Source: Bacteroidota bacterium (GTDB lineage Bacteria; Bacteroidota; Rhodothermia; Rhodothermales; JAHQVL01). From it: a DNA stretch of 41,306 nt. The first letter of the stretch is position 1, and every line of letters starts with the position of its first letter. The translations under genes and the position numbers were made by a program. Below, piece after piece: positions 1-41,306 of the stretch. The stretch spans positions 1 through 41,306 of the forward strand of contig JBCCIM010000032.1 of the NCBI GenBank assembly GCA_039111535.1, read 5' to 3'. Under the pieces are notes generated by a model. The model was not told the DNA's origin. It saw only the letters and a list, made by a program, of their open reading frames with translations, and did not search any database.

Positions 1-37
1 CGGGAGGTAAAGATTTGCTCATGATTCAGGCATGCTT

Positions 38-2302
38 TTACAGATTACGCTGAAGGAACTTGAGTATCGTTGTATAGAGATGCTGGCGGGTCCCCTGGCC
101 TTCCCATATCCCATGGGATCGGTTGGGATAAGACATGAGCTCAAACTGCTTCTGGTGTTCAATCAATTTATTAATCAACGCCTCAGCCCCCTGGTAATGC
201 ACGTTGTCATCCCCGGTGCCATGGATAAGCAACAGGTTGCCTTCCAGGTTTTGCGCAAAGGAGATGGGCGAGCCCCTGCGGTATCCCTCAGGATTTTCAG
301 CCGGCAACCCCATGTAGCGCTCCTGGTAAATCGAATTGTAGTAGCGCTGATCGGGCACCGGCGCAACAGACACACCGGTACGATACAACGCCGGATAGCG
401 GAACAGCGCATTCAGGGTCATCGAACCGCCCCCACTCCAGCCCCACATGCCAATACGATCCGCATCCACATAAGGCCACGTCATGATTTCGCGCGCAGCG
501 GCCGCCTGGTCCGCGGATGCCAGTTCGCCAATGGACCCATACACACTTTTGCGCCAGTCTCGCCCACGCAGCGCCGGCGTGCCCCGGTTATCGATGCTGA
601 TAACGATATAGCCTTTCTGGTTTAGCATCAGGTGCCAGAGGTAGGTGCCGCCGCCCCAGCGATCAAGCACGGTTTGATTCCAGGGCTCACCGTATGTGTA
701 AAAGAGCACCGGATATTTATTTGCAGGATCAAAGTCGGGTGGACGCATTTCATATCCGTCCAGCAGGACGCCAGCTCCAATATCTACTTTGAAAAAGCGG
801 GTGTTGCCGGCCTCGAGCATATTGAGCCTGACCCGCAAGGGCTGGTTTTCAACGTGGGTTTCCTGAACGGTATGCGCAGGCAATGCAACGATGTCAATGG
901 TGCTCGGGACACCAAAGGCCGAGTAGTTGTGCAACGCAAAACCGCCGTTGTCAGACAGGGTGTAGGTGTGAAAGCCGGGCTGATCTGCCGGCGTAATGCG
1001 TTCCAGGGTCCCCTCGCCATCCAGCCGGGTGCGGTACAAATAGTTCTGGGTGGGATTTTCCGGCGAAGCTTCAAAGTACAGCCAGCCGCCGGCTTCATCA
1101 ACGCCATTGACTCCTTTGATATCGTACGCACCGCGGGTTACCAATTTTGCAGTGCCATCTGTACTGGAGATACGGAATACATGCCGCCATCCATCGCGCT
1201 CGCTGATCCACAGAAATTCTTCACCGCCATTGAGCCAGCGCTGACCAGGATCCCGCACATCAATCCAGGCCTCGTCTTCATCTACAAAAACGGTACGCAT
1301 GGTCCCGGTATCGATGTCCCCCATGATTACTTCAAGCCGGTTTTGCTGCCGGTTCAAATGCTGCATCATGATTTCCTGCCCGTCGGGTGCCCATTCCATG
1401 CGGGCGATATAGTGGTTTCGTAAGTCGTCCGACGGTTCATACCAGGTAAAATTCATTGTCTCGAGGTCTACCACACCTACCCGACAAGAAGAGTTTGTTT
1501 CGCCGGCTTTGGGGTATTGCACCGGAATGGTATATGAATACAGCGAATCGGTATTGTTGATCATCAGAAAATCACGGACACCTAACGCATCGAGTTGCCA
1601 GAAGGCAATGTGGGTACCATCCGGACTCCAGCGAAAGCCATCTCTCAGAAAAAACTCCTCCTCATATGCCCAGTCGAACGTGCCATTGATCAACGTATCT
1701 GATCCGTTGGCTGTGATTTGCTTTATGCGACCACTGGACAATTCCTCTACATAGATGTTATGGCCTGAAACGTAGGCCACATGTCCACCATCAGGAGAGA
1801 ACTTGGCAAACATCAGGCTGGAAGCCGGCAAAGAAACACCGAGTTGTCGGAGCACATCATTTTCCAGATCCAACACCCAATAATCACCACGCGTATTGGC
1901 ACGCCAAACCCTTTTTGAATTGGTATAGATGAGAATCTGTTGCCTGTCAGACGACCAGGTATACCCGTGGACAGACAAAGCAGCTTCCTGTCCTTCGGGG
2001 ATAAGTTGCGCGGCACTAACAAGCACCGTTTGCTCCCCAAGCGTAAGGTTGTGCAACACAATGTCATCGCCGCTTGCGTCAGAAACAGACGGCTCCAACG
2101 TTGTGTACCCGTTGCCGTCTTTGTGCCATTTAATCTGCCGGGCCGACTCACCAAAGAACTCATTGCTCGCCGTAATGCGTGCCACGGTAAGCTGAGAAAG
2201 GTCTTCCACCTCCTGGCCCTGCACTGGCAGAAGGATCGAAAAGAAAGACAGGGTACCAACGAGCAACAATGCGCCGGCCAAACGGGTCTTGTATAAGTAC
2301 AT
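38..2302 (-). CDS. Secreted S9-family dipeptidyl peptidase IV
   Basis: Serine exopeptidase of the prolyl oligopeptidase (S9) clan that removes N-terminal dipeptides, expected in the periplasm or on the surface. I start it at the ATG at 2302 because the protein (754 residues) then opens with MYLYK, a hydrophobic stretch and a signal-peptidase-like site ending QGQ; the reading frame stays open 24 codons further upstream but that part is not signal-like. Residues about 30-480 form the beta-propeller domain, with the acidic DWAYEEE motif that defines DPP IV relatives. The C-terminal hydrolase domain shows GWSGGGS (nucleophile Ser about 623), DDNVH (Asp about 698) and SHG (His about 730). The length suits the family. 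It diverges from a secreted esterase across a 122-bp gap. Acidic-motif and triad evidence make the family call strong; the exact substrate preference is inferred. Confidence 0.95.
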   Translation of the reverse strand: MYLYKTRLAGALLLVGTLSFFSILLPVQGQEVEDLSQLTVARITASNEFFGESARQIKWHKDGNGYTTLEPSVSDASGDDIVLHNLTLGEQTVLVSAAQLIPEGQEAALSVHGYTWSSDRQQILIYTNSKRVWRANTRGDYWVLDLENDVLRQLGVSLPASSLMFAKFSPDGGHVAYVSGHNIYVEELSSGRIKQITANGSDTLINGTFDWAYEEEFFLRDGFRWSPDGTHIAFWQLDALGVRDFLMINNTDSLYSYTIPVQYPKAGETNSSCRVGVVDLETMNFTWYEPSDDLRNHYIARMEWAPDGQEIMMQHLNRQQNRLEVIMGDIDTGTMRTVFVDEDEAWIDVRDPGQRWLNGGEEFLWISERDGWRHVFRISSTDGTAKLVTRGAYDIKGVNGVDEAGGWLYFEASPENPTQNYLYRTRLDGEGTLERITPADQPGFHTYTLSDNGGFALHNYSAFGVPSTIDIVALPAHTVQETHVENQPLRVRLNMLEAGNTRFFKVDIGAGVLLDGYEMRPPDFDPANKYPVLFYTYGEPWNQTVLDRWGGGTYLWHLMLNQKGYIVISIDNRGTPALRGRDWRKSVYGSIGELASADQAAAAREIMTWPYVDADRIGMWGWSGGGSMTLNALFRYPALYRTGVSVAPVPDQRYYNSIYQERYMGLPAENPEGYRRGSPISFAQNLEGNLLLIHGTGDDNVHYQGAEALINKLIEHQKQFELMSYPNRSHGIWEGQGTRQHLYTTILKFLQRNL

Positions 2303-2424
2303 GGCTATTTTTATTCGTAGAACAACATATATTTCGAATGTTCGAATATAGACATCGAACCATTGAGTTTGCATTCGGCCGTACAGTTCTTCTTTTCCAG
2401 CCCCTTCATCTTCCCAACAACACG
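2303..2424. promoter_or_regulatory. Divergent intergenic region between peptidase and esterase
   Basis: This 122-bp gap separates two divergent secreted hydrolases and must carry both promoters. It is relatively AT-rich between about 2303 and 2350, with TTCGAATGTTCGAATAT-like repeats of TTCGAAT around 2333-2347 that could form an operator dyad. I cannot place promoter boxes with confidence. Confidence 0.35.
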
Positions 2425-3615
2425 ATGACGAACCGCCTCTTGAGCTTCATTTTGTGCCTGCTCTTTCTCAGCACAGGACCTGCTGCAGCCCAACAAATGG
2501 ACGCCCAAACAACACCAGCCATCACGCTTGGTATCCAGACCAGTGTTTATTCGAACATGCTTGGCGAAGAGCGGCCTATCCTTATTTATACGCCTGAAGG
2601 GTATGCGCACGGCACTGGCAAATATCCGGTCATTTACTTACTGGACGGAGACAGCCACCTGCTCCACACCGCCGGCACAACCCAGTTTCTTTCCCGAAAT
2701 GGAAAAATGCCAGAAGTCATCATCGTAGGTATTCCCAACACAGAGCGTACGCGTGATCTCAAGCCGGCATTATCCACGCCAAATGACCGCTTCCCGACAG
2801 CTGGTGGCGCGGATACGTTCCTCTCCTTTATCGAAGAAGAGCTGGTGCCTTTTGTAGAGTCGAACTACCGCACCGCCGACTACCGCATTCTGATTGGACA
2901 CTCATTCGGCGGTTTGTTCTCGGTAAATGCACTCCTGCAAAAACCGGATCTGTTCAACGCGCATATTTCGATTAGCCCAAGCCTGTGGTGGGACAACAAA
3001 GGGCTGCTTCCCAAAGCGGAGGCCTTCTTCGAAAAGAATCGGGGGCTCCGGAGGTTTTACTACATGACGATGGGAAATGAAGGCGGTGGGATGCTGGCCG
3101 GCGCATGGGGCTTTGCCGGCATCATGGAAGAGAAAGGCGGCCCATTTTTCAAGTGGCATTTTGAGTTAATGGAAAACGAAACGCACGGTTCGGTCCCACA
3201 CCGCAGCACATACGACGGATTGGAAATGTTGTACGATGGGTGGGCGATTTCAAATTTCCGGGAAGCTGTCGCCGAAAAAGGACTTGCAGCCGTGGAAGAT
3301 CACGCAAAGTCATTGTCTACCCGCTACGGATACGAAGTTGAAGTCCCTGAATCGGTGGTTAATATTGTGGGATATGAACTACTGGCACAGAACCAGATAG
3401 AAGATGCGATCAAAGTGTTTGAGCGCAACATCAAAAACTTCCCAACCTCACCCAATGTGTACGACAGCGCCGGCGACGGCTACAAAGCAAATGGTGCCAT
3501 GAAGCAGGCTGCTGAGAGTTATGCAAAAGCCTGCAGCCTCGGTACCGAGACCGACCATCCGAACAAAGGGGTCTATTGCGCAAATGCTGAAGCGCTTAAA
3601 GGAGAATTGGAATAA
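2425..3615 (+). CDS. Secreted alpha/beta hydrolase, putative esterase (PF00756-like) with C-terminal TPR-like tail
   Basis: Esterase D/IroE-type hydrolase likely acting on acyl or siderophore-type esters outside the cytoplasm. I choose the ATG at 2425 because it gives a clean signal peptide (MTNRLLSF, hydrophobic core, cleavage after AAAQ); the longer open frame overlaps the divergent promoter. The 396-residue protein has LLDGD (oxyanion region), the nucleophile elbow GHSFGG with Ser about 160 and a THGS motif that would supply the catalytic His. The last about 70 residues (NIVGYELLAQ to KACSLG) read as helix-turn-helix tetratricopeptide-like repeats, an arrangement common in Bacteroidota esterases of this type. 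It ends 32 bp before a strong terminator. Family confident, substrate unknown. Confidence 0.9.
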   Translation: MTNRLLSFILCLLFLSTGPAAAQQMDAQTTPAITLGIQTSVYSNMLGEERPILIYTPEGYAHGTGKYPVIYLLDGDSHLLHTAGTTQFLSRNGKMPEVIIVGIPNTERTRDLKPALSTPNDRFPTAGGADTFLSFIEEELVPFVESNYRTADYRILIGHSFGGLFSVNALLQKPDLFNAHISISPSLWWDNKGLLPKAEAFFEKNRGLRRFYYMTMGNEGGGMLAGAWGFAGIMEEKGGPFFKWHFELMENETHGSVPHRSTYDGLEMLYDGWAISNFREAVAEKGLAAVEDHAKSLSTRYGYEVEVPESVVNIVGYELLAQNQIEDAIKVFERNIKNFPTSPNVYDSAGDGYKANGAMKQAAESYAKACSLGTETDHPNKGVYCANAEALKGELE

Positions 3616-3647
3616 GGGTCTATTAATCCCTCGCTTTATCTTTGCAC

Positions 3648-3682
3648 AAACCCATCGGATTTAGGCGTCCGGTGGGTTTTTT
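3648..3682 (+). terminator. Rho-independent terminator of the esterase gene
   Basis: Stem AAACCCATCGGA (3648-3659) pairs with TCCGGTGGGTTT (3668-3679) through one G-U wobble, loop of 8 nt, followed by a run of T to 3682. It abuts the stop codon of the convergent methyltransferase gene; on the opposite strand the stem lacks a good T-tract, so it acts mainly on the plus strand. Confidence 0.85.
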
Positions 3683-4409
3683 ATTTCTTGCGCCGGCCTA
3701 TAAAGAATTCATGGCCAGGGCCAAGCTCGCTGTGCACAAAGGGATGGGCAGAGGCCTCAAAGCCGGCGCTCGTGATCAAATCCAACCAAACCTGGCGCGG
3801 AAAAACGCCGAGCGTGTGCCGGTCATGTACGACGCTGACCGAGTGATCTGCATCCCGCAAGGTATAGGTATAATCGACGACGTACGTATCATCATCGGGA
3901 TCCGGGTCCCATTGCCACTCCATGTACCGCATACTGCGCGCCGGCCCGTCGTGTCCACCGCAATCAGTTTCCGGCTTGAACAACTCTTTTGTCTGATCAG
4001 GTACAAAGAGGGCTACGCCGCCTGGTTTACAATGTGCAAAGGCTGTTGTTATGGCCTGCTTCAAATCCACACGCGACGTCATGTACTCGATGGCATCATG
4101 GATAAACACGGCGTCAAACTGCCGGCCGAGGCGCGCCGTACGCATGTCGCCTTGTACGTGCACACATCCCGGATTCAAAGCCTTGCTGACAGCCAGCATA
4201 TCCGTCGACGCATCCACAAGGGTAAGATCGAAATGCGCCTTCATGTGTGATGCGTTGTTGCCACCGCCACTGCCCAATTCGAGCAGGGTTACCAGGGTCT
4301 TTTCGGCGATGGCTTGAAGTGTACTGGTGAAAATTGCTGCTTCTTCCTCATATTCCGCGGGATCGGAAAGCAGGGGCCACCAGTGGGCCAGTTCATGATA
4401 CAGTTTCAT
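3681..4409 (-). CDS. Class I SAM-dependent methyltransferase
   Basis: Cytosolic methyltransferase of 242 residues with a Rossmann core. Motif I is visible as LLELGSGGGN (residues about 42-51), followed by LTLVDAS for the ribose-binding acidic residue and by GDMRTARL and FDAVFIHDAIEYM, the usual motif II/III region. The C-terminal half (from about residue 150) is richer in charged beta-strand sequence, as in small-molecule methyltransferases of the ubiE/DUF4942-like class. Its start codon lies inside the end of the upstream membrane-protein gene (17-bp overlap), so the two are likely translated from one message that may begin at typA. The acceptor substrate cannot be read from the sequence. 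Confidence 0.88.
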   Translation of the reverse strand: MKLYHELAHWWPLLSDPAEYEEEAAIFTSTLQAIAEKTLVTLLELGSGGGNNASHMKAHFDLTLVDASTDMLAVSKALNPGCVHVQGDMRTARLGRQFDAVFIHDAIEYMTSRVDLKQAITTAFAHCKPGGVALFVPDQTKELFKPETDCGGHDGPARSMRYMEWQWDPDPDDDTYVVDYTYTLRDADHSVSVVHDRHTLGVFPRQVWLDLITSAGFEASAHPFVHSELGPGHEFFIGRRKK

Positions 4410-4839
4410 GGGGTACCCGGATGGGTTCGGGTTTCGACTTGGACAGGTAGATCAGGATGTAGCCGGCCATTAAGACATCGAATCCGATACAGGCCACAGC
4501 ATACCATGCGGGCGCGATGTGCGCGCCCGGGCCGAGCAAGTGGAGCGAAACATCCCAGGCGACGTGCAAGAGCCATCCGATGGCAAGCCACCAAAAATGA
4601 AACCGGTACGCAAAGATCACAAACAGCGTATAAAACACCACCCCTGCAGCTTCAATGCCTACCCAGTACACATCTCCCAAAACAAGCCCAAAACCGATAT
4701 AGATGACTGCTGCAACGATTAGCCCGGAAGCCAATACCAATCGCTCCTTAAGATCTCCCTGGGCGCGGGCGTATAAAAGAAAAATCCCGCCAGCAACAAC
4801 ACCTAAAAGCAGAAAAATTACTAGATGAAGCTGGGACAT
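4393..4839 (-). CDS. Small multi-pass membrane protein (DUF6010-like)
   Basis: Integral membrane protein of 148 residues with five predicted hydrophobic segments (about residues 4-24, 36-58, 64-86, 86-106, 112-134) and short loops. The GWLLHVAWDVSLHL segment, with paired His and an Asp in the membrane, resembles the conserved HxxWD region that I associate with DUF6010; I hold that family name loosely. It starts 17 bp after the typA stop and overlaps the methyltransferase gene by 17 bp, suggesting a typA-membrane protein-methyltransferase transcription unit. No function can be assigned. Confidence 0.8.
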   Translation of the reverse strand: MSQLHLVIFLLLGVVAGGIFLLYARAQGDLKERLVLASGLIVAAVIYIGFGLVLGDVYWVGIEAAGVVFYTLFVIFAYRFHFWWLAIGWLLHVAWDVSLHLLGPGAHIAPAWYAVACIGFDVLMAGYILIYLSKSKPEPIRVPHETVS

Positions 4840-4856
4840 ATAAATACAGGGTCAGG

Positions 4857-6674
4857 TTACTGGCTCATGGCCATAATGCGCTTTTTGCGCATGTGCGGGT
4901 CGAGGTCGCGTTTGCGGAGCCTGAACTGGTTGGGCGTTACCTCAATAAGCTCATCTTCCCGAATAAATTCAATGGCTTCTTCCAACGACATTTTGCGGGG
5001 TGTCAGCAACTTCTCAAATGAATCCGCTGAGGCAGCACGCATGTTTGTCAGTTTTTTCTCCTTGGTGATGTTCACGTCCAGGTCTTTATCGCGGCTATTC
5101 TCGCCGATGATCATGCCGTTGTATACATCTTCGGTAGGAGAGACAAACAGTTGACCACGTTCCTGCAGGTTGAGTACGGCGTAGCCTGTAACTTTGCCGG
5201 CGCGGTCAGCAATCAAGGCTCCCGAGGTTCGGTGTGTAATAGTGCCGCTCCAGGGTTTGTATTTGTCGAACAAATGCGTCAACAAACCGGTCCCTTTGGT
5301 ATCGGTCAGAAACTCAGTGCGGTACCCGATGAGTCCGCGGCTAGGGATTTCAAACTCAAGGCGAACGCGGCCGGAGCCATTGTTGACCATTTTAGTCATC
5401 ACGCCTTTACGCACGCCAAGCTTCTGCACAACCGTACCCATAAACTCTTCAGGTACGTCTACGAGTGCAATCTCGAAAGGCTCACATTTTTTGCCATCAA
5501 CTTGCTGGGTAATAACCTGCGGCATACCCACAGAAAACTCAAAACCTTCGCGGCGCATTTGCTCGATGAGGATCGCCATTTGAAGCTCCCCACGGCCGTA
5601 TACCAGGAATGAGTCGGGCGTATCGGTGGTTTCGATACGCATCGCAAGGTTGGTTTCGCCTTCCTTGGTCAGGCGATCGCGCAGGTTACGCGAGGTTACA
5701 TACTGTCCTTCACGGCCACTAAACGGTGAATCGTTGATCCGAAACTCCATCGACATCGTGGGCTCGTCTACGTGCAGCGGTGGCAGAGGTACAGGATTCT
5801 CAGCATCAGCAATGCTTTCGCCAAGGCCAATGCCTGCAACGCCAGCAATTGCGATAACAGATCCAGGCCCTGCTTCGTTGACTTCAACCCTGCTCAACCC
5901 TTCATATACAAACAACGATGCAACCTGTGCTTTGGTCTGCGAGTCATCGCGGTGGCAAAGCATCACATGCTGGCGATTTTTGACTACCCCCTGCATCACG
6001 CGACCTACAGCAAGTGGCCCCAGGTAGTTGTCGGGCTGCACGTTGGTTACGAGCACCTGCAAATCTCCCGCGGCATCTCCCTCAGGAGCCGGTACGTTTT
6101 CGATAATGGTCTGGAAGAGTGGACGCAAATCCGTCAGTTCATCTTCCATGTCGGTTTTGCACTGCCCGTCTTTGGCGACCGCATACAATACCGGGAATTC
6201 AATTTGGTCTTCAGAAGCATCGAGGTCGATAAAGAGGTCGTATACCTCATTGAGTACTTCTTCGGGGCGCGCATCCTGGCGATCAATTTTGTTGATAACC
6301 ACAATGGCCGGCAAATTGAGGGCGAGGGCTTTTTGCAGTACAAAACGCGTTTGCGGAAGTGGACCTTCAGCAGCATCTACAAGCAGCATGACGCCGTCAA
6401 CCATGCGAAGTGTCCGTTCAACCTCACCACCAAAGTCGGCATGCCCCGGTGTATCGATAATATTAATCTTGGTCTCTTCGTAGGCCACCGCGGTATTTTT
6501 GGCCATAATCGTGATGCCCTTTTCCCGCTCGAGATCCATGGAGTCCATGACCCGCTCCTGGATGTCCTGATGGGCACCGAACGTGCCGCTTTGCCAAAGC
6601 ATGGCATCAACCAGCGTGGTTTTGCCGTGATCTACGTGGGCAACAATTGCGATATTACGAAGCTGGGTAGCCAT
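4857..6674 (-). CDS. typA: Translational GTPase TypA/BipA
   Basis: Ribosome-associated GTPase of the EF-G superfamily that supports growth under cold and other stress and helps ribosome assembly. The 605-residue protein matches the usual family length. GTPase motifs are intact: [10 protein letters not shown] (G1, residues 12-21), the switch I region ending [15 protein letters not shown] (G3) and NKIDRQ (G4). Domain II, III and V follow, and the C-terminal TypA-specific region carries GRLGYRTEFL-like sequence ([12 protein letters not shown]) and the closing [15 protein letters not shown]. Start at 6674 ([10 protein letters not shown]) is unambiguous by homology. The 5' leader carries a GCCGGC hairpin. 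Two genes follow closely on the same strand. GCCGGC signature copies are sparse here (two), typical of a strongly conserved housekeeping gene. Confidence 0.98.
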
Positions 6675-6966
6675 TACTTATGAACCAGGTGTATCGCCGG
6701 CATTGCGCCGGCATCTATGAAAACGGTATATACAAAAAGGCGGCCGGTACAGCAGTCGCCCCTTCTTAACCAAAAATGAGAGATAGTTGTCGGCTTGCGG
6801 TATCAAAAAGCAAGCAATGCCTCTTTCGCATGGCTCGACGCTTTGTTCCTGCTGACATCAGGCTTGGTCGTTGTTTCACTTTTGACCTCCATTTTACCCT
6901 GATTAACGTGTCGTGAAGCCAGCTTTTTTCCTATTTTCCTAGCGCACAACCAACATACAGCCCAAT
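6675..6966. promoter_or_regulatory. Divergent intergenic region, typA and oxidoreductase
   Basis: This 292-bp gap lies between two divergent genes. Near typA it holds a dyad GCCGGC-ATTGC-GCCGGC at 6696-6712 that would fold in the typA leader. Toward the oxidoreductase, TTGACC at 6882 and TAACGT at 6904 (16-bp spacing) form a possible but weak sigma-70-like promoter. No convincing gene is present; short open frames here lack start context and composition. Confidence 0.4.
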
Positions 6967-7971
6967 ATGAACAAGCAATGGCTCCTGGCCAGCCGCCCCG
7001 TAGGCAACCCGCAACCCGCAAATTTTGAATGGCAAGAACGCGCTATTCCCGACCTTCAGGAAGAGGAGGTATGCGTACGCGTACTCCAGCTCTCGCTCGA
7101 TCCTGCAAGCCGAGGGTGGATGATGGATATAAAGTCATACCTCCCGCCGGTAGCGCTTGGCGCCGTGATGCGCGGCATTGGGATTGGCGTGGTTGAAACA
7201 TCCCGTAGCGCATCCCTCCCCGTAGGTACCCTTGTTCAGGGCATGCTTGGCTGGCAGACGCATTGCGTGACGCCGGCCAGCAGGATGACACCCCTGCCCG
7301 AAATCCCGGGTATCCCACTGGACGCCTACCTTGGCGTGCTCAGCCATATTGGGCTGACCGCGTACTTTGGATTGCTGGATATCACGGACCCCAAACCAGG
7401 AGAAACCCTGGTTGTCTCTGCTGCTGCCGGTGCAGTGGGTTCGCTGGTCGGACAAATAGGCAAAATCAAAGGGTGTCGCGTTGTTGGAATTGCCGGCACC
7501 GATGAAAAGTGTGACTGGATCACGAACACATTAGGATTTGACGATGCCATCAATTACAAAACGACGCAGGTGCCGGCCGGCCTGAAAAAGGCCTGTCCGG
7601 ATGGCATTGATATTTATTTCGAAAACGTGGGGGGCCCGATCCTGGATGCGGTGCTCGCGCAAATGAACTTGCACGGACGAATTTCTGTTTGTGGCATGAT
7701 CTCGCAATATAACGCGACGGAGCCCGTGCCCGGCCCCTACAACTTCATCTCGGTTATCGCCAAGCGACTCCGCATACAGGGCTTTATTGTACTGGACTAT
7801 ATGGATCGGAGCGAAGAGTGCATGATGCAGATGGCCCAATGGATCGGCGCCGGCAAACTGAAATACCGTGTAGATATTGTAGATGGCCTCAATGCAGCAC
7901 CTGATGCGTTAAACAAGTTGTTTAATGGTTCAAATCAGGGGAAACTAATTGTTAAGGTTTCTGAAAGGTAA
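6967..7971 (+). CDS. NADP-dependent oxidoreductase, MDR superfamily (CurA/leukotriene B4 dehydrogenase type)
   Basis: Zinc-independent medium-chain dehydrogenase/reductase that reduces alpha,beta-unsaturated ketones or aldehydes with NADPH in the cytosol. The 334-residue length and sequence run fit the PTGR1/CurA/YncB family: an N-terminal GroES-like domain with LSLDPASRGWM, then the cofactor-binding VVSAAAGAVGSLVGQ (about residues 155-170), where the Gly-rich loop sits, followed by the family-typical YFENVGG and GRISVCGMISQYN motifs. It is transcribed away from typA and is followed by the dehydratase gene after an 80-bp gap. No zinc-binding Cys cluster is present, in keeping with the family. 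Detoxification of reactive carbonyls is the likely role. Confidence 0.93.
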   Translation: MNKQWLLASRPVGNPQPANFEWQERAIPDLQEEEVCVRVLQLSLDPASRGWMMDIKSYLPPVALGAVMRGIGIGVVETSRSASLPVGTLVQGMLGWQTHCVTPASRMTPLPEIPGIPLDAYLGVLSHIGLTAYFGLLDITDPKPGETLVVSAAAGAVGSLVGQIGKIKGCRVVGIAGTDEKCDWITNTLGFDDAINYKTTQVPAGLKKACPDGIDIYFENVGGPILDAVLAQMNLHGRISVCGMISQYNATEPVPGPYNFISVIAKRLRIQGFIVLDYMDRSEECMMQMAQWIGAGKLKYRVDIVDGLNAAPDALNKLFNGSNQGKLIVKVSER

Positions 7972-8051
7972 ATGGTTTAGAAATGGCTTAATATGTGCAG
8001 ACCACGTATTAAATCCTTGCTTAACGCCACTCTACCCAAATCCCTTTTGCA

Positions 8052-8342
8052 ATGTTGACAAAGTTATCGGAAGAAGAAATCAGTGAACACCTGGGCACCC
8101 TCGACCAGTGGTCTCTTGTAAATGGCAAGTTATGCCGCGCGTACCAGTTCAATGATTTCATCGAGGCATTTGGCTTTATGACCCGGGCTGCTATTGTTGC
8201 AGAGTCCATGAACCACCATCCTGAATGGTTCAACGTCTATAATAAAGTCAATGTGGAACTCACCACACATGACATCGACGGCATCAGCAACTACGACTTC
8301 CAACTGGCCGCCCGCATGGAGCAGTTGGCTACAGGTTCTTGA
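8052..8342 (+). CDS. phhB: 4a-hydroxytetrahydrobiopterin dehydratase (pterin-4a-carbinolamine dehydratase)
   Basis: Small cytosolic enzyme that dehydrates 4a-hydroxytetrahydropterin, recycling the cofactor of aromatic amino acid hydroxylases or acting in pterin/molybdopterin metabolism. The 96-residue protein is full length and carries the active-site pattern [16 protein letters not shown] with His55 and His56, then TTHDIDG with His73 and Asp76, the expected catalytic set of the PCD fold. No phenylalanine hydroxylase gene is next to it within this window, so the partner hydroxylase, if any, is elsewhere. It is followed by a dispersed intergenic repeat. Confidence 0.95.
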
Positions 8343-8360
8343 GGAATGTTGCGTGCTGCG

Positions 8361-8418
8361 AATTAAGGGTTAGAAGCATGATCCATGTTTTTTCGTGTTT
8401 TCGTGCTTCTGTTTTGCA
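8361..8418 (+). repeat. 58-bp dispersed intergenic repeat, copy A
   Basis: AT-rich intergenic element beginning AATTAAGGG and ending CTGTTTTGCA, which matches 49 of 58 positions, without gaps, of 22003-22060. Between it and ruvA lies a reverse-oriented fragment (about 8477-8500, CGGCACTCGAAAATCGGCAT) that matches a second intergenic family at 23219-23240. Confidence 0.8.
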
Positions 8419-8544
8419 TTACCACGGCACAGGTAACAATGCTTTTGTATGCGTCTTTTGCAAAAAAAGAATATCAATCGGCACTCGAAAATCGGCATTA
8501 AACGCAACCTTTAATTCGCATTGTTCGATATTCAACAGCCGCGC

Positions 8545-9147
8545 CTAGCTTTCCCTTAGGGCAAGGCGAATAAGGTCTTCTGCTGACTGAATTCCCGGGT
8601 TAGCGCGCAGGACTTTGCGCAGGTTGCGTTCTGCTGCTGCGCGGCTCAAACCGAGGGCTTCAAGTGCAGCAAGGGCGTCGGCACGTGCGGTATTTTTAGA
8701 ATCACCGCCACCGCTTGTCATACTACCACCGCCAAGACCATCTACCTTGATGAGCTTATCTTTTAGCTCAACCACCATCCGTTCTGCGACCTTTTTACCA
8801 ACGCCTGGAATTTTGGTCAGAAAAGCCGTATCACCCTCTACAATTTTATCGCGCAGCTCTCCGGGGCGCATGGCGGAAAGTGCAGCCAACGCGAGCTTGG
8901 GACCGATACCGGATACCCCCAGCATAATTTCAAAAATGGTACGTTCGGACCGCGAAGCAAATCCAAAAAGCAACAGGGCATCTTCGCGTACATGTTGGTA
9001 GGTAAATACTTTGGCTACTTCACCGACAGCAGGTAATTTTTCATACGTAGACGTTGGGATGAGTACATGGTAGCCAACCCCCTGCACGTCGATCACTGTA
9101 TCCGTAGGACGCTTCTCAGCCAGTTTACCGGAAAGGTATGCAATCAT
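8545..9147 (-). CDS. ruvA: Holliday junction branch migration protein RuvA
   Basis: DNA-binding subunit of the RuvAB branch-migration motor that resolves recombination intermediates. The 200-residue protein is the normal length: an N-terminal OB fold (MIAYLSGKL to FGF), then two helix-hairpin-helix motifs seen as GVSGIGPKLALAALS and KIPGVGKKVAERM, a Gly/Ser-rich linker (GLGGGSMTSGGGDS) and the C-terminal UBA-like domain III (DALAALEALGLSRAAAERNL) that contacts RuvB. It lies 23 bp downstream of nadE on the same strand and is probably cotranscribed. It contains no GCCGGC in a 600-bp stretch, unlike most neighbours. Confidence 0.98.
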   Translation of the reverse strand: MIAYLSGKLAEKRPTDTVIDVQGVGYHVLIPTSTYEKLPAVGEVAKVFTYQHVREDALLLFGFASRSERTIFEIMLGVSGIGPKLALAALSAMRPGELRDKIVEGDTAFLTKIPGVGKKVAERMVVELKDKLIKVDGLGGGSMTSGGGDSKNTARADALAALEALGLSRAAAERNLRKVLRANPGIQSAEDLIRLALRES

Positions 9148-9170
9148 TGTATTCTTCTTTTTCCTGTGCC

Positions 9171-10865
9171 TTAACTGCGTGCCGTCTCTGTGGCAACCGC
9201 ATTAGGCCGGTTCCATCGCATAACAATCGGAAGCCGGCGCCCAACCCCAAATGCTTTCTTCGAAACGCGAAGTCCCGGAGGCGCTTGCCGGCGCTTGTAT
9301 TCGTTGCGATCGACCTTTTTGAGCAAATCATGCACAAAGTCGGTTTCCCATCCCGTTGCTTCTACAATTTGGTCCAGGTCCATTTGCTCTTCAATATACA
9401 AACGCAGGACTTCATCCAGCACCGGGTACGGCGGCAGAGAATCTTCGTCTTTCTGATCTGGTCGGAGTTCAGCTGAAGGAGGCTTGGTAATGGTATTTCG
9501 GGGAATCATCTCGCGCCCGGCAGCCTCATTGATGTACTCCGCGAGCGCAAAAACCTGCATTTTGAACACATCTGCAAGCACAGCAAGGCCCCCGTTCATG
9601 TCGCCATACAATGTAGCGTAGCCAACAGACATTTCACTCTTGTTGCCTGTTGTGAGCAACAGATGGTTAAACTTGTTTGAAAGCGCCATCAGGGTCACCC
9701 CCCGTGTGCGGGCCTGGATATTTTCTTCAGCAACACCTGGTTTGGTATCAGCAAATACCCCGGTTAACATTTCATCGAAGGCAGCAACCGCCGGCACGAT
9801 GGCAATGTTATGGAAGGCAATCTCGTACGCCTCGGCAAGTGCCACAGAGTCATCAACCGAACCGGAAGAGGAGTACCTGGATGGCATGGTCACCCCCACA
9901 ACACGGTCCGCACCGAGGGCATTTACAGCCAGGGCACAGGTCACGGCAGAGTCAATTCCGCCAGACAACCCGATGAGTGCTTTCGAAAAGGCGCCGGTTT
10001 TCTCAAAGTAATCGCGAATGCCCATAACGAGGGCATCATGGAGTTGGGCGATATCAGGAGATGCAGTGTTTGTGTCGGAAGATTCCGGCGCGTGCGCAGC
10101 TTCCATATCCCAAACGAGTAAAGCTTCTTCAAAAGAAGGTGCATTTAAAAGCAGATTGCCGGCGGCATCGTGTACGCGGCTGTCACCATCAAAGACAATT
10201 TCAGTGTTGGCCCCGACCTGATTCACATAAACAAAGGGCAGGCTATGCTCCAGGCAATTTTCTGCGATAAGGCGGTTACGCACAGCGTGTTTTCCAGTAT
10301 AAAACGGAGAAGCACTGATGTTGATAAACAGGTCAGCTCCTTGCGCTGCAAGTGCGTCAATCGGGTTTTCATCATATAAATGATAAGGGACCTGCTCCTC
10401 GTTATTCCACATGTCTTCGCAAACATGGATGCCAAACTTGTAACCCCGCCACGAAAAAGGCGCGCACGTATCAGCCGGCTCAAAGTACCGGTTTTCATCG
10501 AACACGTCATAGGTTGGCAGGAGTTGCTTTTTAACGACAGCGAGTTGCTTGCCACCCTCATAAAACAGGGCCGCGTTAAAAAGACGTTTTCCCATACTGG
10601 CTTCATTGCGAACAGGTGCACCGATTAGTACGCCGAGTTCTGCGGGCACAGCACCGGCGATGTCATCGAGGGTTTGTTCAACAGCATCCAGAAAAAGCCG
10701 GCTCTCAAGCAGGTCTTGTGGCGGGTATCCGGTCACCGCCAACTCGGGAAATATCACCAGGGCTGCACCCTGGCCGTGCGCCCGGTGTGCAAAGTCGATA
10801 ATTTTCTGGCGATTCCCTGCTAGATCGCCTACAATAGGGTTGATCTGGGCTAAAGCTATTTTCAT
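9171..10865 (-). CDS. nadE: NAD(+) synthase, glutamine-hydrolysing
   Basis: Makes NAD from nicotinic acid adenine dinucleotide using ATP and ammonia released from glutamine. I start it at the ATG at 10865 (MKIALAQINP), the canonical beginning of the amidase domain, rather than four codons upstream. The N-terminal nitrilase-fold glutaminase has the triad Glu41 (FPELAVTGY), Lys113 (KKQLLP) and Cys149 (HVCEDMW). The C-terminal synthetase carries the ATP pyrophosphatase P-loop GLSGGIDSA and the TTGNKSE and GDMNGGLAVLADVFK motifs. The 564-residue length fits the short two-domain bacterial type. ruvA follows after 23 bp. Confidence 0.97.
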   Translation of the reverse strand: MKIALAQINPIVGDLAGNRQKIIDFAHRAHGQGAALVIFPELAVTGYPPQDLLESRLFLDAVEQTLDDIAGAVPAELGVLIGAPVRNEASMGKRLFNAALFYEGGKQLAVVKKQLLPTYDVFDENRYFEPADTCAPFSWRGYKFGIHVCEDMWNNEEQVPYHLYDENPIDALAAQGADLFINISASPFYTGKHAVRNRLIAENCLEHSLPFVYVNQVGANTEIVFDGDSRVHDAAGNLLLNAPSFEEALLVWDMEAAHAPESSDTNTASPDIAQLHDALVMGIRDYFEKTGAFSKALIGLSGGIDSAVTCALAVNALGADRVVGVTMPSRYSSSGSVDDSVALAEAYEIAFHNIAIVPAVAAFDEMLTGVFADTKPGVAEENIQARTRGVTLMALSNKFNHLLLTTGNKSEMSVGYATLYGDMNGGLAVLADVFKMQVFALAEYINEAAGREMIPRNTITKPPSAELRPDQKDEDSLPPYPVLDEVLRLYIEEQMDLDQIVEATGWETDFVHDLLKKVDRNEYKRRQAPPGLRVSKKAFGVGRRLPIVMRWNRPNAVATETARS

Positions 10866-10974
10866 GTGACACAGCAAGTATATTTATCGGGAATCGAATG
10901 CCATCCAGCAATGAATCGTTCCTGAATTTCGCTGTTGCTTGCCTGCGCACAAAACAAGCCGCCATTTTCTATCC

Positions 10975-11490
10975 ATGAGCAAAGCAAGGTATCTCAAACG
11001 TCTCGCGACAATCGAACAGCAAAAAACAGCACTGTTGCATCGTGTCGAAAAGCTTTCTGGCGATACCCTGAATGTCCGTCCCACACCTGATACATGGTCT
11101 ATTCTGGAAATTATAGAACACATGATCCTGGCTGAGCATCATGTATTTCGGGGACTCCCTGCCCTAGAGGCCATCACGCATCACAAACGAACACCGGTTA
11201 ATTACGTGGTTTACCTGATGGTCCTGGGCATCCTGCGTTTTCATATTCCAGTAGCTGTACCAGCAAAAGACATGCGGCCATCCGGGGCTCTCACACTCAC
11301 TACGCTGCGGGAAAGGTGGGACCAAAATCACCAATGGCTGCGGGCCTACCTGAACAGCCAGTCCATTCAAGGACTGCGCCGTGCCGTGTTTACGCACCCG
11401 GCATCCGGGCCAATGTCCACGCGGCAAATGTTTGCCATGATGGAAGCACACATGGATCGGCATGTAGATCAGATTAACAAACGACTTTAG
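10975..11490 (+). CDS. DinB-superfamily protein (DinB_2-like)
   Basis: Four-helix bundle protein of the DinB/YfiT metalloenzyme-like superfamily, 171 residues from the ATG at 10975 (MSKARYLKR); the frame is open 12 codons further upstream without signal or domain sequence. The pattern DTWSILEIIEHMILAEH places one candidate metal His in helix 2, and MMEAHMDRHVDQIN near the C terminus supplies the other His pair, the usual three-His set of this fold. Members include bacillithiol/mycothiol transferases and uncharacterised damage-inducible proteins. No neighbour suggests a specific thiol cofactor. It diverges from nadE. Confidence 0.85.
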   Translation: MSKARYLKRLATIEQQKTALLHRVEKLSGDTLNVRPTPDTWSILEIIEHMILAEHHVFRGLPALEAITHHKRTPVNYVVYLMVLGILRFHIPVAVPAKDMRPSGALTLTTLRERWDQNHQWLRAYLNSQSIQGLRRAVFTHPASGPMSTRQMFAMMEAHMDRHVDQINKRL

Positions 11491-11754
11491 GGTGTGTCGA
11501 CAATTTGCAGGTAGAAGAGCGGTCATTTTGTTCATATCATGGCGCTTTTTGTGTTTAATGCAGCCATCTGATGCAAAAAGGAACGCAGATATGGGCCCAA
11601 AGGGCACATTATGCATTTTACAAGCTGATGGTCCACATACCCTAACAAAACGAATACGGTCTATAGGCGTTTGAACAATCGCCGGCTAACTAAAATGAAC
11701 CGGGCCGGCCTATACCACAGGTAAAACACGTAGTAGCATCCCGGGTACCCTGAC
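11491..11754. other. Intergenic stretch without recognisable gene
   Basis: A 264-bp gap after the DinB-like gene. I see no terminator with a T-tract, no convincing open frame and no repeat related to those elsewhere. Two GCCGGC palindromes occur at about 11680 and 11704. Confidence 0.4.
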
Positions 11755-12189
11755 GTGAAAAAACTGTTTTTGATTGTCGTATTGATCCTCGCTGCATACG
11801 TGTATGCGCAGCAGGAAAACGCTGGCTCGTCCTCTTCAACAGAAGACGTGGTTGCTGATGCACAACAAATTAAAGCCGCGTTTGATCGCCAGCAAAGCGA
11901 TGTGCAGGTAGCCGGCACCGGACAGGTTTCCCGCTTGTTATCAGATGACAATGAAGGCAGCCGGCACCAGCGGTTTATTGTCATGCTACCAACCGGACAA
12001 ACAGTACTCATTGCGCACAACATCGACCTTGCACCAAGGATTGATGCACTGCGGCAAGGCGACCAGGTCAGTTTTTATGGTGAGTACGAATGGAATCCCC
12101 AAGGCGGTGTGGTACATTGGACCCATCATGATCCCGCTGGCCGGCATCCGGGAGGATGGGTTGAGCATCAGGGCCAGCGTTATGAATGA
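11755..12189 (+). CDS. Secreted DUF3465-family protein
   Basis: Small exported protein of 144 residues starting at a GTG (11755) directly before a signal peptide, MKKLFLIVVLILAAYVYAQ, with a predicted signal peptidase I site near AQQ. The mature part has an OB-like beta-rich middle (GTGQVSRLLSDD to GDQVSFYGEYEW) and the C-terminal signature VHWTHHDPAGRHPGGW, which I recognise as the DUF3465 hallmark; the His pair and conserved Asp could bind a metal, but no function is known. Its stop overlaps the start of the acetyltransferase gene by 4 bp (ATGA), implying translational coupling, odd for an exported and a cytosolic protein. Confidence 0.85.
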   Translation: MKKLFLIVVLILAAYVYAQQENAGSSSSTEDVVADAQQIKAAFDRQQSDVQVAGTGQVSRLLSDDNEGSRHQRFIVMLPTGQTVLIAHNIDLAPRIDALRQGDQVSFYGEYEWNPQGGVVHWTHHDPAGRHPGGWVEHQGQRYE

Positions 12190-12824
12190 CAAGCCGCATG
12201 AATAGTCCACAACACAAATCGATCACGTGCGCCAGCATGCAGCCAATATCTTGCACGCTACCTGATGGCCTGGAGGTTACCATTCGCAGCGTAACCCCGG
12301 ATGACCGTGAGCATTTCCCAGCCGGCATGCGGGCCCTCTCTGCGCGATCACGGTACCACCGATTCAACACGTACCGCAACAACCTCACAGAAGCACAAAT
12401 CAGATACCTTACCGAAATCGACCAGGTTAATCATGTTGCCCTGTGCGTTTCATGTACAACAGACGCTGAAGAAATAGGCATTGGCGTTGGCCGCTTCGTA
12501 CGACAGCCGGCAAACAAACAACAGGCCGAACTTGCGCTTACCGTAATCGATGCCTACCAAAAACAGGGCGTAGGCACACTGCTCATGGCCGCCCTTTGCA
12601 GACTGGCCTCAGCGCAAAACATCTCAACCTTCACTTTGCGCATTCATGCCAACAGGTTTGCGCTCATCAAGCGACTGGCGGCCCTGGATGCGCGCGTAGT
12701 TGCACATCAACAAGGTGTACTCGAAATGGAACTTCCTGTTGTAAAACAGGATATCCTTCAACTATACACGAGTCCCCAAGCCCATCAAGTCTACCAGCAA
12801 GTCTATCAGGCATTCTCTGTCTGA
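12186..12824 (+). CDS. GNAT-family N-acetyltransferase
   Basis: Cytosolic acetyltransferase of 212 residues that would transfer an acetyl group from acetyl-CoA to an amine or lysine. The GNAT core begins near residue 28 (PDGLEVTIRSVTPDD) and the acetyl-CoA pyrophosphate loop is readable as DAYQKQGVGTLLM (Q-x-x-G-x-G/A form). The RSRYHRF segment resembles the beginning of the GNAT domain in Pat/protein-acetyltransferase-like enzymes and YhhY-like proteins. The start is set by the 4-bp ATGA overlap with the DUF3465 gene; internal ATGs at 12198 and 12237 are alternatives. Substrate unknown. Confidence 0.88.
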   Translation: MTSRMNSPQHKSITCASMQPISCTLPDGLEVTIRSVTPDDREHFPAGMRALSARSRYHRFNTYRNNLTEAQIRYLTEIDQVNHVALCVSCTTDAEEIGIGVGRFVRQPANKQQAELALTVIDAYQKQGVGTLLMAALCRLASAQNISTFTLRIHANRFALIKRLAALDARVVAHQQGVLEMELPVVKQDILQLYTSPQAHQVYQQVYQAFSV

Positions 12825-12920
12825 ATCATCAGGAAGATGAGCCGGCGCGTACGTGAGACGCAACGCGTGCCACGAATACATTTATACCTCTTCTCCTGAA
12901 GATCATCTCAGTCCGTATTC

Positions 12921-13256
12921 ATGAAACACAAGAAGCCGGAAAGCGACTGGAAGTTAAAGTTGCGATACGGCAAACTGCGAACACCTTATAAACATTTTAC
13001 CATTCTTGCAGAAGGCAGAATGGCGCAGGCCGACAATGCCTTTGCATGTCCTGTAGGCCCCGCATGGATGACAATGAAATCCTGGGCTACCAATGTTGAT
13101 GAGGGCGGAAACATGATTCAGGCGATGGGTAAAGAACTGGGCTTTGAAATCACAGGCAAAATTGAAATATACCAGACCGAGCCCAATCAACCACCACGCG
13201 ACAAACCCTATGGGTATGATATCGCCTTCAATCCTTTTGACGACGCCGTGGCGTAA
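12921..13256 (+). CDS. Conserved small cytosolic protein of unknown function
   Basis: A 111-residue protein with no signal peptide or membrane segment. It opens with basic residues (MKHKKPESDWKLKLRYGK) and has a regular alternation of beta-like stretches: HFTILAEGRM, PAWMTMKSWA, FEITGKIEIYQ, with a proline-rich loop (TEPNQPPRDKP) and the closing GYDIAFNPFDD. Coding character is supported by its length and composition and by the long window without other signal, but I recognise no named family. It follows the acetyltransferase by 96 bp and precedes the barrel protein by 19 bp on the same strand, so may belong to that transcript. Confidence 0.75.
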   Translation: MKHKKPESDWKLKLRYGKLRTPYKHFTILAEGRMAQADNAFACPVGPAWMTMKSWATNVDEGGNMIQAMGKELGFEITGKIEIYQTEPNQPPRDKPYGYDIAFNPFDDAVA

Positions 13257-13275
13257 CCAACCCGCAGGATCCCCC

Positions 13276-14805
13276 ATGCCTTCCTTTTCTATGCATTTTA
13301 GAATACTTACCCTGCTCCTCCTGCTATGCTGCCAGCCTATGCTGTCGCAGCCCCTATACGGCCAGGAAAGTATACAAGTGCCACTTAGTGAGCGTCTAGG
13401 GGACACCATCGAGACAGAAGAGAAAAACTACTTTGGGCTGTTTCCCCTCTATCCCAATTTCCAGTCAGCACGCCTTTATCAGGTTAACGAAACCCTGTAC
13501 CGGCTCCGATTACAGCTGCTTGATGGTGACCAGATTTCAGAAGCAGTTATTGAATTGGACAATAACCGTCTGGCCGCAATTCAGCACTATATCGATAACT
13601 TTGAAACGTTATTCGACAATGAACAGAGCGTTGCGTGGGGATATGTTATCAAGGTTGCCAATCCGGTATGGCACATCAACAGGAAATCACCAAGCGTGGA
13701 AGCAACCCTTGTAGACAAGTCGCGCCGGCGCGGACAGTTGCTCTACGTAAATGAAGATGTACTCGTATTGAGCAAGCAACGTGCGTTGAACAGCTGGCCC
13801 GATGCGGATGACGTAGTGGTTTTACCACGTTCAAGCCTCTTTCGCGTGCAGATTGAAGTGCCCCGCAAGATTGGGGCGCTACGCACATACGGCGCAGTCC
13901 TCTACAACGATTCTACAGCCTTTGCCCGGCACATTGCAGCATCATTTAAAGATGTCGCAGCACTACCGGCGTTTATGGCCCCAGAACTTGAGTCGCGTAT
14001 TCAGGAAACCCTCGCAGCACAGCCCAATACACGGGCATTAGGGCCAGGCAATGCCAAAAAAATAAAACGTACCTGGCGACATTGGGACCTCGCAATGACA
14101 AGCCGGCTGCGTGGCCTGAATGTCCAATCAGCTATGAAACTCTTTTTTGATGGTCAAGACAGCGGACGTCGCGATTTATACTTTGCGTCACCATCAATTC
14201 AACTGGATTATTACCAAAGCCTCACCCTCCGCACCGATCTGATTGGCCGGCTGCAATACCGTCCACGATACGCGCTTCAGGACACCCGACAACTCGATGG
14301 CCTGGTTGGGCTTTTGGTAGCGGTTGATGCGCCTGAAAAATCGTTCTTTCAGCTTTCGGGGGTTTCATTTGATTTACTCTGGAGCTACAACTTCATGTCT
14401 CCTGCCAGCCGGCTGCAGTCGCTACAAAACCCAAAATTTCTCGACCGTACCGAAATGCGCATTGAAGCAGGGCCAACCTTCTCCTATCTCCACTTTGACA
14501 CCCGTGCAACACAGACAGATTTGCCCCGTTTTTACACCGATTTTGCTCCACAAAACCAAACCATCTACGCCTCTACATTTGAAGTTGGTGGATATTTTGG
14601 TGCAAAAATGACGCATGCCATCAACCGCTGGCTCGCCGTAGGGCTGAACCTTAGCGTTGTAGCATTCCCATCCCTTGAAATTGACTATAGCGACAGCCGC
14701 AACCCATTACAGGACAACCGTACTTTTGAATTCCAGCCGCTCGTTGCCAAATCCGATTTCTTTTACGACGCCTCACTCGCGCTTCGATTCCGTATCTATC
14801 TGTAA
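13276..14805 (+). CDS. Probable outer-membrane beta-barrel protein, unknown function
   Basis: Exported protein of about 509 residues. Of the possible starts, the ATG at 13276 (or 13291) places a strong signal peptide at the N terminus (hydrophobic run LTLLLLLCCQ, cleavage near YGQES); the longer frame overlaps the preceding gene. Residues about 25-250 are mixed alpha/beta with no motif I recognise. From about residue 290 the chain alternates hydrophobic and polar residues in strand-like blocks (DLYFASPSIQLDYYQSL, RIEAGPTFSYLHFD, FEVGGYFGAKMTH) and ends ASLALRFRIYL, an aromatic, amphipathic last strand typical of outer-membrane barrels. The next gene is a secreted transglutaminase-like protein. 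Confidence 0.8.
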   Translation: MPSFSMHFRILTLLLLLCCQPMLSQPLYGQESIQVPLSERLGDTIETEEKNYFGLFPLYPNFQSARLYQVNETLYRLRLQLLDGDQISEAVIELDNNRLAAIQHYIDNFETLFDNEQSVAWGYVIKVANPVWHINRKSPSVEATLVDKSRRRGQLLYVNEDVLVLSKQRALNSWPDADDVVVLPRSSLFRVQIEVPRKIGALRTYGAVLYNDSTAFARHIAASFKDVAALPAFMAPELESRIQETLAAQPNTRALGPGNAKKIKRTWRHWDLAMTSRLRGLNVQSAMKLFFDGQDSGRRDLYFASPSIQLDYYQSLTLRTDLIGRLQYRPRYALQDTRQLDGLVGLLVAVDAPEKSFFQLSGVSFDLLWSYNFMSPASRLQSLQNPKFLDRTEMRIEAGPTFSYLHFDTRATQTDLPRFYTDFAPQNQTIYASTFEVGGYFGAKMTHAINRWLAVGLNLSVVAFPSLEIDYSDSRNPLQDNRTFEFQPLVAKSDFFYDASLALRFRIYL

Positions 14806-14885
14806 GGCGCTTTGGCCAAACTGGGTGCCGGCGCCACATGCGGTGTAATGAGTGTATACAGCTTTCAACGTATACCTCATCATCA

Positions 14886-15677
14886 ATGCAAAAAACCAGC
14901 ATCTTCTTTTTGCTGCTTACAGGTTTCATGAGTTCCTCAGGTACCCTACTGACGAGCAATGCCCAGGATGGACAACAGGCTTACCTCGAGGCTACCTCTT
15001 ATATCAATAAAGATCACCCAGCAATAATCGCGGCTACCCAAGAGGTAATATCCACGGCCCAAACCCAGCGGCAAAAAGCAGTTCAAATACATGATTTTGT
15101 ACGTGATCACATCGCGTTTGGCTGGCATGGTAAATTTTACAAGCAAAAAGCCTCCGAGGTATTGCGCGCCGGCGTCGGATACTGCAACACCAAAAGTACT
15201 TTATTTATCGCCATGCTACGTGCTGCAGGCATTCCTGCACGGCAACACTTTGTAAATATCAACGCCCGCATAATCAGCGACTTCATCTCTCCAGGCACCC
15301 CTTATGTGGATCATTCTTACACAGAAGTTTTCCTGGACAACAAGTGGATAGCTGTCGACAGTTATATCATCGATCGTTCCTTGTTTGAGGTTGCCAAAGC
15401 TAAACTAGACGCTGAAAGTAAATTGCTGGGCTACGGCATCCACCGCAACGGCTCCTCAATATGGGATGGAAAAACGGATGCTTTTTCCCAGTTTCTGGAC
15501 GATGGCAGCATTCCAAACTTGACAACAACGGACTATGGCGTCTATTCTGACGTCAATGGTTTTTATGCCGGTGGCAAGCGCGCAAATAATTTGAATGTCA
15601 TCACAGGCTTGTTTGTCCGGCTCGCTGTTGGTCCCGCCAACAAAAAAATAGCAGCGCTGCGTAGCACGGCACCCTAA
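14886..15677 (+). CDS. Secreted transglutaminase-like protein
   Basis: Exported papain-fold protein of 263 residues, started at 14886 so that it opens with a signal peptide (MQKTSIFFLLLTG, cleavage near SNAQD). The transglutaminase-like core has the full catalytic triad in the usual order: GYCNTKSTLF with Cys100, DHSYTEVFL with His143 and IAVDSY with Asp158. The preceding KAVQIHDFVRDHIAFG region is the typical lead-in of the domain. Such bacterial proteins are proteases or amidases of the cell envelope rather than cross-linkers. It follows the barrel protein by 80 bp and stops 27 bp before the SIR2-TPR gene, so all three may share a transcript. Confidence 0.88.
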   Translation: MQKTSIFFLLLTGFMSSSGTLLTSNAQDGQQAYLEATSYINKDHPAIIAATQEVISTAQTQRQKAVQIHDFVRDHIAFGWHGKFYKQKASEVLRAGVGYCNTKSTLFIAMLRAAGIPARQHFVNINARIISDFISPGTPYVDHSYTEVFLDNKWIAVDSYIIDRSLFEVAKAKLDAESKLLGYGIHRNGSSIWDGKTDAFSQFLDDGSIPNLTTTDYGVYSDVNGFYAGGKRANNLNVITGLFVRLAVGPANKKIAALRSTAP

Positions 15678-15704
15678 ACAAGTTGCCCTTAACACATCAA
15701 ACCC

Positions 15705-18221
15705 ATGTCGGACCATCTGATCAAGCACGCCCGACAGGGCCTCGTCATTTTTTGCGGCGCCGGGGTATCGATGGTCCCGCCAACCTGCCTGCCTTCATGG
15801 TGGCATATGAACGAAGAAGTAATCCGGGCGCTGTGTTCGCAAGTGGCGATATACTGTGGAGAAGACAAAACAACGGCATGGGCTGACGCAATTAACGCCC
15901 GACGCAACAGCCGGCGCTTCCCGCCCGAGTTTCAGGCAGAGCTCATCACCAAACATTTTGGCGACAGGTATTTCGAGGTGCTTTCGTGCCTGGATGGCAA
16001 CACCCCCAACGCAGTACATCTTGCCATTGCCGAGTTAGCCAAAGCCGGCCACGTAAGCGCAGTCATTACAACCAATTTTGACCAGGTACTGGAAGCTGCT
16101 TTTTCTCAGGTTGATGCTCCGGTAGATGTGCATTTTAGTAAGCAACATTTTGAAGCACTTGCCACTTCGCTCGACAGCGCGTTTGAGCAGCCGGCGTGTC
16201 AATTGCTGAAGCTGCACGGCTCGGTTGCAGACCACCATACCCTGGTGGATACCCTCGCGCAACGTATGCGCGGGCTCCCACTCTCCGTCATCACCTGTAT
16301 TGATCACCTGCTCTCGCGTTACCACTGGCTTTTTATGGGTTTTTCCGGTGGTGACCTGGAGGGTAACCCGGACTACCTGCGACTGCGGCCGATGACAGAA
16401 CAGGCGGCTGGTTTTACCTGGCTTGTAAGAGATGCGTCAACTACTGAGCCTATCGAAGCGGTCGCAGCGCTACGCGACCTTTATGGCGCTAAAGCTTCCA
16501 CGCCACGTGGAGAATTGCCGGCGTGGTTTTTCGATCAATTTGATGCGTTACTGCCAACAGGTTTGCAACCCGCCACACCTGATCCCGACGACGTCGCAGC
16601 ACGCAAACGCGTCGCAGCTGAAGCAGTTGTGCAACATACCCACACCTGGGCTACAGAAAGAGGCCCGGTGCGCGCCGCATTGGTCATTGCAGATATTCTG
16701 TCATTTGCTGTCGGAATGCCTGATGAGGCCCGTCGTTTACTCGAGCAGGTGCTAAGCGAGGTAACACCAGCGGAGCGAGCATTTGTGGTTGTCAGCAACA
16801 GCCTCGCCAATTTGCTCATTAATCAAGGGGGACTGGATCAAGCAACCGTACTGCTGCAAAATGCCATTGCCCAACTCACACCAACCCAACAGGCAGATCA
16901 AGCTGATCTAAAGAGTACGCTTGGGTTGGTTATGCAAACCCGCGGCAATTACCAAGAGGCCCTGGACCTGTTTGAGCAAACGTATCAATTTGCACTTGAG
17001 CAAGCTGATGATCGCCGGCAAGGCATTGCGTTGCACAACAAAGCCATGGCACTTACCGCAATGGGTAACCTGGATGCTGCCAGGACGTGTTATGAAACTG
17101 AGCTGTCGCTTGTCCGCACACAAGGAGACGCAGTCGCGCAGGCACAGGTACTGAATAACCTCGGCGAATTGCTACAGCAGCAAAACCTGTTTGGGGAAGC
17201 GACACGACATTTGCGAGATGCCATCAAACTACGCGAACGCCTCGGCAATGACCGGGGTGTGGCTCACTGCCTGGGTAATCTGGCGGTCGTGCAATATCGC
17301 CAGGGAAATGCAGCAGAAGCAAACCAATCGCACATCCATATCCTGTCTATTTTCAGGAAACTTGGTGACCGGCCAAATGAAATCCTCACCCTGAACAACC
17401 TCGCCGACTTTGCGCGACAGGCAGAAGACCTCGATGGAGCGGTGGCATACGCCGAGCAAGGCCTGCAACTGGCTGCTACATACAAGCTCGACGCGGAATA
17501 TCTGCAATGCCAGTGGAAGCTGGCAGACATTTTTGATGCAGCCGGCCGCATTGAGGAAGCAAAACAACGCTACCTGGAAATACAGGCGGCTTACAAAGCT
17601 GCTGAATTAAAAAACAAGGAAGCAGAAGTAAGCAACGCGCTCGGTGTTATGCTGTGGCGGCACAACCAGTTGGACGAAGCTGCTACGCAATTTGAACAGG
17701 CCATTCTGCTGTACGAGGCGCTGTCACAACCTGTTAGTCGCGCGGCAGCCCTCGGCAATCTTGCGCTGGTACACCGGCAACGCGGCGACCTGCAACAAGC
17801 CTTTACCCTGTTACAGGAAAAACTTGATGTAGCAACGGCCCACAATGCGCCGGCTGAAGCAGCAAATGCGCTGTACAACATGGGGTCAATGTTACACGAA
17901 CAGGGGCAACTGGAGGATGCATTAAATGCCTTCAACCATGCACAAACGATTCTCGTGAACCTGGGCTTCAATCCACAGGCCGTAGATATCTTATCCGTCA
18001 TGGGGCAAATTTGCGGACTAGACGGGAAGATCAGTCAGAGTTTGCACTGGTTCGACCAGGCCATCCCGCTCGTGCAAGGAGTGCAACTACAGACACAGGT
18101 AACCCAGCGCATGGCATCTGTGCTTGAACTGCTCCTAAAAAGTGGGCATCAGGATCTCGCGAAGGAATACATCTCCAGGATGCAGCAACTGGGCGCGGAA
18201 ATTAGTATTGATGGCTTGTAG
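15705..18221 (+). CDS. SIR2-domain protein with long C-terminal TPR array
   Basis: An 838-residue cytosolic protein. The N-terminal about 300 residues are a SIR2-like NAD-binding domain: GAGVS at 18-22, TTNFDQ with Asn124, KLHGS with His171 and the MGFSGGD motif typical of the SIR2_2 subgroup. In such proteins the Asn and His hydrolyse NAD rather than deacetylate lysine. From about residue 355 to the end come eleven or twelve tetratricopeptide repeats of about 40 residues in the NNLGELLQQQ style of the kinesin light chain-like type. This SIR2-sensor/TPR layout recalls NAD-depleting anti-phage and NLR-like proteins, but immune function is inference: no other defence gene, recombinase or nuclease is adjacent. 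It carries about seven GCCGGC copies, as its neighbours do, so it is not obviously newly acquired. It starts 27 bp after the transglutaminase-like gene. Confidence 0.9.
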   Translation: MSDHLIKHARQGLVIFCGAGVSMVPPTCLPSWWHMNEEVIRALCSQVAIYCGEDKTTAWADAINARRNSRRFPPEFQAELITKHFGDRYFEVLSCLDGNTPNAVHLAIAELAKAGHVSAVITTNFDQVLEAAFSQVDAPVDVHFSKQHFEALATSLDSAFEQPACQLLKLHGSVADHHTLVDTLAQRMRGLPLSVITCIDHLLSRYHWLFMGFSGGDLEGNPDYLRLRPMTEQAAGFTWLVRDASTTEPIEAVAALRDLYGAKASTPRGELPAWFFDQFDALLPTGLQPATPDPDDVAARKRVAAEAVVQHTHTWATERGPVRAALVIADILSFAVGMPDEARRLLEQVLSEVTPAERAFVVVSNSLANLLINQGGLDQATVLLQNAIAQLTPTQQADQADLKSTLGLVMQTRGNYQEALDLFEQTYQFALEQADDRRQGIALHNKAMALTAMGNLDAARTCYETELSLVRTQGDAVAQAQVLNNLGELLQQQNLFGEATRHLRDAIKLRERLGNDRGVAHCLGNLAVVQYRQGNAAEANQSHIHILSIFRKLGDRPNEILTLNNLADFARQAEDLDGAVAYAEQGLQLAATYKLDAEYLQCQWKLADIFDAAGRIEEAKQRYLEIQAAYKAAELKNKEAEVSNALGVMLWRHNQLDEAATQFEQAILLYEALSQPVSRAAALGNLALVHRQRGDLQQAFTLLQEKLDVATAHNAPAEAANALYNMGSMLHEQGQLEDALNAFNHAQTILVNLGFNPQAVDILSVMGQICGLDGKISQSLHWFDQAIPLVQGVQLQTQVTQRMASVLELLLKSGHQDLAKEYISRMQQLGAEISIDGL

Positions 18222-18275
18222 GCCGTGGCTACTTCCAGGCAGGTACTGGGCGCAGCTCAAATGTAAAATACGACG

Positions 18276-18294
18276 AACCGCACAGTTAGCGGTT
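18276..18294 (+). terminator. Possible weak terminator hairpin after the SIR2-TPR gene
   Basis: AACCGC (18276-18281), seven-nt loop, GCGGTT (18289-18294). The stem is perfect but only a short, interrupted T-rich tail follows, so termination is uncertain. Confidence 0.35.
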
Positions 18295-18363
18295 GTTCAT
18301 CATCCATAAGGTGCCTACCTTTTCAATACCCGCCAGATGATTGCTTTACCACCTGACACCCCA

Positions 18364-18870
18364 ATGCAGACTCGACCCATCGCATCCCTGTTTCTTACCA
18401 CTTTTTTTACGCTTGTTCTTTCAGGATGCACCCCGGAAGCATCATCTTCATCAACGCAGGAAGCCACACCAACAGCGCGAGTTGCTGTTGATGCCGGCGT
18501 TATTGTAGCCGACATCAATGCATCCCTGATTTTTTACCGGGACTTGCTGGGCCTCCCAGTTGTGGCGGATATAACTACATCCCTCATCGGCAAAGGCCGC
18601 ATGGTTCAATTAAAACACGGGGCCTCGCTCATCAAGCTGGTACAGATGGAAGCCATGCCGGAAGCTACAACAGCTACAGGCATTACTACGACGGTTGGCT
18701 ATCGGTATATCACGCTAATGGTTGAAGACATGGCAACTATCGTAGCAAAAACAGAGGCTGCAGGTACGCCGGTTTTCTTACCCCTGACCACCCTGGGCAA
18801 TGGCGCGCAAATTTATATGGTGGAAGATCCGGAAGGTAACATTGTTGAATTTGTTGAGGAACCGGTGTAA
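18364..18870 (+). CDS. Lipoprotein with a VOC (glyoxalase/bleomycin-resistance) domain
   Basis: Exported lipoprotein of 168 residues. The ATG at 18364 (MQTRPIASLF) puts the lipobox VLSGC at the expected place, with Cys22 as lipidated residue, followed by a Ser/Thr-rich linker. Residues about 45-165 form a single VOC module: VDAGVIVADINASLIFYRDLLGL, with the family FYRDLLGLP signature, and the closing IYMVEDPEGNIVEFVEE, in which the Asp-Pro-Glu-Gly-Asn segment and final Glu are typical. VOC proteins are usually cytosolic, so a lipid-anchored one is unusual. It lies before two other lipoprotein genes but 150 bp separates it from the next. Confidence 0.88.
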   Translation: MQTRPIASLFLTTFFTLVLSGCTPEASSSSTQEATPTARVAVDAGVIVADINASLIFYRDLLGLPVVADITTSLIGKGRMVQLKHGASLIKLVQMEAMPEATTATGITTTVGYRYITLMVEDMATIVAKTEAAGTPVFLPLTTLGNGAQIYMVEDPEGNIVEFVEEPV

Positions 18871-18916
18871 CCCCCACATTTATCTGCGTGTAAACATTAC
18901 AAACTAAAGGAAATTT

Positions 18917-18950
18917 CCGGCGTAACAGCCGGCAAGGGTCAAAAATGACC
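18917..18950. promoter_or_regulatory. Pair of dyads upstream of the DUF305 lipoprotein gene
   Basis: CCGGC-GTAACA-GCCGG (18917-18932) is followed 4 nt later by GGTCA-AAAA-TGACC (18937-18950). The second is a perfect 5-bp palindrome about 70 bp before the DUF305 start and could be an operator; the first contains the genome-wide GCCGGC word and may be incidental. Confidence 0.35.
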
Positions 18951-19020
18951 ACACCACCCGAACTTTCTGCAACAATGCGTATCTTTTTTAGATAAACGCT
19001 TTAACGCTTGATATAAACGT

Positions 19021-19791
19021 ATGCGTCTAAAACTCCAGACTTCCACTGTTTTGCTCGCCCTGCTCGTTTTTACGGGCTGCAGCAACACCAAGAACCTGAC
19101 TACAGAAACTGCTGCTGTTGGAGCAGCGCCGGCAACTGAAACAACAGCCCAACCTACAGCTGAAACGGCTGAAAAAGAGTCCATCTTCTGGGCCCGTCAG
19201 GAGAGCGCCCGCACCCGTTTTGTACAGGCTGATGTTGACTTCATGACCGGTATGATCGGCCACCACGCCCAGGCGTTGATTATGTCTGATCTCGCACCAA
19301 AAAATGGTGCCAGTGCTGAAATCCAGACCCTCGCGGCGCGTATTATAAATGCGCAGAAAGACGAAATTGCGCTCATGCAAACCTGGCTTCGGGACCGCGA
19401 CCAGCCCGTACCCGAAGTGCATATCGACGGACTCAATCTTATGCTACATGGCATGGACAGTGACGGAGGACATGGGGGCCACGGCGGACACGGAGGAATG
19501 CACGACCATTCTGAAATGCCTGGCATGCTTTCTCCGGCACAGCTCGAAGAGTTGGCTGCAGCCAAAGGCACTGATTTTGACAAATTGTTTCTCAAGTACA
19601 TGATCCAGCATCATGCAGGTGCCATTACCATGGTAGACGTGCTGTTTGCAACCGACGGCGCAGGCAATGACGAAGCCTCGTTCAAGCTCGCGGCTGATAT
19701 CAATGTTGACCAAACCACGGAAATTGCGCGTATGCAGCTCATGCTCGATACACTGAATGCCATGGATACTGCCATGGAAGCAGACCAATAG
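19021..19791 (+). CDS. DUF305 lipoprotein with His-rich insert
   Basis: Surface or periplasmic lipoprotein of 256 residues. The signal ends in the lipobox FTGCS (Cys20), followed by a Thr/Ala-rich linker to about residue 60. The DUF305 ferritin-like helical bundle then shows its two hallmark motifs, DFMTGMIGHHAQAL and KYMIQHHAGAITM, about 120 residues apart; each HH pair is a likely metal ligand. Between them, around residue 150, lies a strongly His/Gly/Met-rich segment (GGHGGHGGHGGMHDH) that looks like a copper- or nickel-binding loop. Other DUF305 proteins are associated with copper. The LVIVD lipoprotein gene starts 53 bp downstream, suggesting a shared function and transcript. Confidence 0.92.
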   Translation: MRLKLQTSTVLLALLVFTGCSNTKNLTTETAAVGAAPATETTAQPTAETAEKESIFWARQESARTRFVQADVDFMTGMIGHHAQALIMSDLAPKNGASAEIQTLAARIINAQKDEIALMQTWLRDRDQPVPEVHIDGLNLMLHGMDSDGGHGGHGGHGGMHDHSEMPGMLSPAQLEELAAAKGTDFDKLFLKYMIQHHAGAITMVDVLFATDGAGNDEASFKLAADINVDQTTEIARMQLMLDTLNAMDTAMEADQ

Positions 19792-19844
19792 TTAAAAAAT
19801 ATCCACCTACTATTTCGACTTTTTATCCCAACTAAAAGATAACT

Positions 19845-21911
19845 ATGAAAGGCAATGCCAAACCGCAACGCTCGATGGCCAGCCACTTGTGGCCAGCCCT
19901 GCTTATAGCAGGTCTGTTTACCATCGCAGCATGCGCCCCTAAACCCATCGCAACCTCTTCCGAAGGCGAAGCGATGGCTGACGCAAAAATGGAAGAGTCC
20001 ATGGACGCTATGAAAGCTGCCAAGGACAAAATGATGATGTCTAGAGAAGCGCCAAGCCCGGACCCACGCGTTGGACTCAGCGCCGGCCTCTTTGACGCTG
20101 GAGAAGCCGTATGGAATCTTGATCTGGTTTCTACAACCCCGCCGCCAGAGAACTTTGTTGGTGTAACCAACTCTGACCTCGCGTTCCTCGAAAATTATGT
20201 TATTCAGGGGAACTACAACGGCATCCAGATCTGGGACATCACAGATCCTAAAGCGCCAAGCCTGACAACAGAGTATGTTTGTCCAGCATCCCAGAGCGAT
20301 GTATCGGTATATGAAAATCTGTTGTTTGTCTCTGGTGAAGGACTCGGTGGCCGGCTCGACTGTGGTACCCAGGGTGTTGAAGAAGCCATCAGCGGCGACC
20401 GCCTCCGTGGTATTCGCGTGTTCGACATTAGCGACATTTACAATCCTGAGTATATCACCAACGTTCAGACCTGCCGCGGCTCACACACGCACTCGCTGCT
20501 GAAAGACCCTGATGACGACGATAATGTCTACGTCTACGTTTCTGGTTCAGCACCTGTACGCCCGAATGAAGAATTGTCTGGTTGCTCTTCGGCTATGCCA
20601 TCTGAAGACCCGAACTCTGCACTCTTCCGCATCGAAGTCATCAAAGTACCACTTGCCAACCCGGAGCAAGCTGCTATCGTGAGCTCTCCGCGTATTTTCA
20701 ACGACCTCGTTGCCCCACCCGAGCACGGTCTCGCACCAGACGATATTGCAGCACTCGAAGCAGCACGCGCACGTGGTGCATTCATCATTGAATTTGGCGG
20801 TCAGGAACAGGTATTACCCGATCGTTTTGCATCCATGATGCTCAACGAGTACGTAACTTCGCAGGGCAAAGAAGGCCCGGCTAACGCAGCGGATAGCGCC
20901 GCATTTCGCGAAGCGCTGCCTGCAATTATTGCACAGCGATTTGGTATCAGCAATGATGAAGAGTCTGATGGTCCACGCCCTGGTCCAACCCAGTGCCATG
21001 ACATCACGCTCTACCCTGCCATTGGCCTCGCTGGTGGTGCCTGTGAAGGATATGGTCTGCTCCTCGATATCTCTGACCCGGCCAATCCGGTTCGCATGGA
21101 TGCTGTAGCTGACTCCAACTTCGCCTACTGGCACTCTGCTACCTTCAGCAACGACGGCAGCAAAATCCTGTTCACCGACGAATGGGGCGGTGGCGGCGGC
21201 CCGAAATGCCGCGCCAATGACCCGATGGAATGGGGTGCCAACGCACTGTTTACGCTCGAAAATGGTAAAATGGTATTCCAGAGCTACTTCAAATTGCCGG
21301 CTCCTCAGACTCCGCAGGAAAACTGTGTTGCCCACAACGGCTCACTCATTCCAGTTCCAGGACGCGACCTCTTTGTACAGTCGTGGTACCAGGGTGGCAT
21401 TTCTATTATGGATTGGACCGACGTGAAAAACCCGATTGAAATTGCCTACCACGACCGCGGCCCGGTTGACCCCGACCGCATGGTTATGGGCGGCAGCTGG
21501 TCTGTGTACTGGTACAACGGCCTGATCGTTAACTCGGAAATTGCCCGTGGCCTCGACATTTTTGAGCTACTACCAAGTGGTCATATTTCTGAAAACGAAA
21601 TTGCTGCAGCCAAATCGGTCACGCACAACTTCATGAATGCACAGGGACAGCCTATTTTTGAATGGCCAGCCACCTTTGCATTGGCCGGCGCTTATGTCGA
21701 CCAGTTGGAGCGCTCTGATGGCCTCGCCATGGCTCGGGTCGCTGCGGTTCGCCAGGCGCTCTCAGCAGCTGAAGCCCTCTCTGGCAGCGCACGCAGTGCT
21801 GCGCTAAACAGACTCGCTTCTGAAGTTGACGGCAATGCTAGCGGTTCTTCTGACGCAGGCAAAGTAGAAATGCTTGCCGGCGCAATCCGCGCGCTTGCAG
21901 CCGCTGGCTGA
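19845..21911 (+). CDS. LVIVD-repeat lipoprotein, beta-propeller surface protein
   Basis: Large exported lipoprotein of 688 residues. After a basic N-terminus and hydrophobic run the lipobox IAACA places lipidated Cys at 30. The body is built from propeller blades of the LVIVD type, seen as YNGIQIWDITDPKAPS, RGIRVFDISDIYNPEY, GYGLLLDISDPANPV, GGISIMDWTDVKNPI, with Cys, His and Asp-rich loops (ETNFAYWHSAT-like DSNFAYWHSAT, CRGSHTHSL). The last about 60 residues (AAVRQALSAAEALSGSARSAAL) form a helical tail. It follows the DUF305 gene, a pairing I have seen in related bacteria as DUF305-LVIVD neighbours, and ends at a strong terminator. Ligand unknown; metal handling is an inference from the partner. 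Confidence 0.9.
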   Translation: MKGNAKPQRSMASHLWPALLIAGLFTIAACAPKPIATSSEGEAMADAKMEESMDAMKAAKDKMMMSREAPSPDPRVGLSAGLFDAGEAVWNLDLVSTTPPPENFVGVTNSDLAFLENYVIQGNYNGIQIWDITDPKAPSLTTEYVCPASQSDVSVYENLLFVSGEGLGGRLDCGTQGVEEAISGDRLRGIRVFDISDIYNPEYITNVQTCRGSHTHSLLKDPDDDDNVYVYVSGSAPVRPNEELSGCSSAMPSEDPNSALFRIEVIKVPLANPEQAAIVSSPRIFNDLVAPPEHGLAPDDIAALEAARARGAFIIEFGGQEQVLPDRFASMMLNEYVTSQGKEGPANAADSAAFREALPAIIAQRFGISNDEESDGPRPGPTQCHDITLYPAIGLAGGACEGYGLLLDISDPANPVRMDAVADSNFAYWHSATFSNDGSKILFTDEWGGGGGPKCRANDPMEWGANALFTLENGKMVFQSYFKLPAPQTPQENCVAHNGSLIPVPGRDLFVQSWYQGGISIMDWTDVKNPIEIAYHDRGPVDPDRMVMGGSWSVYWYNGLIVNSEIARGLDIFELLPSGHISENEIAAAKSVTHNFMNAQGQPIFEWPATFALAGAYVDQLERSDGLAMARVAAVRQALSAAEALSGSARSAALNRLASEVDGNASGSSDAGKVEMLAGAIRALAAAG

Positions 21912-21934
21912 TCAAATAGATCTTCGTAAAAGTT

Positions 21935-21973
21935 AAAAGGCTCCTGTCTGCAAGATGCAGACAGGAGCCTTTT
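21935..21973. terminator. Strong bidirectional terminator after the LVIVD gene
   Basis: Perfect 18-bp inverted repeat, AAAAGGCTCCTGTCTGCA (21935-21952), loop AGA, and its complement ending in TTTT (21956-21973). A-tract on one side and T-tract on the other make it functional for either direction, fitting the plus-strand lipoprotein operon and the minus-strand SnoaL-like gene that ends at 22074. Confidence 0.95.
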
Positions 21974-22002
21974 GCGTTTAGTATCGATTGCCGAGTGATG
22001 CT

Positions 22003-22060
22003 AATTAAGGGCTGAAAACATGATCTATGTGTTTTCGTATTTCCGTGCCTCTGTTTTGCA
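22003..22060 (+). repeat. 58-bp dispersed intergenic repeat, copy B
   Basis: Matches 49 of 58 positions of 8361-8418 with no gaps, beginning AATTAAGGG and ending CTGTTTTGCA. It lies just outside the terminator and before the convergent SnoaL-like gene, in noncoding DNA, like copy A. Confidence 0.8.
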
Positions 22061-22073
22061 CTATTCCGGCATA

Positions 22074-22559
22074 CTACTCAGTCAGCGCGTCCCAGTCGGC
22101 TTCTGTTGCCGTTGACAACTGGGACTCCATCACCATCAGCCACACATCCTTTTTGACCAGTAGCGCCTCAAAGTTAATGTATTGCGCATTTTCAGCTTCG
22201 CCTTCCCTAGCTGACGCATACCTGAAAATCCCACGCGAGAAAGCGGTATCTTCGCCGACATACTCCGTTGCAAATCTGAACACAACAGAGGCAGTCATTT
22301 TGCCGGCTTTGGTATCATCAAACCCGGGCTTCCAGTTTGTGAGTGCCGTTGCAATGGGTACGCTGGATTGCGAGAAATCAGAGACCAGCACAGCGTCTTC
22401 ATGGTAGAGGGCAGCATAGCCCTCAAAGTCACCTTCATTGACAGTACGCGATACCTCTGCCCAATAGGCATCAAGATCTTGAGCGCCGGCTGCGCCAACA
22501 GTGCACAACAGCAGCAAAGAAAAAAGAGCCGCTTTACATCGGGCTTGTAAAAAAGTCAT
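22074..22559 (-). CDS. Secreted NTF2-like protein (DUF4440/SnoaL type)
   Basis: Exported protein of 161 residues; the ATG at 22559 (MTFLQARCKAALF) gives a signal peptide with cleavage near GAAGAQ, and a further in-frame ATG four codons upstream is possible. The mature part has the NTF2-fold rhythm: long N-terminal helix (LDAYWAEVSRTVNEGDFEGYAAL), then YHEDAVLVSD and strands VVFRFATEYV, KDVWLMVMESQ. These match DUF4440/SnoaL relatives, which include ketosteroid isomerase-like proteins and many of unknown function. No catalytic residues can be fixed. It converges on the LVIVD gene terminator and diverges from the next gene across 91 bp. Confidence 0.82.
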   Translation of the reverse strand: MTFLQARCKAALFSLLLLCTVGAAGAQDLDAYWAEVSRTVNEGDFEGYAALYHEDAVLVSDFSQSSVPIATALTNWKPGFDDTKAGKMTASVVFRFATEYVGEDTAFSRGIFRYASAREGEAENAQYINFEALLVKKDVWLMVMESQLSTATEADWDALTE

Positions 22560-22650
22560 GGGATGATACAATCTGGTTGAACTTCCGGCTTATTAAGATA
22601 GGAAAACCATCGCCCCCGTACCGAACATCTTTAACCACTGCCGTAAGCTC

Positions 22651-23214
22651 ATGATCAGGCCTGTCTTTTTTCTCGCCACACTCCTCTTGTTTTTCATTCC
22701 TCATACCGGGTACACACAAGACGTGGTGATTAACGGCGTCACGCTCACTGACGCACAAGAACAAGCGCTCGAGAATCTATACAACGTCAAGCCATTGCCG
22801 GGTGAATACTGGTACGACACCAACAGCGGGCTATACGGTGTGATGGGACATCAAGCCTATGGGTTCATGTTTCCCGGTCACGATTTTGGGAAGCTGAGTC
22901 AGTATGCCTCACAAGGCAACACCCGCGTATTTGTCAACGGCCGCGAACTGCCGCAGCTGGAGTGGGTCATATGGAGTTACATGCTTGGCTATCCCATCCA
23001 GGTGGGCAACTACTGGCTGGATGACAAAGGCAACGCCGGCTATGTGGGCAACCCGCAGCCCGTACTCAACCTGTACCTGATTGCACAAAAAAACACCTAC
23101 GGCGATAGCGGCGACAACTTCTGGTCCTCCCGTTTCAGCGCCGGAAACCACGATGGCAACGGACGCGGATATGTGAGCGTGCCCGGGTATGGGCCGGTGG
23201 GGTATGGGTTTTAG
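22651..23214 (+). CDS. Secreted protein of unknown function, Gly/Tyr-rich
   Basis: Exported protein of 187 residues with a signal peptide (MIRPVFFLATLLLFF, cleavage near YTQD). I do not recognise a named family. The mature protein has an N-terminal helix (LTDAQEQALENLY), then aromatic and glycine-rich repeats: PGEYWYDTNSGLYGV and GNYWLDDKGNAGYVG are two imperfect copies of a Y-W-x-D-x2-S/G-x-x-G-x-x-G motif, suggesting a small beta-structure repeat. The C terminus (GNGRGYVSVPGYGPVGYGF) is nearly all Gly, Tyr, Val and Pro. Coding is supported by the signal peptide and even GC across positions. No partner is suggested by the neighbours. Confidence 0.75.
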   Translation: MIRPVFFLATLLLFFIPHTGYTQDVVINGVTLTDAQEQALENLYNVKPLPGEYWYDTNSGLYGVMGHQAYGFMFPGHDFGKLSQYASQGNTRVFVNGRELPQLEWVIWSYMLGYPIQVGNYWLDDKGNAGYVGNPQPVLNLYLIAQKNTYGDSGDNFWSSRFSAGNHDGNGRGYVSVPGYGPVGYGF

Positions 23215-23218
23215 GGAA

Positions 23219-23303
23219 TGTCGATTTTCGAGTGCCGAATGTCGAGTGGATGAGGAATGGCGTCATTCTTCAAATGTGTCATCCTGAGCCTTGCGAAGGA
23301 TCT
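23219..23303. repeat. Composite of two intergenic repeat fragments
   Basis: 23219-23246 holds GTCGATTTTCGAGTGCCG and a GTCGAGT repeat related to the reverse-oriented fragment at 8477-8500. 23278-23303 is GTCATCCTGAGCCTTGCGAA plus GGATCT, a hairpin-forming REP-like unit that resembles the palindromes at 37351-37378. Both lie upstream of the acetyltransferase and exclude an upstream start for it. Confidence 0.65.
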
Positions 23304-23366
23304 CTGCTAGATTGGCTCCGGTTTCAAAAGCAGAACACCGGATGCATTGACTTCAGTTCTTTGTTC

Positions 23367-23879
23367 ATGAATACATACGACTATACACAAATTGAATTTC
23401 GGCGACTGCTTGAGGTGGAGCCGCGGGCAATTATCGACTTGATGAACGATCCGGATGTGAGACGCCACCTGCCCCTTGCACAGGGCCACTTTGGTCAAGA
23501 GGATTACAAGCGCTTTATTGCCGGCAAAGAGAAAATCTGGACCACCCATGGCTACGGCCCGTGGGCTTTTATGCTTGGGGATGAATTTGTGGGCTGGGGT
23601 GGTTTGCAGCCTGAAGACGGCGATGTAGATGTTGGCCTGATTCTTCGGAGGAAGCACTGGGGCGCCGGCCGGCTGCTCTATACACGAATTGTCGATCAAG
23701 CCTTCAACAACCTGGGTGTTGATTCCGTGATTGCCTTGTTGCCGCCCAGTAGAACCCGCGTAGCCGGCCTGCAGCGGCTTGGCTTCCAACGTGACAGCGA
23801 GTTTGTGATTGGCGACGCGCTGTTTCACCGCTACCGGCTAACACGCAAAGCCTATCTGCACACTACAAAGCGTAAGTAA
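23367..23879 (+). CDS. GNAT-family acetyltransferase (Acetyltransf_3/RimJ-like)
   Basis: Cytosolic acetyltransferase of 170 residues. I start it at the ATG at 23367 (MNTYDYTQIEFRRL) because the open frame upstream runs through a REP-like repeat. The core reads as beta-strand/helix (IEFRRLLEVEPRAIIDLMNDPDVRRHL), the substrate loop (HGYGPWAFMLGDEFVGWGGL) and the acetyl-CoA segment LRRKHWGAGRLLYTRIVDQAF, with the expected R/K-x-x-W-G-x-G/A form. The closing strand-helix RTRVAGLQRLGFQRDSEF is typical of RimJ/RimL-type enzymes. Substrate unknown. Confidence 0.88.
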   Translation: MNTYDYTQIEFRRLLEVEPRAIIDLMNDPDVRRHLPLAQGHFGQEDYKRFIAGKEKIWTTHGYGPWAFMLGDEFVGWGGLQPEDGDVDVGLILRRKHWGAGRLLYTRIVDQAFNNLGVDSVIALLPPSRTRVAGLQRLGFQRDSEFVIGDALFHRYRLTRKAYLHTTKRK

Positions 23880-24019
23880 TCCTCCTGTACACCAGATCCG
23901 GGCGAAGATTTGCCACAAGGCGAATATTCACGGCAATAAACTATACAACTGTGCATTAAAGCCGGCAAACAGCTAGCTTAGGGACAACCACTGTTTCCCT
24001 GACCAGCTTGTTTTGCTTT

Positions 24020-25324
24020 ATGTCCTTCGTCAGATACACCCTCGTTTTTCTGCTTTGCTTTGTTGCCGGCACCGCTGCGGCGCAAACCCACTCCCTCCAA
24101 AAATCTCCTGCGCTCAGCGAAGCTGCACCCAAAGCAGCCGGCATGTCGGCAGACCGACTGGCACATATTGACGCCATGGCAAAAGAGGCTGTCGATGCAG
24201 GCCATCTGCCGGGCGTAGTAGCCCTTGTAGCGCGGCACGGCAAAATTGTATTCTGGAAAGCGTATGGCAAAGCCGACAACGCAAGCAATCGGATGATGAA
24301 GCGTGATGATATTTTTCGCATTGCCTCGCAGACCAAAGCCATCACCTCAACCGCTGTTTTGATGTTGTGGGAAGAAGGACATTTTCAACTCGATGATCCG
24401 ATCTCGAAATACATCCCCGAATTCAAGAACCCGCAGGTGCTATCGCGCTATCGGTACAGTGACACCACCTATACCACCGTGGATGCCGACAAAGAAATTA
24501 CCATCCGCCACCTGCTCACCCACACCTCGGGGATTGGGTACGGCGTGATTGATGGGGACGAGCGGATGAAAATGATTTACAACAAAGCCGGCATCACCGA
24601 CCTCTTTACTACAGAGTCCATTACCATCGAGGAAAGCGTCAAGAAGCTCGCAAAGCTGCCACTGCACCACAATCCAGGTGAGAAGTTCACCTACAGTGAA
24701 GGCCTAGATGTGCTCGGATATTTTATCGAAGTGATTTCTGGCCAACCGTTTGATGACTTTCTAAGAACACGCATCTTCGATCCGCTCGGCATGGATGACA
24801 CCTGGTTCTATCTACCAGACAACAAAGCCGACCGGCTCGTATCCGTACAGCGTAAAGATAAAGACGGCGGCTGGGAGCAATATCCCATCACGTTTTACGA
24901 CACCAACTACCCCATCACCGGCGCCCGCACCTTTTTCTCCGGTGGCGCGGGCCTGTCCAGTACCGCTAAAGACTACGCAACCTTTTTGCAGATGTACCTC
25001 AACGGTGGCGAACTCAATGGCACCCGTATCCTGAGTCGGAAGACCATTGAGTCAGCAATGAAAAACCAGGTGGGTGCGCTCAATGGGGAAAACGCTACAA
25101 GCGGAATCGGCCTGGCCTTTGGCGTAGTGAACGACAAAGGCGTCGCCCGCGGTGGTATTGGTAGCGCCGGCACGTTCGAGTGGGGCGGGTACTTCAACAC
25201 GCAATACTTCGCGGACCCGGATGAACAGTTAATCGGCGTAATCCTGAAACAGACCCAGGGACCTGTGATGGATAACACCGGGTGGAAATTTCGATTATTT
25301 ACCGGGCAGGCGATTGATGACTAA
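24020..25324 (+). CDS. Secreted serine hydrolase, beta-lactamase class C / esterase EstB family
   Basis: Exported penicillin-binding-protein-like hydrolase (PF00144) of 434 residues. The ATG at 24020 (MSFVRYTLVFLLC) begins a signal peptide with cleavage near GTAAAQ. The active-site S-x-x-K is SQTK (Ser103, Lys106); the second motif reads YSEG near residue 225 rather than the canonical YxN; the third, HxG-like, position is GSAGTFEWGG near residue 380, replacing the Lys-Thr-Gly or His-x-Gly box. These changes favour esterase or peptidase activity over antibiotic hydrolysis. It ends 139 bp before the ABC binding-protein gene. Confidence 0.9.
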   Translation: MSFVRYTLVFLLCFVAGTAAAQTHSLQKSPALSEAAPKAAGMSADRLAHIDAMAKEAVDAGHLPGVVALVARHGKIVFWKAYGKADNASNRMMKRDDIFRIASQTKAITSTAVLMLWEEGHFQLDDPISKYIPEFKNPQVLSRYRYSDTTYTTVDADKEITIRHLLTHTSGIGYGVIDGDERMKMIYNKAGITDLFTTESITIEESVKKLAKLPLHHNPGEKFTYSEGLDVLGYFIEVISGQPFDDFLRTRIFDPLGMDDTWFYLPDNKADRLVSVQRKDKDGGWEQYPITFYDTNYPITGARTFFSGGAGLSSTAKDYATFLQMYLNGGELNGTRILSRKTIESAMKNQVGALNGENATSGIGLAFGVVNDKGVARGGIGSAGTFEWGGYFNTQYFADPDEQLIGVILKQTQGPVMDNTGWKFRLFTGQAIDD

Positions 25325-25463
25325 GAATCAGCTATCTGCTCCTCCCACGTCACCATGAGCCCCGCGAAGAGTCTGGACAAGCAGACCGGTTGCATCACCT
25401 CAAGGGCAATCAATACTCAGCCCCTGACCCCAACGTCATCTAATGATCAGCTACGTTGCTAAT

Positions 25464-26396
25464 ATGAAGTCACTATCTACCTATGCTTTATTGGCCACCC
25501 TGCTCCTAATTGCAGGCTGCCAGTCAGATGCAACAATATCCGACAAACCCCGCGTTGCGCTCATCATGAAGTCGCTGGCGAACGAATTCTTTGTGACGAT
25601 GGCAGACGGTGCAAAGGCGCACCAGGTGGAGCATGCTGAGACGTATGACCTGGTTGTAAACGGCATCAAAAACGAAAGCGATCTCAGCCAACAGGTGGCG
25701 CTAGTCGAGCAGATGATTGCTACCGGTGTGGATGCTATCGTCATCGCGCCGGCTGACTCGCGGGCACTCGTGCCTGTGGCAAAGCGCGCGCAGCAAGCAG
25801 GGATTGTTGTGGTTAATATCGACAATAAATTTGATGCAGCGGTGCTTCAGGAAGCAGGTGTAACCATTCCGTTTGTAGGCCCTGACAACCGCGCTGGCGC
25901 ACGCAGCGTAGGTGAAGCCCTTGCTAACGAACTCGAGGTGGGGGACGAGGTGGCAATCATTGGCGGGATCCCTACGGCCTTCAACGCGCAGCAGCGACAG
26001 CAAGGCTTTGAAGATGCTATGGCGGCTGCCGGCATCAACATCGTCAGCATTCAAAGCGGCGGCTGGGAGCAGGCGCAGGCCAATACGGTTGCCGCGGCAT
26101 TGATCAACGAACACCCCAACCTGAAAGCCCTGCTTTGCAGCAACGACAACATGGCGCTGGGTGCAGCTTCTGCGCTGCGCCAGGCCGGCAAAGAAGATGT
26201 GCTCGTCGTAGGTTTTGATAACATTGCAGCCATCCAGGCCATGATCGAAAACGGCCGCGTACTCGCCACAGCAGATCAGCATGGCGACCTGCTTGCCGTA
26301 TATGGTATCGAGGCGGCCTTGCAGATTCTGTCGGGTACCGTTTCGCCCGAAGATCGGCAAACACCTGTTGATCTTATCACCAGAAACACCCCATAG
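25464..26396 (+). CDS. Sugar-type ABC transporter substrate-binding lipoprotein (RbsB-like)
   Basis: Lipid-anchored binding protein of 310 residues, PF13407 type. The ATG at 25464 (MKSLSTYALLA) places the lipobox LIAGC with Cys19. The ligand-binding core is recognised by PRVALIMKSLANEFFVTMADGAK at the N-terminal lobe, DAIVIAPADSRALV and VGFDNIAAIQAMI motifs, and LLCSNDNMALGA, the classic binding-site region of ribose, allose or autoinducer-2 binding proteins. A permease gene starts 6 bp downstream. Substrate is probably a pentose or related sugar or nucleoside, but cannot be fixed. No ATP-binding subunit is adjacent. Confidence 0.92.
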   Translation: MKSLSTYALLATLLLIAGCQSDATISDKPRVALIMKSLANEFFVTMADGAKAHQVEHAETYDLVVNGIKNESDLSQQVALVEQMIATGVDAIVIAPADSRALVPVAKRAQQAGIVVVNIDNKFDAAVLQEAGVTIPFVGPDNRAGARSVGEALANELEVGDEVAIIGGIPTAFNAQQRQQGFEDAMAAAGINIVSIQSGGWEQAQANTVAAALINEHPNLKALLCSNDNMALGAASALRQAGKEDVLVVGFDNIAAIQAMIENGRVLATADQHGDLLAVYGIEAALQILSGTVSPEDRQTPVDLITRNTP

Positions 26397-26402
26397 TCGA
26401 AG

Positions 26403-27404
26403 GTGGCAAACAAACCGCACTGGATTCGTTCGGCCACAGAATACGCCGGCCTGTTGGTAGTACTGGCAGGACTCATCGGCCTATTTGGCCTGCTGAGCGA
26501 TCACTTTCTCTCCGCTATCACTTTCCGCACCCTTGCCAACCAAATCCCGCCACTGGTTGTTGTAGCGATTGGGATGACGTTTGTGCTTTCCATTGCCGGC
26601 ATCGATTTGTCGGTGGGCTCGGTGCTGGCGTTAAGCAGTGCGGTGCTGGGTGTTTTACTCGTGCAGGCTGGCTGGCCGCTATGGCTCTGTATTTTCGCAT
26701 GTATGGGCACCGGGCTACTCTGTGGTTTACTCAACGGATTTGTGTCTGAACACTGGCGCATTCCGTCATTCATCGTAACCCTCGGCATGCTCGAGATTGC
26801 GCGGGGTGGGGCCTACCTCACCACGGCATCACAGACCCAGTATGTCGGCGCTGCGATAGCCGGCATCGGCACACCTGGATTCCTTGGCCTCTCCCCGACT
26901 TTTTACATCGCGGTACTCCTTGTCATCATCGGGCAAGTGGTATTGAAACGCACTGTCTTTGGCCGCTACATGGTGGCTACGGGTTTAAATCCAGAGGCTG
27001 CCCGGTTGTCTGGGATCAACCTGAGCCAGGTACGCGTGGCTGTTTTTGCGATAGCCGGCTTGCTGTGCGGCATCGGCGGGGTTTTCCAGACGGCCTACCT
27101 GGAATCGGTTGATCCCAACGCCGGCATCGGGATGGAGCTTGCAGCCATCGCTGCGGTTGTGATAGGCGGCACCAGCCTCATGGGTGGACATGCTTCTGTA
27201 GTCAACAGCTTTATCGGCGTGCTGATCATTGCGGTGCTGCAAACCGGACTCGCCCAAATTGGCGCTGACGAGCCCACCAAGCGCATGGTCACGGGCGGCG
27301 TAATTGTGCTTGCAGTAATCGCCGACGCCTACCGCCAGCGCATGGCCGGCCAGCGGTTCAGCCTATGGAAACTGTTTCAGCGGCCTGACGCCAGCAAAGC
27401 TTAA
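26403..27404 (+). CDS. Sugar-type ABC transporter permease (RbsC-like)
   Basis: Polytopic inner-membrane permease of 333 residues starting at GTG 26403, 6 bp after the binding-protein stop. Hydrophobic segments alternate along the whole protein (about eight to ten), and the family motif of BPD_transp_2 is visible as GIDLSVGSVLALSSAVLGVLL and as GLNPEAARLSGINLSQVRV, with IAAVVIGGTSLMGGHASV in the C-terminal half. It would form a homodimer with an RbsA-type ATPase. That ATPase is not downstream: the next gene is on the other strand after 30 bp. The energising subunit must lie elsewhere or be shared. Confidence 0.93.
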   Translation: MANKPHWIRSATEYAGLLVVLAGLIGLFGLLSDHFLSAITFRTLANQIPPLVVVAIGMTFVLSIAGIDLSVGSVLALSSAVLGVLLVQAGWPLWLCIFACMGTGLLCGLLNGFVSEHWRIPSFIVTLGMLEIARGGAYLTTASQTQYVGAAIAGIGTPGFLGLSPTFYIAVLLVIIGQVVLKRTVFGRYMVATGLNPEAARLSGINLSQVRVAVFAIAGLLCGIGGVFQTAYLESVDPNAGIGMELAAIAAVVIGGTSLMGGHASVVNSFIGVLIIAVLQTGLAQIGADEPTKRMVTGGVIVLAVIADAYRQRMAGQRFSLWKLFQRPDASKA

Positions 27405-27434
27405 ACAAGTCAGTGCGACACACCTTTCTCTTCC

Positions 27435-28730
27435 TTACTTCGCATCAATCACAGTTGGGACTTGCCATACAAACTGTCCATCGTGCTTATAAACTTGTCC
27501 GCGTTTCATCACGAACGACACCGATCGCAAAGCATTGGGATCTTCGAGTGGATTTCCTGACATGGCAATAATATCGGCGTGTTTGCCGACGGCAAGCGTA
27601 CCTTTGTCAGCTTCCCACCCCATAAGGGTTGCGCCATTGATCGTCATGATGCGCAGAAGGTCTGCGTTTGAGACGCCGGCATCCTGGAAGCTCTCGATAA
27701 ACTTGATGGTCCGGGAGCCGCGTGTATAACCTTCGATATAGTCCGTTACATCAGCGCCAAAGGCAATAGACACGCCGGCGTTGTAGGCGCGACGAAGCCG
27801 ATCAATGCGTTTATTGTATTCCTCTGCTGCGCGCGCATCGTCATACCCCGTGAAATAGCCGGAATAGTCAGAAGGAAAATCGGTACCCACGAGGAAAATG
27901 TCTTTTTCGCGCATCATTTCGAGGTCTCCTGCATCCAGTTCCCAGCCATGCTCCAGCGAGTTGACGCCGGCGGCGATCGCATTTTTAGCCCCCTGATTGG
28001 TAGCAACGTGTGCTGCAATTTTGACGCCCGCGCGGGTCACTTCATCGACCGCAAACTTGATATCCTCTACCGAATAGATGTAGGCGAAATCATCCACCAC
28101 AATTTTGATCAGATCTGTGCCATAATGCAGGTTTTGCCGGATGGCTTTGCGCATTTCTTCGTTTGAGTCAGCAACCAGGTACTCCGGCTCAACCAGCTCA
28201 GGCAAATTTGACGGCAACTGAAACTGCCCGCCAAACGGAGAAATAATTCGCCCCACCGTCTGCATGTCTGGTCCGGGAATCCAACCCTCCCGAATAGACT
28301 GCTTCAGCGCAAGGTCACCGTAGTTGCCGCTGTTGCCCAAATCACGAATGGAGGTAAAACCGTGTTCAAGCAAAGATCTCGCGTTGGTTACGCCCTGGAT
28401 AGCGCGGTACGCCGTGGATTCGATTACATTGGTAAAGAAAAACCGGCCAAAGTCGCGGCCTGGCTGCGTGGAAAGGGCGAGGTGGGTGTGCGACTCTACC
28501 ATGCCAGGCATTATCACGGCATCTGACAAATCGATTACCTCCGCATCGCGTGGAATGTCCACGTCTGCACCCACCGCGACAATCCGCTCCCCTTCAATAT
28601 GGATCACCTGATCGGAAAGCAATGTGCCAGACTCAATGTCTACCACGCCGCCGGCGCGAATATAGGTTGATTGCGCCTGCACCAGATTTGTAGAAAACGC
28701 GAGTAGAAAAAGGAGGTAAATAATGCGCAT
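27435..28730 (-). CDS. Secreted metal-dependent amidohydrolase
   Basis: Amidohydrolase-superfamily enzyme (imidazolonepropionase/Xaa-Pro dipeptidase-like group) of 431 residues, exported by a signal peptide when started at 28730 (MRIIYLLFLLAFSTN, cleavage near VQAQ). Metal ligands in sequence order: ESHTHLAL (HxH), LIKIVVDD with the Lys that is usually carbamylated, KIAAHVATNQ and SLEHGWEL for two further His, and FGADVTDY for the final Asp. The C-terminal composite domain carries KGTLAVGKHADIIAM and closes the beta sandwich. Such proteins cleave cyclic imides or proline dipeptides. It converges with the permease gene. Confidence 0.92.
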   Translation of the reverse strand: MRIIYLLFLLAFSTNLVQAQSTYIRAGGVVDIESGTLLSDQVIHIEGERIVAVGADVDIPRDAEVIDLSDAVIMPGMVESHTHLALSTQPGRDFGRFFFTNVIESTAYRAIQGVTNARSLLEHGFTSIRDLGNSGNYGDLALKQSIREGWIPGPDMQTVGRIISPFGGQFQLPSNLPELVEPEYLVADSNEEMRKAIRQNLHYGTDLIKIVVDDFAYIYSVEDIKFAVDEVTRAGVKIAAHVATNQGAKNAIAAGVNSLEHGWELDAGDLEMMREKDIFLVGTDFPSDYSGYFTGYDDARAAEEYNKRIDRLRRAYNAGVSIAFGADVTDYIEGYTRGSRTIKFIESFQDAGVSNADLLRIMTINGATLMGWEADKGTLAVGKHADIIAMSGNPLEDPNALRSVSFVMKRGQVYKHDGQFVWQVPTVIDAK

Positions 28731-28908
28731 GGGAAACACTGAGTGGGAAGCCGTTTATGGTTTAGAATGCCTCAATAAACAGCTTTTAGGGCAATTTCTC
28801 CATTATCAAACATGTTGCGTTTTGCGCAAGGCGCGTGCTTTCCGTAATTTTTTGGTAGACGCCGGCTTACATCCGGTCCTATTTTGACAGCAATTTGTAA
28901 AAATCATA
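28731..28908. promoter_or_regulatory. Divergent intergenic region, amidohydrolase and Kelch lipoprotein
   Basis: A 178-bp gap, partly AT-rich, that must carry both promoters. A TTGACA at 28884 with TAATGT 17 bp later resembles a sigma-70 promoter but overlaps the Kelch start codon and so is unlikely to serve that gene. No repeat or hairpin of note. Confidence 0.35.
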
Positions 28909-29982
28909 ATGTATATAACCACTCGATGTAAACCATTTTCCAGCCTCATCATCCCTGTACTTCTTCTGTGTGGCCTTTTCATGACGGCATGTGACGGACA
29001 GGAAGACGAACCCACAGAATCGGTACCCAAGGTACGTGCATGGCAAATGGTGGCGTCAACTAATACCCCACAAGAGCGTCACGAGCACGCGTATGTTGAA
29101 GTCGATGACGCCTTTTATCTTGTTGGCGGACGGGGACAGCGCCCGGTGCAAAAATATGATCCGAATACCCAAACCTGGGAGAACCTGAGCGCACCACCCT
29201 TTCAAATGCACCATTTCCAGGCTGTGGGATACGATGGCAAAATTTATGTCATGGGCGCCTTTACAGATGGTTACCCGGATGAAAACCCCATCCCCAACAT
29301 CTATATTTTCGACCCGGTAGCTGATACCTGGACCGCCGGCCCTGAAATACCGGCTGATCGCCGACGGGGTGCTGCCGGTGCCGTGGTGCATAACGATGAA
29401 TTCTACATTGTCGCCGGCATCCAGAACGGCCACACCGACGGCCACGTTACCTGGCTCGACAAATACAACCCGGCTACCGATACATGGACCCAACTGGCTG
29501 ATGCGCCACGGGCACGCGACCACTTCCAGGCCGTTGTGCTCGACGGCAAGCTGTACGCAACTGCCGGCCGGCGCAGCTCGTTTGCAACCAACGAAGTATT
29601 TCAACTAACCGAAGCTGCTGTGGATGTATACGATATCGCAAGTGATACCTGGACAACCCTGCCGGCAGTTGCCAACATCCCAACCGAGCGCGCCGGCACT
29701 GCTGCCGTTGCCCTTGATGGCAAAGTGGTAGTTCTCGGCGGCGAAAGTGGCAGACAGATTCCGGGCATGGAGCAAAGTCCACCACCAGCACATACAGAAG
29801 TTGAGGCTTACAACCCGGCTACCGGTAGCTGGGAAACGCTGCCGCCCATGCTTGAGGGCCGGCATGGTACACAGGCCATTGTGTATGATGATGCCGTTTA
29901 CATTGCAGCCGGCTCCAGAACGCTCGGTGGTAATGAGATAAATTCACACGAAGTCTTTGCAGCCACGGCTGATAACGAGTAA
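28909..29982 (+). CDS. Kelch-repeat lipoprotein
   Basis: Surface or periplasmic lipoprotein of 357 residues. The signal ends in the lipobox FMTACD, lipidated Cys28. After a short acidic linker six Kelch repeats follow, one per about 50 residues, recognised by VGGRGQRPVQKYDPNTQTW, GKIYVMGAFTDGYP, EFYIVAGIQNGH, GKLYATAGRRSS, GKVVVLGGESG and AVYIAAGSRTLGG, each with Gly-Gly-like turn and Y-D/N-P-x-T-x-x-W; together they would close a six-bladed propeller, possibly a carbohydrate- or protein-binding module. Start at 28909 is the only one giving an intact signal peptide. It is followed by an alpha/beta hydrolase 48 bp away. Confidence 0.92.
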   Translation: MYITTRCKPFSSLIIPVLLLCGLFMTACDGQEDEPTESVPKVRAWQMVASTNTPQERHEHAYVEVDDAFYLVGGRGQRPVQKYDPNTQTWENLSAPPFQMHHFQAVGYDGKIYVMGAFTDGYPDENPIPNIYIFDPVADTWTAGPEIPADRRRGAAGAVVHNDEFYIVAGIQNGHTDGHVTWLDKYNPATDTWTQLADAPRARDHFQAVVLDGKLYATAGRRSSFATNEVFQLTEAAVDVYDIASDTWTTLPAVANIPTERAGTAAVALDGKVVVLGGESGRQIPGMEQSPPPAHTEVEAYNPATGSWETLPPMLEGRHGTQAIVYDDAVYIAAGSRTLGGNEINSHEVFAATADNE

Positions 29983-30030
29983 TCAGATGTGCGAGCAGCC
30001 GTATCTTTGAGTAACCTAAATGTAGATGAT

Positions 30031-30789
30031 ATGGCTGTGAAATCAAGAAAATCTAACAAGGTCTTGTTAGGCATCCGTTTGTTGATGCCCATCTTCGCCG
30101 TGTCTTTCCTCGTCTGGCAGATTACTTCCATGCAAGCCAGGAACGTGGATGATGCACTGCTGGAAAGCTCAGCGACTGTTACAACAACCCATATCGAAGA
30201 ATACATCGAATTCAAACCGGCGACCGATACCCTCGGCGCCGGCTTGCTCTTTTATCCCGGTGCACTCGTTGATCCCGTGGCTTACGTCCCGATGGCCCGT
30301 GCTATTGCCGAGGCTGGCTTTGTGGTCCGTATCATCAAAGTCCCATACCGCATGGATCGGTTTCCCTGGCAACGGGAAGCCGTGAAGGAACGCACAGATG
30401 CTGCTGTTGCAGAACGCAATTGGGTGTTGGGTGGCCATTCACGAGGCGCCCGAATGGCGCTTGCCTACACTGTAGAAAACGAAGCAAAACTGTCTGGTTT
30501 GCTCCTGATTGGCTCTTCTCATCCACGGGAAGTCAGCCATGCAAACCTGGCGTTTCCTGTATTAAAGATATATGGTTCGCGAGATGGCTTGGCGAGTCCG
30601 GAAGAGGTTGAGCAATACAAACACAATTTGCCGGCGCATACCATCTGGCACCGCGTAGAAGGAGGCAACCACGCCCAATTTGCCTGGTATGGCAGCCAAT
30701 TGGGAGATGACAGCGCAACCATTTCACGCGAAGCCCAACATCAGGCGACCGTAAATGTAATTGTCGAATTTCTAAACGCCATTCCGTAA
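30031..30789 (+). CDS. Membrane-anchored alpha/beta hydrolase
   Basis: Alpha/beta hydrolase of 252 residues (dienelactone hydrolase or Abhydrolase_5-like). I start at the ATG at 30031 (MAVKSRKSNKVLLG); a basic segment is followed by a single hydrophobic helix (about 11-30, RLLMPIFAVSFLVW) that could be an uncleaved signal anchor. Catalytic residues in order: GHSRGAR, nucleophile Ser137; YGSRDGLASPEEV, acid Asp; GGNHAQFAWYG, His. The ALVDPVAYVPMARAIAEAG segment before the nucleophile is family typical. It is followed by the Nudix gene after 41 bp. Confidence 0.88.
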   Translation: MAVKSRKSNKVLLGIRLLMPIFAVSFLVWQITSMQARNVDDALLESSATVTTTHIEEYIEFKPATDTLGAGLLFYPGALVDPVAYVPMARAIAEAGFVVRIIKVPYRMDRFPWQREAVKERTDAAVAERNWVLGGHSRGARMALAYTVENEAKLSGLLLIGSSHPREVSHANLAFPVLKIYGSRDGLASPEEVEQYKHNLPAHTIWHRVEGGNHAQFAWYGSQLGDDSATISREAQHQATVNVIVEFLNAIP

Positions 30790-30830
30790 CCCACCAACGA
30801 TAAACCCGCGCTTTTTCACGCTTTACATCG

Positions 30831-31268
30831 ATGCTTAAAGTCCTCAAAGCCTGCCCTTGTATTGTTAGAAACAACCGTATTCTCGCGTTCAGGCATCCAA
30901 CGGCTGGATTTCAGATACCAAAAGGAAGCGTGGAAGATTACGAGTCAATTGAGGAGGCAGTTCTCCGGGAATTGGCGGAGGAATCTGGTATAAGATCGGC
31001 CAGCATCGGGAGCAAGGTCGGTGAGCTTGATTGGCTGATTGAAGCCGGCACCACCAGCTTTGTGCAGGCTGAACACCAGGAGTGGCACATCTACCTGGTA
31101 CACGCCGACCAACCCCTGCCCGAAGCCTGGACCCACAGCGCCATTGGCAGCGAAGCAGAACAAGGCCTTGACTTCGACTTTTTCTGGCAGCCGTTCAATC
31201 CGATACCCGAGCAGTTTGACCCGGTGTACCGTGAAGTGATCAGGATGGTTGAATCACACGTCAGCTAG
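30831..31268 (+). CDS. Nudix hydrolase
   Basis: Cytosolic pyrophosphohydrolase of 145 residues that cleaves nucleoside diphosphates linked to another moiety. The Nudix box is perfect: G-x5-E-x7-R-E-x-x-E-E-x-G-x, visible as GSVEDYE ... REL-AEESGI (residues about 28-50). The N-terminal CPCIVRNNRILAFRHP is the usual first strand pair. Substrate specificity cannot be read. The D-amino-acid oxidase gene begins 3 bp after its stop. Confidence 0.93.
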   Translation: MLKVLKACPCIVRNNRILAFRHPTAGFQIPKGSVEDYESIEEAVLRELAEESGIRSASIGSKVGELDWLIEAGTTSFVQAEHQEWHIYLVHADQPLPEAWTHSAIGSEAEQGLDFDFFWQPFNPIPEQFDPVYREVIRMVESHVS

Positions 31269-31271
31269 CCC

Positions 31272-32252
31272 ATGTCTGGCGCAGCAAAAATTGCAGTTGT
31301 TGGCCAGGGTATTATTGGTCTGAGTACTGCATCCAGGCTCATGGCAGATGGGCATGCGGTAGATATTTTCAGCAAAGACCCGTTTGAAGCCACAACGTCT
31401 ATGGCGGCCGGCGCGTACTGGTGGCCCCACAAAGCATACCCACAGGAACGCGTCTCGGCATGGGCGGCATCTACCTATCGCCGGCTGGTAAAAGAAAGTA
31501 CAAACCCCGCTTCTGGGGTGTTCATGGCGCCACATTTCCGGTTTTGCCTGGATCCCGATGATGGGGCCTATGCCCGCTACTTGCTAGATGACTGGGAGGC
31601 CATCGATGGTGCTGCGTACGGCCGGCCTTGCCCCGAAGCCTACAAAATGATGGTGCCCGTTATCGATGTACCCATCTATATGCCCCGGCTGCGCAACCAA
31701 CTGATACAGGCCGGCGCAAAGTTGATTCAGGAAGAAATAGACCACCCGGACAGCCTCTTTCCTGCCTATGATTTGGTGGTCAACTGCACGGGTGTCTGGG
31801 CCTCAACCTTTGTAGATGATCCAACGGTCTACCCGATCAGAGGGCAGGCAGTCAGGCTCTCGCTCCCGCATAACCTGCAAGCCTCCACCCGCATTTTTCA
31901 GCACGACGACCAGTTCACGCTCATTTTACCGCGCACCTCAGATGTGATCCTCGGTGGCACAGCACAGGAAGGCAGCTGGGAGACCAGCCCCAGCGAACAA
32001 GACACCCAGACTATAGTTAATCGGTGCCGCGGCATCGTTCCGGAAATTGCGGACAGCGCCATACTGGGCACAACTGTTGGACTGCGCCCGGGCAGGAAAA
32101 CCGTCCGACTAGAACGGACAAAGACAGCTGCCGGTAACCCGATCATCCACAACTACGGCCACGGTGGTGGCGGATTTACCATAGCCTGGGGTTGTGCAGA
32201 AGAGGTAGCCTTATTAATCCGGGCACAGGATTCAGCACAGACAGGCAAATAA
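31272..32252 (+). CDS. FAD-dependent D-amino-acid oxidase-family protein
   Basis: Flavoenzyme of 326 residues of the DAO fold, expected to oxidise D-amino acids to keto acids and hydrogen peroxide in the cytosol. The N-terminal dinucleotide motif VGQGIIGL (about residues 10-17) is clear, as is AAGAYWWPHK for FAD binding. The region YPIRGQAVR, then VGLRPGRKTVRLE supplies the conserved Arg that binds the substrate carboxylate, and the C-terminal HNYGHGGGGFTIAWGCA matches the D-amino-acid oxidase signature. Length is close to that of eukaryotic-type DAAO (about 340). The protein starts 3 bp after the Nudix gene. No peroxisomal-type tail is expected or seen. Confidence 0.92.
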   Translation: MSGAAKIAVVGQGIIGLSTASRLMADGHAVDIFSKDPFEATTSMAAGAYWWPHKAYPQERVSAWAASTYRRLVKESTNPASGVFMAPHFRFCLDPDDGAYARYLLDDWEAIDGAAYGRPCPEAYKMMVPVIDVPIYMPRLRNQLIQAGAKLIQEEIDHPDSLFPAYDLVVNCTGVWASTFVDDPTVYPIRGQAVRLSLPHNLQASTRIFQHDDQFTLILPRTSDVILGGTAQEGSWETSPSEQDTQTIVNRCRGIVPEIADSAILGTTVGLRPGRKTVRLERTKTAAGNPIIHNYGHGGGGFTIAWGCAEEVALLIRAQDSAQTGK

Positions 32253-32361
32253 TCTGATCATTGAAAAAAGGTATATTGGCGCAGCATCTCGATTCGGTGC
32301 ATAAGCATCTGCGTCTGCCTCAACAGTGAGACGCTAATATTCAATCATTCAGCAACACTAC

Positions 32362-32592
32362 ATGCGAGACGTATTCATCCATACACAGCCCATCCAACTC
32401 TATAAACTTTTAAAACTGGAAAGCCTGGTATCGAGCGGTGGGGAGGCAAAGATGGTTATTTCAGAGGGACTTGTCGAAGTCAATGGAGAAATAGAAACCC
32501 GGAAAAGAAAGCAGATTGTTGCCGGCGACGTGATTGTCTTTGGGGAAGAATCGATCAAAGTAAACCTTGATCAGCCCGACAACCAATCGTGA
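32362..32592 (+). CDS. S4-domain RNA-binding protein (YbcJ-like)
   Basis: Small protein of 76 residues made of a single S4 RNA-binding fold: LYKLLKLESLVSSGGEAKMVISEGLVEVNGEIETRKRKQI-type layout, with the diagnostic SGGEAK and VEVNGE segments and a terminal GDVIVFGEE. YbcJ of Escherichia coli is about this size and carries only this domain. It likely binds structured RNA such as rRNA or tRNA. Its stop overlaps the GTG start of the DUF1415 gene by 4 bp (GTGA), so they are translationally coupled. Confidence 0.9.
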   Translation: MRDVFIHTQPIQLYKLLKLESLVSSGGEAKMVISEGLVEVNGEIETRKRKQIVAGDVIVFGEESIKVNLDQPDNQS

Positions 32593-33143
32593 ACACCGAG
32601 CACATTGAGCACGCCACCCGGCAATGGGTAAACAAAGTTGTCATCGACTTGAACCTCTGCCCATTTGCGCAAAAAGCGATGGCAGCAAAGCAGGTGCGCT
32701 TCTTTGTTACGGCAGCGCGCACGGAGGAGGCATTGCTGGAAGTACTCCAGCATGAATTGGCACTGTTGCAGCAAAATCCGGCCATCGAAACCAGTTTGCT
32801 CATTCACCCCGAAGCCCTGCGCAACTTCTCTGATTACAACCAGTTTCTGGATTATGCCGACGCGCTGCTCGTTGCAATGGACCTGGAAGGCATTTTTCAG
32901 ATTGCAAGCTTCCACCCCGACTACCAGTTCAGCGACACACAACTGGAGGACGTTGAGAATTTCACCAACCGCTCGCCCTACCCGATGCTGCATGTACTGC
33001 GCGAGCAAAGCGTAGAAGCTGCTGTATGCAAACATCCGGCGCCTGAACAGATACCCGCGCAAAACATCAAACGTTTACGGCAACTTGGCAGCGCCCACAT
33101 GCTGGCGCTTTTCGACAATTGCCGGAATTCCAAGATACCATAG
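32589..33143 (+). CDS. DUF1415-family protein
   Basis: Cytosolic protein of 184 residues starting at the GTG at 32589 that overlaps the S4-gene stop. The N-terminal TRQWVNKVVIDLNLCPFAQK and the region ASFHPDYQF, ENFTNRSPYPMLHVLRE are hallmark segments of DUF1415, whose members have no known activity. The single conserved Cys in LCPF and several His and Asp residues could be catalytic or metal binding. The DUF1801 gene starts 3 bp after the stop, so these three small genes form a tight unit. Confidence 0.9.
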   Translation: MNTEHIEHATRQWVNKVVIDLNLCPFAQKAMAAKQVRFFVTAARTEEALLEVLQHELALLQQNPAIETSLLIHPEALRNFSDYNQFLDYADALLVAMDLEGIFQIASFHPDYQFSDTQLEDVENFTNRSPYPMLHVLREQSVEAAVCKHPAPEQIPAQNIKRLRQLGSAHMLALFDNCRNSKIP

Positions 33144-33145
33144 CT

Positions 33146-33523
33146 ATGCAATACGACGTAGATTCTCCCGCAGCCTATATGGATGCCCTCGCAGATGACT
33201 GGCGCCGGGTGAAGGTACAAATCCTGCGAGGCATCATTGAAAAAACTGCTCCCGGCCTGGAAGCCTGTATCAGTTACAAAATGCTTGGATTCAAAGATGA
33301 CCAGGGCGTGATCTTTCATCTGAATGCGCAAAAAAACCACGTGAGTTTGTATGTAGGTGACGCTGCAAAAATAGACCCGAGTGGCGAGTTGTTGGCCGGC
33401 CTCAACCTGGGCAAAGGCTGTATCCGCTTCACAAAAACCAAAGCGATCCCTGAAGATCGTATGACACAGTTCATCGCCAAAGCAGTCGACATGTGGCAGG
33501 CTGGCGAAGATATCGGGTGTTAA
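33146..33523 (+). CDS. DUF1801-family protein (YdhG-like)
   Basis: Protein of 125 residues from the ATG at 33146 (MQYDVDSPAAYMDAL), 3 bp after the DUF1415 stop; a longer frame begins inside that gene and is less likely. The motifs ISYKMLGFKDD, FHLNAQKNHVSLYVGD and KGCIRFTKTKAIP are typical of DUF1801, a fold related to frataxin-like iron chaperones and to the YdhG/YjbR group, for which function is unsettled. It completes the S4-DUF1415-DUF1801 set. A short-chain dehydrogenase follows after 31 bp. Confidence 0.88.
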   Translation: MQYDVDSPAAYMDALADDWRRVKVQILRGIIEKTAPGLEACISYKMLGFKDDQGVIFHLNAQKNHVSLYVGDAAKIDPSGELLAGLNLGKGCIRFTKTKAIPEDRMTQFIAKAVDMWQAGEDIGC

Positions 33524-33554
33524 CGCGACACCCATTCACTCAATATTACTCAAC

Positions 33555-34316
33555 ATGACCTACACCAAGTACGCAGACCTGAACGATGCCGTAGTACTGA
33601 TCACCGGTGGCGCCTCAGGTATCGGAAGAGATATCGCAGACGCCTTTGCAGCGCAATCCGCCCGGATTGGTATTCTGGATATCGACGAAGTAAACGGACA
33701 GGTTACCGAAGCAGCGTTAACAGCAGCCGGCTGCACGGCAAAGTTTGTTGCCTGCGACCTGCGCAACATCAGCGCGCTGGAAGCAGCAGTCGCAACGCTT
33801 GAGCAGGACCTCGGCGCCGCAACAGTATTGGTTAATAACGCAGCCCGTGATGACCGGCATGGATGGGAAGACGTCACAGAAGCCTATTACGATGAGCGCA
33901 TAGCAACCAACCTCCGGCATATGTTTTTTGCTACGAAAGCTGTAGCACCGGGCATGATTGCAGCCGGCGGCGGCTCCATCATCAACATGGGATCCAACTC
34001 CTGGTGGGAAGCGGCCGGTGGCTTCCCGGTTTACACAACCGCAAAAGCCGCAATACACGGTATGACCCGGTCCTTTGCACGTGACCTTGGCAAACATCAC
34101 ATCCGCGTGAATACGGTTGTACCGGGTTGGATTATGACGGACCGGCAAAAAGAGCGCTGGGTTACCCCGGAGTCCCTTGCCCGACACCTTGAGCGGCAAT
34201 GCCTGCCCACTCCTATCGACCCGCATTATGTGGCGAGGATGGTGCTTTTCCTGGCATCAGGTGACGCAGCCATGTGTACAGCTCAAAACTACATGGTCGA
34301 CGCCGGCTCGATTTGA
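33555..34316 (+). CDS. Short-chain dehydrogenase/reductase (SDR)
   Basis: Classical SDR of 253 residues that oxidises or reduces an alcohol or ketone with NAD(P). Cofactor motif TGGASGIG at 17-24; NNAARD in the middle; catalytic Ser of GSNSWW; Tyr160 and Lys164 in YTTAK; then the usual PGWIMTD and the C-terminal FLASGDAAMCTAQNYMVDAG. The Asp in LDIDEV after the second strand suggests NAD preference. It is the last gene of the plus-strand run before the repeat-containing gap and probably shares its transcript. Confidence 0.94.
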   Translation: MTYTKYADLNDAVVLITGGASGIGRDIADAFAAQSARIGILDIDEVNGQVTEAALTAAGCTAKFVACDLRNISALEAAVATLEQDLGAATVLVNNAARDDRHGWEDVTEAYYDERIATNLRHMFFATKAVAPGMIAAGGGSIINMGSNSWWEAAGGFPVYTTAKAAIHGMTRSFARDLGKHHIRVNTVVPGWIMTDRQKERWVTPESLARHLERQCLPTPIDPHYVARMVLFLASGDAAMCTAQNYMVDAGSI

Positions 34317-34664
34317 GTGCCGAATTAAGGATTTAAATGGTAGTCGCGAGAGCCCTCATGCCCAGCTTGACCAACGTCACGACCTCGACGGTCATACCCC
34401 AGCTTGTCCACCGTCACTCCCAGACCGTCATACCCAGCTTGACGGGACGAAGAGTCATGACGGTTGTGGTAAACGAATGAATGCGTACAGGCAACCCGGC
34501 AAGACAAAGCAGCAACACCATTTCAGGGCAAATCTGCTGCGCATAGAAACCAACACACCCATTCCCCTTACAACAAACAACGTCCTGTATCAGAACTGAC
34601 GCAATGATCAAAGGCAGCCCGCTTTGCGTGCGCGACTGGTCGTCTTTGTTGTGTTCTCAAGCTC
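34317..34664. other. Intergenic region carrying dispersed and tandem repeats
   Basis: A 348-bp noncoding stretch. It begins with a GAGTGCCGAATTAAGGAT fragment like those near 8361 and 22003, continues with the 36-bp tandem array at 34356-34463, and ends in unremarkable sequence before the next gene. An open frame across it has repeat-derived sequence only and is not a gene. Confidence 0.6.
34356..34463. repeat. Three-copy 36-bp tandem repeat with REP-like core
   Basis: Units begin at 34356, 34392 and 34428 (exact 36-bp period). Cores are TCATGCCCAGCTTGACC, TCATACCCCAGCTTGTCC and TCATACCCAGCTTGACG; the first two also share GTCAC or CGTCAC downstream. The core matches the palindromic unit at 37351-37378. 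Copies are degenerate outside the core. Confidence 0.75.
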
Positions 34665-35840
34665 ATGCATCTGGCCCGTCCCTCAATAGCCCTGTCTTGT
34701 AGTCTGTTGGCGCTCTTTTTCACGATGTGGATTCTCGTGCCGGCGCCATTGACCGTCATTTGGCTAGTCTCCGTTATTTCCAGCGAGTGGAGCCTCTTTT
34801 TTGGCTTACTTGCACTCATAGGTATTGTGCTTGGCTGGCTTGCAAACCGTAAACAACGGTCGCGGGCAGGCACCTTTGCAGCTGCCTGCGGGATGCTCGC
34901 CATGGTGTTCATGAGCTACCCCCTGGTCACCAGCCTCTCGGTAGCAGACAACAACGATGTTTCGCTGTCCCTAAAACGCTATGTTCTGGGCAGTGCGTAC
35001 GAAAAAGCTGCAATCCAATCATATAGTTATACAGCAACCGCCACTGATACCTTCTTCCTCGACGCCTATCAGCCCAATGACGTGTCATCACATGTGCCCA
35101 AACCTGCGATTGTCGTGATCCACGGCGGTGGATGGAGCAGTGGAACGCGAAGTGATTTCCCACGCTGGAATCACTGGCTTGTCGAATCAGGCTATGTTGT
35201 GTTTGACATCGACTATCAGCTTGCTCCGCAACCCAATTGGCAGGCTGCTACTGCTAACGTACAAGACGCAGTTAAGTGGATCAAGGCGCATGCCGACAGC
35301 TTCAACGTTAACCCCAACAGCATTGCGCTCATGGGCCGCTCTGCCGGCGCACACCTCGCGTTGCTTGCCGGGTACACAGCTCGGCCAGAGGCACCTTACG
35401 ACGCCCGTGTAGCCGCTATCGTCGGCTTCTATGGGCCAACAGATCTACGGTGGGGTTATGAGAATCCGGCTAACAGGCGCGTTATCGATGGTAAAGCCAC
35501 CCTGCGAAGTTTTACCGGGGGGACACCCAACTACATTCCCGAGATTTACCAGCAGGCTTCACCTATACACCAGATCCGATCTGATGCACCGGCAACGTTT
35601 CTGGTACACGGCCGGCAGGATCAGTTGGTGCGCAGCCAGCACACGGCTAAACTCTACCGGAGGCTGCAATTAAGAAGCAGGGAGCCGGCTACCCACCAGG
35701 CCCTTTTCCTTCCTTATGCACAGCACGGGTTTGATTACAACTTTAACGGTTGGGGCTCACAGATCACACAGGCTTTGCTTACAACCCATCTCCAGCAGGC
35801 GCTCACGCCGCGTGTATCGCGCGCAGCACCAGCGCCCTGA
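34665..35840 (+). CDS. Membrane-anchored alpha/beta hydrolase, carboxylesterase-like
   Basis: Hydrolase of 391 residues with a membrane part and a catalytic domain. Residues about 1-55 and 70-95 contain hydrophobic helices (SCSLLALFFTMWILV, FFGLLALIGIVLGW), so the enzyme is anchored in the inner membrane. The catalytic domain, from about 120, is of the hormone-sensitive-lipase/BD-FAE type: oxyanion HGGGW at 153-157, nucleophile GRSAGAH with Ser226, acid in HGRQDQLV and His in QHGFDYN. The VFDIDYQLAPQPNW segment is also characteristic. Its 3' end overlaps the convergent DUF4202 gene by 38 bp. Confidence 0.9.
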   Translation: MHLARPSIALSCSLLALFFTMWILVPAPLTVIWLVSVISSEWSLFFGLLALIGIVLGWLANRKQRSRAGTFAAACGMLAMVFMSYPLVTSLSVADNNDVSLSLKRYVLGSAYEKAAIQSYSYTATATDTFFLDAYQPNDVSSHVPKPAIVVIHGGGWSSGTRSDFPRWNHWLVESGYVVFDIDYQLAPQPNWQAATANVQDAVKWIKAHADSFNVNPNSIALMGRSAGAHLALLAGYTARPEAPYDARVAAIVGFYGPTDLRWGYENPANRRVIDGKATLRSFTGGTPNYIPEIYQQASPIHQIRSDAPATFLVHGRQDQLVRSQHTAKLYRRLQLRSREPATHQALFLPYAQHGFDYNFNGWGSQITQALLTTHLQQALTPRVSRAAPAP

Positions 35841-36387
35841 CCGGTGTAGGGAGCGGCAAGGCCAACGCTGCTTCGTGGCCTACAACAGACATTTTTTTCC
35901 AGGTCTTTTGTAAAATGCGAATTACCTTTTCTTCATCGTGTTTGCCGGCAAAGTCTGTAGCATAATGTTCAAGAAAAACGAGACACACAACGTCTTCCAG
36001 TGCCTGTACATCCGGTTCACTTTTCAATCCCCGCTTCTTCAGTAATCCCTGTACAGCGTCAATGGTCGCCGCGTCGTAGCCTACGCGTTCAAGCACTTGT
36101 GTTGCAGTTTGCGCGTGAAAACGTTTGAGTGCATTGCGCCATTTTTTATATCCCATACTCCCTGCTGCATAATCTGCCCGCGGGATTTTCCATCGTTGAA
36201 TGTGCTGGCACCGCGCTGCAAGCTTAAGCGATACTGAAGCATCCGGTTGAAAGGCATCAAGACGTGCACTCATCCGCCTGGCATACACCAATTCTTTAGG
36301 ATGTTGGGAGCCGGCTATGATTACCTGGTTGGGATCTTCAGCATTCAGGGCGTCAAACTGCGCAATCGCTTCCGCAAATTTACTCAT
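35803..36387 (-). CDS. DUF4202-family protein
   Basis: All-helical cytosolic protein of 194 residues. The N-terminal AIAQFDALNAEDPN, then KELVYARRMSARL and ARCQHIQRWKIPR (with a conserved His and Arg pair) identify DUF4202, whose function is unknown; the closing FLEHYATDFAGKHDEEKVI block also fits. The His-Asp content is compatible with an HD-like fold but no catalytic set can be fixed. Its C terminus is encoded across the end of the neighbouring hydrolase on the opposite strand. It diverges from purU across 96 bp. Confidence 0.88.
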   Translation of the reverse strand: MSKFAEAIAQFDALNAEDPNQVIIAGSQHPKELVYARRMSARLDAFQPDASVSLKLAARCQHIQRWKIPRADYAAGSMGYKKWRNALKRFHAQTATQVLERVGYDAATIDAVQGLLKKRGLKSEPDVQALEDVVCLVFLEHYATDFAGKHDEEKVIRILQKTWKKMSVVGHEAALALPLPTPVRALVLRAIHAA

Positions 36388-36483
36388 CAGCGTATTTTTC
36401 CATGAAGGGGACAGAAAGATAACTATTTTGGCAACGCACTGCGTAGATGTATACCAGCAAGATTTGCTAAAGCATAAAAATTT

Positions 36484-37335
36484 ATGGCTGCCCGAGAATT
36501 GATTTTAACTGCACACTGTGCAGACCGCGTTGGCCTTGTTGCATTCATGAGCAACTGGGTTTTTGAAAAAGGGGGCAACGTGCTGCACCTCGACCAGCAT
36601 GTTGATGATGTTAGCCAGCGGTTTTTCATCCGCATCCACTGGCACATGGGCGAAGTAGATGCATTGCTTCCGCTGCAGTTCGAACAGGAGGTTGCAAAAG
36701 AACTGGATCTCGACTACCGCCTCTCTTTTACCGATACAACACCCCGGATGGCCCTCTTTGTCACCCGACTCGGGCATTGCCTGTGGGACCTGCTTTCGCG
36801 CTACGAATCAGGCGAACTAAAAGTGGATATTCCGCTCATCATCAGCAACCACGAGAAATTCCGTGGCCTTGCTGAACGGTTTGACATTCCTTACCACGTT
36901 TTCGAAATCACCAAAGAAAACAAAGCTGAGCAAGAAGCCAAAGAGTTGCAGGTACTGGCAGATCAAAAGGTGGATTTTATTGTACTGGCGCGCTACATGC
37001 AGGTCCTTTCAGATAACTTTGTGGACCAGTACCCCAATCGCATCATTAACATTCATCACTCTTTCCTACCAGCCTTTGCCGGCGCCAAACCCTACCACCG
37101 CGCTTACGACCGGGGCGTAAAACTGATCGGCGCCACCGCCCACTACGTGACTGCAGAACTGGACGAAGGACCCATTATCGAGCAGGATACCCTGCGCGTA
37201 AGCCACCGCGACAGCATCAAAGACCTGGTACGCACCGGGCGTGACCTGGAAAAAGTTGTGCTATCCCGCGCGGTACGGTTACACGTCAACAAACAGGTTG
37301 TCGTCTATGGCCGGCGCACGATGGTGTTTGATTGA
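36484..37335 (+). CDS. purU: Formyltetrahydrofolate deformylase
   Basis: Hydrolyses 10-formyltetrahydrofolate to formate and tetrahydrofolate, balancing one-carbon pools and supplying formate for purine synthesis. The 283-residue protein has an N-terminal ACT domain (LILTAHCADRVGLVAFMSNWVFEKGGN) and a C-terminal formyltransferase-fold domain with the catalytic region NIHHSFLPAFAGAKPYHRA and the Asp in AELDEGPIIEQD; the Asn, His and Asp are the usual triad. Start at 36484 (MAARELIL) is the family start. It stops just before the paired REP-like repeats. Confidence 0.97.
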   Translation: MAARELILTAHCADRVGLVAFMSNWVFEKGGNVLHLDQHVDDVSQRFFIRIHWHMGEVDALLPLQFEQEVAKELDLDYRLSFTDTTPRMALFVTRLGHCLWDLLSRYESGELKVDIPLIISNHEKFRGLAERFDIPYHVFEITKENKAEQEAKELQVLADQKVDFIVLARYMQVLSDNFVDQYPNRIINIHHSFLPAFAGAKPYHRAYDRGVKLIGATAHYVTAELDEGPIIEQDTLRVSHRDSIKDLVRTGRDLEKVVLSRAVRLHVNKQVVVYGRRTMVFD

Positions 37336-37350
37336 CGAGTTTGGCACACT

Positions 37351-37456
37351 GTCATCCTCAGCTTGACTGGGGATCCACAGGTATGGCAATCGCTATTAGA
37401 TGCACACTGTAGACTTGTGCCATCCCGGTGGATGCCCAATCAAGTTGGGCAGGACG
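37351..37456. repeat. Inverted pair of REP-like palindromes
   Basis: First unit 37351-37378: TCCTCAG-CTTGA-CTGGGGA hairpin followed by TCCAC. Second unit 37428-37456 is on the opposite strand: its complement reads TGCCCAA-CTTGA-TTGGGCA followed by TCCAC. The two match at 22 of 28 positions and share the CTTGA loop, with 49 bp between them. The layout is that of a bacterial interspersed mosaic element between purU and the convergent membrane protein; either hairpin could also end transcription. Confidence 0.8.
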
Positions 37457-37495
37457 TGTGAGATGTAAATTCGACGCACGGAAAACCCACATCAA

Positions 37496-38530
37496 TTACG
37501 CCCCAGCCCCGCGCAGCCTTTTCACACCCTTGTTGATCCAGATACCCAAATAGATAAACAGGGCAAGGATGAATACGAGGCCGTACTCAATCACCGGGAT
37601 TCGGATGATCTCGTTTGCATCAATCGGCCGATCAGCATAGGAGAAAACCACGCCGGCGACAAACAAGGCAATGATGGACCAGCGCACTTTGGGGGACAGC
37701 CCCAATCCATACATCTGCGTCACCACGATCAGCGCTGCAAATCCCCAGAAAAACATCAGCCAGAACGGCTTGTCAAACCCACCGCGTACCTGCTGCTCGT
37801 AAGCGACGAGGGACCCATGAATTAACACGGCAGCTTCCTGCACAAACATCCAGTATTTGTTGACGTGCGCCCGCGTGAAAAACAGGCTGCTCTGCACCAG
37901 TAGCAGAAAAGTATAAAGAAATCCCACGAGGTGGCCAAAGGTGGCTTCCATGGGGTGATACCAAAACGTGTAGATAACTGCCCAGGAGAAAATGTACCCG
38001 TGATAATGCCGAATAATGGCGCCCGGGCGATTGAGGAATTTGATTTTCTTCCCAAAGAACAACCCCCGGCGCTGGTTCTCCATCAGCAGAATGAGCACAA
38101 GCATGAGGATGACAGCGCCCTGCGAGGTAGCCGTTCCGAGATCTTGCCCGAGGCCATCATACCACACCCACGTTTGCCCCAGGTGCAGGACACAGAAGAA
38201 CGCGGTTGCACCAAGCGCCAGCACGTTGAACCCGTGTAATTTTTTGGTGTAGCCGGGTTTACTTTTTTGTGCATGGTAAATCAATGCCCAGATGGTTACC
38301 TGATGTAGCAGATAGCCGCCCCATCCGCTGGCGCGGCTCCAGAAATCCGGGTCGGGGAGTTTCCAGTAGTACCATTGTACGCCTTGATCAGGCAGGAAAT
38401 CGATTTGGGGCATCCAGGGCCGAACCAACCAGATGAGCAACGTAAAGGCAAAGCTAAACCCGACACCCCACCACATGGCGCGGTTGCTGTCGATTGTGGA
38501 AGCTTCATTCCAACGCTGCGTTGCCGGCAT
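37496..38530 (-). CDS. Multi-pass membrane protein with membrane His residues, unknown function
   Basis: Integral membrane protein of 344 residues with eight or nine hydrophobic segments spread over the chain, an extracytoplasmic or loop region near residues 50-70 (GVQWYYWKLPDPDFW) and a charged C terminus (KRLRGAGA). Conserved-looking histidines lie in or beside the membrane: LLHQVTIW, VLHLGQTWVWYDGLGQD, IRHYHGYIFSW, WYHPMEATFGHLVGF, TRAHVNKYW and LIHGSLVAYEQ. Such a set recalls haem- or di-metal-binding membrane enzymes (cytochrome b561- or fatty-acid-hydroxylase-like), but I do not recognise the family and make no claim. It converges with purU across the REP-like pair. Confidence 0.8.
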   Translation of the reverse strand: MPATQRWNEASTIDSNRAMWWGVGFSFAFTLLIWLVRPWMPQIDFLPDQGVQWYYWKLPDPDFWSRASGWGGYLLHQVTIWALIYHAQKSKPGYTKKLHGFNVLALGATAFFCVLHLGQTWVWYDGLGQDLGTATSQGAVILMLVLILLMENQRRGLFFGKKIKFLNRPGAIIRHYHGYIFSWAVIYTFWYHPMEATFGHLVGFLYTFLLLVQSSLFFTRAHVNKYWMFVQEAAVLIHGSLVAYEQQVRGGFDKPFWLMFFWGFAALIVVTQMYGLGLSPKVRWSIIALFVAGVVFSYADRPIDANEIIRIPVIEYGLVFILALFIYLGIWINKGVKRLRGAGA

Positions 38531-38730
38531 GTGTGTACTTGGGGCGGTTAGTCAGGGTATGAGGTCATTAAGATAGGTAATCACATTTTGCTTTGCGTCC
38601 CGCTCTTCGCATCACGCACAGGTGTTTGCGAAGAAGCCAAGAATCAGGACACAGGAGCGTTTATCAGCTAAACCATCCCCAATTCCGTGCGATATAACCG
38701 GTAGATCACGAGGGATAAAATCATACGGAG
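38531..38730. promoter_or_regulatory. Divergent intergenic region upstream of two membrane-protein genes
   Basis: A 200-bp gap with both promoters inside. It contains a dyad CTTCGCA (38605-38611) and TGCGAAG (38627-38633), 15 bp apart, and a GGAG just before the plus-strand start. No open frame of note. Confidence 0.35.
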
Positions 38731-38736
38731 ATGCAG

Positions 38737-39195
38737 ATGACCAATGCCATCGACACCTTTGATGCATCAATCGCTGCGTTTATGCGCCGGCATGGGATCC
38801 GCGCGCTGCGCATATCGCTCGGCATCATTTTTATCTGGTTTGGCATCCTTAAACCCTTTGGTATTTCCGCTGCCGCCCCACTCGTTGAATCTACCGTAAG
38901 TTGGATGCCGTTGCTCTCGCCGGCGGATTGGGTTAAGGTGATCGGATGGTGGGAAGTAGCCATCGGCGTGGCCTTTCTCTTCAAGCAAACCACCCGCATC
39001 GCAATTGGACTGATGGCCATGCAAATGGCCGGCACCTTCATGCCGCTGGTATTGCTGCCCGAAGTAACCTTCCAACCTGGCCGTATTCCCTATGGGCCAA
39101 CGATGGAAGGACAGTACATCATCAAGAACCTGCTCATTATTTCAGCAGCACTGGTAATAGGAGGAACGGTACGCGGCAGCAAGAATAGCGATTAA
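38737..39195 (+). CDS. DoxX-like/YkgB-like membrane protein
   Basis: Small inner-membrane protein of 152 residues with four hydrophobic segments. It begins [28 protein letters not shown], where the F-G-x-x-K stretch and the [27 protein letters not shown] stretch resemble DoxX/YkgB-type proteins. Two starts are possible: 38731 and 38737. A GGAG at 38727-38730 has proper spacing (6 nt) only for the second, so I use that; it is one of very few Shine-Dalgarno sites in the window. Its stop overlaps the convergent methyltransferase stop by 3-4 bp. Function unknown. Confidence 0.82.
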
Positions 39196-39638
39196 TCGCG
39201 CGGCTTGGTGCCGGCAAGCAATGCCAGTTCGCGCCATTTCCAGAAGCAGTCCACATCTTCAAACCCGATGTTACGTAGCCAGCCCAATTGGTCGTGGACG
39301 CTTGCGCAAATATTTGACGGATCGCCCTGATCTGCGGTTGTACCGAGCGCTATGTAAAAGTCCTCGTGCAGCTTCTGCGTTGGCGAGGCAACGTGTTCGA
39401 GGTTGCAAAACATGCCGCCAGGTTCGAGCCTGTCGTAAATTTCCCGATAGAGCGTCGCTTTCCGTTCATCCGACACGTGATGAATGGCAAAGCTTGATAC
39501 AATGGCACTACAAGGCGGGCCCGCCGGCAACAGCTCCAGGACAACCTGCTCGCCTTCATGGCGATGTGGGATACCATCTGCATTTTGCAGATACGCATTG
39601 GCGTGTGCGGCTGTCAGGTACTCATTAGCTGCAGACAT
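39192..39638 (-). CDS. Class I methyltransferase with the SAM-binding core deleted
   Basis: Open frame of 148 residues that aligns by eye to a methyltransferase family of about 210-220 residues. The N-terminal part ([33 protein letters not shown]) and the C-terminal part ([22 protein letters not shown], then [38 protein letters not shown]) both match, but the piece that normally lies between LELLP and [12 protein letters not shown], about 65-75 residues with the glycine-rich SAM motif (DLGTGDG type) and the acidic ribose-binding residue, is absent. The frame is not broken. The join near residue 40-44 coincides with a perfect 12-bp palindrome at 39514-39525. It is probably inactive in SAM binding, or an assembly collapse; it could also be a recent deletion. 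Confidence 0.8.
39514..39525. other. 12-bp palindrome at the methyltransferase join
   Basis: GGCGGGCCCGCC, perfectly self-complementary and overlapping a GCCGGC word, inside the truncated methyltransferase at the point where its SAM motif is missing. A hairpin-prone site like this is a plausible deletion end point. Confidence 0.7.
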
Positions 39639-39662
39639 CTATAACCTCTGATACGGATTTAT

Positions 39663-40040
39663 ATGGATCTTCTGATTTCAAAAGCGAGCAAACTCGTCGG
39701 TGAATTTCAGCTCTACAATGAATGGACCATGGCCGCTGCGGTTGGGTGTGCCCTGGAAACGGCTGGTGGCAACATCTACACTGGCATAAACATCGACCTC
39801 ATGTGCGGGGTGGGATTTTGCGCAGAGCACGCTGCAGTAGCTGAAATGCTCAAACATCGAGAAACACACATCAGCAAAATTGTAGCAGTAACCAGTGAGG
39901 GGGTAGTCCCGCCGTGTGGCCGCTGCCGGGAAATGCTGCTTCAGGTTAACCGTAAAAACGTGGCAACGGAGGTGGCTGTAGAAAAAGACACCATCGTTCG
40001 CCTCTCCGACATCATGCCCTATCACTGGCTTAACACCTAA
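39663..40040 (+). CDS. Cytidine deaminase-family protein
   Basis: Zinc-dependent deaminase of 125 residues acting on cytidine, deoxycytidine or a related cytosine nucleoside in the cytosol. The metal site is complete: CAEHAAVAEM, with Cys53 as ligand and Glu55 as proton shuttle, and PPCGRCREML with Cys85 and Cys88. Length and motif spacing fit the homotetrameric CDA group, including blasticidin-S deaminase-like members. The gene starts 24 bp from the divergent methyltransferase and its stop overlaps the convergent membrane-protein stop by 4 bp. Confidence 0.92.
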   Translation: MDLLISKASKLVGEFQLYNEWTMAAAVGCALETAGGNIYTGINIDLMCGVGFCAEHAAVAEMLKHRETHISKIVAVTSEGVVPPCGRCREMLLQVNRKNVATEVAVEKDTIVRLSDIMPYHWLNT

Positions 40041-40474
40041 CCGCGCACTTTTTCCGTTTGGGCACGGTAGTTCAAGTAAAATGCCAGGACATGCAGCAAG
40101 CAACCCAGCGCAATGGCATAAACACCGGGCCCGCTAAAAGGACGCTGTAATTCATCAAGCCAGGGTTCATTAAAAAAACCAAGCATGAACAGGATGGGTG
40201 CCAAAGCTACGAGGGTAGAACCCACCCGTTGCAGTGCACGCAAACTTTTCTTTGGATAAATCCAGTAGTGCACACCGAGCGCAATGTTGACCAGCGCTGA
40301 CAACAAAATATAAATGTGGGCTGACCTGAAGAGAAGTTTCTGCGACTCCTCCATGCCATCCAGTCCATTGTATGCAAAATGCATATAGGCACCCGTGGCA
40401 ACAAACACCATTGCCATCACAATACCGAGAATTCGATGCAAATTACCAACATCGACTGCGTCTTTATCTACCAT
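40037..40474 (-). CDS. Small four-segment membrane protein, unknown function
   Basis: Integral membrane protein of 145 residues with four hydrophobic helices (about residues 13-36, 48-70, 80-101, 117-138) and short loops, N terminus charged. Histidines in the helices or their edges (LHRILG, MHFAYNG, SAHIYILL, GVHYWIYPKK, LLHVLAFYLNYR) could be metal ligands but no known family pattern is clear. It lies between the cytidine deaminase (stop overlap of 4 bp) and the HD-hydrolase gene on the same strand, 35 bp away. I cannot name it. Confidence 0.75.
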   Translation of the reverse strand: MVDKDAVDVGNLHRILGIVMAMVFVATGAYMHFAYNGLDGMEESQKLLFRSAHIYILLSALVNIALGVHYWIYPKKSLRALQRVGSTLVALAPILFMLGFFNEPWLDELQRPFSGPGVYAIALGCLLHVLAFYLNYRAQTEKVRG

Positions 40475-40509
40475 AATTTGATACCTGCAAGCAATCTTGT
40501 CTTGCGAAG

Positions 40510-40941
40510 CTACAAACCTGCAGCCTGTCTCAGCTTACGCCACGTCTGGTGGTACTTCTCCAGGCGGTCACGATCTCTTGGCTGAAATCGATCCAGGCGT
40601 CGAACATCCATGTTGTGTTCGAGGTCTGCCAGCTTCACGCGAAGTGCAATGGGGTGGGCTTGCACGCGATCTATGTACGCTTTGTATGTTTCATCGGAAC
40701 GGCGGGTCATGGCATCTACACCGGCAATTACGGCCGGCGCAAATCCTGCTATTGCCAGGTCGTCCAGCGTAAACGCGGAGTCTTCAACCACATCATGCAA
40801 CACAGCAACCATCTGGCATTCAATCTCCTCAAATTGCTGCATGAGCCACAGGGGGTGCAAGATGTAGGGCTGTCCAGATTTATCCGTCTGACCTACATGC
40901 GCCTGCGCCGCAATTTCTATCGCTTTTTCCAGGGTTGCCAT
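40510..40941 (-). CDS. HD-domain hydrolase of the MESH1/SpoT-like type
   Basis: Single-domain protein of 143 residues. I start at 40941 (MATLEKAIEIAAQAHVGQ) since the open frame continues upstream only with unrelated, basic sequence. The HD fold has the full metal site of (p)ppGpp hydrolases: AAQAHVGQTDKSGQPYILHPL (first His and the conserved K/R stretch), VAVLHDVVEDSAFTLDDL (His-Asp and the Glu-Asp pair) and VKLADLEHNMD (third acid). It lacks a synthetase domain, so it would be a small alarmone hydrolase, as MESH1 is, or a related phosphohydrolase. The preceding gene in the strand direction lies beyond 41149. Confidence 0.88.
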   Translation of the reverse strand: MATLEKAIEIAAQAHVGQTDKSGQPYILHPLWLMQQFEEIECQMVAVLHDVVEDSAFTLDDLAIAGFAPAVIAGVDAMTRRSDETYKAYIDRVQAHPIALRVKLADLEHNMDVRRLDRFQPRDRDRLEKYHQTWRKLRQAAGL

Positions 40942-41195
40942 ATTTGCTTCAGCAATCCATGTCGCATATTCCTTTCCAAGAGTATACGAAAGGGCGTGGT
41001 AGCATTTGGTTACATGAGGCTTAACAAGGAGGATCTTCTGGAAATCTTCAGAATTTTGGCGTTTCTTCCTGTAAAACCTTCGCAAAGAGCGTCGCTGATG
41101 TAGACACACGGCAGGTGCGTTGGCATAAATACTCGAAAATGGCACCATAACCTGTGCGCTGCAGCTCCCTTTTAAAATGAGAAATATTGTGTATG

Positions 41196-41211
41196 TTTAG
41201 CAGTAGCTAAA
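41196..41211. promoter_or_regulatory. Small dyad upstream of the terminal lipoprotein gene
   Basis: TTTAGC-AGTA-GCTAAA, a perfect 6-bp inverted repeat with 4-nt loop, 21 bp before the ATG at 41233. It lies between two divergent genes and could be an operator or a 5' leader hairpin. Nothing else is recognised in 41149-41232. Confidence 0.3.
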
Positions 41212-41232
41212 ACAATAGAACTCCGATTTACC

Positions 41233-41306
41233 ATGACTAAGTATGCTTTGCTGACCGTGCTACTCTTGACCCTTTGTGCATGTGCAAGTGATTCTACCCC
41301 ACCAGA
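41233..41306 (+). CDS. Lipoprotein, N-terminal fragment (truncated by window end)
   Basis: The first 24 codons of a gene that runs off the end of the window: MTKYALLTVLLLTLCACASD. A hydrophobic signal is followed by a lipobox LCAC with Cys17 as the likely lipidated residue and a Ser/Thr/Pro linker. No mature domain is visible. Confidence 0.75.
   Translation, partial: MTKYALLTVLLLTLCACASDSTPP

Follow-up and report, generated by a model that had tools for sequence, protein, structure and literature searches.

The window, which is the whole stretch of 41,306 nucleotides analysed, contains a short tandem array in the 348-bp intergenic gap at 34317-34664. The array units and the genes on either side are as follows:

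33555..34316, plus strand: upstream ORF, which we take to be a short-chain dehydrogenase/reductase; DNA match of 72% in a genome of the same family (G002)
34356..34391, plus strand: array unit 1, consisting of the REP left half TCATGCCCAGCTTGAC and 20 bp; nhmmer E 0.005, profile positions 3-17
34392..34427, plus strand: array unit 2, a left-half core with one extra C (TCATACCCCAGCTTGTC) followed by unit-1-like sequence; found by TRF, with a weak profile match (E 4)
34428..34463, plus strand: array unit 3, the best-preserved half-REP, with the CGTC tag from 34426, left arm, loop, and GGG; nhmmer match at 34426-34446, E 1.8e-4
34665..35840, plus strand: downstream ORF, presumably an alpha/beta hydrolase

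The three cores (TCATGCCCAGCTTGAC at 34356, TCATACCCCAGCTTGTC at 34392, and TCATACCCAGCTTGAC at 34428) lie where a sequence-only reading had placed them, and the tandem-repeat analysis that it proposed recovers the array with a TRF score of 109 (period 37; 2.5 copies; 5% indels). All other TRF rows in the window score 42 or less, and none of 1000 dinucleotide-preserving shuffles of the gap reaches 109 (shuffle maximum, 67). The exact 36-bp period described in the same reading survives in part. The array is real and its TCAT motifs are spaced at 36 and 36 bp, but CCCAGCTTG is spaced at 37 and 35, because unit 2 has an extra C, and TRF calls a period of 37. Compared without gaps over 36 positions, units 1 and 2 are identical at 17, units 1 and 3 at 22, and units 2 and 3 at 16. 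The likeness between units 1 and 2 across positions 17-36 exceeds chance (22 of 2000 shuffles equally good); for the two pairs with unit 3 it does not clearly do so (190 and 367 of 2000 shuffles), and what follows the half-REP of unit 3 has no clear likeness to the other two units.

Paired exact CCCARCTTG cores, 12-42 bp apart, match twice in the 6.59-Mb genome, both times in the array, and the reversed-pattern control matches nowhere in that genome. Among 60 genomes including this one, the pattern CCCARCTTG-N12-42-CCCARCTTG occurs in 6, with one match in each of the other five; here the reversed-pattern control matches in 5 genomes. The surrounding DNA (33900-35300, comprising the gap and DNA of both neighbour genes) has matches in 4 of the 60 genomes, this one included, and no other genome matched over both genes. 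In G002 the matching neighbour gene adjoins a sulfatase-like ORF.

CRISPR arrays have near-identical repeats and unique spacers. The units here are degenerate, with 16-22 of 36 positions identical in ungapped comparison, which supports the earlier judgement that the array is not a CRISPR. A coding repeat was also weighed and set aside; short frames pass through the array. Structured RNA was considered as its identity and rejected: no Rfam family matches the array at gathering score, and single-strand folds are unremarkable (RNA z 0.50; DNA z -1.88).

The genome contains a palindromic repeat, GTCATNCCCARCTTGAYTGGGNATCCAC, in 47 copies at two or fewer mismatches of the 27-base form (control, 0). 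Fetched loci yielded 46 distinct copies at four or fewer mismatches, a few of which have another core. The stem is ATNCCCAR/YTGGGNAT, the loop CTTGA, and the tail CCA, with the eight stem pairs kept in 89-100% of the 46 copies. The variable N-N pair appears as A-T, T-A, G-C, C-G, and G-T, and the loop-closing pair as A-T (30 copies) or G-C (16 copies). The stem pairs covary, and therefore it is pairing, not sequence, that is kept. At a dozen or so loci, inverted mates lie about 77 bp apart on opposite strands; other copies are single or in direct order. By inspection, most pairs combine an A form (CAGCTTGACTG) with a B form (CAACTTGATTG). The only full palindrome copies in the window are an inverted pair:

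37350..37377, plus strand: complete REP, A form (CAGCTTGACTG loop region), matching TCATCCTCAGCTTGACTGGGGATCCAC with one mismatch
37378..37428, no strand: spacer of the inverted REP pair, within 37345-37460
37429..37456, minus strand: complete REP of the B form (CAACTTGATTG loop region), paired with the A form; profile match

The segment 37345-37460 folds as DNA with a z of -4.59, against -1.88 for the array.

CGTC REPs, as the consulted part of Di Nocera et al. 2013 (PMC3733652) defines them, have a CGTC tag (often TGTC or CCTC), an 8-9 bp stem starting from AT, a 4-5 nt loop, and a CCA tail. They are mostly inverted dimers, heterodimers being common in some families, and the same part of the paper equates some of them with neisserial dRS3 and rickettsial RPE-4/RPE-6. 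The family in this genome and window fits that class. Most of the 46 copies start GTCAT after a C, and the window's A copy has TGTC; stem, loop, and tail agree in the window pair and in the genome family; and 37350 (plus) with 37429 (minus) forms an inverted dimer. The window's exact A-form REP is also present in three stretches from two other species among genome contigs. It occurs in Paraferrimonas sedimenticola (L091), where it adjoins REPs with a TTCCCGCGAAAGCGGGAA core.

The array cores are left halves of this palindrome. An nhmmer profile of length 28, built from 33 distinct REP sequences of the genome, matches unit 3 over profile positions 1-21 (34426-34446, E 1.8e-4) and unit 1 over positions 3-17 (34356-34370, E 0.005), so that the description of the core as REP-like proved correct; the match to unit 2 (34391-34406, positions 2-16) is not significant at E 4. 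When only the left half is used for scanning, units 3 and 1 rank alongside complete REPs; when only the right half is used, the best eight positions include none from the array. From the profile and half-scan results it follows that the array is built of REP left halves. Tag, left arm, and loop are found in units 3 and 1, and in unit 2 at E 4 only. The complete palindrome is not: profile matches end at positions 17, 16, and 21 of 28 in units 1, 2, and 3, and the right arm is absent, unit 3 retaining no more than a few of its bases. The proposal that one palindrome had been duplicated in tandem thus needs amending. Duplication is supported for units 1 and 2, and the units as they now stand are half-palindromes without the right arm.

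Could the units have arrived separately? Three independent insertions, or chance similarity, would fit a unit 3 that is clearly like the others only in its core, and core spacings that are unequal (37 and 35). That account is very improbable given that no shuffle in 1000 attains the TRF score, that the resemblance of units 1 and 2 extends beyond the core, and that three units share one orientation and all are without the right arm. Still less probable is a function for the array as an operator or RNA element, such as a set of regularly spaced protein-binding sites. Spacing of 35-37 bp in an intergenic gap is what such an element might show. However, the paired cores are unique in the genome, the units are degenerate, both fold scores are unremarkable, and the core matches a genome-wide palindrome family. 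The array is very likely a half-REP relic of CGTC-class REPs, and in itself it is ordinary.

The more general matter is how the parent family spreads. The part of PMC3733652 consulted reports no tyrosine transposase gene flanked by CGTC repeats, says that a dedicated transposase is absent, and leaves their mover open. GTAG REPs are thought to be mobilised by RAYT, a Y1 HUH transposase, and the same could be supposed here: the genome has one RAYT-like gene (58.6 bits, below the cut-off of 80), and the same-family genome G001, with 35 REP copies at two or fewer mismatches, has a strong RAYT gene (187 bits). Against this, the genome has no PF01797 match; both RAYT loci scanned are without such a REP, the G001 locus being only 2089 bases long; and the family's tag is CGTC, for which the passages cited from PMC3733652 know no flanked tyrosine transposase gene. 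RAYT was therefore rejected as the mobiliser, with no PF01797 match and a single weak NF047646 locus lacking the REP; we regard it as quite unlikely. The arrangement of GTAG REPs around a RAYT gene (the REPtron) is likewise not what this genome holds. The RAYT-like gene, on contig C47 (L117), has a 17-nt inverted repeat just beyond its end, and the window's REP is absent there. The 35 REP copies of G001 are a sister form of the window's family (L096, L099, L101, and L103-L106; RAYT locus, L112).

A different enzyme does lie among these repeats. The genome has five PF01541 matches (three short frames and two long), none of them on the window's contig. The short gene on contig C38 encodes a GIY-YIG nuclease (PF01541, 56 bits) and has inverted REPs of the window's family on both sides, in the form of flanking tandem REP arrays of opposite orientation (L047 1386-1757 and 2071-2362; 113 bp x 3.3 and 104 bp x 2.8). 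The GIY-YIG gene on C48 also has inverted REPs on both sides, of another type with a GCCGGACTTGATCCGG core (L118 1407-1807). The sequence GTCATGCCGGACTTGAT recurs many times in the genome. The third short gene, on C85 (L120, about 1490-1825), has an internal TAG stop, and the detector finds no clear REP of this kind beside it. It is followed by a different palindrome, visible by eye. Y18, G20, R28, H32, E65, and N84 are invariant in 10 aligned short GIY-YIG proteins, and these we take to be residues with a catalytic role in GIY-YIG proteins. A PDB sequence search with the GIY-YIG protein gave no match at E <= 0.001.

The C38 protein finds matches in 100 of 198 genomes of the phylum at E <= 1e-8. 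The survey loci were 30 returned directly, 60 regions from listed rows (not every row, and with most of those containing internal stops left out), and the genome's own 2. They comprise 96 tblastn hits in 92 loci, of which 3 without flanking sequence were set aside, leaving 93 (92 distinct, from 55 genomes). The control was 657 ORFs of at least 80 aa, taken from 35 of the 55 genomes (40 stretches of 20 kb).

A strict CGTC-class REP lies within 250 bp of 73 of the 92 GIY-YIG genes, against 32 of 657 control ORFs; the genes were chosen for their likeness to the C38 protein, which had drawn attention through the REPs around its gene. An enzyme gene bordered by the family's inverted repeats, as seen here at C38 and C48, has many parallels: 55/92 GIY-YIG genes have strict REPs on both sides within that distance, against 2/657 controls. 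Tags point outward on both sides in 39 of 92 (controls, 2 of 657; Fisher p 4e-37 with genes treated as independent) and inward on both sides in 19 of 92 (controls, 1 of 657). No strict hit lay within 250 bp of 19 of the 92 genes, by a detector that misses variants (C48, and by eye Novosphingobium and the right side of Sinorhizobium meliloti among the plasmids described below). Restricted to the 71 survey genes of the 35 control genomes, the counts are 40 with REPs on both sides, 30 outward, and 14 inward. A laxer detector classed the nearest REPs as out/out at 33 genes, in/in at 11, and mixed at 14. Beside short GIY-YIG genes (about 95 aa), then, the tag most often points outward.

Comparison of flanks agrees. 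Inverted similarity between left and right flanks (score >= 16) appears in 83/93 cases, against 203/930 mismatched pairs and 20/91 outer flanks. Direct-orientation similarity is nearly as common (75/93, against 225/930 mismatched pairs) because REPs come in groups. Between cassette copies, similarity stops within 4 nt of the outer edge of the left REP in 165 of 337 pairs, but of the right REP in only 37 of 332; some copies share sequence past the REP. The association of REPs with GIY-YIG genes is almost certainly real.

Moreover, the REP type follows the enzyme. REP and nuclease distances correlate with a Mantel rho of 0.49 when all pairs are taken and 0.48 for pairs between genomes (p 0.001, 75 genes); over 45 within-genome pairs rho is 0.78, with a p-value that treats pairs as independent. 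Shared descent of whole cassettes may explain part of this covariation.

Short REP pairs, in turn, look like gene-less versions of GIY-YIG cassettes. Compared with the inner end of the C38 cassette, 16 A-form REPs differ at 3-10 of 18 positions (Hamming distance; shuffled mean, 13.6) and 27 B-form REPs at 6-14 of 18. The C38 palindromes have a B-type core, though their inner end resembles A forms. In a scan of 16 other REP-bearing loci (the three exact A-form stretches and 13 REP loci of related genomes), one holds a GIY-YIG gene. On a Staskawiczbacteria contig, a GIY-YIG gene whose product is 54% identical to the C38 protein lies between outward REPs of another type.

The association extends to plasmids. 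A plasmid collection gave 33 records with a match, of which 12 were taken and searched with the laxer detector over 250 bp. REPs were found on both sides of the GIY-YIG gene in 7 of the 12 (Azospirillum lipoferum, Planktothrix agardhii, Neisseria gonorrhoeae, Shinella, Sphingobium, Aeromonas caviae, and Neorhizobium), on one side in 3 (Sinorhizobium meliloti, Photobacterium, and Spirosoma), and on neither in 2 (Rhizobium tumorigenes, and Novosphingobium, whose variant palindrome can be made out by eye). On the Planktothrix plasmid (L257), the REP-bordered gene lies between an MmeI-type enzyme gene and DISARM drmA.

Some of these sites can be compared with relatives that lack the gene. In A. 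lipoferum 4B the gene and its REPs lie between sufB and sufC; in three fetched Azospirillum sister replicons, the sufB-sufC gap has neither the gene nor, by the detector, a REP. In Sphingobium TomTYG46 the order REP-gene-REP lies between fnrL and a response regulator gene. TomTYG64 and TomTYG74 lack the gene and have at the same site one symmetric palindrome, approximately the TomTYG46 site minus the stretch between its two 8-bp arm copies; TomTYG72 and TomTYG65, also without the gene, have no such palindrome there. The Shinella sequences are too diverged for placing ends.

These sites bear on whether the nuclease is mover or passenger. A free-standing, homing-type nuclease might settle in REPs as harmless sites while the REPs spread by other means. 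GIY-YIG enzymes do include homing endonucleases, according to the portion of PMC1564403 consulted, and the single palindrome of TomTYG64 and TomTYG74 beside the REP-gene-REP of TomTYG46 is what insertion into a palindrome, or loss from one, would be expected to leave. But at sufB-sufC the three Azospirillum sister replicons have neither the gene nor the REPs; nuclease sequence and REP type go together both inside genomes and between them, to which shared cassette descent could add; and A-form REP pairs have inner-end sequence in common with the C38 cassette. Passenger status is possible, and on this evidence unlikely.

The evidence leans instead, if not heavily, towards GIY-YIG nucleases mobilising REPs. 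Counting against it are the choice of survey genes by likeness to the C38 protein, the genes with no strict REP hit or with inward tags, the flank similarity in direct orientation, the uneven ends of similarity between cassette copies, the B-type core of the C38 palindromes, the single GIY-YIG gene among 16 other REP-bearing loci, the R. tumorigenes gene without REPs, the weak RAYT-like gene, and the lack of a PF01541 match on the window's contig. From these comparisons we infer that REPs are acted on by the nuclease, and also the manner of their movement and the origin of the array. The nuclease would cut its own REP palindrome once this is extruded as a hairpin or cruciform, and repair or re-joining would then copy the REP-bounded DNA elsewhere, with or without the gene. 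At the array, the left half of a REP (its tag, left arm, and loop, without the right arm) may have undergone one or more tandem duplications before drifting. With the right arm gone, the REP hairpin cannot form; a half-REP unable to fold would be no substrate for the nuclease and would remain as a fossil.

This suggests that the array is a fossil made of REP halves, and that GIY-YIG nucleases probably mobilise the family to which these belong; the parent family, in other words, is probably not an orphan. A broader proposal is finely balanced: short GIY-YIG nucleases may be the missing dedicated mobility enzymes of CGTC REPs, the two together making up a class of mobile elements across bacterial phyla that is parallel and unrelated to RAYT and GTAG REPs, with gene-less pairs as non-autonomous offspring and half-REP arrays as fossils. 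An enzyme gene bordered by CGTC repeats of a type that tracks the enzyme makes the question of the REP mover testable. If the proposal is true, small repeats can spread by means of a nuclease, without a classical transposase. The gain from the array itself is modest: it illustrates one way in which such repeats decay. Among the matches listed by a literature search, no paper tied GIY-YIG genes to REPs, most subscription papers and bioRxiv preprints being outside the coverage of that search.

Three known systems offer comparison. The genome's family resembles the CGTC REPs, as characterised in the part of PMC3733652 consulted, in its CGTC-type tag, 8-bp stem from AT, 5-nt loop, CCA tail, and two-form inverted dimers. 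The array departs from that description in having only left halves in direct tandem; in the same part of the paper, HT dimers are negligible and grouped elements rare among CGTC REPs. The short GIY-YIG genes flanked by such repeats are a further departure from what is described there. Free-standing GIY-YIG homing endonucleases share the nuclease superfamily and the existence of sites with and without the gene. Known members copy themselves into the cognate uninterrupted site (PMC1564403), whereas the REP-flanked genes are bordered by multi-copy palindromes. The REPtron of RAYT and GTAG REPs differs in its enzyme, a Y1 HUH transposase rather than a GIY-YIG nuclease, and in its tag, and mobility in the present case is putative. 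Its architecture, however, is the same: a gene bordered by the repeat, gene-less pairs as well, and a repeat type that tracks the enzyme.
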